64,000 nucleotides of DNA, from the NCBI GenBank assembly GCA_950295325.1, contig OX485806.1:44387169-44451168 (forward strand), read 5' to 3'. Shown piece after piece: positions 1 to 64,000 of this stretch (position 1 is its first letter; each line of letters opens with the position of its first letter). A model generated the notes under the pieces. That model had not been told where the DNA came from. It was given only the letters and a program-made list of their open reading frames with translations, and ran no database searches. The stretch is from Polytrichum commune. Taxonomy: Eukaryota; Streptophyta; Polytrichopsida; Polytrichales; Polytrichaceae. Position numbers and translations under genes: made by a program.

Positions 1-590
1 GTGTTTGGTTATAACCTTTGGTAAAATATTTGCATTTTTTTCCTTATGATTTGAATATGATTACCCTTGAATTAAAATATCTCAATCTTTATTATCATCA
101 CTCTCAATATAAGGCTCATGGATTGTGAAAACAACTAAGATGGAGCAATCTCTCAGAAGTGTATCAAGATCCTAAAGTTTCATCCAAATCATATTATTCA
201 ATCTTATTAACTATTGATGACAAAACAACTCTCCAAGATCTTAACTAGATATATAAAAATAAATAAATAATCTTTTCCTACTTATGATTTCTTTGTTGGA
301 TAAAATTTTCAACGTCAAATCATTTGTATATATACTTGTATCGATTAACGTAATCAAAAAAATTTATCATCATAGAAGTTTGTTATTCTGTGTAGTCCAA
401 TTCACTTCCTTGATAAGTTATAATAATTGTGAGAATTGATTGTAAAGGTCTCAAGTAGAAGATGCATGTTTTTGTGTCATTTTTTTTAACTCAAGTGTTA
501 CCATTTGAGATATAATATAATTTTTATAAGAGCCCAATGTACGTCTAGTACGGTACAGTTATGATGTTTCCATACCACTTACATACTTCA
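1..590. other. AT-rich intergenic DNA, no gene seen
   Basis: AT-rich sequence with many short A and T runs and frequent stops in all frames. I see no open frame, RNA gene or transposon end that I can support. It ends at a short CT-rich microsatellite. Confidence 0.6.
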
Positions 591-610
591 ATCTCTCTCT
601 CTCACTCTCT
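591..610 (+). repeat. CT microsatellite
   Basis: A short (CT)n tract with one interrupting CA. It is a simple low-complexity repeat with no sign of function. Confidence 0.7.
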
Positions 611-744
611 ATGATTGCCTTGGTATCACTCACATATGGGGCTCCTTAATCTTACAAAAACATCTCAATATTAAGTCTCACTTTCTTGCTTAGCAATTCT
701 ATAGTCAATTATTTTACCCAAAGTATGTTTTTCATTCATACGTC

Positions 745-897
745 TATCTCACCTATGTGAGTTTCTAAATACAATCCTTACATAATTTTTTATGTTCCAC
801 TTACATAATTATTTTCACCTCATGTGAGTTTATATAATTCACTCATTATGCAATTGCCTTCAACACATATGATTTATCTCACCTCATATGCATTTCT
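745..897 (+). repeat. Degenerate tandem repeat, about 65-bp spacing
   Basis: A motif of the form CACCTCATGTGAGTTT recurs at 750 (one base pair position shorter), 816 and 880 (the last diverged to ATATGCATTT). The spacings are 66 and 64 bp, and the intervening DNA shares TTACATAATT-like words. This looks like an old three-unit tandem duplication. The motif contains the inverted pair CTCAC/GTGAG. No known family is recognised. Confidence 0.45.
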
Positions 898-1654
898 ATA
901 CATAACATTCGTCAAGTCTATCAACACACTATCTCAACTTCATGATGTCCACGACAATTATTACTTTGCCTCTGCCTTGAATAGTTATGGAGAAGTTTGA
1001 GCTTGAAGCTCTTGTATTCATAATGGTAAAGGTACAAATGACCTAGCTCTCACGTAGTCTATCATCGTGAATGAGGTGTGCCAATACTTATCCTAATGCT
1101 ATATGTAGAAAAAAATGGTGCCTTACATGTGCCTCTTTCTTAATTCACCATTTATTTTTTGTTGAAAAATGTTTATTGAAATCTCAAAAGGAGATCACAT
1201 ATATTGTTTTCTTCAAAATGTGATAGATTGTCATCTAAAATTTGCCCATTCCTATCTAGGTTTGGAGTAATTCTAAGATGTCATCCAATAAGTTATTTCT
1301 TGGCCTTCATTGTCTTCCACCTTCCATTACCTTTACCTAGGTGGCCTATGAAATATCTAAGTGGCCCAAAAAGCTCACCAATCATAGTTGGCTTATTAAT
1401 TATGTAAGTGGATCACCAATTGACATGGCTTATTTAAATGTTGACATAACCTAGTGACCCGCTAAAAGTCGTGCGGCTTATTCATTCACGTGGCGGCTTC
1501 CTACTTAACACTCGGCTATACCCTCGGGTCACGACCTCATGAGACCCATTTCCAGTACTCGGTGCTCCATCCTTTGGCAGGCCCCTTTATAAGGCCAGTT
1601 GCCCTTAAGTGGTACCCCATCCTTGAGAGTCCTCTTCATGTATTTGTTGGTTTT
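898..1654. other. Intergenic DNA, nothing recognised
   Basis: Mixed-composition sequence with short open frames only (at most about 70 codons). None has a recognisable domain or convincing start context. Composition becomes more GC-rich after about 1450, but I can assign no element. Confidence 0.5.
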
Positions 1655-1800
1655 CTCTATATTGGTTCTTGGTGTTTTAAATTAGCTCTCGGTGTTCCAC
1701 GGTAGCTCTCAATGTCCTAGATCTTGGTGTTCGAGGGTAGCTTCTCCTTGCTCCCAGTAGCCCTTGGCATATCCTTGCTCCGGGTAGTCCTTGGTATCTA
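1655..1800 (+). repeat. Degenerate short tandem repeats
   Basis: Two layers of decayed repetition. The word CTTGGTGTT or CTCGGTGTT recurs at about 1668, 1688 and 1723, usually followed by a TAGCT word. Next come two adjacent 27-bp units, 1745-1771 and 1772-1798, each starting TCCTTGCTCC and sharing most positions. It could be part of an unrecognised retroelement end. I see no coding potential. Confidence 0.45.
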
Positions 1801-2539
1801 GTGGCTTGACTCCCAATCTTTCTTGGTGAATTTAAGGTTTTTAATTGGTGTTAACATTGCCAAGGTGATGATAGTGACTAGAAGTTCATTTTGATCTTGT
1901 AGTAAAAATGTTAGGAAACATTAACTATTGACATTACGAGCAGTAACCAATAAAATCCATGTTGGAGCATGTGGCAATCATGTAGGTGTAGCATTTGTCG
2001 CATGTGCATGTGTGGTGGTGCTTCGATGTTTACATTGGGATTTAATATGTTTAGATTAACGTCAAGGTTTATTTTTTGTATTTTAAGTCAAGGGATGTTA
2101 TATTTATGTGGGTTACTTCAAGGGTTTACATTTTCATGTTTTCTAGATTATATTATTCTATCTATAGGGTTATATCTGGATTTACTATTGTTGGTGTACT
2201 GGGGCAAGAGTGGTAAGTGCATTGGTTGGATAGAGTTGAATTGTTTTTCATTTGTTTGTTGGAATTTATAAATTCTTTGACTAATGGTTTTTTTGAGTTT
2301 GTATTGATAAATATTTTAGTGGAGATATGTGAGCCCGATTTTGCGCCCACAACTCACTCTAAACCTTTAAAAGTTCAAAACAGTGGGATTGACAATTGTT
2401 TGGGTTAGTTTAGAGGTTAGGATGGTTGAAAGGTTCAAAAGTTTAGTTTGATTAGAATTTAATTTAGTTGATTGTGTGCAATTAAATTAAAAGACCAAAA
2501 ACAAATGATGAATTTATGTAGGTTTAGTTAGCTTTTGGG
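1801..2539. other. T-rich intergenic DNA, no supported gene
   Basis: T-rich on the plus strand. An open stretch at 1969-2271 translates to a hydrophobic 100-residue peptide, but this is what T-rich DNA gives by chance and it resembles no family I know. No RNA gene or transposon terminus is seen. Confidence 0.5.
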
Positions 2540-2812
2540 TTGGGGTTACGTGTTTGTTTTGGGTGAGTTTAATGTTTGAATTAGGAAGGGGTCCATCCTC
2601 AAGTTGGATTAGGCTTCGGATTTTGCGGATCAGAAGAGGGGGCCTGGGAAGGCGCAGCAGGAGAGCGGCAGTTGTCTCTCTAGAGGTTCGGTTTCTGTTT
2701 TGCTGCGCAAGGAGGCAGTTGGAATTCAAAGCACAACCGGCGAGGGGGTTTTGGCCATTAGGGTGAAATGCATGTGTAAGGAAGAGAACAATGGGATTGA
2801 GGAGGAGGAGGT

Positions 2813-3861
2813 GTGGTGATTCAACCATGTCCTTTTGTCTCTGAGAGTCAGCGGCCGGAAGATGAGATGGCCGAGATCTACAAGGAGGTTGTGCCGCTGG
2901 CTGAAGAACATTTTTTCTCCCTTGCAGGAAGGAATCAACAGAAGTCACTAGGATTCGGAATGAGGTTGCGGCCACGAAGAAACTGCTGGTGTTTGCAAAG
3001 GATGGCATGTGGCACGACTTGGGAGCAGATTCATATGCGACTTTCGTGTGGAAGACTGTTAATTGGAAGCGCTAGCCAAGGGCGATCAAAGACTACACTT
3101 TGAATTCAGAAACCAATGCTCAAGTAAGGTGTGATTGAAGCTAATGTTTTGGGGCATCGAGATCAACCTCTGGTTGGATTTTGCCACTGGAAGAGGACAG
3201 AGAAGGAGTCTGGAGGTCGTGACAGTTGAGTGAGGGTAAGATCTGTGGCAGCCAAGGGGGAGTGAAGCCGGCACATTGCCAACGGAGCTGTGAATGCTTG
3301 CGCTAGACGAACTCACGGGATAGGCAATGCCAAGCCACTCTTCATTCTGTTGTTGAACAAGGGAGTTGAATACCACCTGAAGGAGTGGAAGGGCAGGTAA
3401 TGAGAGGTCGCCGAAAGGGATGGGATCTAAAAATGCCACACTCACGTTGATTCAGTCACGGCTCAGGTAGACTTGCTTAGCTCAACAAATCAGCTGATGT
3501 TGGGTGTAAGCAGCAACAGAGTGGGGAAGGCCCTGAATTTGGGAGTTACGAAGTGCTGGTCAAGAGGACTGGTGGTGCAACAGCGGCCAATGTAACAGCT
3601 GCAAATTGGTTAGGGGCTAAATTTAGGAGACTATAGCTGGAGTGGGGATTGCTTAACTGTATTTGGTGGATGGACGTGGCTGCTAAGGGAGGCCAGAAAG
3701 GCATGACAACACCTGGGCCGAGGATAACTGATTTATACTACCCCCACAGAAGGGTACCGAGGCCCTGGTATGTGCCAAAAATGGGAAACAAGAGCAACGG
3801 CTCCACACGGTGGGTGTTGAGGGGAGTTTACATAGTTAGGTTAGACCCTTGGGTGGCATAG
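2813..3861 (+). pseudogene. Possible decayed gene, protein-like segments in shifting frames
   Basis: This stretch is more GC-rich than its surroundings. Several plus-strand segments read like real protein but sit in different frames. From 2813, a segment includes EDEMAEIYKEVVPLAEEHFF. From 2929 to a TAG at 3073-3075, 48 codons contain TRIRNEVAATKKLLVFAKDG and MWHDLGADSYATFVWK. From 3437 to a TAA at 3593-3595, 52 codons contain VDLLSSTNQLMLGVSSNRVG. From 3649 to 3861 a fourth open stretch includes RVPRPWYVPKMGNKS. Between the first two segments a pyrimidine run leads to TTGCAG ending at 2927, which resembles a 3' splice site, so part of the frame change could be an intron. I do not recognise the family. 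It could be a dead host gene or a decayed transposon gene, and chance is not excluded. Confidence 0.3.
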
Positions 3862-4132
3862 ATAGTTTAGTTTTAATTAATTAGTGATGTTGGAATGATG
3901 GCATTGGGCTGCCAATTGTACTGTTGGACTTGCCCTTGATGTCACTGGGAAGTGGCTAAGGGTGGTAGAGTTGTGGTAGCTGGCTAGGGGTTAGTGCAAT
4001 TTAGTGGATGATTGTGGGTGACAATGGTTACAAGGGCAACGAGTATTTCTGAATGCTTGTGCCCCTTGCTATTCAAATAAGGAATTGTATGTTGGATGTT
4101 TTTATGGTAGAGCATTTGAGGCCGAGTTCCAA
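3862..4132. other. Unassigned DNA before the CACTA-like terminus
   Basis: GT-rich on the plus strand with stops in all frames. It could be the trailing (3' untranslated) part of the decayed unit to its left, but no polyadenylation signal can be assigned with confidence. Confidence 0.35.
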
Positions 4133-4146
4133 CACTAGAAGAAAAC
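4133..4146 (+). mobile_element. Candidate CACTA transposon terminus
   Basis: CACTAGAAGAAAAC starts here. Plant CACTA (En/Spm) elements begin with CACTA and many have termini close to CACTACAAGAAAA, so 12 of the first 13 bases agree with that form. The element body would lie to the right. A decayed TNP2-like coding remnant, which belongs to the same superfamily, lies about 800 bp inside and points towards this end, so this would be the 3' terminus. I did not find the partner terminus (ending in TAGTG) in the flank. The usual 3-bp target duplication therefore cannot be checked. Confidence 0.5.
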
Positions 4147-4938
4147 TTGTCCATTGTGACCATGGAATCAATGATTGAACGTCCTCAAGTACTCATTTAA
4201 TGACTCAGTGCCGCGCCACATTCAACTCCGCTGACGGGTACAAACGTTTAGTCATTGTTCACTCACAGTTGTTATTCTTGGATGAAATGTGTTCAAGGGG
4301 ACCTCAAACATTCGTTCATCTATGAGGTGTACCTTTCAATTCAAGAACTGCTTGGGGATTCGTGAAAACAAATGCCTATGTGGCAATTGTACAGTCATTT
4401 ACCTGTTAGCCCTGACTGGGGCATACTATATCGTGACTCTACTATAGTTCTTAACCAATATTAGGCCCACGTGTATATGGAGGGACGTGTCACACAGAAA
4501 TTGATTAAGTGTAGGACCATCATCGTGGTGATGACGAGTCACCGTAACGACTTAAAACACAACTGATAATGACTGGACATTTTTTAGACAATGAGGTGGC
4601 ATGCCACTTCATTGTTGGTGTGAACATTTAACATGTATTCATTGATATGCAAGACATCCATAGACAAAGTGCATGCATACATGTCATCACTGCAGTGCTT
4701 GAAAATCAAATTCAGTAACTTGCAATGTTTCCAGCTTTGCACTGTGAGTGCAATGCCATGTACACAATCCAAACTCAATGTTCAAAATGTTTCCACCTAT
4801 AGTCAACTTTACCACGTGTCCATGTACAAATGAGAGCAGACGTAATCCCCCCTACATTGCCTGCAACTGCCCTCACTCTCCACGAACCAACTTTTTCTCA
4901 ACTCAACCAAAAATGCGATCATACGTTCTCACATGCAC
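4147..4938. mobile_element. Putative CACTA subterminal region, noncoding
   Basis: The stretch between the candidate terminus and the TNP2-like remnant has no supported open frame. It is rich in short inverted motifs, as CACTA subterminal regions often are. The clearest is a 28-nt near-perfect palindrome at 4588-4615. Another, CATCA-TCG-TGGTGATG, lies near 4517-4532. The space is too small for an intact second ORF of an autonomous element, so that part is deleted or was never present. Confidence 0.4.
4588..4615. repeat. 28-nt near-perfect palindrome
   Basis: Two 14-nt arms meet without a spacer: ACAATGAGGTGGCA and TGCCACTTCATTGT. They are complementary except at one position. The central 12 bases GTGGCATGCCAC are a perfect palindrome. 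It could be a protein-binding site in the transposon subterminal region or a leftover hairpin. No function can be shown. Confidence 0.75.
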
Positions 4939-5690
4939 CTAAAAACTCGCCAATGCCAATAAGTTCTCGGATTCAGAAAGTTCTATGGCTCCCACGAGGG
5001 AGACGGTGGTGGTTGATGGATGCAAACGGTCTCCTGTGTCCATTCCACCTACTTGTGTGCCTGTAGTAATGAATACATCTGTTGTGCACTGTTCATGTCT
5101 TCTTGTACGTGCCTCCATTGCCAACACAACTCTCCATCCTGGTCTACCCACTTCCTATGACCAAAAAACTTGTGTTGCTTGACTGGGAAAAATAAACGGA
5201 TCCGACATCTTCGGTACTTTGTGGCAAAAATTCACGACCATGAATCCAACATCATCTCTTACATAAGTAGGATTCCCCCAATTGTCACATTGTTTCATCC
5301 ACTTGCACCTAAAAACTATAAAAGGTGTACGGAGTGGGCCATAGTTCAATTTCAGTTATCCTTTAGTACTCCCACAAAGTTCAATGTTGTTGATTCCGTC
5401 CCCGTGGAGGACATGTGAAACACGAAGGCCACACCGCTGTCATAAGTTTGAAGCGTGGCGGATTGCTGGTCCTCTACCCAAAAGTGGTTTTCATAGGCCT
5501 TCATCCTCGTGTATCACGTGGCTAGTTGTGATGGTCTGCTACACAACAACACTCGGTCCATGTCATCCGCATTGTTGGGGTCCACAGGGTGCCTATGCAC
5601 TGCATCTTTGATCCATTTCTCAAAAATGGGGATGTCGGGGTTTGCTCCCTTTTCTTCTTTCCATTGCCTGCACATGCACAACTGCCAGAT
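4939..5690 (-). pseudogene. Broken CACTA TNP2-type remnant with DUF4216-like region
   Basis: Read on the minus strand, the frame opens just after a TGA at 5693-5691. A first part includes NPDIPIFEKWIKDAVHRHPV, then a TGA at 5516-5514, where the family often has Trp. It continues through QTYDSGVAFVFHMSS to NFVGVLKDN. At about 5360-5350 the frame shifts by one base and continues as LNYGPLRTPFIVFRCKW, then DDVGFMVVNF, then DPFIFPSQATQVFWS. An in-frame TAG follows at 5157-5155, then EVGRPGWRVVLAMEART, and the frame stops at 4941-4939. The order SGV, YGVL-like, F-C-W, GF-VN, DPFI-SQA-QVF and W-VVL is that of the C-terminal TNP2-associated region (DUF4216) of plant CACTA elements. The transposase catalytic part is not recognisable. 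Two nonsense codons and a frameshift make this a dead copy. The family call rests on motif recall, not a database search. Confidence 0.65.
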
Positions 5691-6049
5691 TCAATGCATG
5701 TATTACAAACTTCAGTAGACAACCTTCCACTGCTTCCATTTAATAATCAGTGAATGATGGTGAATGGATGTACTACTGGGCAATCGACAATTGCATTATT
5801 TGTGTATGTGTGTGTATTTAATTGTTGGGATCCATAATGAATGCTGCTAAGTCTGTTATTGTGTACTACTTGTATCAAACTCACAGTCGTTGTCTGGTTT
5901 AGGAGAGCAAACAATGACTCATCTGTGCCAAGGTTCTATGAGTGATAAATTTGATAGTGCATATTTGTGGGCAAGATCTCTCAGCGCTGATGACATCAAG
6001 TACTTTGTCACGATATGCGTCGTCGACGGCCGCACCTTATCTGTTAGGT
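5691..6049. other. Unassigned DNA between the CACTA remnant and the LTR region
   Basis: No supported gene. It contains a small GT-rich tract at about 5801-5818. An open stretch at 5890-6108 (plus strand) starts only with TTG and resembles no family known to me. The 5' part of the CACTA coding region would be expected here but is not recognisable, so the transposon is either truncated or diverged beyond reading. Confidence 0.4.
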
Positions 6050-6077
6050 TTCATCCATCTAGATTTGGATGGATGAA
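6050..6077. repeat. Inverted repeat, 10-bp stem
   Basis: TTCATCCATC at 6050-6059 and GATGGATGAA at 6068-6077 are perfectly complementary around an 8-nt loop. The cruciform potential is clear, but no function can be inferred. Confidence 0.6.
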
Positions 6078-6119
6078 TGTAGATGTAGAGAGGAATGCTC
6101 CTAAGTGAGGAGCCTCCTC

Positions 6120-6147
6120 CTTGGCTTGGCATTCTTGCCAAGTCAAG
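6120..6147. repeat. Hairpin, 11-bp stem with one G-T pair
   Basis: CTTGGCTTGGC at 6120-6130 pairs with GCCAAGTCAAG at 6137-6147 around the 6-nt loop ATTCTT, with one wobble position. A smaller inverted pair, GCTCC (6097-6101) and GGAGC (6109-6113), lies just upstream. The inner part, 6128-6142, recurs in inverted orientation at 6339-6353. Confidence 0.6.
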
Positions 6148-6353
6148 TCTTGTGAGTGAGTGTGTGAAGAGAGTTTGTGTGAGGTGAAGATTGCATGTTG
6201 TTGCAATAACTTGAGTTATTCTCCCCCTACTTACACTCTTGGATTATCCCGTGGTGGAATAAGAGATAGCTTGACTCATTGTGTACATTTGAAGAGAGAT
6301 GTAGAGCTATTGCAAGGGTTTGACTCTCTTCCTTCTCACTTGGCAAGAATGCC
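6128..6353. repeat. 15-bp inverted repeats 196 bp apart, possible small foldback element
   Basis: GGCATTCTTGCCAAG at 6128-6142 is repeated exactly, in inverse orientation, as CTTGGCAAGAATGCC at 6339-6353. The spacing would suit a small MITE-like element of about 226 bp. No clear target-site duplication is visible outside the arms, and the left arm is itself part of a hairpin, so the element call is tentative. Confidence 0.4.
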
Positions 6354-6408
6354 TCATTTTTTATGTTTTCTTCTTCATTATTGAGATGTAATGCGTATTG
6401 GAAGATAG

Positions 6409-6584
6409 TGTTAGGTTGCATCGGTGACATTGTCCCATATGGGTTGTCTACGCTGGTCCTAACCCATACATATAAATAAAGGCATAAGGGGAGGAGCTAA
6501 TCACTCTCTCCATTGTATGCAATCATTGTGTGTTGTGTTCTACCTTTCTACGCTGATGTCTTTGCTTTCTCCTCTCATTTCTCA
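6409..6584 (+). mobile_element. Probable 5' LTR of a copia-like element, start uncertain
   Basis: The right edge is set by a TCTCA followed, after three bases (ATA), by a primer binding site at 6588. The left edge is inferred from TGTTAGGTTGCATC at 6409, a start typical of copia LTRs. This gives a 176-bp LTR beginning TG and ending CA. Inside are a palindrome CCCATATGGG (6434-6443), an inverted pair TATGGGTT/AACCCATA (6438-6445 and 6461-6468), a TATA box TATAAAT at 6471, and an AATAAA at 6475-6480. An alternative start is TGAG at 6153 or 6157, which would match the final CTCA as a 4-bp inverted repeat and give an LTR of about 430 bp. The 3' LTR is not in the window, so the length cannot be settled. 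Confidence 0.45.
6471..6480 (+). promoter_or_regulatory. TATA box within the probable LTR
   Basis: TATAAATAAA lies 62 bases into the proposed LTR, in the position expected for the U3 promoter. Initiation would be expected roughly 30 nt downstream, near 6500. The overlapping AATAAA could act as the poly(A) signal in the 3' LTR copy. There is no direct evidence of transcription. Confidence 0.45.
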
Positions 6585-6587
6585 ATA

Positions 6588-6601
6588 GGTTATGGGCCCA
6601 C
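6588..6601 (+). other. Primer binding site for a half initiator tRNA-Met
   Basis: GGTTATGGGCCCAC is the exact complement of the anticodon stem-loop region of plant initiator tRNA-Met, GTGGGCCCATAACC. Drosophila copia and yeast Ty5 prime reverse transcription from a cleaved half of this tRNA, using this internal region and not the 3' end. Most plant copia elements instead carry TGGTATCAGAGC, complementary to the tRNA 3' end. The site sits 3 nt after the LTR end, as expected. Confidence 0.7.
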
Positions 6602-6827
6602 TTTGCTTTAGAGCTTAGAGATCAACTTAGGAAGAGGTAGGAGAGAGCCGGATCTGATCGGAGGTGATTTGGAGGTGTTTCAAGCTTTTGGTGGAGTTTT
6701 GGAGTTTTGGAGCACTTTTGGAGCGCCTTGGAGCATTCTTGGACACTTGGACCAGCGTGGAGGACACCTTAGGTTGAGGTTCATTGTATCTTGAGTGTGT
6801 ACGTGAGATCGATTCGCATTTTGAGGG
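6602..6827 (+). mobile_element. Leader of the copia-like element, with satellite-like words
   Basis: This noncoding stretch lies between the primer binding site and the first satellite monomer. It has a run of imperfect short repeats built on TTTTGGAG (about 6692-6735). It also carries GAGGTGATTT at 6661 and GGAGGTGTTT at 6671, which resemble the GAGGTGATTA that opens the first monomer at 6831 and the GAGGTGTTTT of later monomers. No gag start or coding frame is seen. Confidence 0.45.
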
Positions 6828-6960
6828 TTTGAGGTGATTAGAATTCCAAAAGGCTTAGTTGTGGCTTTTTGATGGTTATGTAGTTATTAAGCTTAGTTTT
6901 GGAGTGGAAAGGTGCTGACTTGAGAGATCCATCCATTCTATGCTTACTTTGAGGTGTTTT
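6828..6960 (+). repeat. Left edge of the array, diverged first monomer
   Basis: The first unit opens GAGGTGATTAGAATTCC where later units have GAGGTGTTTTGAGTTCC, so its start differs at several bases. From AAAAGGCTTAG onward it is a normal monomer of the minor (CTATGC) class. The edge is sharp: before 6828 no alignable monomer remains. A diverged edge unit next to homogeneous inner units is the usual pattern for unequal exchange. Confidence 0.8.
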
Positions 6961-7200
6961 GAGTTCCAAAAGGCTTAGTTGTGGCTTTTTGATGGTTATG
7001 TAGTTATTTGGCTTAGTTTTGGAGTGGAAAGGTGCTGACTTGAGAGATCCATCCATTCAAAACTAACTTTGAGGTGTTTTGAGTTCCAAAAGGCTTAGTT
7101 TTGGCTTTTTGATGGTTATGTAGTTATTTGGCTTAGTTTTGGAGTGGAAAGGTGCTGACTTGAGAGATCCATCCCTTCAAAACTAACTTTGAGGTGTTTT

Positions 7201-7920
7201 GAGTTCCAAAAGGCTTAGTTTTGGCTTTTTGATGGTTATGTAGTTATTTGGCTTAGTTTTGGAGTGGAAAGGTGCTGACTTGAGAGATCCATCCATTCTA
7301 TGCTTACTTTGAGGTGTTTTGAGTTCCAAAAGGCTTAGTTGTGGCTTTTTGATGGTTATGTAGTTATTTGGCTTAGTTTTGGAGTGGAAAGGTGCTGACT
7401 TGAGAGATCCATCCATTCAAAACTAACTTTGAGGTGTTTTGAGTTCCAAAAGGCTTAGTTTTGGCTTTTTGATGGTTATGTAGTTATTAAGCTTAGTTTT
7501 GGAGTGGGAAGGTGCTGACTTGAGAGATCCATCCATTCAAAACTAACTTTGAGGTGTTTTGAGTTCCAAAAGGCTTAGTTTTGGCTTTTTGATGGTTATG
7601 TAGTTATTTGGCTTAGTTTTGGAGTGGAAAGGTGCTGACTTGAGAGATCCATCCATTCTATGCTTACTTTGAGGTGTTTTGAGTTCCAAAAGGCTTAGTT
7701 GTGGCTTTTTGATGGTTATGTAGTTATTTGGCTTAGTTTTGGAGTGGAAAGGTGCTGACTTGAGAGATCCATCCATTCAAAACTAACTTTGAGGTGTTTT
7801 GAGTTCCAAAAGGCTTAGTTGTGGCTTTTTGATGGTTATGTAGTTATTAAGCTTAGTTTCGGAGTGGAAAGGTGCTGACTTGAGAGATCCATCCATTCAA
7901 AACTAACTTTGAGGTGTTTT
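7201..7920 (+). repeat. 3-mer (360-bp) tandem duplication
   Basis: Monomers at 7201 and 7321 (T-type minor class, then G-type common class) recur as the pair at 7561 and 7681. The third monomers (7441 and 7801) differ at position 21 and near position 60. The spacing is exactly 360 bp. Confidence 0.6.
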
Positions 7921-8040
7921 GAGTTCCAAAAGGCTTAGTTTTGGCTTTTTGATGGTTATGTAGTTATTTGGCTTAGTTTTGGAGTGGAAAGGTGCTGACT
8001 TGAGAGATCCATCCCTTCAAAACTAACTTTGAGGTGTTTT

Positions 8041-8161
8041 GAGTTCCAAAAAGGCTTAGTTTTGGCTTTTTGATGGTTATGTAGTTATTTGGCTTAGTTT
8101 TGGAGTGGAAAGGTGCTGACTTGAGAGATCCATCCATTCAAAACTAACTTTGAGGTGTTTT
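8041..8161 (+). repeat. 121-bp monomer with extra A
   Basis: The A run after GAGTTCC has five A instead of four (8048-8052). This is the first phase break in the array and it is not propagated to any other monomer in the window, so it is private to this copy or a sequencing slip in a homopolymer. Confidence 0.9.
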
Positions 8162-9121
8162 GAGTTCCAAAAGGCTTAGTTGTGGCTTTTTGATGGTTAT
8201 GTAGTTATTAAGCTTAGTTTTGGAGTGGGAAGGTGCTGACTTGAGAGATCCATCCATTCAAAACTAACTTTGAGGTGTTTTGAGTTCCAAAAGGCTTAGT
8301 TTTGGCTTTTTGATGGTTATGTAGTTATTTGGCTTAGTTTTGGAGTGGAAAGGTGCTGACTTGAGAGATCCATCCATTCAAAACTAACTTTGAGGTGTTT
8401 TGAGTTCCAAAAGGCTTAGTTGTGGCTTTTTGATGGTTATGTAGTTATTTGGCTTAGTTTTGGAGTGGAAAGGTGCTGACTTGAGAGATCCATCCATTCT
8501 ATGCTTACTTTGAGGTGTTTTGAGTTCCAAAAGGCTTAGTTGTGGCTTTTTGATGGTTATGTAGTTATTTGGCTTAGTTTTGGAGTGGAAAGGTGCTGAC
8601 TTGAGAGATCCATCCATTCAAAACTAACTTTGAGGTGTTTTGAGTTCCAAAAGGCTTAGTTGTGGCTTTTTGATGGTTATGTAGTTATTAAGCTTAGTTT
8701 CGGAGTGGAAAGGTGCTGACTTGAGAGATCCATCCATTCAAAACTAACTTTGAGGTGTTTTGAGTTCCAAAAGGCTTAGTTTTGGCTTTTTGATGGTTAT
8801 GTAATTATTTGGCTTAGTTTTGGAGTGGAAAGGTGCTGACTTGAGAGATCCATCCAATCAAAACTAACTTTGAGGTGTTTTGAGTTCCAAAAGGCTTAGT
8901 TGTGGCTTTTTGATGGTTATGTAGTTATTAAGCTTAGTTTCGGAGTGGAAAGGTGCTGACTTGAGAGATCCATCCATTCAAAACTAACTTTGAGGTGTTT
9001 TGAGTTCCAAAAGGCTTAGTTTTGGCTTTTTGATGGTTATGTAGTTATTTGGCTTAGTTTTGGAGTGGAAAGGTGCTGACTTGAGAGATCCATCCAATCA
9101 AAACTAACTTTGAGGTGTTTT

Positions 9122-12100
9122 GAGTTCCAAAAGGCTTAGTTGTGGCTTTTTGATGGTTATGTAGTTATTAAGCTTAGTTTTGGAGTGGAAAGGTGCTGAC
9201 TTGAGAGATCCATCCATTCAAAACTAACTTTGAGGTGTTTTGAGTTCCAAAAGGTTTAGTTGTGGCTTTTTGATGGTTATGTAGTTATTAAGCTTAGTTT
9301 TGGAGTGGGAAGGTGCTGACTTGAGAGATCCATACATTCAAAACTAACTTTGAGTTGTTTTGAGTTCCAAAAGGCTTAGTTGTGGCTTTTTGATGGTTAT
9401 GTAGTTATTTGGCTTAGTTTTGGAGTGGAAAGGTGCTGACTTGAGAGATCCATCCATTCAAAACTAACTTTGAGGTGTTTTGAGTTCCAAAAGGCTTAGT
9501 TGTGGCTTTTTGATGGTTATGTAGTTATTAAGCTTAGTTTTGGAGTGGGAAGGTGCTGACTTGAGAGATCCATCCATTCAAAACTAACTTTGAGGTGTTT
9601 TGAGTTCCAAAAGGCTTAGTTTTGGCTTTTTGATGGTTATGTAGTTATTAAGCTTAGTTTTGGAGTGGGAAGGTGCTGACTTGAGAGATCCATCCATTCA
9701 AAACTAACTTTGAGGTGTTTTGAGTTCCAAAAGGCTTAGTTTTGGCTTTTTGATGGTTATGTAGTTATTTGGCTTAGTTTTGGAGTGGAAAGGTGCTGAC
9801 TTGAGAGATCCATCCATTCTATGCTTACTTTGAGGTGTTTTGAGTTCCAAAAGGCTTAGTTGTGGCTTTTTGATGGTTATGTAGTTATTTGGCTTAGTTT
9901 TGGAGTGGAAAGGTGCTGACTTGAGAGATCCATCCATTCAAAACTAACTTTGAGGTGTTTTGAGTTCCAAAAGGCTTAGTTGTGGCTTTTTGATGGTTAT
10001 GTAGTTATTTGGCTTAGTTTTGGAGTGGAAAGGTGCTGACTTGAGAGATCCATCCATTCAAAACTAACTTTGAGGTGTTTTGAGTTCCAAAAGGCTTAGT
10101 TGTGGCTTTTTGATGGTTATGTAGTTATTTGGCTTAGTTTTGGAGTGGAAAGGTGCTGACTTGAGAGATCCATCCATTCAAAACTAACTTTGAGGTGTTT
10201 TGAGTTCCAAAAGGCTTAGTTGTGGCTTTTTGATGGTTATGTAGTTATTTGGCTTAGTTTTGGAGTGGAAAGGTGCTGACTTGAGAGATCCATCCATTCA
10301 AAACTAACTTTGAGGTGTTTTGAGTTCCAAAAGGCTTAGTTGTGGCTTTTTGATGGTTATGTAGTTATTTGGCGTAGTTTTGGAGTGGAAAGGTGCTGAC
10401 TTGAGAGATCCATCCATTCAAAACTAACTTTGAGGTGTTTTGAGTTCCAAAAGGCTTAGTTGTGGCTTTTTGATGGTTATGTAGTTATTTGGCTTAGTTT
10501 TGGAGTGGAAAGGTGCTGACTTGAGAGATCCATCCATTCTATGCTTACTTTGAGGTGTTTTGAGTTCCAAAAGGCTTAGTTGTGGCTTTTTGATGGTTAT
10601 GTAGTTATTTGGCTTAGTTTTGGAGTGGAAAGGTGCTGACTTGAGAGATCCATCCATTCAAAACTAACTTTGAGGTGTTTTGAGTTCCAAAAGGCTTAGT
10701 TTTGGCTTTTTGATGGTTATGTAGTTATTTGGCTTAGTTTTGGAGTGGGAAGGTGCTGACTTGAGAGATCCATCCATTCAAAACTAACTTTGAGTTGTTT
10801 TGAGTTCCAAAAGGCTTAGTTGTGGCTTTTTGATGGTTATGTAGTTATTTGGCTTAGTTTTGGAGTGGGAAGGTGCTGACTTGAGAGATCCATCCATTCA
10901 AAACTAACTTTGAGGTGTTTTGAGTTCCAAAAGGCTTAGTTTTGGCTTTTTGATGGTTATGTAGTTATTTGGCTTAGTTTTGGAGTGGAAAGGTGCTGAC
11001 TTGAGAGATCCATCCAATCAAAACTAACTTTGAGGTGTTTTGAGTTCCAAAAGGCTTAGTTGTGGCTTTTTGATGGTTATTTAGTTATTAAGCTTAGTTT
11101 TGGAGTGGAAAGGTGCTGACTTGAGAGATCCATCCATTCAAAACTAACTTTGAGGTGTTTTGAGTTCCAAAAGGCTTAGTTTTGGCTTTTTGATGGTTAT
11201 GTAGTTATTTGGCTTAGTTTTGGAGTGGAAAGGTGCTGACTTGAGAGATCCATCCATTCAAAACTAACTTTGAGGTGTTTTGAGTTCCAAAAGGCTTAGT
11301 TTTGGTTTTTTGATGGTTATGTAGTTATTTGGCTTAGTTTTGGAGTGGGAAGGTGCTGACTTGAGAGATCCATCCATTCAAAACTAACTTTGAGGTGTTT
11401 TGAGTTCCAAAAGGCTTAGTTTTGGCTTTTTGATGGTTATGTAGTTATTAAGCATAGTTTTGGAGTGGGAAGGTGCTGACTTGAGATATCCATCCCTTCA
11501 AAACTAACTTTGAGGTGTTTTGAGTTCCAAAAGGCTTAGTTTTGGCTTTTTGATGGTTATGTAGTTATTTGGCTTAGTTTTGGAGTGGAAAGGTGCTGAC
11601 TTGAGAGATCCATCCAATCAAAACTAACTTTGAGGTGTTTTGAGTTCCAAAAGGCTTAGTTTTGGCTTTTTGATGGTTATGTAGTTATTAAGCTTAGTTT
11701 TGGAGTGGAAAGGTGCTGACTTGAGAGATCCATCCATTCTATGCTTACTTTGAGGTGTTTTGAGTTCCAAAAGGCTTAGTTTTGGCTTTTTGATGGTTAT
11801 GTAGTTATTAAGCTTAGTTTTGGAGTGGGAAGGTGCTGACTTGAGAGATCCATCCATTCAAAACTAACTTTGAGGTGTTTTGAGTTCCAAAAGGCTTAGT
11901 TTTGGCTTTTTGATGGTTATGTAGTTATTTGGCTTAGTTTTGGAGTGGAAAGGTGCTGACTTGAGAGATCCATCCATTCTATGCTTACTTTGAGGTGTTT
12001 TGAGTTCCAAAAGGCTTAGTTGTGGCTTTTTGATGGTTATGTAGTTATTAAGCTTAGTTTTGGAGTGGAAAGGTGCTGACTTGAGAGATCCATCCAATCA

Positions 12101-12721
12101 AAACTAACTTTGAGGTGTTTTGAGTTCCAAAAGGCTTAGTTGTGGCTTTTTGATGGTTATGTAGTTATTAAGCTTAGTTTTGGAGTGGAAAGGTGCTGAC
12201 TTGAGAGATCCATCCATTCAAAACTAACTTTGAGGTGTTTTGAGTTCCAAAAGGTTTAGTTGTGGCTTTTTGATGGTTATGTAGTTATTAAGCTTAGTTT
12301 TGGAGTGGGAAGGTGCTGACTTGAGAGATCCATCCATTCAAAACTAACTTTGAGTTGTTTTGAGTTCCAAAAGGCTTAGTTGTCGCTTTTTGATGGTTAT
12401 GTAGTTATTTGGCTTAGTTTTGGAGTGGAAAGGTGCTGACTTGAGAGATCCATCCATTCAAAACTAACTTTGAGGTGTTTTGAGTTCCAAAAGGCTTAGT
12501 TGTGGCTTTTTGATGGTTATGTAGTTATTAAGCTTAGTTTTGGAGTGGGAAGGTGCTGACTTGAGAGATCCATCCATTCAAAACTAACTTTGAGGTGTTT
12601 TGAGTTCCAAAAGGCTTAGTTTTGGCTTTTTGATGGTTATGTAGTTATTAAGCTTAGTTTTGGAGTGGGAAGGTGCTGACTTGAGAGATCCATCCATTCA
12701 AAACTAACTTTGAGGTGTTTT
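9122..12721 (+). repeat. Block duplicated at 3000-bp (25-mer) offset
   Basis: The monomer series at 9122-9721 matches 12122-12721. It includes the rare variant AAAGGTTTAG (9253 and 12253) followed by GAGTTGTTTT. A few single-base differences separate the copies: ATACATTC is private to the first, and TGTCGC to the second. This is a partly eroded higher-order duplication. Confidence 0.6.
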
Positions 12722-13441
12722 GAGTTCCAAAAGGCTTAGTTTTGGCTTTTTGATGGTTATGTAGTTATTTGGCTTAGTTTTGGAGTGGAAAGGTGCTGAC
12801 TTGAGAGATCCATCCATTCAAAACTAACTTTGAGGTGTTTTGAGTTCCAAAAGGCTTAGTTTTGGCTTTTTGATGGTTATGTAGTTATTTGGCTTAGTTT
12901 TGGAGTGGAAAGGTGCTGACTTGAGAGATCCATCCATTCAAAACTAACTTTGAGGTGTTTTGAGTTCCAAAAGGCTTAGTTTTGGCTTTTTGATGGTTAT
13001 GTAGTTATTTGGCTTAGTTTTGGAATGGAAAGGTGCTGACTTGAGAGATCCATCCAATCAAAACTAACTTTGAGGTGTTTTGAGTTCCAAAAGGCTTAGT
13101 TGTCGCTTTTTGATGGTTATGTAGTTATTAAGCTTAGTTTTGGAGTGGAAAGGTGCTGACTTGAGAGATCCATCCATTCAAAACTAACTTTGAGGTGTTT
13201 TGAGTTCCAAAAGGCTTAGTTGTGGCTTTTTGATGGTTATGTAGTTATTTGGCTTAGTTTTGGAGTGGAAAGGTGCTGACTTGAGAGATCCATCCATTCT
13301 ATGCTTACTTTGAGGTGTTTTGAGTTCCAAAAGGCTTAGTTGTGGCTTTTTGATGGTTATGTAGTTATTTGGCTTAGTTTTGGAGTGGAAAGGTGCTGAC
13401 TTGAGAGATCCATCCATTCAAAACTAACTTTGAGGTGTTTT

Positions 13442-15481
13442 GAGTTCCAAAAGGCTTAGTTGTGGCTTTTTGATGGTTATGTAGTTATTAAGCTTAGTTT
13501 CGGAGTGGAAAGGTGCTGACTTGAGAGATCCATCCATTCAAAACTAACTTTGAGGTGTTTTGAGTTCCATAAGGCTTAGTTTTGGCTTTTTGATGGTTAT
13601 GTAGTTATTTGGCTTAGTTTTGGAGTGGAAAGGTGCTGACTTGAGAGATCCATCCAATCAAAACTAACTTTGAGGTGTTTTGAGTTCCAAAAGGCTTAGT
13701 TTTGGCTTTTTGATGGTTATGTAGTTATTTGGCTTAGTTTTGGAGTGGAAAGGTGCTGACTTGAGAGATCCATCCATTCTATGCTTACTTTGAGGTGTTT
13801 TGAGTTCCAAAAGGCTTAGTTGTGGCTTTTTGATGGTTATGTAGTTATTAAGCTTAGTTTTGGAGTGGGAAGGTGCTGACTTGAGAGATCCATCCATTCA
13901 AAACTAACTTTGAGGTGTTTTGAGTTCCAAAAGGCTTAGTTTTGGCTTTTTGATGGTTATGTAGTTATTTGGCTTAGTTTTGGAGTGGAAAGGTGCTGAC
14001 TTGAGAGATCCATCCATTCAAAACTAACTTTGAGGTGTTTTGAGTTCCAAAAGGCTTAGTTTTTGCTTTTTGATGGTTATGTAGTTATTTGGCTTAGTTT
14101 TGGAGTGGAAAGGTACTGACTTGAGAGATCCATCCATTCAAAACTAACTTTGAGGTGTTTTGAGTTCCAAAAGGCTTAGTTTTGGCTTTTTGATGGTTAT
14201 GTAGTTATTTGGCTTAGTTTTGGAGTGGAAAGGTGCTGACTTGAGAGATCCATCCATTCAAAACTAACTTTGAGGTGTTTTGAGTTCCAAAAGGCTTAGT
14301 TTTGGCTTTTTGATGGTTATGTAGTTATTTGGCTTAGTTTTGGAGTGGAAAGGTGCTGACTTGAGAGATCCATCCATTCAAAACTAACTTTGAGGTGTTT
14401 TGAGTTCCAAAAGGCTTAGTTTTGGCTTTTTGATGGTTATGTAGTTCTTAAGCTTAGTTTTGGAGTGGAAAGGTGCTGACTTGAGAGATCCATCCATTCA
14501 AAACTAACTTTGAGGTGTTTTGAGTTCCAAAAGGCTTAGTTGTGGCTTTTTGATGGTTATGTAGTTATTTGGCTTAGTTTTGGAGTGGAAAGGTGCTGAC
14601 TTGAGAGATACATCCATTCTATGCTAACTTTGAGGTGTTTTGAGTTCCAAAAGGCTTAGTTGTGGCTTTTTGATGGTTATGTAGTTATTTGGCTTAGTTT
14701 TGGAGTGGAAAGGTGCTGACTTGAGAGATCCATCCATTCAAAACTAACTTTGAGGTGTTTTGAGTTCCAAAAGGCTTAGTTTTGGCTTTTTGATGGTTAT
14801 GTAGTTATTAAGCATAATTTTAGAGTGGGAAGGTGCTGACTTGAGAGATCCATCCATTCAAAACTAACTTTGAGGTGTTTTGAGTTCCAGAAGGCTTAGT
14901 TTTGGCTTTTTGATGGTTATGTAGTTATTTGGCTTAGTTTTGGAGTGGAAAGGTGCTGACTTGAGAGATCCATCCATTCAAAACTAACTTTGAGGTGTTT
15001 TGAGTTCCAAAAGGCTTAGTTGTGGCTTTTTGATGGTTATGTAGTTATTAAGCTTAGTTTCGGAGTGGAAAGGTGCTGACTTGAGAGATCCATCCATTCA
15101 AAACTAACTTTGAGGTGTTTTGAGTTCCAAAAGGCTTAGTTTTGGCTTTTTGATGGTTATGTAGTTATTTGGCTTAGTTTTGGAGTGGAAAGGTGCTGAC
15201 TTGAGAGATCCATCCAATCAAAACTAACTTTGAGGTGTTTTGAGTTCCAAAAGGCTTAGTTTTGGCTTTTTGATGGTTATGTAGTTATTAAGCTTAGTTT
15301 TGGAGTGGAAAGGTGCTGACTTGAGAGATCCATCCATTCTATGCTTACTTTGAGGTGTTTTGAGTTCCAAAAGGCTTAGTTGTGGCTTTTTGATGGTTAT
15401 GTAGTTATTAAGCTTAGTTTTGGAGTGGGAAGGTGCTGACTTGAGAGATCCATCCATTCAAAACTAACTTTGAGGTGTTTT
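13442..15481 (+). repeat. Block duplicated at 1560-bp (13-mer) offset
   Basis: The four-monomer series at 13442-13921 recurs at 15002-15481. Both begin with a unit carrying TTTCGGAG, then a unit with CCAATCA, then a minor-class unit and a GGGAAG unit. One monomer differs at positions 49-50. Confidence 0.55.
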
Positions 15482-18400
15482 GAGTTCCAAAAGGCTTAGT
15501 TGTGGCTTTTTGATGGTTATGTAGTTATTTGGCTTAGTTTTGGAGTGGAAAGGTGCTGACTTGAGAGATCCATCCATTCAAAACTAACTTTGAGGTGTTT
15601 TGAGTTCCAAAAGGCTTAGTTGTGGCTTTTTGATGGTTATGTAGTTATTTGGCTTAGTTTTGGAGTGGAAAGGTGCTGACTTGAGAGATCCATCCATTCA
15701 AAACTAACTTTGAGTTGTTTTGAGTTCCAAAAGGCTTAGTTGTGGCTTTTTGATGGTTATGTAGTTATTTGGCTTAGTTTTGGAGTGGAAAGGTGCTGAC
15801 TTGAGAGATCCATCCATTCAAAACTAACTTTGAGGTGTTTTGAGTTCCAAAAGGCTTAGTTGTGGCTTTTTGATGGTTATGTAGTTATTAAGCTTAGTTT
15901 TGGAGTGGAAAGGTGCTGACTTGAGAGATCCATCCATTCTATGCTTACTTTGAGGTGTTTTGAGTTCCAAAAGGCTTAGTTGTGGCTTTTTGATGGTTAT
16001 GTAGTTATTTGGCTTAGTTTTGGAGTGGAAAGGTGCTGACTTGAGAGATCCATCCATTCTATGCTTACTTTGAGGTGTTTTGAGTTCCAAAAGGCTTAGT
16101 TGTGGCTTTTTGATGGTTATGTAGTTATTTGGCTTAGTTTTGGAGTGGAAAGGTGCTGACTTGAGAGATCCATCCATTCAAAACTAACTTTGAGTTGTTT
16201 TGAGTTCCAAAAGGCTTAGTTGTGGCTTTTTGATGGTTATGTAGTTATTAAGCTTAGTTTTGGAGTGGGAAGGTGCTGACTTGAGAGATCCATCCATTCA
16301 AAACTAACTTTGAGGTGTTTTGAGTTCCAAAAGGCTTAGTTTTGGCTTTTTGATGGTTATGTAGTTATTTGGCTTAGTTTTGGAGTGGAAAGGTGCTGAC
16401 TTGAGAGATCCATCCATTCAAAACTAACTTTGAGGTGTTTTGAGTTCCAAAAGGCTTAGTTGTGGCTTTTTGATGGTTATGTAGTTATTTGGCTTAGTTT
16501 TGGAGTGGAAAGGTGCTGACTTGAGAGATCCATCCATTCTATGCTTACTTTGAGGTGTTTTGAGTTCCAAAAGGCTTAGTTGTGGCTTTTTGATGGTTAT
16601 GTAGTTATTTGGCTTAGTTTTGGAGTGGAAAGGTGCTGACTTGAGAGATCCATCCATTCTATGCTTACTTTGACGTGTTTTGAGTTCCAAAAGGCTTAGT
16701 TGTGGCTTTTTGATGGTTATGTAGTTATTTGGCTTAGTTTTGGAGTGGAAAGGTGCTGACTTGAGAGATCCATCCATTCTATGCTTACTTTGAGGTGTTT
16801 TGAGTTCCAAAAGGCTTAGTTGTGGCTTTTTGATGGTTATGTAGTTATTAGGCTTAGTTTTGGAGTGGAAAGGTGCTGACTTGAGAGATCCATCCAATCA
16901 AAACTAACTTTGAGGTGTTTTGAGTTCCAAAAGGCTTAGTTGTGGCTTTTTGATGGTTATGTAGTTATTAAGCTTAGTTTTGGAGTGGGAAGGTGCTGAC
17001 TTGAGAGATCCATCCATTCAAAACTAACTTTGAGGTGTTTTGAATTCCAAAAGGCTTAGTTTTGGCTTTTTGATGGTTATGTAGTTATTTGGCTTAGTTT
17101 TGGAATGGAAAGGTGCTGACTTGAGAGATCCATCCATTCTATGCTTACTTTGAGGTGTTTTGAGTTCCAAAAGGCTTAGTTGTGGTTTTTTGATGGTTAT
17201 GTAGTTATTAAGCTTAGTTTTGGAGTGGGAAGGTGCTGACTTGAGAAATCCATCCATTCAAAACTAACTTTGAGGTGTTTTGAGTTCCAAAAGGCTTAGT
17301 TGTGGCTTTTTGATGGTTATGTAGTTATTAAGCTTAGTTTTGGAGTGGAAAGGTGCTGACTTGAGAGATCCATCCATTCTATGCTTACTTTGAGGTGTTT
17401 TGAGTTCCAAAAGGCTTAGTTGTGGGTTTTTGATGGTTATGTAGTTATTAAGCTTAGTTTTGGACTGGAAAGGTGCTGACTTGAGAGATCCATCCATTCA
17501 AAACTAACTTTGAGGTGTTTTGAGTTCCAAAAGGCTTAGTTTTGGCTTTTTGGTGGTTATGTAGTTATTTGGCTTAGTTTTGGAGTGGAAAGGTGCTGAC
17601 TTGAGAGATCCATCCAATCAAAACTAACTTTGAGGTGTTTTGAGTTCCAAAAGGCTTAGTTGTGGCTTTTTGATGGTTATGTAGTTATTTGGCTTAGTTT
17701 TGGAGTGGAAAGGTGCTGACTTGAGAGATCCATCCAATCAAAACTAACTTTGAGGTGTTTTGAGTTCCAAAAGGCTTAGTTTTGGCTTTTTGATGGTTAT
17801 GTACTTATTTGGCTTAGTTTTGGAGTGGAAAGGTGCTGACTTGAAAGATCCATCCATTCAAAACTAACTTTGAGGTGTTTTGAGTTCCAAAAGGCTTAGT
17901 TTTGGCTTTTTGATGGTTATGTAGTTATTAAGCTTAGTTTTGGAGTGGGAAGGTGCTGACTTGAGAAATCCATCCATTCAAAACTAACTTTGAGGTGTTT
18001 TGAGTTCCAAAAGGCTTAGTTGTGGCTTTTTGATGGTTATGTAGTTATTTGGCTTAGTTTTGGAGTGGAAAGGTGCTGACTTGAGAGATCCATCCATTCT
18101 ATGCTTACTTTGAGGTGTTTTGAGTTCCAAAAGGCTTAGTTGTGGCTTTTTGATGGTTATGTAGTTATTAAGCTTAGTTTTGGAGTGGAAAGGTGCTGAC
18201 TTGAGAGATCCATCCATTCAAAACTAACTTTGAGGTGTTTTGAGTTCCAAAAGGCTTAGTTGTGGCTTTTTGATGGTTATGTAGTTATTAAGCTTAGTTT
18301 TGGAGTGGGAAGGTGCTGACTTGAGAGATCCATCCATTCAAAACTAACTTTGAGGTGTTTTGAGTTCCAAAAGGCTTAGTTTTGGCTTTTTGATGGTTAT

Positions 18401-19801
18401 GTAGTTATTTGGCTTAGTTTTGGAGTGGAAAGGTGCTGACTTGAGAGATCCATCCATTCTATGCTTACTTTGAGGTGTTTTGAGTTCCAAAAGGCTTAGT
18501 TGTGGCTTTTTGATGGTTATGTAGTTATTAAGCATAGTTTTGGAGTGGGAAGGTGCTGACTTGAGAGATCCATCCATTCAAAACTAACTTTGAGGTGTTT
18601 TGAGTTCCAAAAGGCTTAGTTGTGGCTTTTTGATGGTTATGTAGTTATTAAGCATAGTTTTGGAGTGGGAAGGTGCTGACTTGAGAGATCCATCCATTCA
18701 AAACTAACTTTGAGGTGTTTTGAGTTCCAAAAGGCTTAGTTGTGGCTTTTTGATGGTTATGTAGTTATTTGGCTTAGTTTTGGAGTGGAAAGGTGCTGAC
18801 TTGAGAGATCCATCCATTCAAAACTAACTTTGAGGTGTTTTGAGTTCCAAAAGGCTTAGTTTTGGCTTTTTGATGGTTATGTAGTTATTTGGCTTAGTTT
18901 TGGAGTGGAAAGGTGCTGACTTGAGAGATCCATCCATTCAAAACTAACTTTGAGGTGTTTTGAGTTCCAAAAGGCTTAGTTTTGGCTTTTTGATGGTTAT
19001 GTAGTTATTTGGCTTAGTTTTGGAGTGGAAAGGTGCTGACTTGAGAGATCCATCCATTCTATGCTTACTTTGAGGTGTTTTGAGTTCCAAAAGGCTTAGT
19101 TGTGGCTTTTTGATGGTTATGTAGTTATTTGGCTTAGTTTTGGAGTGGGAAGGTGCTGACTTGAGAGATCCATCCATTCAAAACTAACTTTGAGGTGTTT
19201 TGAGTTCCAAAAGGCTTAGTTGTGGCTTTTTGATGGTTATGTAGTTATTTGGCTTAGTTTTGGAGTGGAAAGGTGCTGACTTGAGAGATACATCCATTCT
19301 ATGCTAACTTTGAGGTGTTTTGAGTTCCAAAAGGCTTAGTTGTGGCTTTTTGATGGTTATGTAGTTATTTGGCTTAGTTTTGGAGTGGAAAGGTGCTGAC
19401 TTGAGAGATCCATCCATTCTATGCTTACTTTGAGGTGTTTTGAGTTCCAAAAGGCTTAGTTGTGGCTTTTTGATGGTTATGTAGTTATTTGGCTTAGTTT
19501 TGGAGTGGAAAGGTGCTGACTTGAGAGATCCATCCATTCAAAACTAACTTTGAGGTGTTTTGAGTTCCAAAAGGCTTAGTTGTGGCTTTTTGATGGTTAT
19601 GTAGTTATTTGGCTTAGTTTTGGAGTGGAAAGGTGCTGACTTGAGAGATACATCCATTCTATGCTTACTTTGAGGTGTTTTGAGTTCCAAAAGGCTTAGT
19701 TGTGGCTTTTTGATGGTTATGTAGTTATTTGGGTTAGTTTTGGAGTGGAAAGGTGCTGACTTGAGAGATCCATCCATTCAAAACTAACTTTGAGGTGTTT
19801 T

Positions 19802-22800
19802 GAGTTCCAAAAGGCTTAGTTGTGGCTTTTTGATGGTTATGTAGTTATTTGGCTTAGTTTTGGAGTGGAAAGGTGCTGACTTGAGAGATCCATCCATTCA
19901 AAACTAACTTTGAGGTGTTTTGAGTTCCAAAAGGCTTAGTTTTGGCTTTTTGATGGTTATGTAGTTATTTGGCTTAGTTTTGGAGTGGAAAGGTGCTGAC
20001 TTGAGAGATCCATCCATTCAAAACTAACTTTGAGGTGTTTTGAGTTCCAAAAGGCTTAGTTGTGGCTTTTTGATGGTTATGTAGTTATTACGCATAGTTT
20101 TGGAGTGGGAAGGTGCTGACTTGAGAGATCCATCCATTCAAAACTAACTTTGAGGTGTTTTGAGTTCCAAAAGGCTTAGTTGTGGCTTTTTGATGGTTAT
20201 GTAGTTATTAAGCTTAGTTTTGGAGTGGAAAGGTGCTGACTTGAGAGATCCATCCATTCAAAACTAACTTTGAGGTGTTTTGAGTTCCAAAAGGCTTAGT
20301 TGTGGCTTTTTGATGGTTATGTAGTTATTAAGCTTCCTTTTGGAGTGGGAAGGTGCTGACTTGAGAGATCCATCCATTCAAAACTAACTTTGAGGTGTTT
20401 TGAGTTCCAAAAGGCTTAGTTGTGGCTTTTTGATGGTTATGTAGTTATTAAGCATAGTTTTGGAGTGGGAAGGTGCTGACTTGAGAGATCCATCCATTCA
20501 AAACTAACTTTGAGGTGTTTTGAGTTCCAAAAGGCTTAGTTTTGGCTTTTGGATGGTTATGTAGTTATTAAGCTTCCTTTTGGAGTGGGAAGGTGCTGAC
20601 TTGAGAGATCCATCCATTCAAAACTAACTTTGAGGTGTTTTGAGTTCCAAAAGGCTTAGTTGTGGCTTTTTGATGGTTATGTAGTTATTAAGCATAGTTT
20701 TGGAGTGGGAAGGTGCTGACTTGAGAGATCCATCCATTCAAAACTAACTTTGAGGTGTTTTGAGTTCCAAAAGGCTTAGTTGTGGCTTTTTGATGGTTAT
20801 GTAGTTATTTGGCTTAGTTTTGGAGTGGAAAGGTGCTGACTTGAGAGATCCATCCATTCAAAACTAACTTTGAGGTGTTTTGAGTTCCAAAAGGCTTAGT
20901 TTTGGCTTTTTGATGGTTATGTAGTTATTTGGCTTAGTTTTGGAGTGGAAAGGTGCTGACTTGAGAGATCCATCCATTCAAAACTAACTTTGAGGTGTTT
21001 TGAGTTCCAAAAGGCTTAGTTGTGGCTTTTTGATGGTTATGTAGTTATTACGCATAGTTTTGGAGTGGGAAGGTGCTGACTTGAGAGATCCATCCATTCA
21101 AAACTAACTTTGAGGTGTTTTGAGTTCCAAAAGGCTTAGTTGTGGCTTTTTGATGGTTATGTAGTTATTTGGCTTAGTTTTGGAGTGGAAAGGTGCTGAC
21201 TTGAGAGATACATCCATTCTATGCTTACTTTGAGGTGTTTTGAGTTCCAAAAGGCTTAGTTGTGGCTTTTTGATGGTTATGTAGTTATTTGGCTTAGTTT
21301 TGGAGTGGAAAGGTGCTGACTTGAGAGATCCATCCATTCAAAACTAACTTTGAGGTGTTTTGAGTTCCAAAAGGCTTAGTTTTGGCTTTTTGATGGTTAT
21401 GTAGTTATTTGGCTTAGTTTTGGAGTGGAAAGGTGCTGACTTGAGAGATCCATCCATTCTATGCTTACTTTGAGGTGTTTTGAGTTCCAAAAGGCTTAGT
21501 TGTGGCTTTTTGATGGTTATGTAGTTATTTGGCTTAGTTTTGGAGTGGGAAGGTGCTGACTTGAGAGATCCATCCATTCAAAACTAACTTTGAGGTGTTT
21601 TGAGTTCCAAAAGGCTTAGTTGTGGCTTTTTGATGGTTATGTAGTTATTTGGCTTAGTTTTGGAGTGGAAAGGTGCTGACTTGAGAGATACATCCATTCT
21701 ATGCTAACTTTGAGGTGTTTTGAGTTCCAAAAGGCTTAGTTGTGGCTTTTTGATGGTTATGTAGTTATTTGGCTTAGTTTTGGAGTGGAAAGGTGCTGAC
21801 TTGAGAGATCCATCCATTCTATGCTTACTTTGAGGTGTTTTGAGTTCCAAAAGGCTTAGTTGTGGCTTTTTGATGGTTATGTAGTTATTTGGCTTAGTTT
21901 TGGAGTGGGAAGGTGCTGACTTGAGAGATCCATCCATTCAAAACTAACTTTGAGGTGTTTTGAGTTCCAAAAGGCTTAGTTGTGGCTTTTTGATGGTTAT
22001 GTAGTTATTTGGCTTAGTTTTGGAGTGGAAAGGTGCTGACTTGAGAGATACATCCATTCTATGCTAACTTTGAGGTGTTTTGAGTTCCAAAAGGCTTAGT
22101 TGTGGCTTTTTGATGGTTATGTAGTTATTTGGCTTAGTTTTGGAGTGGAAAGGTGCTGACTTGAGAGATCCATCCATTCAAAACTAACTTTGAGGTGTTT
22201 TGAGTTCCAAAAGGCTTCGTTGTGGCTTTTTGATGGTTATGTAGTTATTTGGCTTAGTTTTGGAGTGGAAAGGTGCTGACTTGAGAGATCCATCCATTCT
22301 ATGCTTACTTTGAGGTGTTTTGAGTTCCAAAAGGCTTAGTTGTGGCTTTTTGATGGTTATGTAGTTATTTGGCTTAGTTTTGGAGTGGAAAGGTGCTGAC
22401 TTGAGAGATCCATCCATTCAAAACTAACTTTGAGGTGTTTTGAGTTCCAAAAGGCTTCGTTGTGGCTTTTTGATGGTTATGTAGTTATTTGGCTTAGTTT
22501 TGGAGTGGAAAGGTGCTGACTTGAGAGATCCATCCATTCAAAACTAACTTTGAGGTGTTTTGAGTTCCAAAAGGCTTAGTTTTGGCTTTTTGATGGTTAT
22601 GTAGTTATTTGGCTTAGTTTTGGAGTGGAAAGGTGCTGACTTGAGAGATCCATCCATTCAAAACTAACTTTGAGGTGTTTTGAGTTCCAAAAGGCTTAGT
22701 TGTGGCTTTTTGATGGTTATGTAGTTATTACGCATAGTTTTGGAGTGGGAAGGTGCTGACTTGAGAGATCCATCCATTCAAAACTAACTTTGAGGTGTTT

Positions 22801-23881
22801 TGAGTTCCAAAAGGCTTAGTTGTGGCTTTTTGATGGTTATGTAGTTATTAAGCTTAGTTTTGGAGTGGAAAGGTGCTGACTTGAGAGATCCATCCATTCA
22901 AAACTAACTTTGAGGTGTTTTGAGTTCCAAAAGGCTTAGTTGTGGCTTTTTGATGGTTATGTAGTTATTAAGCATAGTTTTGGAGTGGGAAGGTGCTGAC
23001 TTGAGAGATCCATCCATTCAAAACTAACTTTGAGGTGTTTTGAGTTCCAAAAGGCTTAGTTGTGGCTTTTTGATGGTTATGTAGTTATTAAGCATAGTTT
23101 TGGAGTGGGAAGGTGCTGACTTGAGAGATCCATCCATTCAAAACTAACTTTGAGGTGTTTTGAGTTCCAAAAGGCTTAGTTTTGGCTTTTGGATGGTTAT
23201 GTAGTTATTAAGCTTCCTTTTGGAGTGGGAAGGTGCTGACTTGAGAGATCCATCCATTCAAAACTAACTTTGAGGTGTTTTGAGTTCCAAAAGGCTTAGT
23301 TGTGGCTTTTTGATGGTTATGTAGTTATTAAGCATAGTTTTGGAGTGGGAAGGTGCTGACTTGAGAGATCCATCCATTCAAAACTAACTTTGAGGTGTTT
23401 TGAGTTCCAAAAGGCTTAGTTGTGGCTTTTTGATGGTTATGTAGTTATTTGGCTTAGTTTTGGAGTGGAAAGGTGCTGACTTGAGAGATCCATCCATTCA
23501 AAACTAACTTTGAGGTGTTTTGAGTTCCAAAAGGCTTAGTTTTGGCTTTTTGATGGTTATGTAGTTATTTGGCTTAGTTTTGGAGTGGAAAGGTGCTGAC
23601 TTGAGAGATCCATCCATTCAAAACTAACTTTGAGGTGTTTTGAGTTCCAAAAGGCTTAGTTGTGGCTTTTTGATGGTTATGTAGTTATTACGCATAGTTT
23701 TGGAGTGGGAAGGTGCTGACTTGAGAGATCCATCCATTCAAAACTAACTTTGAGGTGTTTTGAGTTCCAAAAGGCTTAGTTGTGGCTTTTTGATGGTTAT
23801 GTAGTTATTTGGCTTAGTTTTGGAGTGGAAAGGTGCTGACTTGAGAGATACATCCATTCTATGCTTACTTTGAGGTGTTTT
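19802..23881 (+). repeat. 12-monomer block duplicated at 2640-bp (22-mer) offset
   Basis: The series at 19802-21241 matches 22442-23881. Shared rare markers include TTACGCATAG (20041/22681 and 21001/23641 lines) and the GGATGG plus CTTCCTTT monomer (20521/23161 lines). The 20281 monomer (CTTCC) differs from its partner at 22921 (CATAG). Within each block an 8-mer (960-bp) repetition of the ACGCATAG marker is also visible. Confidence 0.7.
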
Positions 23882-24121
23882 GAGTTCCAAAAGGCTTAGT
23901 TGTGGCTTTTTGATGGTTATGTAGTTATTTGGCTTAGTTTTGGAGTGGAAAGGTGCTGACTTGAGAGATCCATCCATTCTATGCTTACTTTGACGTGTTT
24001 TGAGTTCCAAAAGGCTTAGTTGTGGCTTTTTGATGGTTATGTAGTTATTTGGCTTAGTTTTGGAGTGGAAAGGTGCTGACTTGAGAGATCCATCCATTCA
24101 AAACTAACTTTGAGGTGTTTT

Positions 24122-27100
24122 GAGTTCCAAAAGGCTTAGTTGTGGCTTTTTGATGGTTATGTAGTTATTAAGCATAGTTTTGGAGTGGGAAGGTGCTGAC
24201 TTGAGAGATCCATCCATTCAAAACTAACTTTGAGTGTGTTTTGAGTTCCAAAAGGCTTAGTTTTGGCTTTTGGATGGTTATGTAGTTATTAAGCTTCCTT
24301 TTGGAGTGGGAAGGTGCTGACTTGAGAGATCCATCCATTCAAAACTAACTTTGAGGTGTTTTGAGTTCCAAAAGGCTTAGTTGTGGCTTTTTGATGGTTA
24401 TGTAGTTATTAAGCATAGTTTTGGAGTGGGAAGGTGCTGACTTGAGAGATCCATCCATTCAAAACTAACTTTGAGGTGTTCTGAGTTCCAAAAGGCTTAG
24501 TTGTGGCTTTTTGATGGTTATGTAGTTATTAAGCTTAGTTTTGGAGTGGAAAGGTGCTGACTTGAGAGATCCATCCATTCAAAACTAACTTTGAGGTGTT
24601 TTGAGTTCCAAAAGGCTTAGTTGTGGCTTTTTGATGGTTATGTAGTTATTAAGCATAGTTTTGGAGTGGGAAGGTGCTGACTTGAGAGATCCATCCATTC
24701 AAAACTAACTTTGAGGTGTTTTGAGTTCCAAAAGGCTTAGTTGTGGCTTTTTGATGGTTATGTAGTTATTAAGCTTAGTTTTGGAGTGGAAAGGTGCTGA
24801 CTTGAGAGATCCATCCATTCAAAACTAACTTTGAGGTGTTTTGAGTTCCAAAAGGCTTAGTTGTGGCTTTTTGATGGTTATGTAGTTATTAAGCTTAGTT
24901 TTGGAGTGGAAAGGTGCTGACTTGAGAGATACATCCATTCTATGCTTACTTTGAGGTGTTTTGAGTTCCAAAAGGCTTAGTTGTGGCTTTTTGATGGTTA
25001 TGTAGTTATTTGGGTTAGTTTTGGAGTGGAAAGGTGCTGACTTGAGAGATCCATCCATTCAAAACTAACTTTGAGGTGTTTTGAGTTCCAAAAGGCTTAG
25101 TTGTGGCTTTTTGATGGTTATGTAGTTATTTGGCTTAGTTTTGGAGTGGAAAGGTGCTGACTTGAGAGATCCATCCATTCAAAACTAACTTTGAGGTGTT
25201 TTGAGTTCCAAAAGGCTTAGTTGTGGCTTTTTGATGGTTATGTAGTTATTAAGCTTAGTTTTGGAGTGGAAAGGTGCTGACTTGAGAGATACATCCATTC
25301 TATGCTTACTTTGAGGTGTTTTGAGTTCCAAAAGGCTTAGTTGTGGCTTTTTGATGGTTATGTAGTTATTTGGCTTAGTTTTGGAGTGGAAAGGTGCTGA
25401 CTTGAGAGATCCATCCATTCAAAACTAACTTTGAGGTGTTTTGAGTTCCAAAAGGCTTAGTTGTGGCTTTTTGATGGTTATGTAGTTATTTAGCTTAGTT
25501 TTGGAGTGGAAAGGTGCTGACTTGAGAGATCCATCCATTCAAAACTAACTTTGAGGTGTTTTGAGTTCCAAAAGGCTTAGTTGTGGCTTTTTGATGGTTA
25601 TGTAGTCATTAAGCATAGTTTTGGAGTGGGAAGGTGCTGACTTGAGAGATCCATCCATTCAAAACTAACTTTGAGGTGTTTTGAGTTCCAAAAGGCTTAG
25701 TTGTGGCTTTTTGATGGTTATGTAGTTATTTGGCTTAGTTTTGGAGTGGAAAGGTGCTGACTTGAGAGATACATCCATTCTATGCTTACTTTGAGGTGTT
25801 TTGAGTTCCAAAAGGCTTAGTTGTGGCTTTTTGATGGTTATGTAGTTATTAAGCTTAGTTTTGGAGTGGAAAGGTGCTGACTTGAGAGATCCATCCATTC
25901 AAAACTAACTTTGAGGTGTTTTGAGTTCCAAAAGGCTTAGTTGTGGCTTTTTGATGGTTATGTAGTTATTAAGCATAGTTTTGGAGTGGGAAGGTGCTGA
26001 CTTGAGAGATCCATCCATTCAAAACTAACTTTGAGGTGTTTTGAGTTCCAAAAGGCTTAGTTGTGGCTTTTTGATGGTTATGTAGTTAATTAGCTTAGTT
26101 TTGGAGTGGAAAGGTGCTGACTTGAGAGATACATCCATTCTATGCTTACTTTGAGGTGTTTTGAGTTCCAAAAGGCTTAGTTGTGGCTTTTTGATGGTTA
26201 TGTAGTTATTTGGCTTAGTTTTGGAGTGGAAAGGTGCTGACTTGAGAGATCCATCCATTCAAAACTAACTTTGAGGTGTTTTGAGTTCCAAAAGGCTTAG
26301 TTTTGGCTTTTTGATGGTTATGTAGTTATTTGGCTTAGTTTTGGAGTGGAAAGGTGCTGACTTGAGAGATCCATCCATTCAAAACTAACTTTGAGGTGTT
26401 TTGAGTTCCAAAAGGCTTAGTTGTGGCTTTTTGATGGTTATGTAGTTATTAAGCTTAGTTTTGGAGTGGAAAGGTGCTGACTTGAGAGATACATCCATTC
26501 TATGCTTACTTTGAGGTGTTTTGAGTTCCAAAAGGCTTAGTTGTGGCTTTTTGATGGTTATGTAGTTATTTGGCTTAGTTTTGGAGTGGAAAGGTGCTGA
26601 CTTGAGAGATCCATCCATTCAAAACTAACTTTGAGGTGTTTTGAGTTCCAAAAGGCTTAGTTGTGGCTTTTTGATGGTTATGTAGTTATTAAGCTTAGTT
26701 TTGGTGTGGAAAGGTGCTGACTTGAGAGATACATCCATTCTATGCTTACTTTGAGGTGTTTTGAGTTCCAAAAGGCTTAGTTGTGGCTTTTTGATGGTTA
26801 TGTAGTTATTTGGGTTAGTTTTGGAGTGGAAAGGTGCTGACTTGAGAGATCCATCCATTCAAAACTAACTTTGAGGTGTTTTGAGTTCCAAAAGGCTTAG
26901 TTGTGGCTTTTTGATGGTTATGTAGTTATTTGGCTTAGTTTTGGAGTGGAAAGGTGCTGACTTGAGAGATCCATCCATTCAAAACTAACTTTGAGGTGTT
27001 TTGAGTTCCAAAAGGCTTAGTTGTGGCTTTTTGATGGTTATGTAGTTATTAAGCTTAGTTTTGGAGTGGAAAGGTGCTGACTTGAGAGATACATCCATTC

Positions 27101-28802
27101 TATGCTTACTTTGAGGTGTTTTGAGTTCCAAAAGGCTTAGTTGTGGCTTTTTGATGGTTATGTAGTTATTTGGGTTAGTTTTGGAGTGGAAAGGTGCTGA
27201 CTTGAGAGATCCATCCATTCAAAACTAACTTTGAGGTGTTTTGAGTTCCAAAAGGCTTAGTTGTGGCTTTTTGATGGTTATGTAGTTATTAAGCTTAGTT
27301 TTGGAGTGGAAAGGTGCTGACTTGAGAGATCCATCCATTCAAAACTAACTTTGAGGTGTTTTGAGTTCCAAAAGGCTTAGTTGTGGCTTTTTGATGGTTA
27401 TGTAGTCATTAAGCATAGTTTTGGAGTGGGAAGGTGCTGACTTGAGAGATCCATCCATTCAAAACTAACTTTGAGGTGTTTTGAGTTCCAAAAGGCTTAG
27501 TTGTGGCTTTTTGATGGTTATGTAGTTATTTGGCTTAGTTTTGGAGTGGAAAGGTGCTGACTTGAGAGATACATCCATTCTATGCTTACTTTGAGGTGTT
27601 TTGAGTTCCAAAAGGCTTAGTTGTGGCTTTTTGATGGTTATGTAGTTATTAAGCTTAGTTTTGGAGTGGAAAGGTGCTGACTTGAGAGATCCATCCATTC
27701 AAAACTAACTTTGAGGTGTTTTGAGTTCCAAAAGGCTTAGTTGTGGCTTTTTGATGGTTATGTAGTTATTAAGCATAGTTTTGGAGTGGGAAGGTGCTGA
27801 CTTGAGAGATCCATCCATTCAAAACTAACTTTGAGGTGTTTTGAGTTCCAAAAGGCTTAGTTGTGGCTTTTTGATGGTTATGTAGTTAATTAGCTTAGTT
27901 TTGGAGTGGAAAGGTGCTGACTTGAGAGATACATCCATTCTATGCTTACTTTGAGGTGTTTTGAGTTCCAAAAGGCTTAGTTGTGGCTTTTTGATGGTTA
28001 TGTAGTTATTTGGCTTAGTTTTGGAGTGGAAAGGTGCTGACTTGAGAGATCCATCCATTCAAAACTAACTTTGAGGTGTTTTGAGTTCCAAAAGGCTTAG
28101 TTTTGGCTTTTTGATGGTTATGTAGTTATTTGGCTTAGTTTTGGAGTGGAAAGGTGCTGACTTGAGAGATCCATCCATTCAAAACTAACTTTGAGGTGTT
28201 TTGAGTTCCAAAAGGCTTAGTTGTGGCTTTTTGATGGTTATGTAGTTATTAAGCTTAGTTTTGGAGTGGAAAGGTGCTGACTTGAGAGATCCATCCATTC
28301 AAAACTAACTTTGAGGTGTTTTGAGTTCCAAAAGGCTTAGTTTTGGCTTTTTGATGGTTATGTAGTTATTTGGCTTAGTTTTGGAGTGGAAAGGTGCTGA
28401 CTTGAGAGATCCATCCATTCAAAACTAACTTTGAGGTGTTTTGAGTTCCAAAAGGCTTAGTTGTGGCTTTTTGATGGTTATGTAGTTATTTGGCTTAGTT
28501 TTGGAGTGGAAAGGTGCTGACTTGAGAGATCCATCCATTCAAAACTAACTTTGAGGTGTTTTGAGTTCCAAAAGGCTTAGTTTTGGCTTTTTGATGGTTA
28601 TGTAGTTATTAAGCATAGTTTTGGAGTGGGAAGGTGCTGACTTGAGAGATCCATCCATTCAAAACTAACTTTGAGGTGTTTTGAGTTCCAAAAGGCTTAG
28701 TTGTGGCTTTTTGATGGTTATGTAGTTATTAAGCTTAGTTTTGGAGTGGAAAGGTGCTGACTTGAGAGATCCATCCATTCAAAACTAACTTTGAGGTGTT
28801 TT
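24122..28802 (+). repeat. Higher-order unit copy 1, 39 monomers (4681 bp)
   Basis: A 39-monomer block that is followed directly by a near-identical 38-monomer copy. Its diagnostic markers, in order, are the GAGTGTGTTTT insertion monomer, the GGATGG/CTTCC monomer, the TCTGAG start, TGGGTTAG, GTAGTCATTAAGC and GTTAATTAGC. It contains an internal 15-mer duplication. Confidence 0.85.
24843..28202 (+). repeat. Nested 15-mer (1800-bp) repeat inside the 39-mer
   Basis: The monomer orders at 24843-26402 and 26643-28202 agree at an 1800-bp offset. Shared markers are TGGGTTAG, GTAGTCATT, GTTAATTAGC and the minor-class units with GATACATCC. They differ in a few units, for example the TTTGGTGTGG monomer at 26701. 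This is an older duplication contained in the younger 39-mer one. Confidence 0.7.
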
Positions 28803-31800
28803 GAGTTCCAAAAGGCTTAGTTGTGGCTTTTTGATGGTTATGTAGTTATTAAGCATAGTTTTGGAGTGGGAAGGTGCTGACTTGAGAGATCCATCCATTC
28901 AAAACTAACTTTGAGTGTGTTTTGAGTTCCAAAAGGCTTAATTTTGGCTTTTGGATGGTTATGTAGTTATTAAGCTTCCTTTTGGAGTGGGAAGGTGCTG
29001 ACTTGAGAGATCCATCCATTCAAAACTAACTTTGAGGTGTTTTGAGTTCCAAAAGGCTTAGTTGTGGCTTTTTGATGGTTATGTAGTTATTAAGCATAGT
29101 TTTGGAGTGGGAAGGTGCTGACTTGAGAGATCCATCCATTCAAAACTAACTTTGAGGTGTTCTGAGTTCCAAAAGGCTTAGTTGTGGCTTTTTGATGGTT
29201 ATGTAGTTATTAAGCTTAGTTTTGGAGTGGAAAGGTGCTGACTTGAGAGATCCATCCATTCAAAACTAACTTTGAGGTGTTCTGAGTTCCAAAAGGCTTA
29301 GTTGTGGCTTTTTGATGGTTATGTAGTTATTAAGCATAGTTTTGGAGTGGGAAGGTGCTGACTTGAGAGATCCATCCATTCAAAACTAACTTTGAGGTGT
29401 TTTGAGTTCCAAAAGGCTTAGTTGTGGCTTTTTGATGGTTATGTAGTTATTAAGCTTAGTTTTGGAGTGGAAAGGTGCTGACTTGAGAGATCCATCCATT
29501 CAAAACTAACTTTGAGGTGTTTTGAGTTCCAAAAGGCTTAGTTGTGGCTTTTTGATGGTTATGTAGTTATTAAGCTTAGTTTTGGAGTGGAAAGGTGCTG
29601 ACTTGAGAGATACATCCATTCTATGCTTACTTTGAGGTGTTTTGAGTTCCAAAAGGCTTAGTTGTGGCTTTTTGATGGTTATGTAGTTATTTGGGTTAGT
29701 TTTGGAGTGGAAAGGTGCTGACTTGAGAGATCCATCCATTCAAAACTAACTTTGAGGTGTTTTGAGTTCCAAAAGGCTTAGTTGTGGCTTTTTGATGGTT
29801 ATGTAGTTATTTGGCTTAGTTTTGGAGTGGAAAGGTGCTGACTTGAGAGATCCATCCATTCAAAACTAACTTTGAGGTGTTTTGAGTTCCAAAAGGCTTA
29901 GTTGTGGCTTTTTGATGGTTATGTAGTTATTAAGCTTAGTTTTGGAGTGGAAAGGTGCTGACTTGAGAGATACATCCATTCTATGCTTACTTTGAGGTGT
30001 TTTGAGTTCCAAAAGGCTTAGTTGTGGCTTTTTGATGGTTATGTAGTTATTTGGCTTAGTTTTGGAGTGGAAAGGTGCTGACTTGAGAGATCCATCCATT
30101 CAAAACTAACTTTGAGGTGTTTTGAGTTCCAAAAGGCTTAGTTGTGGCTTTTTGATGGTTATGTAGTTATTAAGCTTAGTTTTGGAGTGGAAAGGTGCTG
30201 ACTTGAGAGATCCATCCATTCAAAACTAACTTTGAGGTGTTTTGAGTTCCAAAAGGCTTAGTTGTGGCTTTTTGATGGTTATGTAGTCATTAAGCATAGT
30301 TTTGGAGTGGGAAGGTGCTGACTTGAGAGATCCATCCATTCAAAACTAACTTTGAGGTGTTTTGAGTTCCAAAAGGCTTAGTTGTGGCTTTTTGATGGTT
30401 ATGTAGTTATTTGGCTTAGTTTTGGAGTGGAAAGGTGCTGACTTGAGAGATACATCCATTCTATGCTTACTTTGAGGTGTTTTGAGTTCCAAAAGGCTTA
30501 GTTGTGGCTTTTTGATGGTTATGTAGTTATTAAGCTTAGTTTTGGAGTGGAAAGGTGCTGACTTGAGAGATCCATCCATTCAAAACTAACTTTGAGGTGT
30601 TTTGAGTTCCAAAAGGCTTAGTTGTGGCTTTTTGATGGTTATGTAGTTATTAAGCATAGTTTTGGAGTGGGAAGGTGCTGACTTGAGAGATCCATCCATT
30701 CAAAACTAACTTTGAGGTGTTTTGAGTTCCAAAAGGCTTAGTTGTGGCTTTTTGATGGTTATGTAGTTAATTAGCTTAGTTTTGGAGTGGAAAGGTGCTG
30801 ACTTGAGAGATACATCCATTCTATGCTTACTTTGAGGTGTTTTGAGTTCCAAAAGGCTTAGTTGTGGCTTTTTGATGGTTATGTAGTTATTTGGCTTAGT
30901 TTTGGAGTGGAAAGGTGCTGACTTGAGAGATCCATCCATTCAAAACTAACTTTGAGGTGTTTTGAGTTCCAAAAGGCTTAGTTTTGGCTTTTTGATGGTT
31001 ATGTAGTTATTTGGCTTAGTTTTGGAGTGGAAAGGTGCTGACTTGAGAGATCCATCCATTCAAAACTAACTTTGAGGTGTTTTGAGTTCCAAAAGGCTTA
31101 GTTGTGGCTTTTTGATGGTTATGTAGTTATTAAGCTTAGTTTTGGAGTGGAAAGGTGCTGACTTGAGAGATACATCCATTCTATGCTTACTTTGAGGTGT
31201 TTTGAGTTCCAAAAGGCTTAGTTGTGGCTTTTTGATGGTTATGTAGTTATTAAGCTTAGTTTTGGTGTGGAAAGGTGCTGACTTGAGAGATACATCCATT
31301 CTATGCTTACTTTGAGGTGTTTTGAGTTCCAAAAGGCTTAGTTGTGGCTTTTTGATGGTTATGTAGTTATTTGGGTTAGTTTTGGAGTGGAAAGGTGCTG
31401 ACTTGAGAGATCCATCCATTCAAAACTAACTTTGAGGTGTTTTGAGTTCCAAAAGGCTTAGTTGTGGCTTTTTGATGGTTATGTAGTTATTTGGCTTAGT
31501 TTTGGAGTGGAAAGGTGCTGACTTGAGAGATCCATCCATTCAAAACTAACTTTGAGGTGTTTTGAGTTCCAAAAGGCTTAGTTGTGGCTTTTTGATGGTT
31601 ATGTAGTTATTAAGCTTAGTTTTGGAGTGGAAAGGTGCTGACTTGAGAGATACATCCATTCTATTCTTACTTTGAGGTGTTTTGAGTTCCAAAAGGCTTA
31701 GTTGTGGCTTTTTGATGGTTATGTAGTTATTTGGGTTAGTTTTGGAGTGGAAAGGTGCTGACTTGAGAGATCCATCCATTCAAAACTAACTTTGAGGTGT

Positions 31801-33363
31801 TTTGAGTTCCAAAAGGCTTAGTTGTGGCTTTTTGATGGTTATGTAGTTATTAAGCTTAGTTTTGGAGTGGAAAGGTGCTGACTTGAGAGATCCATCCATT
31901 CAAAACTAACTTTGAGGTGTTTTGAGTTCCAAAAGGCTTAGTTGTGGCTTTTTGATGGTTATGTAGTCATTAAGCATAGTTTTGGAGTGGGAAGGTGCTG
32001 ACTTGAGAGATCCATCCATTCAAAACTAACTTTGAGGTGTTTTGAGTTCCAAAAGGCTTAGTTGTGGCTTTTTGATGGTTATGTAGTTATTTGGCTTAGT
32101 TTTGGAGTGGAAAGGTGCTGACTTGAGAGATACATCCATTCTATGCTTACTTTGAGGTGTTTTGAGTTCCAAAAGGCTTAGTTGTGGCTTTTTGATGGTT
32201 ATGTAGTTATTAAGCTTAGTTTTGGAGTGGAAAGGTGCTGACTTGAGAGATCCATCCATTCAAAACTAACTTTGAGGTGTTTTGAGTTCCAAAAGGCTTA
32301 GTTGTGGCTTTTTGATGGTTATGTAGTTATTAAGCATAGTTTTGGAGTGGGAAGGTGCTGACTTGAGAGATCCATCCATTCAAAACTAACTTTGAGGTGT
32401 TTTGAGTTCCAAAAGGCTTAGTTGTGGCTTTTTGATGGTTATGTAGTTAATTAGCTTAGTTTTGGAGTGGAAAGGTGCTGACTTGAGAGATACATCCATT
32501 CTATGCTTACTTTGAGGTGTTTTGAGTTCCAAAAGGCTTAGTTGTGGCTTTTTGATGGTTATGTAGTTATTTGGCTTAGTTTTGGAGTGGAAAGGTGCTG
32601 ACTTGAGAGATCCATCCATTCAAAACTAACTTTGAGGTGTTTTGAGTTCCAAAAGGCTTAGTTTTGGCTTTTTGATGGTTATGTAGTTATTTGGCTTAGT
32701 TTTGGAGTGGAAAGGTGCTGACTTGAGAGATCCATCCATTCAAAACTAACTTTGAGGTGTTTTGAGTTCCAAAAGGCTTAGTTGTGGCTTTTTGATGGTT
32801 ATGTAGTTATTAAGCTTAGTTTTGGAGTGGGAAGGTGCTGACTTGAGAGATCCATCCATTCAAAACTAACTTTGAGGTGTTTTGAGTTCCAAAAGGCTTA
32901 GTTTTGGCTTTTTGATGGTTATGTAGTTATTTGGCTTAGTTTTGGAGTGGAAAGGTGCTGACTTGAGAGATCCATCCATTCAAAACTAACTTTGAGGTGT
33001 TTTGAGTTCCAAAAGGCTTAGTTGTGGCTTTTTGATGGTTATGTAGTTATTTGGCTTAGTTTTGGAGTGGAAAGGTGCTGACTTGAGAGATCCATCCATT
33101 CAAAACTAACTTTGAGGTGTTTTGAGTTCCAAAAGGCTTAGTTTTGGCTTTTTGATGGTTATGTAGTTATTAAGCATAGTTTTGGAGTGGGAAGGTGCTG
33201 ACTTGAGAGATCCATCCATTCAAAACTAACTTTGAGGTGTTTTGAGTTCCAAAAGGCTTAGTTGTGGCTTTTTGATGGTTATGTAGTTATTAAGCTTAGT
33301 TTTGGAGTGGAAAGGTGCTGACTTGAGAGATCCATCCATTCAAAACTAACTTTGAGGTGTTTT
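28803..33363 (+). repeat. Higher-order unit copy 2, 38 monomers (4561 bp)
   Basis: It matches copy 1 monomer by monomer, including the same one-base insertion (28911-28920). It lacks one 120-bp monomer, the partner of the unit at 26523. I noticed only a handful of substitutions: AATTTTGG at 28940, an extra TCTGAG at 29281, TAAGC for TTAGC in the 30121 unit, CTATTC at 31661 and GGGAAG in the 32821 line. The low divergence implies a recent duplication. Confidence 0.85.
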
Positions 33364-33843
33364 GAGTTCCAAAAGGCTTAGTTGTGGCTTTTTGATGGTT
33401 ATGCAGTTATTAAGCATAGTTTTGGAGTGGGAAGGTGCTGACTTGAGAGATCCATCCATTCAAAACTAACTTTGAGGTGTTTTGAGTTCCAAAAGGCTTA
33501 GTTGTGGCTTTTTGATGGTTATGTAGTTATTAAGCTTAGTTTTGGAGTGGAAAGGTGCTGACTTGAGAGATACATCCATTCTATGCTTACTTTGAGGTGT
33601 TTTGAGTTCCAGAAGGCTTAGTTGTGGCTTTTTGATGGTTATGTAGTTATTTGGCTTAGTTTTGGAGTGGAAAGGTGCTGACTTGAGAGATCCATCCATT
33701 CAAAACTAACTTTGAGGTGTTTTGAGTTCCAAAAGGCTTAGTTTTGGCTTTTTGATGGTTATGTAGTTATTTGGCTTAGTTTTGGAGTGGAAAGGTGCTG
33801 ACTTGAGAGATCCATCCATTCAAAACTAACTTTGAGGTGTTTT

Positions 33844-35043
33844 GAGTTCCAAAAGGCTTAGTTGTGGCTTTTTGATGGTTATGTAGTTATTTGGCTTAGT
33901 TTTGGAGTGGAAAGGTGCTGACTTGAGAGATCCATCCATTCTATGCTTACTTTGAGGTGTTTTGAGTTCCAAAAGGCTTAGTTGTGGCTTTTTGATGGTT
34001 ATGTAGTTATTTGGCTTAGTTTTGGAGTGGGAAGGTGCTGACTTGAGAGATCCATCCATTCAAAACTAACTTTGAGGTGTTTTGAGTTCCAAAAGGCTTA
34101 GTTTTGGCTTTTTGATGGTTATGTAGTTATTTGGCTTAGTTTTGGAGTGGAAAGGTGCTGACTTGAGAGATCCATCCATTCAAAACTAACTTTGAGGTGT
34201 TTTGAGTTCCAAAAGGCTTAGTTGTGGCTTTTTGATGGTTATGTAGTTATTTGGCTTAGTTTTGGAGTGGAAAGGTGCTGACTTGAGAGATCCATCCATT
34301 CAATGCTTACTTTGAGTTGTTTTGAGTTCCAAAAGGCTTAGTTGTGGCTTTTTGATGGTTATGTAGTTATTAAGCTTAGTTTTGGAGTGGAAAGGTGCTG
34401 ACTTGAGAGATCCATCCATTCAAAACTAACTTTGAGGTGTTTTGAGTTCCAAAAGGCTTAGTTGTGGCTTTTTGATGGTTATGTAGTTATTTGGCTTAGT
34501 TTTGGAGTGGAAAGGTGCTGACTTGAGAGATCCATCCATTCTATGCTTACTTTGAGGTGTTTTGAGTTCCAAAAGGCTTAGTTGTGGCTTTTTGATGGTT
34601 ATGTAGTTATTTGGCTTAGTTTTGGAGTGGGAAGGTGCTGACTTGAGAGATCCATCCATTCAAAACTAACTTTGAGGTGTTTTGAGTTCCAAAAGGCTTA
34701 GTTTTGGCTTTTTGATGGTTATGTAGTTATTTGGCTTAGTTTTGGAGTGGAAAGGTGCTGACTTGAGAGATCCATCCATTCAAAACTAACTTTGAGGTGT
34801 TTTGAGTTCCAAAAGGCTTAGTTGTGGCTTTTTGATGGTTATGTAGTTATTTGGCTTAGTTTTGGAGTGGAAAGGTGCTGACTTGAGAGATCCATCCATT
34901 CAATGCTTACTTTGAGTTGTTTTGAGTTCCAAAAGGCTTAGTTGTGGCTTTTTGATGGTTATGTAGTTATTAAGCTTAGTTTTGGAGTGGAAAGGTGCTG
35001 ACTTGAGAGATCCATCCATTCAAAACTAACTTTGAGGTGTTTT
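33844..35043 (+). repeat. 5-mer (600-bp) tandem duplication
   Basis: Monomers at 33844-34443 recur in the same order at 34444-35043. Both copies include the unusual hybrid unit reading CAATGCTTAC followed by GAGTTGTTTT. I see no difference between the two copies. Confidence 0.75.
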
Positions 35044-37083
35044 GAGTTCCAAAAGGCTTAGTTGTGGCTTTTTGATGGTTATGTAGTTATTTGGCTTAGT
35101 TTTGGAGTGGAAAGGTGCTGACTTGAGAGATCCATCCATTCAAAACTAACTTTGAGGTGTTTTGAGTTCCAAAAGGCTTAGTTTTGGCTTTTTGATGGTT
35201 ATGTAGTTATTTGGCTTAGTTTTGGAGTGGAAAGGTGCTGACTTGAGAGATCCATCCATTCTATGCTTACTTTGAGGTGTTTTGAGTTCCAAAAGGCTTA
35301 GTTTTGGCTTTTTGATGGTTATGTAGTTATTTGGCTTAGTTTTGGAGTGGAAAGGTGCTGACTTGAGAGATCCATCCATTCAATGCTTACTTTGAGGTGT
35401 TTTGAGTTCCAAAAGGCTTAGTTGTGGCTTTTTGATGGTTATGTAGTTATTAAGCTTAGTTTTGGAGTGGAAAGGTGCTGACTTGAGAGATCCATCCATT
35501 CAAAACTAACTTTGAGGTGTTTTGAGTTCCAAAAGGCTTAGTTGTGGCTTTTTGATGGTTATGTAGTTATTTGGCTTAGTTTTGGAGTGGAAAGGTGCTG
35601 ACTTGAGAGATCCATCCATTCAAAACTAACTTTGAGGTGTTTTGAGTTCCAAAAGGCTTAGTTGTGGCTTTTTGATGGTTATGTAGTTATTTGGCTTAGT
35701 TTTGGAGTGGAAAGGTGCAGACTTGAGAGATCCATCCATTCAAAACTAACTTTGAGGTGTTTTGAGTTCCAAAAGGCTTAGTTGTGGCTTTTTGATGGTT
35801 ATGTAGTTATTTGGCTTAGTTTTGGAGTGGAAAGGTGCTGACTTGAGAGATCCATCCATTCAAAACTAACTTTGAGGTGTTTTGAGTTCCAAAAGGCTTA
35901 GTTGTGGCTTTTTGATGGTTATGTAGTTATTTGGCTTAGTTTTGGAGTGGAAAGGTGCTGACTTGAGAGATCCATCCATTCAAAACTAACTTTGAGGTGT
36001 TTTGAGTTCCAGAAGGCTTAGTTGTGGCTTTTTGATGGTTATGTAGTTATTAAGCTTAGTTTTGGAGTGGAAAGGTGCTGACTTGAGAGATACATCCATT
36101 CTATGCTTACTTTGAGGTGTTTTGAGTTCCAAAAGGCTTAGTTGTGGCTTTTTGATGGTTATGTAGTTATTAAGCTTAGTTTTGGAGTGGAAAGGTGCTG
36201 ACTTGAGAGATCCATCCATTCAAAACTAACTTTGAGGTGTTTTGAGTTCCAAAAGGCTTAGTTGTGGCTTTTTGATGGTTATGTAGTTATTTGGCTTAGT
36301 TTTGGAGTGGAAAGGTGCTGACTTGAGAGATCCATCCATTCTATGCTTACTTTGAGGTGTTTTGAGTTCCAAAAGGCTTAGTTGTGGCTTTTTGATGGTT
36401 ATGTAGTTATTAAGCTTAGTTTTGGAGTGGAAAGGTGCTGACTTGAGAGATACATCCATTCTATGCTTACTTTGAGGTGTTTTGAGTTCCAAAAGGCTTA
36501 GTTGTGGCTTTTTGATGGTTATGTAGTTATTTGGCTTAGTTTTGGAGTGGAAAGGTGCTGACTTGAGAGATCCATCCATTCAAAACTAACTTTGAGGTGT
36601 TTTGAGTTCCAAAAGGCTTAGTTTTGGCTTTTTGATGGTTATGTAGTTATTTGGCTTAGTTTTGGAGTGGAAAGGTGCTGACTTGAGAGATACATCCATT
36701 CTATGCTTACTTTGAGGTGTTTTGAGTTCCAAAAGGCTTAGTTGTGGCTTTTTGATGGTTATGTAGTTATTTGGCTTAGTTTTGGAGTGGAAAGGTGCTG
36801 ACTTGAGAGATCCATCCATTCAAAACTAACTTTGAGGTGTTTTGAGTTCCAAAAGGCTTAGTTGTGGCTTTTTGATGGTTATGTAGTTATTTGGCTTAGT
36901 TTTGGAGTGGGAAGGTGCTGACTTGAGAGATCCATCCATTCAAAACTAACTTTGAGTTGTTTTGAGTTCCAAAAGGCTTAGTTGTGGCTTTTTGATGGTT
37001 ATGTAGTTATTTGGCTTAGTTTTGGAGTGGAAAGGTGCTGACTTGAGAGATCCATCCATTCAAAACTAACTTTGAGGTGTTTT

Positions 37084-38043
37084 GAGTTCCAAAAGGCTTA
37101 GTTGTGGCTTTTTGATGGTTATGTAGTTATTTGGCTTAGTTTTGGAGTGGAAAGGTGCTGACTTGAGAGATCCATCCATTCTATGCTTACTTTGAGGTGT
37201 TTTGAGTTCCAAAAGGCTTAGTTTTGGCTTTTTGATGGTTATGTAGTTATTTGGCTTAGTTTTGGAGTGGAAAGGTGCTGACTTGAGAGATCCATCCATT
37301 CAAAACTAACTTTGAGGTGTTTTGAGTTCCAAAAGGCTTAGTTTTGGCTTTTTGATGGTTATGTAGTTATTTGGCTTAGTTTTGGAGTGGAAAGGTGCTG
37401 ACTTGAGAGATCCATCCATTCAAAACTAACTTTGAGGTGTTTTGAGTTCCAAAAGGCTTAGTTGTGGCTTTTTGATGGTTATGTAGTTATTAAGCATAGT
37501 TTTGGAGTGGAAAGGTGCTGACTTGAGAGATCCATCCATTCAAAACTAACTTTGAGGTGTTTTGAGTTCCAAAAGGCTTAGTTGTGGCTTTTTGATGGTT
37601 ATGTAGTTATTTGGCTTAGTTTTGGAGTGGAAAGGTGCTGACTTGAGAGATCCATCCATTCTATGCTTACTTTGAGGTGTTTTGAGTTCCAAAAGGCTTA
37701 GTTTTGGCTTTTTGATGGTTATGTAGTTATTTGGCTTAGTTTTGGAGTGGAAAGGTGCTGACTTGAGAGATCCATCCATTCAAAACTAACTTTGAGGTGT
37801 TTTGAGTTCCAAAAGGCTTAGTTTTGGCTTTTTGATGGTTATGTAGTTATTTGGCTTAGTTTTGGAGTGGAAAGGTGCTGACTTGAGAGATCCATCCATT
37901 CAAAACTAACTTTGAGGTGTTTTGAGTTCCAAAAGGCTTAGTTGTGGCTTTTTGATGGTTATGTAGTTATTAAGCATAGTTTTGGAGTGGAAAGGTGCTG
38001 ACTTGAGAGATCCATCCATTCAAAACTAACTTTGAGGTGTTTT
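37084..38043 (+). repeat. 4-mer (480-bp) tandem duplication
   Basis: A minor-class unit, two T-type units and a unit with AAGCATAG but GTGGAAAG occur as 37084-37563 and again as 37564-38043, apparently identical. Confidence 0.75.
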
Positions 38044-40083
38044 GAGTTCCAAAAGGCTTAGTTGTGGCTTTTTGATGGTTATGTAGTTATTTGGCTTAGT
38101 TTTGGAGTGGAAAGGTGCTGACTTGAGAGATCCATCCATTCTATGCTTACTTTGAGGTGTTTTGAGTTCCAAAAGGCTTAGTTGTGGCTTTTTGATGGTT
38201 ATGTAGTTATTTGGGTTAGTTTTGGAGTGGAAAGGTGCTGACTTGAGAGATCCATCCATTCAAAACTAACTTTGAGGTGTTTTGAGTTCCAAAAGGCTTA
38301 GTTGTGGCTTTTTGATGGTTATGTAGTTATTAAGCTTAGTTTTGGAGTGGAAAGGTGCTGACTTGAGAGATCCATCCATTCAAAACTAACTTTGAGGTGT
38401 TTTGAGTTCCAAAAGGCTTAGTTTTGGCTTTTTGATGGTTATGTAGTTATTAAGCATAGTTTTGGAGTGGGAAGGTGCTGACTTGAGAGATCCATCCATT
38501 CAAAACTAACTTTGAGGTGTTTTGAGTTCCAAAAGGCTTAGTTGTGGCTTTTTGATGGTTATGTAGTTATTAAGCTTAGTTTTGGAGTGGAAAGGTGCTG
38601 ACTTGAGAGATCCATCCATTCAAAACTAACTTTGAGGTGTTTTGAGTTCCAAAAGGCTTAGTTTTGGCTTTTTGATGGTTATGTAGTTATTAAGCATAGT
38701 TTTGGAGTGGGAAGGTGCTGACTTGAGAGATCCATCCATTCAAAACTAACTTTGAGGTGTTTTGAGTTCCAAAAGGCTTAGTTGTGGCTTTTTGATGGTT
38801 ATGTAGTTATTTGGCTTAGTTTTGGAGTGGAAAGGTGCTGACTTGAGAGATCCATCCATTCTATGCTTACTTTGAGGTGTTTTGAGTTCCAAAAGGCTTA
38901 GTTGTGGCTTTTTGATGGTTATGTAGTTATTTGGCTTAGTTTTGGAGTGGAAAGGTGCTGACTTGAGAGATCCATCCATTCAAAACTAACTTTGAGGTGT
39001 TTTGAGTTCCAAAAGGCTTAGTTTTGGCTTTTTGATGGTTATGTAGTTATTTGGCTTAGTTTTGGAGTGGAAAGGTGCTGACTTGAGAGATCCATCCATT
39101 CAAAACTAACTTTGAGGTGTTTTGAGTTCCAAAAGGCTTAGTTGTGGCTTTTTGATGGTTATGTAGTTATTAAGCATAGTTTTGGAGTGGAAAGGTGCTG
39201 ACTTGAGAGATCCATCCATTCAAAACTAACTTTGAGGTGTTTTGAGTTCCAAAAGGCTTAGTTGTGGCTTTTTGATGGTTATGTAGTTATTTGGCTTAGT
39301 TTTGGAGTGGAAAGGTGCTGACTTGAGAGATCCATCCATTCTATGCTTACTTTGAGGTGTTTTGAGTTCCAAAAGGCTTAGTTGTGGCTTTTTGATGGTT
39401 ATGTAGTTATTTGGGTTAGTTTTGGAGTGGAAAGGTGCTGACTTGAGAGATCCATCCATTCAAAACTAACTTTGAGGTGTTTTGAGTTCCAAAAGGCTTA
39501 GTTGTGGCTTTTTGATGGTTATGTAGTTATTAAGCTTAGTTTTGGAGTGGAAAGGTGCTGACTTGAGAGATCCATCCATTCAAAACTAACTTTGAGGTGT
39601 TTTGAGTTCCAAAAGGCTTAGTTTTGGCTTTTTGATGGTTATGTAGTTATTAAGCATAGTTTTGGAGTGGGAAGGTGCTGACTTGAGAGATCCATCCATT
39701 CAAAACTAACTTTGAGGTGTTTTGAGTTCCAAAAGGCTTAGTTGTGGCTTTTTGATGGTTATGTAGTTATTAAGCTTAGTTTTGGAGTGGAAAGGTGCTG
39801 ACTTGAGAGATCCATCCATTCAAAACTAACTTTGAGGTGTTTTGAGTTCCAAAAGGCTTAGTTTTGGCTTTTTGATGGTTATGTAGTTATTAAGCATAGT
39901 TTTGGAGTGGGAAGGTGCTGACTTGAGAGATCCATCCATTCAAAACTAACTTTGAGGTGTTTTGAGTTCCAAAAGGCTTAGTTGTGGCTTTTTGATGGTT
40001 ATGTAGTTATTAAGCTTAGCTTTGGAGTGGAAAGGTGCTGACTTGAGAGATCCATCCATTCTATGCTTACTTTGAGGTGTTTT
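38044..40083 (+). repeat. 10-mer (1200-bp) duplication
   Basis: Seven consecutive monomers at 38044-38883 recur at 39244-40083, starting with a minor-class unit and the TGGGTTAG unit. The second copy has AGCTTTGG at about 40018 in its last unit. The unit then passes into different monomers. Confidence 0.65.
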
Positions 40084-43000
40084 GAGTTCCAAAAGGCTTA
40101 GTTGTGGCTTTTTGATGGTTATGTAGTTATTTGGCTTAGTTTTGGAGTGGAAAGGTGCTGACTTGAGAGATCCATCCATTCAAAACTAACTTTGAGGTGT
40201 TTTGAGTTCCAAAAGGCTTAGTTGTGGCTTTTTGATGGTTATGTAGTTATTTGGCTTAGTTTTGGAGTGGGAAGGTGCTGACTTGAGAGATCCATCCATT
40301 CAAAACTAACTTTGAGGTGTTTTGAGTTCCAAAAGGCTTAGTTGTGGCTTTTTGATGGTTATGTAGTTATTTGGCTTAGTTTTGGAGTGGAAAGGTGCTG
40401 ACTTGAGAGATCCATCCATTCAAAACTAACTTTGAGGTGTTTTGAGTTCCAAAAGGCTTAGTTTTGGCTTTTTGATGGTTATGTAGTTATTAAGCTTAGT
40501 TTTGGAGTGGAAAGGTGCTGACTTGAGAGATACATCCATTCTATGCTTACTTTGAGGTGTTTTGAGTTCCAAAAGGCTTAGTTGTGGCTTTTTGATGGTT
40601 ATGTAGTTATTTGGCTTAGTTTTGGAGTGGAAAGGTGCTGACTTGAGAGATCCATCCATTCAAAACTAACTTTGAGGTGTTTTGAGTTCCAAAAGGCTTA
40701 GTTGTGGCTTTTTGATGGTTATGTAGTTATTTGGCTTAGTTTTGGAGTGGGAAGGTGCTGACTTGAGAGATCCATCCATTCAAAACTAACTTTGAGGTGT
40801 TTTGAGTTCCAAAAGGCTTAGTTGTGGCTTTTTGATGGTTATGTAGTTATTTGGCTTAGTTTTGGAGTGGAAAGGTGCTGACTTGAGAGATCCATCCATT
40901 CAAAACTAACTTTGAGGTGTTTTGAGTTCCAAAAGGCTTAGTTGTGGCTTTTTGATGGTTATGTAGTTATTTGGCTTAGTTTTGGAGTGGAAAGGTGCTG
41001 ACTTGAGAGATCCATCCATTCTATGCTTACTTTGAGGTGTTTTGAGTTCCAAAAGGCTTAGTTGTGGCTTTTTGATGGTTATGTAGTTATTTGGCTTAGT
41101 TTTGGAGTGGAAAGGTGCTGACTTGAGAGATCCATCCATTCTATGCTTACTTTGAGGTGTTTTGAGTTCCAAAAGGCTTAGTTGTGGCTTTTTGATGGTT
41201 ATGTAGTTATTTGGCTTAGTTTTGGAGTGGAAAGGTGTTGACTTGAGAGATCCATCCATTCAAAACTAACTTTGAGGTGTTTTGAGTTCCAAAAGGCTTA
41301 GTTGTGGCTTTTTGATGGTTATGTAGTTATTTGGCTTAGTTTTGGAGTGGAAAGGTGCTGACTTGAGAGATCCATCCATTCAATGCTTACTTTGAGGTGT
41401 TTTGAGTTCCAAAAGGCTTAGTTGTGGCTTTTTGATGGTTATGTAGTTATTAAGCTTAGTTTTGGAGTGGAAAGGTGCTGACTTGAGAGATCCATCCATT
41501 CAAAACTAACTTTGAGGTGTTTTGAGTTCCAAAAGGCTTAGTTTTGGCTTTTTGATGGTTATGTAGTTATTTGGCTTAGTTTTGGAGTGGAAAGGTGCTG
41601 ACTTGAGAGATCCATCCATTCAATGCTTACTTTGAGGTGTTTTGAGTTCCAAAAGGCTTAGTTGTGGCTTTTTGATGGTTATGTAGTTATTTGGCTTAGT
41701 TTTGGAGTGGAAAGGTGCTGACTTGAGAGATCCATCCATTCAAAATTAATTTTGAGGTGTTTTGAGTTCCAAAAGGTTTAGTTTTGGCTTTTTGATGGTT
41801 ATGTAGTTATTTGGCTTAGTTTTGGAGTGGAAAGGTGCTGACTTGAGAGATCCATCCATTCTATGCTTACTTTGAGGTGTTTTGAGTTCCAAAAGGCTTA
41901 GTTGTGGCTTTTTGATGGTTATGTAGTTATTTGGCTTAGTTTTGGAGTGGAAAGGTGCTGACTTGAGAGATCCATCCATTCAAAACTAACTTTGAGGTGT
42001 TTTGAGTTCCAAAAGGCTTAGTTGTGGCTTTTTGATGGTTATGTAGTTATTAAGCTTAGTTTTGGAGTGGAAAGGTGCTGACTTGAGAGATCCATCCATT
42101 CAAAACTAACTTTGAGGTGTTTTGAGTTCCAAAAGGCTTAGTTTTGGCTTTTTGATGGTTATGTAGTTATTTGGCTTAGTTTTGGAGTGGAAAGGTGCTG
42201 ACTTGAAAGATCCATCCATTCTATGCTTACTTTGAGGTGTTTTGAGTTCCAAAAGGCTTAGTTGTGGCTTTTTGATGGTTATGTAGTTATTAAGCTTAGT
42301 TTTGGAGTGGAAAGGTGCTGACTTGAGAGATCCATCCATTCAAAACTAACTTTGAGGTGTTTTGAGTTCCAAAAGGCTTAGTTTTGGCTTTTTGATGGTT
42401 ATGTAGTTATTTGGCTTAGTTTTGGAGTGGAAAGGTGCTGACTTGAGAGATCCATCCATTCAAACCTAACTTTGAGGTGTTTTGAGTTCCAAAAGGCTTA
42501 GTTGTGGCTTTTTGATGGTTATGTAGTTATTAAGCTTAGTTTTGGAGTGGAAAGGTGCTGACTTGAGAGATACATCCATTCTATGCTTACTTTGAGGTGT
42601 TTTGAGTTCCAAAAGGCTTAGTTGTGGCTTTTTGATGGTTATGTAGTTATTTGGGTTAGTTTTGGAGTGGAAAGGTGCTGACTTGAGAGATCCATCCATT
42701 CAAAACTAACTTTGAGGTGTTTTGAGTTCCAAAAGGCTTAGTTGTGGCTTTTTGATGGTTATGTAGTTATTACGCATAGTTTTGGAGTGGGAAGGTGCTG
42801 ACTTGAGAGATCCATCCATTCAAAACTAACTTTGAGGTGTTTTGAGTTCCAAAAGGCTTAGTTGTGGCTTTTTGATGGTTATGTAGTTATTAAGCTTAGT
42901 TTTGGAGTGGAAAGGTGCTGACTTGAGAGATCCATCCATTCTATGCTTACTTTGAGGTGTTTTGAGTTCCAAAAGGCTTAGTTGTGGCTTTTTGATGGTT

Positions 43001-45603
43001 ATGTAGTTATTTGGCTTAGTTTTGGAGTGGAAAGGTGCTGACTTGAGAGATCCATCCATTCTATGCTTACTTTGAGGTGTTTTGAGTTCCAAAAGGCTTA
43101 GTTGTGGCTTTTTGATGGTTATGTAGTTATTTGGCTTAGTTTTGGAGTGGAAAGGTGCTGACTTGAGAGATCCATCCATTCAAAACTAACTTTGAGGTGT
43201 TTTGAGTTCCAAAAGGCTTAGTTGTGGCTTTTTGATGGTTATGTAGTTATTTGGCTTAGTTTTGGAGTGGAAAGGTGCTGACTTGAGAGATCCATCCATT
43301 CAAAACTAACTTTGAGGTGTTTTGAGTTCCAAAAGGCTTAGTTGTGGCTTTTTGATGGTTATGTAGTTATTACGCATAGTTTTGGAGTGGGAAGGTGCTG
43401 ACTTGAGAGATCCATCCATTCAAAACTAACTTTGAGGTGTTTTGAGTTCCAAAAGGCTTAGTTGTGGCTTTTTGATGGTTATGTAGTTATTAAGCTTAGT
43501 TTTGGAGTGGAAAGGTGCTGACTTGAGAGATCCATCCATTCAATGCTTACTTTGAGTTGTTTTGAGTTCCAAAAGGCTTAGTTGTGGCTTTTTGATGGTT
43601 ATGTAGTTATTAAGCTTAGTTTTGGAGTGGAAAGGTGCTGACTTGAGAGATCCATCCATTCAATGCTTACTTTGAGTTGTTTTGAGTTCCAAAAGGCTTA
43701 GTTGTGGCTTTTTGATGGTTATGTAGTTATTAAGCTTAGTTTTGGAGTGGAAAGGTGCTGACTTGAGAGATCCATCCATTCAAAACTAACTTTGAGGTGT
43801 TTTGAGTTCCAAAAGGCTTAGTTGTGGCTTTTTGATGGTTATGTAGTTATTTGGCTTAGTTTTGGAGTGGAAAGGTGCTGACTTGAGAGATCCATCCATT
43901 CAAAACTAACTTTGAGGTGTTTTGAGTTCCAAAAGGCTTAGTTTTGGCTTTTTGATGGTTATGTAGTTATTTGGCTTAGTTTTGGAGTGGAAAGGTGCTG
44001 ACTTGAGAGATCCATCCATTCAAAACTAACTTTGAGGTGTTTTGAGTTCCAAAAGGCTTAGTTGTGGTTTTTTGATGGTTATGTAGTTATTTGGCTTAGT
44101 TTTGGAGTGGAAAGGTGCTGACTTGAGAGATACATCCATTCTATGCTTACTTTGAGGTGTTTTGAGTTCCAAAAGGCTTAGTTGTGGCTTTTTGATGGTT
44201 ATGTAGTTATTTGGCTTAGTTTTCGAGTGGAAAGGTGCTGACTTGAGAGATCCATCCATTCAAAACTAACTTTGAGGTGTTTTGAGTTCCAAAAGGCTTA
44301 GTTTTGGCTTTTTGATGGTTATGTAGTTATTTGGCTTAGTTTTGGAGTGGAAAGGTGCTGACTTGAGAGATCCATCCATTCTATGCTTACTTTGAGGTGT
44401 TTTGAGTTCCAAAAGGCTTAGTTGTGGCTTTTTGATGGTTATGTAGTTATTTGGCTTAGTTTTGGAGTGGAAAGGTGCTGACTTGAGAGATCCATCCATT
44501 CAAAACTAACTTTGAGGTGTTTTGAGTTCCAAAAGGTTTAGTTTTGGCTTTTTGATGGTTATGTAGTTATTTGGCTTAGTTTTGGAGTGGAAAGGTGCTG
44601 ACTTGAGAGATCCATCCATTCAAAACTAACTTTGAGGTGTTTTGAGTTCCAAAAGGCTTAGTTGTGGCTTTTTGATGGTTATGTAGTTATTAAGCTTAGT
44701 TTTGGAGTGGAAAGGTGCTGACTTGAGAGATCCATCCATTCAAAACTAACTTTGAGGTGTTTTGAGTTCCAAAAGGCTTAGTTGTGGCTTTTTGATGGTT
44801 ATGTAGTTATTTGGCTTAGTTTTGGAGTGGAAAGGTGCTGACTTGAGAGATCCATCCATTCAAAACTAACTTTGAGGTGTTTTGAGTTCCAAAAGGCTTA
44901 GTTGTGGCTTTTTGATGGTTATGTAGTTATTAAGCTTAGTTTTGGAGTGGAAAGGTGCTGACTTGAGAGATCCATCCATTCTATGCTTACTTTGAGGTGT
45001 TTTGAGTTCCAAAAGGCTTAGTTTTGGCTTTTTGATGGTTATGTAGTTATTTGGCTTAGTTTTGGAGTGGAAAGGTGCTGACTTGAGAGATCCATCCATT
45101 CTATGCTTACTTTGAGGTGTTTTGAGTTCCAAAAGGCTTAGTTGTGGCTTTTTGATGGTTATGTAGTTATTTGGCTTAGTTTTGGAGTGGAAAGGTGCTG
45201 ACTTGAGAGATCCATCCATTCAAAACTAACTTTGAGGTGTTTTGAGTTCCAAAAGGCTTAGTTTTGGCTTTTTAATGGTTATGTAGTTATTTGGCTTAGT
45301 TTTGGAGTGGAAAGGTGCTGACTTGAGAGATACATCCATTCTATGCTTACTTTGAGGTGTTTTGAGTTCCAAAAGGCTTAGTTGTGGCTTTTTGATGGTT
45401 ATGTAGTTATTTGGCTTAGTTTTGGAGTGGAAAGGTGCTGACTTGAGAGATCCATCCATTCAAAACTAACTTTGAGGTGTTTTGAGTTCCAAAAGGCTTA
45501 GTTTTGGCTTTTTGATGGTTATGTAGTTATTTGGCTTAGTTTTGGAGTGGAAAGGTGCTGACTTGAGAGATCCATCCATTCAAAACTAACTTTGAGGTGT
45601 TTT

Positions 45604-46083
45604 GAGTTCCAAAAGGCTTAGTTGTGGCTTTTTGATGGTTATGTAGTTATTTGGCTTAGTTTTGGTGTGGAAAGGTGCTGACTTGAGAGATACATCCATT
45701 CTATGCTTACTTTGAGGTGTTTTGAGTTCCAAAAGGCTTAGTTGTGGCTTTTTGATGGTTATGTAGTTATTTGGCTTAGTTTTGGTGTGGAAAGGTGCTG
45801 ACTTGAGAGATACATCCATTCTATGCTTACTTTGAGGTGTTTTGAGTTCCAAAAGGCTTAGTTGTGGCTTTTTGATGGTTATGTAGTTATTTGGCTTAGT
45901 TTTGGTGTGGAAAGGTGCTGACTTGAGAGATACATCCATTCTATGCTTACTTTGAGGTGTTTTGAGTTCCAAAAGGCTTAGTTGTGGCTTTTTGATGGTT
46001 ATGTAGTTATTTGGCTTAGTTTTGGTGTGGAAAGGTGCTGACTTGAGAGATCCATCCATTCTATGCTTACTTTGAGGTGTTTT
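45604..46083 (+). repeat. Run of four TTTGGTGTGG minor-class monomers
   Basis: Four consecutive monomers share GGTGTGG at positions 61-67 and the CTATGCTTAC end, three of them also with GATACATCC. Single-monomer amplification is the simplest explanation. Because minor-class units lack the stop codons of common units, this run gives the longest minus-strand open frame in the array (45586-46179). Confidence 0.75.
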
Positions 46084-48203
46084 GAGTTCCAAAAGGCTTA
46101 GTTTTGGCTTTTTGATGGTTATGTAGTTATTAAGCTTAGTTTTGGAGTGGAAAGGTGCTGACTTGAGAGATCCATCCATTCAAAACTAACTTTGAGGTGT
46201 TTTGAGTTCCAAAAGGCTTAGTTTTGGCTTTTTGATGGTTATGTAGTTATTTGGCTTAGTTTTGGAGTGGAAAGGTGCTGACTTGAGAGATCCATCCATT
46301 CTATGCTTACTTTGAGATGTTTTGAGTTCCAAAAGGCTTAGTTGTGGCTTTTTGATGGTTATGTAGTTATTAAGCTTAGTTTTGGAGTGGAAAGCTGCTG
46401 ACTTGAGAGATCCATCCATTCAAAACTAACTTTGAGGTGTTTTGAGTTCCAAAAGGCTTAGTTTTGGCTTTTTGATGGTTATGTAGTTATTTGGCTTAGT
46501 TTTGGAGTGGAAAGGTGCTGACTTGAGAGATCCATCCATTCTATGCTTACTTTGAGGTGTTTTGAGTTCCAAAAGGCTTAGTTGTGGCTTTTTGATGGTT
46601 ATGTAGTTATTTGGCTTAGTTTTGGAGTGGAAAGGTGCTGACTTGAGAGATCCATCCATTCAAAACTAACTTTGAGGTGTTTTGAGTTCCAAAAGGCTTA
46701 GTTTTGGCTTTTTGATGGTTATGTAGTTATTTGGCTTACTTTTGGAGTGGAAAGGTGCTGACTTGAGAGATCCATCCATTCAAAACTAACTTTGAGGTGT
46801 TTTGAGTTCCAAAAGGCTTAGTTGTGGCTTTTTGATGGTTATGTAGTTATTTGGCTTAGTTTTGGAGTGGAAAGGTGCTGACTTGAGAGATCCATCCATT
46901 CTATGCTTACTTTGAGGTGTTTTGAGTTCCAAAAGGCTTAGTTGTGGCTTTTTGATGGTTATGTAGTTATTAAGCTTAGTTTCGGAGTGGAAAGGTGCTG
47001 ACTTGAGAGATCCATCCATTCAAAACTAACTTTGAGGTGTTTTGAGTTCCAAAAGGCTTAGTTTTGGCTTTTTGATGGTTATGTAGTTATTTGGCTTAGT
47101 TTTGGAGTGGAAAGGTGCTGACTTGAGAGATACATCCATTCTATGCTTACTTTGAGGTGTTTTGAGTTCCAAAAGGCTTAGTTGTGGCTTTTTGATGGTT
47201 ATGTAGTTATTTGGCTTAGTTTTGGTGTGGAAAGGTGCTGACTTGAGAGATACATCCATTCTATGCTTACTTTGAGGTGTTTTGAGTTCCAAAAGGCTTA
47301 GTTGTGGCTTTTTGATGGTTATGTAGTTATTTGGCTTAGTTTTGGTGTGGAAAGGTGCTGACTTGAGAGATACATCCATTCTATGCTTACTTTGAGGTGT
47401 TTTGAGTTCCAAAAGGCTTAGTTGTGGCTTTTTGATGGTTATGTAGTTATTTGGCTTAGTTTTGGAGTGGAAAGGTGCTGACTTGAGAGATCCATCCCTT
47501 CAAAACTAACTTTGAGGTGTTTTGAGTTCCAAAAGGCTTAGTTTTGGCTTTTTGATGGTTATGTAGTTATTTGGCTTAGTTTTGGAGTGGAAAGGTGCTG
47601 ACTTGAGAGATCCATCCATTCTATGCTTACTTTGAGGTGTTTTGAGTTCCAAAAGGCTTAGTTGTGGCTTTTTGATGGTTATGTAGTTATTTGGCTTAGT
47701 TTTGGAGTGGAAAGGTGCTGACTTGAGAGATCCATCCATTCAAAACTAACTTTGAGGTGTTTTGAGTTCCAAAAGGCTTAGTTTTGGCTTTTTGATGGTT
47801 ATGTAGTTATTAAGCTTAGTTTTGGAGTGGGAAGGTGCTGACTTGAGAGATCCATCCATTCAAAACTAACTTTGAGGTGTTTTGAGTTCCAAAAGGCTTA
47901 GTTTTGGCTTTTTGATGGTTATGTAGTTATTTGGCTTAGTTTTGGAGTGGAAAGGTGCTGACTTGAGAGATCCATCCATTCTATGATTACTTTGAGGTGT
48001 TTTGAGTTCCAAAAGGCTTAGTTGTGGCTTTTTGATGGTTATGTAGTTATTAAGCTTAGTTTTGGAGTGGAAAGCTGCTGACTTGAGAGATCCATCCATT
48101 CAAAACTAACTTTGAGGTGTTCTGAGTTCCAAAAGGCTTAGTTTTGGCTTTTTGATGGTTATGTAGTTATTTGGCTTAGTTTTGGAGTGGAAAGGTGCTG
48201 ACT
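46084..48203 (+). repeat. Block duplicated at 1680-bp (14-mer) offset
   Basis: The units at 46084, 46204 and 46324 match 47764, 47884 and 48004. The rare AAAGCTGCTG marker (about 46391 and 48071) is found only in this pair. Small differences (GAGATGT at 46314, CTATGATT at 47981) are private. Confidence 0.6.
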
Positions 48204-48603
48204 TGAGAGATACATCCATTCTATGCTTACTTTGAGGTGTTTTGAGTTCCAAAAGGCTTAGTTGTGGCTTTTTGATGGTTATGTAGTTATTTGGCTTAGT
48301 TTTGGTGTGGAAAGGTGCTGACTTGAGAGATACATCCATTCTATGCTTACTTTGAGGTGTTTTGAGTTCCAAAAGGCTTAGTTGTGGCTTTTTGATGGTT
48401 ATGTAGTTATTTGGCTTAGTTTTGGAGTGGAAAGGTGCTGACTTGAGAGATCCATCCATTCTATGCTTATTTTGAGGTGTTTTGAGTTCCAAAAGGCTTA
48501 GTTTTGGCTTTTTGATGGTTATGTAGTTATTTGGCTTAGTTTTGGAGTGGAAAGGTGCTGACTTGAGAGATCCATCCATTCAAAACTAACTTTGAGGTGT
48601 TTT

Positions 48604-51600
48604 GAGTTCCAAAAGGCTTAGTTGTGGCTTTTTGATGGTTATGTAGTTATTTGGCTTAGTTTTGGAGTGGAAAGGTGCTGACTTGAGAGATCCATCCATT
48701 CAAAACTAACTTTGAGGTGTTTTGAGTTCCAAAAGGCTTAGTTTTGGCTTTTTGATGGTTATGTAGTTATTTGGCTTAGTTTTGGAGTGGAAAGGTGCTG
48801 ACTTGAGAGATCCATCCATTCAAAACTAACTTTGAGGTGTTTTGAGTTCCAAAAGGCTTAGTTTTGGCTTTTTGATGGTTATGTAGTTATTTGGCTTAGT
48901 TTTGGAGTGGAAAGGTGCTGACTTGAGAGATCCATCCATTCTATGCTTATTTTGAGGTGTTTTGAGTTCCAAAAGGCTTAGTTGTGGCTTTTTGATGGTT
49001 ATGTAGTTATTAAGCTTAGTTTTGGAGTGGAAAGGTGCTGACTTGAGAGATCCATCCATTCAAAACTAACTTTGAGGTGTTTTGAGTTCCAAAAGGCTTA
49101 GTTGTGGCTTTTTGATGGTTATGTAGTTATTTGGCTTAGTTTTGGAGTGGAAAGGTGCTGACTTGAGAGATCCATCCATTCAAAACTAACTTTGAGGTGT
49201 TTTGAGTTCCAAAAGGTTTAGTTTTGGCTTTTTGATGGTTATGTAGTTATTTGGCTTAGTTTTGGAGTGGAAAGGTGCTGACTTGAGAGATCCATCCATT
49301 CAAAACTAACTTTGAGGTGTTTTGAGTTCCAAAAGGCTTAGTTGTGGCTTTTTGATGGTTATGTAGTTATTTGGCTTAGTTTTGGAGTGGAAAGGTGCTG
49401 ACTTGAGAGATCCATCCATTCAAAACTAACTTTGAGGTGTTTTGAGTTCCAAAAGGCTTAGTTTTGGCTTTTTGATGGTTATGTAGTTATTTGGCTTAGT
49501 TTTGGAGTGGAAAGGTGCTGACTTGAGAGATCCATCCATTCAAAACTAACTTTGAGGTGTTTTGAGTTCCAAAAGGCTTAGTTGTGGCTTTTTGATGGTT
49601 ATGTAGTTATTAAGCTTAGTTTTGGAGTGGAAAGGTGCTGACTTGAGAGATCCATCCATTCAAAACTAACTTTGAGGTGTTTTGAGTTCCAAAAGGCTTA
49701 GTTTTGGCTTTTTGATGGTTATGTAGTTATTTGGCTTAGTTTTGGAGTGGAAAGGTGCTGACTTGAGAGATCCATCCATTCAAAACTAACTTTGAGGTGT
49801 TTTGAGTTCCAAAAGGCTTAGTTTTGGCTTTTTGATGGTTATGTAGTTATTTGGCTTAGTTTTGGAGTGGAAAGGTGCTGACTTGAGAGATCCATCCATT
49901 CAAAACTAACTTTGAGGTGTTTTGAGTTCCAAAAGGCTTAGTTTTGGCTTTTTGATGGTTATGTAGTTATTTGGCTTAGTTTTGGAGTGGAAAGGTGCTG
50001 ACTTGAGAGATCCATCCATTCAAAACTAACTTTGAGGTGTTTTGAGTTCCAAAAGGCTTAGTTGTGGCTTTTTGATGGTTATGTAGTTATTACGCTTAGT
50101 TTTGGAGTGGAAAGGTGCTGACTTGAGAGATCCATCCATTCAAAACTAACTTTGAGGTGTTTTGAGTTCCAAAAGGCTTAGTTTTGGCTTTTTGATGGTT
50201 ATGTAGTTATTTGGCTTAGTTTTGGAGTGGAAAGGTGCTGACTTGAGAGATCCATCCATTCAAAACTAACTTTGAGGTGTTTTGAGTTCCAAAAGGCTTA
50301 GTTGTGGCTTTTTGATGGTTATGTAGTTATTAAGCTTAGTTTTGGAGTGGAAAGGTGCTGACTTGAGAGATCCATCCATTCTATGCTTACTTTGAGGTGT
50401 TTTGAGTTCCAAAAGGCTTAGTTTTGGCTTTTTGATGGTTATGTAGTTATTTGGCTTAGTTTTGGAGTGGAAAGGTGCTGACTTGAGAGATCCATCCATT
50501 CAAAACTAACTTTGAGGTGTTTTGAGTTCCAAAAGGCTTAGTTGTGGCTTTTTGATGGTTATGTAGTTATTTGGCTTAGTTTTGGAGTGGAAAGGTGCTG
50601 ACTTGAGAGATCCATCCATTCAAAACTAACTTTGAGGTGTTTTGAGTTCCAAAAGGCTTAGTTTTGGCTTTTTGATGGTTATGTAGTTATTTGGCTTAGT
50701 TTTGGAGTGGAAAGGTGCTGACTTGAGAGATCCATCCATTCTATGCTTACTTTGAGGTGTTTTGAGTTCCAAAAGGCTTAGTTTTGGCTTTTTGATGGTT
50801 ATGTAGTTATTAAGCATAGTTTTGGAGTGGGAAGGTGCTGACTTGAGAGATCCATCCATTCAAAACTAACTTTGAGGTGTTTTGAGTTCCAAAAGGCTTA
50901 GTTTTGGCTTTTTGATGGTTATGTAGTTATTTGGCTTAGTTTTGGAGTGGAAAGGTGTTGACTTGAGAGATCCATCCATTCAAAACTAACTTTGAGGTGT
51001 TTTGAGTTCCAAAAGGCTTAGTTGTGGCTTTTTGATGGTTATGTAGTTATTAAGCATAGTTTTGGAGTGGGAAGGTGCTGACTTGAGAGATCCATCCATT
51101 CAAAACTAACTTTGAGGTGTTTTGAGTTCCAAAAGGCTTAGTTGTGGCTTTTTGATGGTTATGTAGTTATTAAGCTTAGGTTTGGAGTGGGAAGGTGCTG
51201 ACTTGAGAGATCCATCCATTCAAAACTAACTTTGAGGTGTTTTGAGTTCCAAAAGGCTTAGTTGTGGCTTTTTGATGGTTATGTAGTTATTAAGCATAGT
51301 TTTGGAGTGGGAAGGTGCTGACTTGAGAGATCCATCCATTCAAAACTAACTTTGAGGTGTTTTGAGTTCCAAAAGGCTTAGTTTTGGCTTTTTGATGGTT
51401 ATGTAGTTATTTGGCTTAGTTTTGGAGTGGAAAGGTGTTGACTTGAGAGATCCATCCATTCAAAACTAACTTTGAGGTGTTTTGAGTTCCAAAAGGCTTA
51501 GTTGTGGCTTTTTGATGGTTATGTAGTTATTAAGCATAGTTTCGGAGTGGGAAGGTGCTGACTTGAGAGATCCATCCATTCAAAACTAACTTTGAGGTGT

Positions 51601-52323
51601 TTTGAGTTCCAAAAGGCTTAGTTGTGGCTTTTTGATGGTTATGTAGTTATTAAGCTTAGGTTTGGAGTGGGAAGGTGCTGACTTGAGAGATCCATCCATT
51701 CAAAATTAACTTTGAGGTGTTTTGAGTTCCAAAAGGCTTAGTTTTGGCTTTTTGATGGTTATGTAGTTATTTGGCTTAGTTTTGGAGTGGAAAGGTGCTG
51801 ACTTGAGAGATCCATCCATTCTATGCTTACTTTGAGGTGTTTTGAGTTCCAAAAGGCTTAGTTGTGGCTTTTTGATGGTTATGTAGTTATTTGGCTTAGT
51901 TTTGGAGTGGGAAGGTGCTGACTTGAGAGATCCATCCATTCAAAACTAACTTTGAGGTGTTTTGAGTTCCAAAAGGCTTAGTTTTGGCTTTTTTATGGTT
52001 ATGTAGTTATTTGGCTTAGTTTTGGAGTGGAAAGGTGCTGACTTGAGAGATCCATCCATTCAAAACTAACTTTGAGGTGTTTTGAGTTCCAAAAGGCTTA
52101 GTTTTGGCTTTTTGATGGTTATGTAGTTATTTGGCTTAGTTTTGGAGTGGAAAGGTGCTGACTTGAGAGATACATCCATTCTATGCTTACTTTGAGGTGT
52201 CTTGAGTTCCAAAAGGCTTAGTTGTGGCTTTTTGATGGTTATGTAGTTATTAAGCTTAGTTTTGGAGTGGGAAGGTGCTGACTTGAGAGATCCATCCATT
52301 CAAAACTAACTTTGAGGTGTTTT
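48604..52323 (+). repeat. Higher-order unit copy 1, 31 monomers (3720 bp)
   Basis: It opens with units carrying CTATGCTTAT and AAAGGTTTAG. It passes through TTACGCTTAG, GTGTTGAC, CTTAGGTTTGG and TTTCGGAG markers and ends with GTCTTGAG. The adjacent block repeats the same series. Confidence 0.8.
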
Positions 52324-55300
52324 GAGTTCCAAAAGGCTTAGTTGTGGCTTTTTGATGGTTATGTAGTTATTTGGCTTAGTTTTGGAGTGGAAAGGTGCTG
52401 ACTTGAGAGATCCATCCATTCAAAACTAACTTTGAGGTGTTTTGAGTTCCAAAAGGCTTAGTTTTGGCTTTTTGATGGTTATGTAGTTATTTGGCTTAGT
52501 TTTGGAGTGGAAAGGTGCTGACTTGAGAGATCCATCCATTCAAAACTAACTTTGAGGTGTTTTGAGTTCCAAAAGGCTTAGTTTTGGCTTTTTGATGGTT
52601 ATGTAGTTATTTGGCTTAGTTTTGGAGTGGAAAGGTGCTGACTTGAGAGATCCATCCATTCTATGCTTATTTTGAGGTGTTTTGAGTTCCAAAAGGCTTA
52701 GTTGTGGCTTTTTGATGGTTATGTAGTTATTAAGCTTAGTTTTGGAGTGGAAAGGTGCTGACTTGAGAGATCCATCCATTCAAAACTAACTTTGAGGTGT
52801 TTTGAGTTCCAAAAGGCTTAGTTTTGGCTTTTTGATGGTTATGTAGTTATTTGGCTTAGTTTTGGAGTGGAAAGGTGCTGACTTGAGAGATCCATCCATT
52901 CAAAACTAACTTTGAGGTGTTTTGAGTTCCAAAAGGTTTAGTTTTGGCTTTTTGATGGTTATGTAGTTATTTGGCTTAGTTTTGGAGTGGAAAGGTGCTG
53001 ACTTGAGAGATCCATCCATTCAAAACTAACTTTGAGGTGTTTTGAGTTCCAAAAGGCTTAGTTGTGGCTTTTTGATGGTTATGTAGTTATTTGGCTTAGT
53101 TTTGGAGTGGAAAGGTGCTGACTTGAGAGATCCATCCATTCAAAACTAACTTTGAGGTGTTTTGAGTTCCAAAAGGCTTAGTTTTGGCTTTTTGATGGTT
53201 ATGTAGTTATTTGGCTTAGTTTTGGAGTGGAAAGGTGCTGACTTGAGAGATCCATCCATTCAAAACTAACTTTGAGGTGTTTTGAGTTCCAAAAGGCTTA
53301 GTTTTGGCTTTTTGATGGTTATGTAGTTATTTGGCTTAGTTTTGGAGTGGAAAGGTGCTGACTTGAGAGATCCATCCATTCAAAACTAACTTTGAGGTGT
53401 TTTGAGTTCCAAAAGGCTTAGTTTTGGCTTTTTGATGGTTATGTAGTTATTTGGCTTAGTTTTGGAGTGGAAAGGTGCTGACTTGAGAGATCCATCCATT
53501 CAAAACTAACTTTGAGGTGTTTTGAGTTCCAAAAGGCTTAGTTGTGGCTTTTTGATGGTTATGTAGTTATTACGCTTAGTTTTGGAGTGGAAAGGTGCTG
53601 ACTTGAGAGATCCATCCATTCAAAACTAACTTTGAGGTGTTTTGAGTTCCAAAAGGCTTAGTTTTGGCTTTTTGATGGTTATGTAGTTATTTGGCTTAGT
53701 TTTGGAGTGGAAAGGTGCTGACTTGAGAGATCCATCCATTCAAAACTAACTTTGAGGTGTTTTGAGTTCCAAAAGGCTTAGTTGTGGCTTTTTGATGGTT
53801 ATGTAGTTATTAAGCTTAGTTTTGGAGTGGAAAGGTGCTGACTTGAGAGATCCATCCATTCTATGCTTACTTTGAGGTGTTTTGAGTTCCAAAAGGCTTA
53901 GTTTTGGCTTTTTGATGGTTATGTAGTTATTTGGCTTAGTTTTGGAGTGGAAAGGTGCTGACTTGAGAGATCCATCCATTCAAAACTAACTTTGAGGTGT
54001 TTTGAGTTCCAAAAGGCTTAGTTGTGGCTTTTTGATGGTTATGTAGTTATTTGGCTTAGTTTTGGAGTGGAAAGGTGCTGACTTGAGAAATCCATCCATT
54101 CAAAACTAACTTTGAGGTGTTTTGAGTTCCAAAAGGCTTAGTTTTGGCTTTTTGATGGTTATGTAGTTATTTGGCTTAGTTTTGGAGTGGAAAGGTGCTG
54201 ACTTGAGAGATCCATCCATTCTATGCTTACTTTGAGGTGTTTTGAGTTCCAAAAGGCTTAGTTTTGGCTTTTTGATGGTTATGTAGTTATTAAGCATAGT
54301 TTTGGAGTGGGAAGGTGCTGACTTGAGAGATCCATCCATTCAAAACTAACTTTGAGGTGTTTTGAGTTCCAAAAGGCTTAGTTTTGGCTTTTTGATGGTT
54401 ATGTAGTTATTTGGCTTAGTTTTGGAGTGGAAAGGTGTTGACTTGAGAGATCCATCCATTCAAAACTAACTTTGAGGTGTTTTGAGTTCCAAAAGGCTTA
54501 GTTGTGGCTTTTTGATGGTTATGTAGTTATTAAGCATAGTTTTGGAGTGGGAAGGTGCTGACTTGAGAGATCCATCCATTCAAAACTAACTTTGAGGTGT
54601 TTTGAGTTCCAAAAGGCTTAGTTGTGGCTTTTTGATGGTTATGTAGTTATTAAGCTTAGGTTTGGAGTGGGAAGGTGCTGACTTGAGAGATCCATCCATT
54701 CAAAACTAACTTTGAGGTGTTTTGAGTTCCAAAAGGCTTAGTTGTGGCTTTTTGATGGTTATGTAGTTATTAAGCATAGTTTTGGAGTGGGAAGGTGCTG
54801 ACTTGAGAGATCCATCCATTCAAAACTAACTTTGAGGTGTTTTGAGTTCCAAAAGGCTTAGTTTTGGCTTTTTGATGGTTATGTAGTTATTTGGCTTAGT
54901 TTTGGAGTGGAAAGGTGTTGACTTGAGAGATCCATCCATTCAAAACTAACTTTGAGGTGTTTTGAGTTCCAAAAGGCTTAGTTGTGGCTTTTTGATGGTT
55001 ATGTAGTTATTAAGCATAGTTTCGGAGTGGGAAGGTGCTGACTTGAGAGATCCATCCATTCAAAACTAACTTTGAGGTGTTTTGAGTTCCAAAAGGCTTA
55101 GTTGTGGCTTTTTGATGGTTATGTAGTTATTAAGCTTAGGTTTGGAGTGGGAAGGTGCTGACTTGAGAGATCCATCCATTCAAAATTAACTTTGAGGTGT
55201 TTTGAGTTCCAAAAGGCTTAGTTTTGGCTTTTTGATGGTTATGTAGTTATTTGGCTTAGTTTTGGAGTGGAAAGGTGCTGACTTGAGAGATCCATCCATT

Positions 55301-55923
55301 CTATGCTTACTTTGAGGTGTTTTGAGTTCCAAAAGGCTTAGTTGTGGCTTTTTGATGGTTATGTAGTTATTTGGCTTAGTTTTGGAGTGGAAAGGTGCTG
55401 ACTTGAGAGATCCATCCATTCTATGCTTACTTTGAGGTGTTTTGAGTTCCAAAAGGCTTAGTTGTGGCTTTTTGATGGTTATGTAGTTATTTGGCTTAGT
55501 TTTGGAGTGGGAAGGTGCTGACTTGAGAGATCCATCCATTCAAAACTAACTTTGAGGTGTTTTGAGTTCCAAAAGGCTTAGTTTTGGCTTTTTTATGGTT
55601 ATGTAGTTATTTGGCTTAGTTTTGGAGTGGAAAGGTGCTGACTTGAGAGATCCATCCATTCAAAACTAACTTTGAGGTGTTTTGAGTTCCAAAAGGCTTA
55701 GTTTTGGCTTTTTGATGGTTATGTAGTTATTTGGCTTAGTTTTGGAGTGGAAAGGTGCTGACTTGAGAGATACATCCATTCTATGCTTACTTTGAGGTGT
55801 CTTGAGTTCCAAAAGGCTTAGTTGTGGCTTTTTGATGGTTATGTAGTTATTAAGCTTAGTTTTGGAGTGGGAAGGTGCTGACTTGAGAGATCCATCCATT
55901 CAAAACTAACTTTGAGGTGTTTT
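52324..55923 (+). repeat. Higher-order unit copy 2, 30 monomers (3600 bp)
   Basis: It follows copy 1 in the same order but has lost two monomers before the TTACGCTTAG unit (offset 3720 becomes 3480). It has gained one minor-class monomer near 55324 (offset becomes 3600). Few substitutions are visible, for example GAGAAATCC at about 54086. Confidence 0.8.
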
Positions 55924-57243
55924 GAGTTCCAAAAGGCTTAGTTGTGGCTTTTTGATGGTTATGTAGTTATTTGGCTTAGTTTTGGAGTGGAAAGGTGCTG
56001 ACTTGAGAGATCCATCCATTCAAAACTAACTTTGAGGTGTTTTGAGTTCCAAAAGGCTTAGTTGTGGCTTTTTGATGGTTATGTAGTTATTAAGCATAGT
56101 TTTGGAGTGGGAAGGTGCTGACTTGAGAGATCCATCCATTCAAAACTAACTTTGAGGTGTTTTGAGTTCCAAAAGGCTTAGTTTTGGCTTTTTGATGGTT
56201 ATGTAGTTATTTGGCTTAGTTTTGGAGTGGAAAGGTGTTGACTTGAGAGATCCATCCATTCAAAACTAACTTTGAGGTGTTTTGAGTTCCAAAAGGCTTA
56301 GTTGTGGCTTTTTGATGGTTATGTAGTTATTAAGCATAGTTTCGGAGTGGGAAGGTGCTGACTTGAGAGATCCATCCATTCAAAACTAACTTTGAGGTGT
56401 TTTGAGTTCCAAAAGGCTTAGTTGTGGCTTTTTGATGGTTATGTAGTTATTAAGCTTAGGTTTGGAGTGGGAAGGTGCTGACTTGAGAGATCCATCCATT
56501 CAAAACTAACTTTGAGGTGTTTTGAGTTCCAAAAGGCTTAGTTGTGGCTTTTTGATGGTTATGTAGTTATTTGGCTTAGTTTTGGAGTGGAAAGGTGTTG
56601 ACTTGAGAGATCCATCCATTCAAAACTAACTTTGAGGTGTTTTGAGTTCCAAAAGGCTTAGTTGTGGCTTTTTGATGGTTATGTAGTTATTAAGCTTAGG
56701 TTTGGAGTGGGAAGGTGCTGACTTGAGAGATCCATCCATTCAAAACTAACTTTGAGGTGTTTTGAGTTCCAAAAGGCTTAGTTGTGGCTTTTTGATGGTT
56801 ATGTAGTTATTAAGCATAGTTTCGGAGTGGGAAGGTGCTGACTTGAGAGATCCATCCATTCAAAACTAACTTTGAGGTGTTTTGAGTTCCAAAAGGCTTA
56901 GTTGTGGCTTTTTGATGGTTATGTAGTTATTAAGCTTAGGTTTGGAGTGGGAAGGTGCTGACTTGAGAGATCCATCCATTCAAAACTAACTTTGAGGTGT
57001 TTTGAGTTCCAAAAGGCTTAGTTGTGGCTTTTTGATGGTTATGTAGTTATTTGGCTTAGTTTTGGAGTGGAAAGGTGCTGACTTGAGAGATCCATCCATT
57101 CAAAACTAACTTTGAGGTGTTTTGAGTTCCAAAAGGCTTAGTTGTGGCTTTTTGATGGTTATGTAGTTATTAAGCTTAGGTTTGGAGTGGGAAGGTGCTG
57201 ACTTGAGAGATCCATCCATTCAAAACTAACTTTGAGGTGTTTT

Positions 57244-57963
57244 GAGTTCCAAAAGGCTTAGTTTTGGCTTTTTGATGGTTATGTAGTTATTTGGCTTAGT
57301 TTTGGAGTGGAAAGGTGCTGACTTGAGAGATCCATCCATTCAAAACTACCTTTGAGGTGTTTTGAGTTCCAAAAGGCTTAGTTTTGGCTTTTTGATGGTT
57401 ATGTAGTTATTTGGCTTAGTTTTGGAGTGGAAAGGTGTTGACTTGAGAGATCCATCCATTCAAAACTAACTTTGAGGTGTTTTGAGTTCCAAAAGGCTTA
57501 GTTGTGGCTTTTTGATGGTTATGTAGTTATTAAGCTTAGGTTCGGAGTGGGAAGGTGCTGACTTGAGAGATCCATCCATTCAAAACTAACTTTGAGGTGT
57601 TTTGAGTTCCAAAAGGCTTAGTTTTGGCTTTTTGATGGTTATGTAGTTATTTGGCTTAGTTTTGGAGTGGAAAGGTGCTGACTTGAGAGATCCATCCATT
57701 CAAAACTACCTTTGAGGTGTTTTGAGTTCCAAAAGGCTTAGTTTTGGCTTTTTGATGGTTATGTAGTTATTTGGCTTAGTTTTGGAGTGGAAAGGTGTTG
57801 ACTTGAGAGATCCATCCATTCAAAACTAACTTTGAGGTGTTTTGAGTTCCAAAAGGCTTAGTTGTGGCTTTTTGATGGTTATGTAGTTATTAAGCATAGT
57901 TTCGGAGTGGGAAGGTGCTGACTTGAGAGATCCATCCATTCAAAACTAACTTTGAGGTGTTTT
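57244..57963 (+). repeat. 3-mer (360-bp) tandem duplication with CTACC marker
   Basis: A unit with AAAACTACCTTTG, then a GTGTTGAC unit, then a TTCGGAG unit occur at 57244-57603 and again at 57604-57963. The third units differ at AGCTTAGG versus AGCATAGT. Confidence 0.65.
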
Positions 57964-58803
57964 GAGTTCCAAAAGGCTTAGTTTTGGTTTTTTGATGGTT
58001 ATGTAGTTATTAAGCTTCGTTTTGGAGTGGGAAGGTGCTGACTTGAGAGATCCATCCATTCAAAACTAACTTTGAGGTGTTTTGAGTTCCAAAAGGCTTA
58101 GTTGTGGCTTTTTGATGGTTATGTAGTTATTTGGCTTAGTTTTGGAGTGGAAAGGTGCTGACTTGAGAGATCCATCCATTCAAAACTAACTTTGAGGTGT
58201 TTTGAGTTCCAAAAGGCTTAGTTGTGGCTTTTTGATGGTTATGTAGTTATTTGGCTTAGTTTTGGAGTGGAAAGGTGCTGACTTGAGAGATCCATCCATT
58301 CAAAACTAACTTTGAGGTGTTTTGAGTTCCAAAAGGCTTAGTTGTGGCTTTTTGATGGTTATGTAGTTATTTGGCTTAGTTTTGGAGTGGAAAGGTGCTG
58401 ACTTGAGAGATCCATCCATTCTATGCTTACTTTGAGGTGTTTTGAGTTCCAAAAGGCTTAGTTGTGGCTTTTTGATGGTTATGTAGTTATTTGGCTTAGT
58501 TTTGGAGTGGAAAGGTGCTGACTTGAGAGATCCATCCATTCAAAATTAACTTTGAGGTGTTTTGAGTTCCAAAAGGCTTAGTTGTGGCTTTTTGATGGTT
58601 ATGTAGTTATTAAGCATAGTTTCGGAGTGGGAAGGTGCTGACTTGAGAGATCCATCCATTCAAAACTAACTTTGAGGTGTTTTGAGTTCCAAAAGGCTTA
58701 GTTTTGGTTTTTTGATGGTTATGTAGTTATTAAGCTTCGTTTTGGAGTGGGAAGGTGCTGACTTGAGAGATCCATCCATTCAAAACTAACTTTGAGGTGT
58801 TTT

Positions 58804-58885
58804 GAGTTCCAAAAGGCTTAGTTTTGGAGTGGAAAGGTGCTGACTTGAGAGATCCATCCATTCAAAACTAACTTTGAGGTGTTTT
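58804..58885 (+). repeat. Truncated 82-bp monomer
   Basis: This unit lacks 38 bp. The monomer contains GGCTTAG(G/T)TTTGG-like words twice, at positions 12-24 and 50-62. Here one copy of GGCTTAGTTTTGG (58815-58827) and the intervening bases are gone exactly. This is the product expected from slippage or exchange between the two internal repeats of a T-type monomer. It shifts the array phase by 38 bp for the rest of the window. Confidence 0.95.
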
Positions 58886-60205
58886 GAGTTCCAAAAGGCT
58901 TAGTTTTGGTTTTTTGATGGTTATGTAGTTATTAAGCTTAGTTTTGGAGTGGAAAGGTGCTGACTTGAGAGATCCATCCATTCAAAACTAACTTTGAGGT
59001 GTTTTGAGTTCCAAAAGGCTTAGTTGTGGCTTTTTGATGGTTATGTAGTTATTTGGCTTAGTTTTGGAGTGGAAAGGTGCTGACTTGAGAGATCCATCCA
59101 TTCAAAATTAACTTTGAGGTGTTTTGAGTTCCAAAAGGCTTAGTTGTGGCTTTTTGATGGTTATGTAGTTATTAAGCATAGTTTCGGAGTGGGAAGGTGC
59201 TGACTTGAGAGATCCATCCATTCAAAACTAACTTTGAGGTGTTTTGAGTTCCAAAAAGCTTAGTTGTGGCTTTTTGATGGTTATGTAGTTATTAAGCATA
59301 GTTTTGGAGTGGGAAGGTGCTGACTTGAGAGATCCATCCATTCAAAACTAACTTTGAGGTGTTTTGAGTTCCAAAAGGCTTAGTTGTGGCTTTTTGATGG
59401 TTATGTAGTTATTTGGCTTAGTTTTGGAGTGGAAAGGTGCTGACTTGAGAGATCCATCCATTCAAAACTAACTTTGAGGTGTTTTGAGTTCCAAAAGGCT
59501 TAGTTGTGGCTTTTTGATGGTTATGTAGTTATTAAGCTTAGTTTTGGAGTGGAAAGGTGCTGACTTGAGAGATCCATCCATTCAAAACTAACTTTGAGGT
59601 GTTTTGAGTTCCAAAAGGCTTAGTTTTGGCTTTTTGATGGTTATGTAGTTATTTGGCTTTGTTTTGGAGTGGAAAGGTGCTGACTTGAAAGGTCCATCCA
59701 TTCAAAACTAACTTTGAGGTGTTTTGAGTTCCAAAAGGCTTAGTTGTGGCTTTTTGATGGTTATGTAGTTATTTGGCTTAGTTTTGGAGTGGAAAGGTGC
59801 TGACTTGAGAGATCCATCCATTCAAAACTAACTTTGAGGTGTTTTGAGTTCCAAAAGGCTTAGTTGTGGGTTTTTGATGGTTACGTAGTTATTAAGCTTA
59901 GTTTTGGAGTGGAAAGGTGCTGACTTGAGAGATCCATCCATTCAAAACTAACTTTGAGGTGTTTTGAGTTCCAAAAGGCTTAGTTGTGGCTTTTTGATGG
60001 TTATGTAGTTATTAAGCTTAGTTTTGGAGTGGAAAGGTGCTGACTTGAAAGGTCCATCCATTCAAAACTAACTTTGAGGTGTTTTGAGTTCCAAAAGGCT
60101 TAGTTGTGGCTTTTTGATGGTTATGTAGTTATTTGGCTTAGTTTTGGAGTGGAAAGGTGCTGACTTGAGAGATCCATCCATTCAAAACTAACTTTGAGGT
60201 GTTTT

Positions 60206-61645
60206 GAGTTCCAAAAGGCTTAGTTTTGACTTTTTGATGGTTATGTAGTTATTTGGCTTAGTTTTGGAGTGGAAAGGTGCTGACTTGAGAAATACATCCA
60301 TTCTATGCTTACTTTGAGGTGTTTTGAGTTCCAAAAGGCTTAGTTGTGGCTTTTTGATGGTTATGTAGTTATTAAGCTTAGTTTTGGAGTGGGAAGGTGC
60401 TGACTTGAGAGATCCATCCATTCAAAACTAACTTTGAGGTGTTTTGAGTTCCAAAAGGCTTAGTTTTGGCTTTTTGATGGTTATGTAGTTATTTGGCTTA
60501 GTTTTGGAGTGGAAAGGTGCTGACTTGAGAAATACATCCATTCTATGCTTACTTTGAGGTGTTTTGAGTTCCAAAAGGCTTAGTTGTGGCTTTTTGATGG
60601 TTATGTAGTTATTAAGCTTCGTTTTGGAGTGGGAAGGTGCTGACTTGAGAGATCCATCCATTCAAAACTAACTTTGAGGTGTTTTGAGTTCCAAAAGGCT
60701 TAGTTGTGGCTTTTTGATGGTTATGTAGTTATTACGCTTAGTTTTGGAGTGGAAAGGTGCTGACTTGAGAGATCCATCCATTCAAAACTAACTTTGAGGT
60801 GTTTTGAGTTCCAAAAGGCTTAGTTTTGGCTTTTTGATGGTTATGTAGTTATTTGGCTTAGTTTTGGAGTGGAAAGGTGCTGACTTGAGAGATCCATCCA
60901 TTCAAAACTAACTTTGAGGTGTTTTGAGTTCCAAAAGGCTTAGTTGTGGCTTTTTGATGGTTATGTAGTTATTTGGCTTAGTTTTGGAGTGGAAAGGTGC
61001 TGACTTGAGAGATCCATCCATTCAAAACTAACTTTGAGGTGTTTTGAGTTCCAAAAGGCTTAGTTTTGGCTTTTTGATGGTTATGTAGTTATTTGGCTTA
61101 GTTTTGGAGTGGAAAGGTGCTGACTTGAGAGATCCATCCATTCAAAACTAACTTTGAGGTGTTTTGAGTTCCAAAAGGCTTAGTTGTGGCTTTTTGATGG
61201 TTATGTAGTTATTTGGCTTAGTTTTGGAGTGGAAAGGTGCTGACTTGAAAGATCCATCCATTCTATGCTTAGTTTGAGGTGTTTTGAGTTCCAAAAGGCT
61301 TAGTTGTGGCTTTTTGATGGTTATGTAGTTATTAAGCTTAGTTTTGGAGTGGGAAGGTGCTGACTTGAGAGATCCATCCATTCAAAACTAACTTTGAGGT
61401 GTTTTGAGTTCCAAAAGGCTTAGTTGTGGCTTTTTGATGGTTATGTAGTTATTACGCTTAGTTTTGGAGTGGAAAGGTGCTGACTTGAGAGATCCATCCA
61501 TTCAAAACTAACTTTGAGGTGTTTTGAGTTCCAAAAGGCTTAGTTGTGGCTTTTTGATGGTTATGTAGTTATTTGGCTTAGTTTTGGAGTGGAAAGGTGC
61601 TGATTTGAGAGATCCATCCATTCAAAACTAACTTTGAGGTGTTTT
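60206..61645 (+). repeat. Higher-order unit copy 1, 12 monomers (1440 bp)
   Basis: The series opens with a TTTTGACTTTT unit carrying GAGAAATACATCC, and includes two TTACGCTTAG units and a GAAAGATCC unit ending CTATGCTTAG. It is followed directly by a second copy. Confidence 0.8.
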
Positions 61646-63085
61646 GAGTTCCAAAAGGCTTAGTTTTGACTTTTTGATGGTTATGTAGTTATTTGGCTTA
61701 GTTTTGGAGTGGAAAGGTGCTGACTTGAGAAATACATCCATTCTATGCTTACTTTGAGGTGTTTTGAGTTCCAAAAGGCTTAGTTGTGGCTTTTTGATGG
61801 TTATGTAGTTATTAAGCTTAGTTTTGGAGTGGGAAGGTGCTGACTTGAGAGATCCATCCATTCAAAACTAACTTTGAGGTGTTTTGAGTTCCAAAAGGCT
61901 TAGTTTTGGCTTTTTGATGGTTATGTAGTTATTTGGCTTAGTTTTGGAGTGGAAAGGTGCTGACTTGAGAAATACATCCATTCTATGCTTACTTTGAGGT
62001 GTTTTGAGTTCCAAAAGGCTTAGTTGTGGCTTTTTGATGGTTATGTAGTTATTAAGCTTAGTTTTGGAGTGGGAAGGTGCTGACTTGAGAGATCCATCCA
62101 TTCAAAACTAACTTTGAGGTGTTTTGAGTTCCAAAAGGCTTAGTTGTGGCTTTTTGATGGTTATGTAGTTATTACGCTTAGTTTTGGAGTGGAAAGGTGC
62201 TGACTTGAGAGATCCATCCATTCAAAACTAACTTTGAGGTGTTTTGAGTTCCAAAAGGCTTAGTTTTGGCTTTTTGATGGTTATGTAGTTATTTGGCTTA
62301 GTTTTGGAGTGGAAAGGTGCTGACTTGAGAGATCCATCCATTCAAAACTAACTTTGAGGTGTTTTGAGTTCCAAAAGGCTTAGTTGTGGCTTTTTGATGG
62401 TTATGTAGTTATTTGGCTTAGTTTTGGAGTGGAAAGGTGCTGACTTGAGAGATCCATCCATTCAAAACTAACTTTGAGGTGTTTTGAGTTCCAAAAGGCT
62501 TAGTTTTGGCTTTTTGATGGTTATGTAGTTATTTGGCTTAGTTTTGGAGTGGAAAGGTGCTGACTTGAGAGATCCATCCATTCAAAACTAACTTTGAGGT
62601 GTTTTGAGTTCCAAAAGGCTTAGTTGTGGCTTTTTGATGGTTATGTAGTTATTTGGCTTAGTTTTGGAGTGGAAAGGTGCTGACTTGAAAGATCCATCCA
62701 TTCTATGCTTAGTTTGAGGTGTTTTGAGTTCCAAAAGGCTTAGTTGTGGCTTTTTGATGGTTATGTAGTTATTAAGCTTAGTTTTGGAGTGGGAAGGTGC
62801 TGACTTGAGAGATCCATCCATTCAAAACTAACTTTGAGGTGTTTTGAGTTCCAAAAGGCTTAGTTGTGGCTTTTTGATGGTTATGTAGTTATTACGCTTA
62901 GTTTTGGAGTGGAAAGGTGCTGACTTGAGAGATCCATCCATTCAAAACTAACTTTGAGGTGTTTTGAGTTCCAAAAGGCTTAGTTGTGGCTTTTTGATGG
63001 TTATGTAGTTATTTGGCTTAGTTTTCGAGTGGAAAGGTGCTGACTTGAAAGATCCATCCATTCTATGCTTAGTTTGAGGTGTTTT
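61646..63085 (+). repeat. Higher-order unit copy 2, 12 monomers (1440 bp)
   Basis: Eleven monomers match copy 1 nearly base for base. The one difference I noticed is CTTAG in place of CTTCG at the 62059 position. The twelfth unit (62966) is a GAAAGATCC/CTATGCTTAG unit with TTTTCGAG, and it begins a local 3-mer repetition that recurs at 63326. Confidence 0.8.
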
Positions 63086-64000
63086 GAGTTCCAAAAGGCT
63101 TAGTTGTGGCTTTTTGATGGTTATGTAGTTATTTGGCTTAGTTTTGGAGTGGAAAGGTGCTGACTTGAGAGATCCATCCATTCAAAACTAACTTTGAGGT
63201 GTTTTGAGTTCCAAAAGGCTTAGTTTTGGCTTTTTGATGGTTATGTAGTTATTTGGCTTAGTTTTGGAGTGGAAAGGTGCTGACTTGAGAGATCCATCCA
63301 TTCAAAACTAACTTTGAGGTGTTTTGAGTTCCAAAAGGCTTAGTTGTGGCTTTTTGATGGTTATGTAGTTATTTGGCTTAGTTTTGGAGTGGAAAGGTGC
63401 TGACTTGAAAGATCCATCCATTCTATGCTTAGTTTGAGGTGTTTTGAGTTCCAAAAGGCTTAGTTGTGGCTTTTTGATGGTTATGTAGTTATTTGGCTTA
63501 GTTTTGGAGTGGAAAGGTGCTGACTTGAGAGATCCATCCATTCAAAACTAACTTTGAGGTGTTTTGAGTTCCAAAAGGCTTAGTTGTGGCTTTTTGATGG
63601 TTATGTAGTTATTTGGCTTAGTTTTGGAGTGGAAAGGTGCAGACTTGAGAGATCCATCCATTCAAAACTAACTTTGAGGTGTTTTGAGTTCCAAAAGGCT
63701 TAGTTGTGGCTTTTTGATGGTTATGTAGTTATTAAGCATAGTTTTGGAGTGGGAAGGTGCTGACTTGAGAGATCCATCCATTCAAAACTAACTTTGAGGT
63801 GTTTTGAGTTCCAAAAGGCTTAGTTGTGGCTTTTTGATGGTTATGTAGTTATTAAGCATAGTTTTGGAGTGGGAAGGTACTGACTTGAGAGATCCATCCA
63901 TTCAAAACTAACTTTGAGGTGTTTTGAGTTCCAAAAGGCTTAGTTGTGGCTTTTTGATGGTTATGTAGTTATTAAGCTTAGTTTTGGAGTGGAAAGGTGC

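Follow-up and report, generated by a model that had tools for sequence, protein, structure and literature searches.

The window analyzed here, 64,000 nucleotides of the Polytrichum commune genome (C4:44387169-44451168), raises a question of origin: did the 120-bp tandem array that fills most of it arise inside the retroelement at its edge, or was the element placed in an older array? A first-pass annotation had proposed that the satellite begins within the leader of a copia-like retroelement. We put at roughly 0.9 the probability that this element, E1, inserted with a handful of units and that the interior of its array then grew to 555 units, probably by unequal exchange or conversion. The assembly is 408-Mb in size, with seven large contigs of 42-78 Mb; C8, which carries psaA and psaB, is presumably plastid. 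The psaA gene matches best the protein chains 8htu and 6l35, which are from the moss Physcomitrium patens, and a set of seven large contigs would suit Polytrichaceae.

All E1 features in the window lie on the forward strand. The 5′ copy of a 5-bp target-site duplication, ATGCG (6391-6395), precedes a 192-bp copia-type 5′ LTR (6396-6587; TATTG...CAATA), whose limits follow from paired LTRs, and from the duplicated target sites next to them, in related copies. The annotation had recognized a probable LTR end here; the LTR start moves from 6409 to 6396, as TATTGG, which precedes the TG taken as the start, is conserved among relatives. Adjoining the LTR is the primer binding site GGTTATGGGCCCAC (6588-6601), a 14-mer that proved to be the exact reverse complement of the anticodon arm of the same genome's tRNA-Met(CAT) gene. 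A longer tRNA pattern had 12 exact and three one-mismatch matches in the genome, and ARAGORN confirmed one of these 15 to be a tRNA-Met. Drosophila copia is known to be primed by a tRNA fragment of internal origin. The leader, counted from 6588, spans 240 bp (6588-6827) and shows 95–99% identity to the first 13 relatives read. A tandem-repeat scan and a reading of positions 5401-8400 agree that the array starts straight after it, at 6828, and the first unit (6828-6947) is indeed diverged, with 9/120 mismatches to the unit consensus. We considered the leader sequence as the seed of the unit and set this idea aside, the similarity being weak (best local score of 22.6, where the highest of 100 shuffles was 21.1).

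The array occupies the rest of the window (6828-64000) and ends at C4:44460645, equivalent to window position 73477 and 9,477 bp beyond the window, for a length of 66,650 bp. Counting conserved 14-mer anchors across the three pieces read gave 476 + 69 + 10 = 555 units. Within the window, 471 of the 475 spacings between the 476 anchors are exactly 120 bp, which excludes chance. Each 120-bp unit bears two GGCTTAGTT-like copies, 38 bp apart. Anchor spacing reveals no gap across the array, the sole exception being one 82-bp unit (58754-58835), in which 38 bp were lost between the two GGCTTAGTT copies; the window has no other short unit. The 471 window units of 120 bp comprise 127 distinct sequences with a mean pairwise difference of 3.7%, and no fixed-period higher-order repeat was seen in the array. 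The last unit is truncated at 97 bp and runs into TGTGTGAGAACC; this truncation and the diverged first unit are features of the family. By its length, homogeneity and head-to-tail arrangement, the E1 array has the organization of a satellite.

The next base after C4:44460645 begins the leader-to-gag sequence as found in ordinary copies, and the sequence after the array is 98.3% identical to that of the relative L001 over 1,665 bp. Consistent with the element having been called copia-like, a 673-codon stop-to-stop frame 3′ of the array contains copia gag, CCHC, pre-integrase and integrase domains (the domain scan took in the gag-to-integrase part, 5′ of an insertion, and the final codons of the frame extend into the insert). 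E1 is broken near C4:44462672 by other repeats; element sequence is found again in L034, followed by a 3′ LTR (C4:44484282-44484474) that differs from its own 5′ LTR at 5/192 aligned bases and by one gap. Directly after this LTR, outside the window, is the second copy of ATGCG (C4:44484475-44484479). A genome-wide pattern search for the LTR-end and ATGCG junction returned four matches, the sole exact one at the expected site, and alignment agrees. The outer LTR ends are 90,911 bp apart, most of this being array. In the relative at C2:44845866, the domain order is Retrotran_gag_2, zf-CCHC, rve and then RVT_2, with integrase before reverse transcriptase. With paired LTRs and a target-site duplication, a primer binding site and the copia domain order, E1 is a Ty1/copia LTR retrotransposon. 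Since gag-pol resumes after the array and ATGCG stands at both outer ends, the whole array lies inside one inserted copia element. The repeats inserted in the E1 pol (L009:3190-10000, L024) recur in long blocks whose similarity reaches 99.6%.

The alternative named in the first-pass annotation, that a retroelement inserted into, or was cut by, an older 120-bp satellite, would account for the abrupt edge of the array in the window and for nothing else that we observed. Element sequence flanks the array inside a single pair of target-site duplications that enclose it. Flanking stretches read contain no 120-bp units, with 0 in the 6,395 bp upstream and 926 bp downstream of E1 and 0 in 6.3 + 4.9 kb beside a second giant element, E2. 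The 13 relatives first read, moreover, bear short arrays at the same place. At this locus we regard an older satellite as excluded.

These relatives were chosen among the best matches to the LTR plus leader, with a query free of units – a check that the annotation had itself suggested. We found that 12 of the 13 (L001-L003, L005-L008, L015, L017, L019, L021, L023) carry 4–8 units after the leader, the partial last unit counted, with the gag leader coming next; the array of L023 is divided by a 7-kb insert. In 10 of the 12, these being the copies in which a 3′ LTR was sought, both LTRs are present and 5-bp target-site duplications flank them. The thirteenth, L004 (C4:35491139-35493139), is a rearranged copy that has a single unit, another LTR 460 bp downstream of the first and an inverted LTR fragment, and its flanks are gag-pol-like sequence of another copy. 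Neither an intact relative lacking units nor satellite without an LTR neighbor appeared in the sequence read. With short arrays in its relatives and its own array enclosed by element and target-site duplication, E1 supports the proposal that the satellite begins within a retroelement leader.

We extended these counts to the whole genome by searching for the two array junctions. There are 114 start junctions (100 listed) and 129 end junctions (100 listed); the start-junction pattern extends seven bases into the first unit and is blind to unit-free copies. Among the junctions listed, 78 of the 100 starts were paired with an end by script, and 66 of these 78 pairs are 337–1,300 bp apart, corresponding to 2.8–10.8 units. 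Ordinary relatives carry about 3–11 units between leader and gag. The other 12 pairs comprise five real arrays (E1-E5), four that proved on reading to be interrupted or compound, and three of >100 kb (at C1:33579356, C6:9492569 and C7:10565231) that we take to be mispairings, since the unit count leaves no room for such arrays and the C1 interval is without an exact unit match among the matches listed. Four of the 22 unpaired starts among those 100 were read, and these are E6, L004, L006 and L021. Arrays of moderate length were found in four copies: E3 (24.8 units), E4 (35.8), E5 (36.9) and E6 (15.8).

A 34-base unit pattern has 973 + 1,446 = 2,419 matches genome-wide, with 554 in E1 and about 990 in E2, such that the two giants hold ~64% of the total. 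The remaining ~875 matches are about what a few units per copy would give for 114 start and 129 end junctions. An array outside an element was not found in the sequence read, 100 of the 2,419 unit matches being listed; independence from the parent element, a second hallmark of satellites, is not seen, although a small free array may exist elsewhere.

Target-site duplications of 5-bp abut TATTG...CAATA in 15 of 16 LTR pairs, including those of E1 and E2 (14 by script, E6 by eye), and the two LTRs differ at 0–5 of about 192 sites in 15 of the 16. The remaining element, E4 (C5:6.868-6.877 Mb; L031/L035), has no target-site duplication and LTRs that differ at 12/192, and is probably a mosaic or recombinant of two elements.

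The second giant, E2 (C4:44592902-44723730), lies 108 kb from E1 in the opposite orientation, on the reverse strand, and has both LTRs, which differ at 2/192, and the target site CAATC. Its array junctions are 126,608 bp apart. Ten stretches were read, and the eight wholly inside this span (56,000 bases) contain 438 units, which scales to about 990. The array interior includes two anchor-free gaps of ~1 kb (L048), as well as a stretch (L028) that belongs to a different repeat family; this family is the one that interrupts the E1 pol, and it also occurs beside E4 (L031). E2 belongs to a diverged subfamily, with an LTR 13/192 from that of E1 and gag-pol 87–90% identical to the common form. In an LTR-leader tree, E2 and E5 are sisters (100/100 support), as are E4 and E6, and all four are expanded. 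We rejected E1 and E2 as a single duplicated array: the target sites are different (ATGCG vs CAATC), the LTRs are that far apart, and the unit sets are separate on average. E1 units are on average 4.7% from those of 11 short elements and 6.4% from sampled E2 units, in a comparison that used exactly-120-bp units only (209/239 for E2). Between the flanks of E1 and E2, in the parts read, no similarity was detected at E <= 1e-5.

Tandem arrays are prone to assembly error, and the case made here rests on an assembly, so a short array falsely expanded into a giant one has to be weighed. False expansion would be expected to repeat a few template units, but the window contains 127 different units among 471, at a mean difference of 3.7%, and the independent E2 has other repeat DNA within its array (L028). 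We consider an artefact of this kind highly improbable.

To gain insight into how the array grew, we looked at the distribution of unit variants along it. A signature of the first unit occurs once in E1, at the array start, and a signature of the last unit occurs once, at the array end. The last-unit signature is present in 11/11 short elements and the first-unit signature in 8/11; with one mismatch allowed, the latter was missed in 3/11 short elements and in E3, E4 and E6, so it is a mark of many relatives rather than all. That the end signatures are single in E1 indicates internal growth, in which only the interior multiplied. Neighboring E1 units are identical in 5.4% of cases, compared with 6.3% in shuffles, and are no closer than random pairs, which argues against single-unit slippage. 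Runs of identical units, in contrast, extend to up to 9 units in E1, whereas 100 shuffles yielded none longer than 5. Allowing <=1 mismatch per unit, a looser count without a shuffle control, runs reach up to 20 units at offsets of 10–53 units. In E2, the longest run (4–9 units) exceeded the maximum of 200 shuffles in 5/5 10-kb pieces, the lesser runs of L039 and L047 excepted. The recurrence of blocks of several units suggests unequal exchange or conversion, and block copying at offsets of ~1–6 kb by such a process would fit the runs of both E1 and E2.

We propose the following sequence of events. E1 would have inserted at C4:44.39 Mb, duplicating ATGCG and carrying a few 120-bp units between its leader and gag. 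Once the element had inserted, sister chromatids would repeatedly have paired out of register, and exchange or gene conversion would have copied blocks of several units, until the interior brought the array to 555 units (66.65 kb), the first and last units and the remaining element staying in place. These steps are read from one assembly, in which exact array length could be off. A relationship of growth with LTR age was considered and not seen: LTR differences are 5/192 in E1, 2/192 in E2, E3 and E5, and 0–5/192 in short elements.

We place the growth after insertion because a 67-kb RNA template is implausible. The array could instead have grown before insertion, by template switching in the retrotransposition cycle, and inserted large. 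Unit number does vary between near-identical young elements (6.8 units at C2:44845866 and 7.8 at C4:49314638, with identical 5′ LTRs and own LTR pairs at 0/192), and the expanded E2/E5 and E4/E6 group by subfamily. This alternative, however, would require transcripts of 67 kb and about 120 kb to be made and reverse-transcribed, and the ~875 remaining units are spread over >100 junction-bearing copies, which makes a sibling with hundreds of units unlikely. We judge that the array is very unlikely to have originated in this way. For the moderate arrays (16–37 units) the situation may be different: most of them group by subfamily, and they may be partly inherited through retrotransposition. As the sister pairs E2/E5 and E4/E6 are all expanded, part of the growth may precede insertion. 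For E1, growth of the interior after insertion remains our preferred reading.

We next considered the chromosomal setting. Among the 100 listed start junctions, 62 fall within seven intervals, one per large contig and 0.63 Mb in total, drawn by eye on the same data (C1:33.40-33.60, C2:47.26-47.34, C3:33.15-33.20, C4:35.45-35.52, C5:46.55-46.61, C6:25.45-25.50 and C7:13.57-13.69 Mb). Copies in these clusters are often nested, and the seven clusters are likely centromeres, as judged by analogy. The 62 cluster junctions include 40 that pair at 3.8–10.8 units, four interrupted, one mispaired, 16 unpaired and one E3, which lies at the edge of the C1 cluster and is the only larger array found in the clusters. 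Further giants suggested by four apparent 45–56-unit spacings in the C2 and C3 clusters were rejected, as these hold no more than 9 consecutive anchors and are broken up by kilobases of other DNA.

E1, E2, E4, E5 and E6 are all outside the cluster intervals. Both giants are ~9 Mb from the C4 interval and <330 kb from each other; among the 38 dispersed listed junctions only 2/703 pairs are that close (within 330 kb), in a test framed after seeing the data. Because two unrelated insertions, from two subfamilies, expanded to hundreds of units at C4:44.39-44.72 Mb and cluster copies are short, satellite birth might be a property of the neighborhood, an idea that we offer tentatively and consider rather unlikely. 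If true, it would imply a permissive, perhaps non-recombining or late-replicating, arm domain – the reverse of the pattern in Lathyrus described below.

The birth of satellites from LTR-element repeats is already known, from Ogre 3′UTRs (PMC7004042) and maize CRM elements (PMC3648361). In Lathyrus sativus, tandem repeats in the 3′UTR of Ogre (Ty3/gypsy, Tat lineage) gave rise to satellites (Vondrak et al., PMC7004042, which cites Macas et al. 2009 for these repeats as a satellite source). The likeness to E1 is that short arrays are dispersed in LTR elements and a few copies are expanded to great length. The E1 family, in contrast, is Ty1/copia, with units between leader and gag rather than between pol and the 3′ LTR, and is seen at single loci with both LTRs and target-site duplications, whereas the Lathyrus evidence consists of pooled read statistics that, according to its authors, leave single loci unresolved. 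Long Lathyrus arrays are mostly in primary constrictions, whereas the two longest arrays here are in a chromosome arm; Vondrak et al. single out non-centromeric regions with suppressed recombination as especially interesting (PMC7004042).

Among mosses, RLC5 copia elements form one cluster per chromosome, at putative centromeres (PMC7466625, PMC9946827). The E1 family resembles RLC5 in being copia and in having one dense cluster per large contig, a likeness by description rather than by sequence; the portions of these reports available to us do not mention tandem units in RLC5 leaders, which the E1 family has. In the Physcomitrium patens satellitome, as excerpted, another repeat, Pp21_215, co-locates with RLC5-rich regions at two loci. 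Our literature search, which covered its sources in part, returned no report of an E1-type array, nor any of tandem units in the leaders of moss RLC5 elements. Retand, of the gypsy lineage (PMC11963269), has tandem repeats inside its LTR elements (STR1) that are expanded in some copies (PMC12477314). Non-autonomous Retand elements are LTRs with only expanded repeats between them (PMC12477314), whereas E1 retains gag-pol.

In maize, a centromere-associated retrotransposon gave rise, through its LTR-UTR side, to the satellites CRM1TR and CRM4TR (Sharma et al. 2013, PMC3648361). CRM1TR has two neighboring loci on one chromosome (PMC3648361), like the giants described here, and homogenization is block-wise in both systems. 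The maize units, however, include LTR sequence, for which a deleted LTR-UTR~LTR precursor was proposed (PMC3648361), whereas the E1 unit is already present in intact elements and E1 itself is complete save for the nested insertion.

Clearly new here are the origin in a copia 5′ leader, the preserved element, the graded series, the two nearby events and the position away from the putative centromere. The E1 array looks like satellite DNA caught being born. One assembly contains a series of 3–11, 16–37 (four copies), 555 and about 990 units, which opens direct tests: dating by LTRs, tracing of copied units, and asking why two neighboring arm insertions expanded unlike most cluster copies. Both giants are still between their own LTRs and target sites, whereas the maize CRM arrays are no longer in an intact parent.
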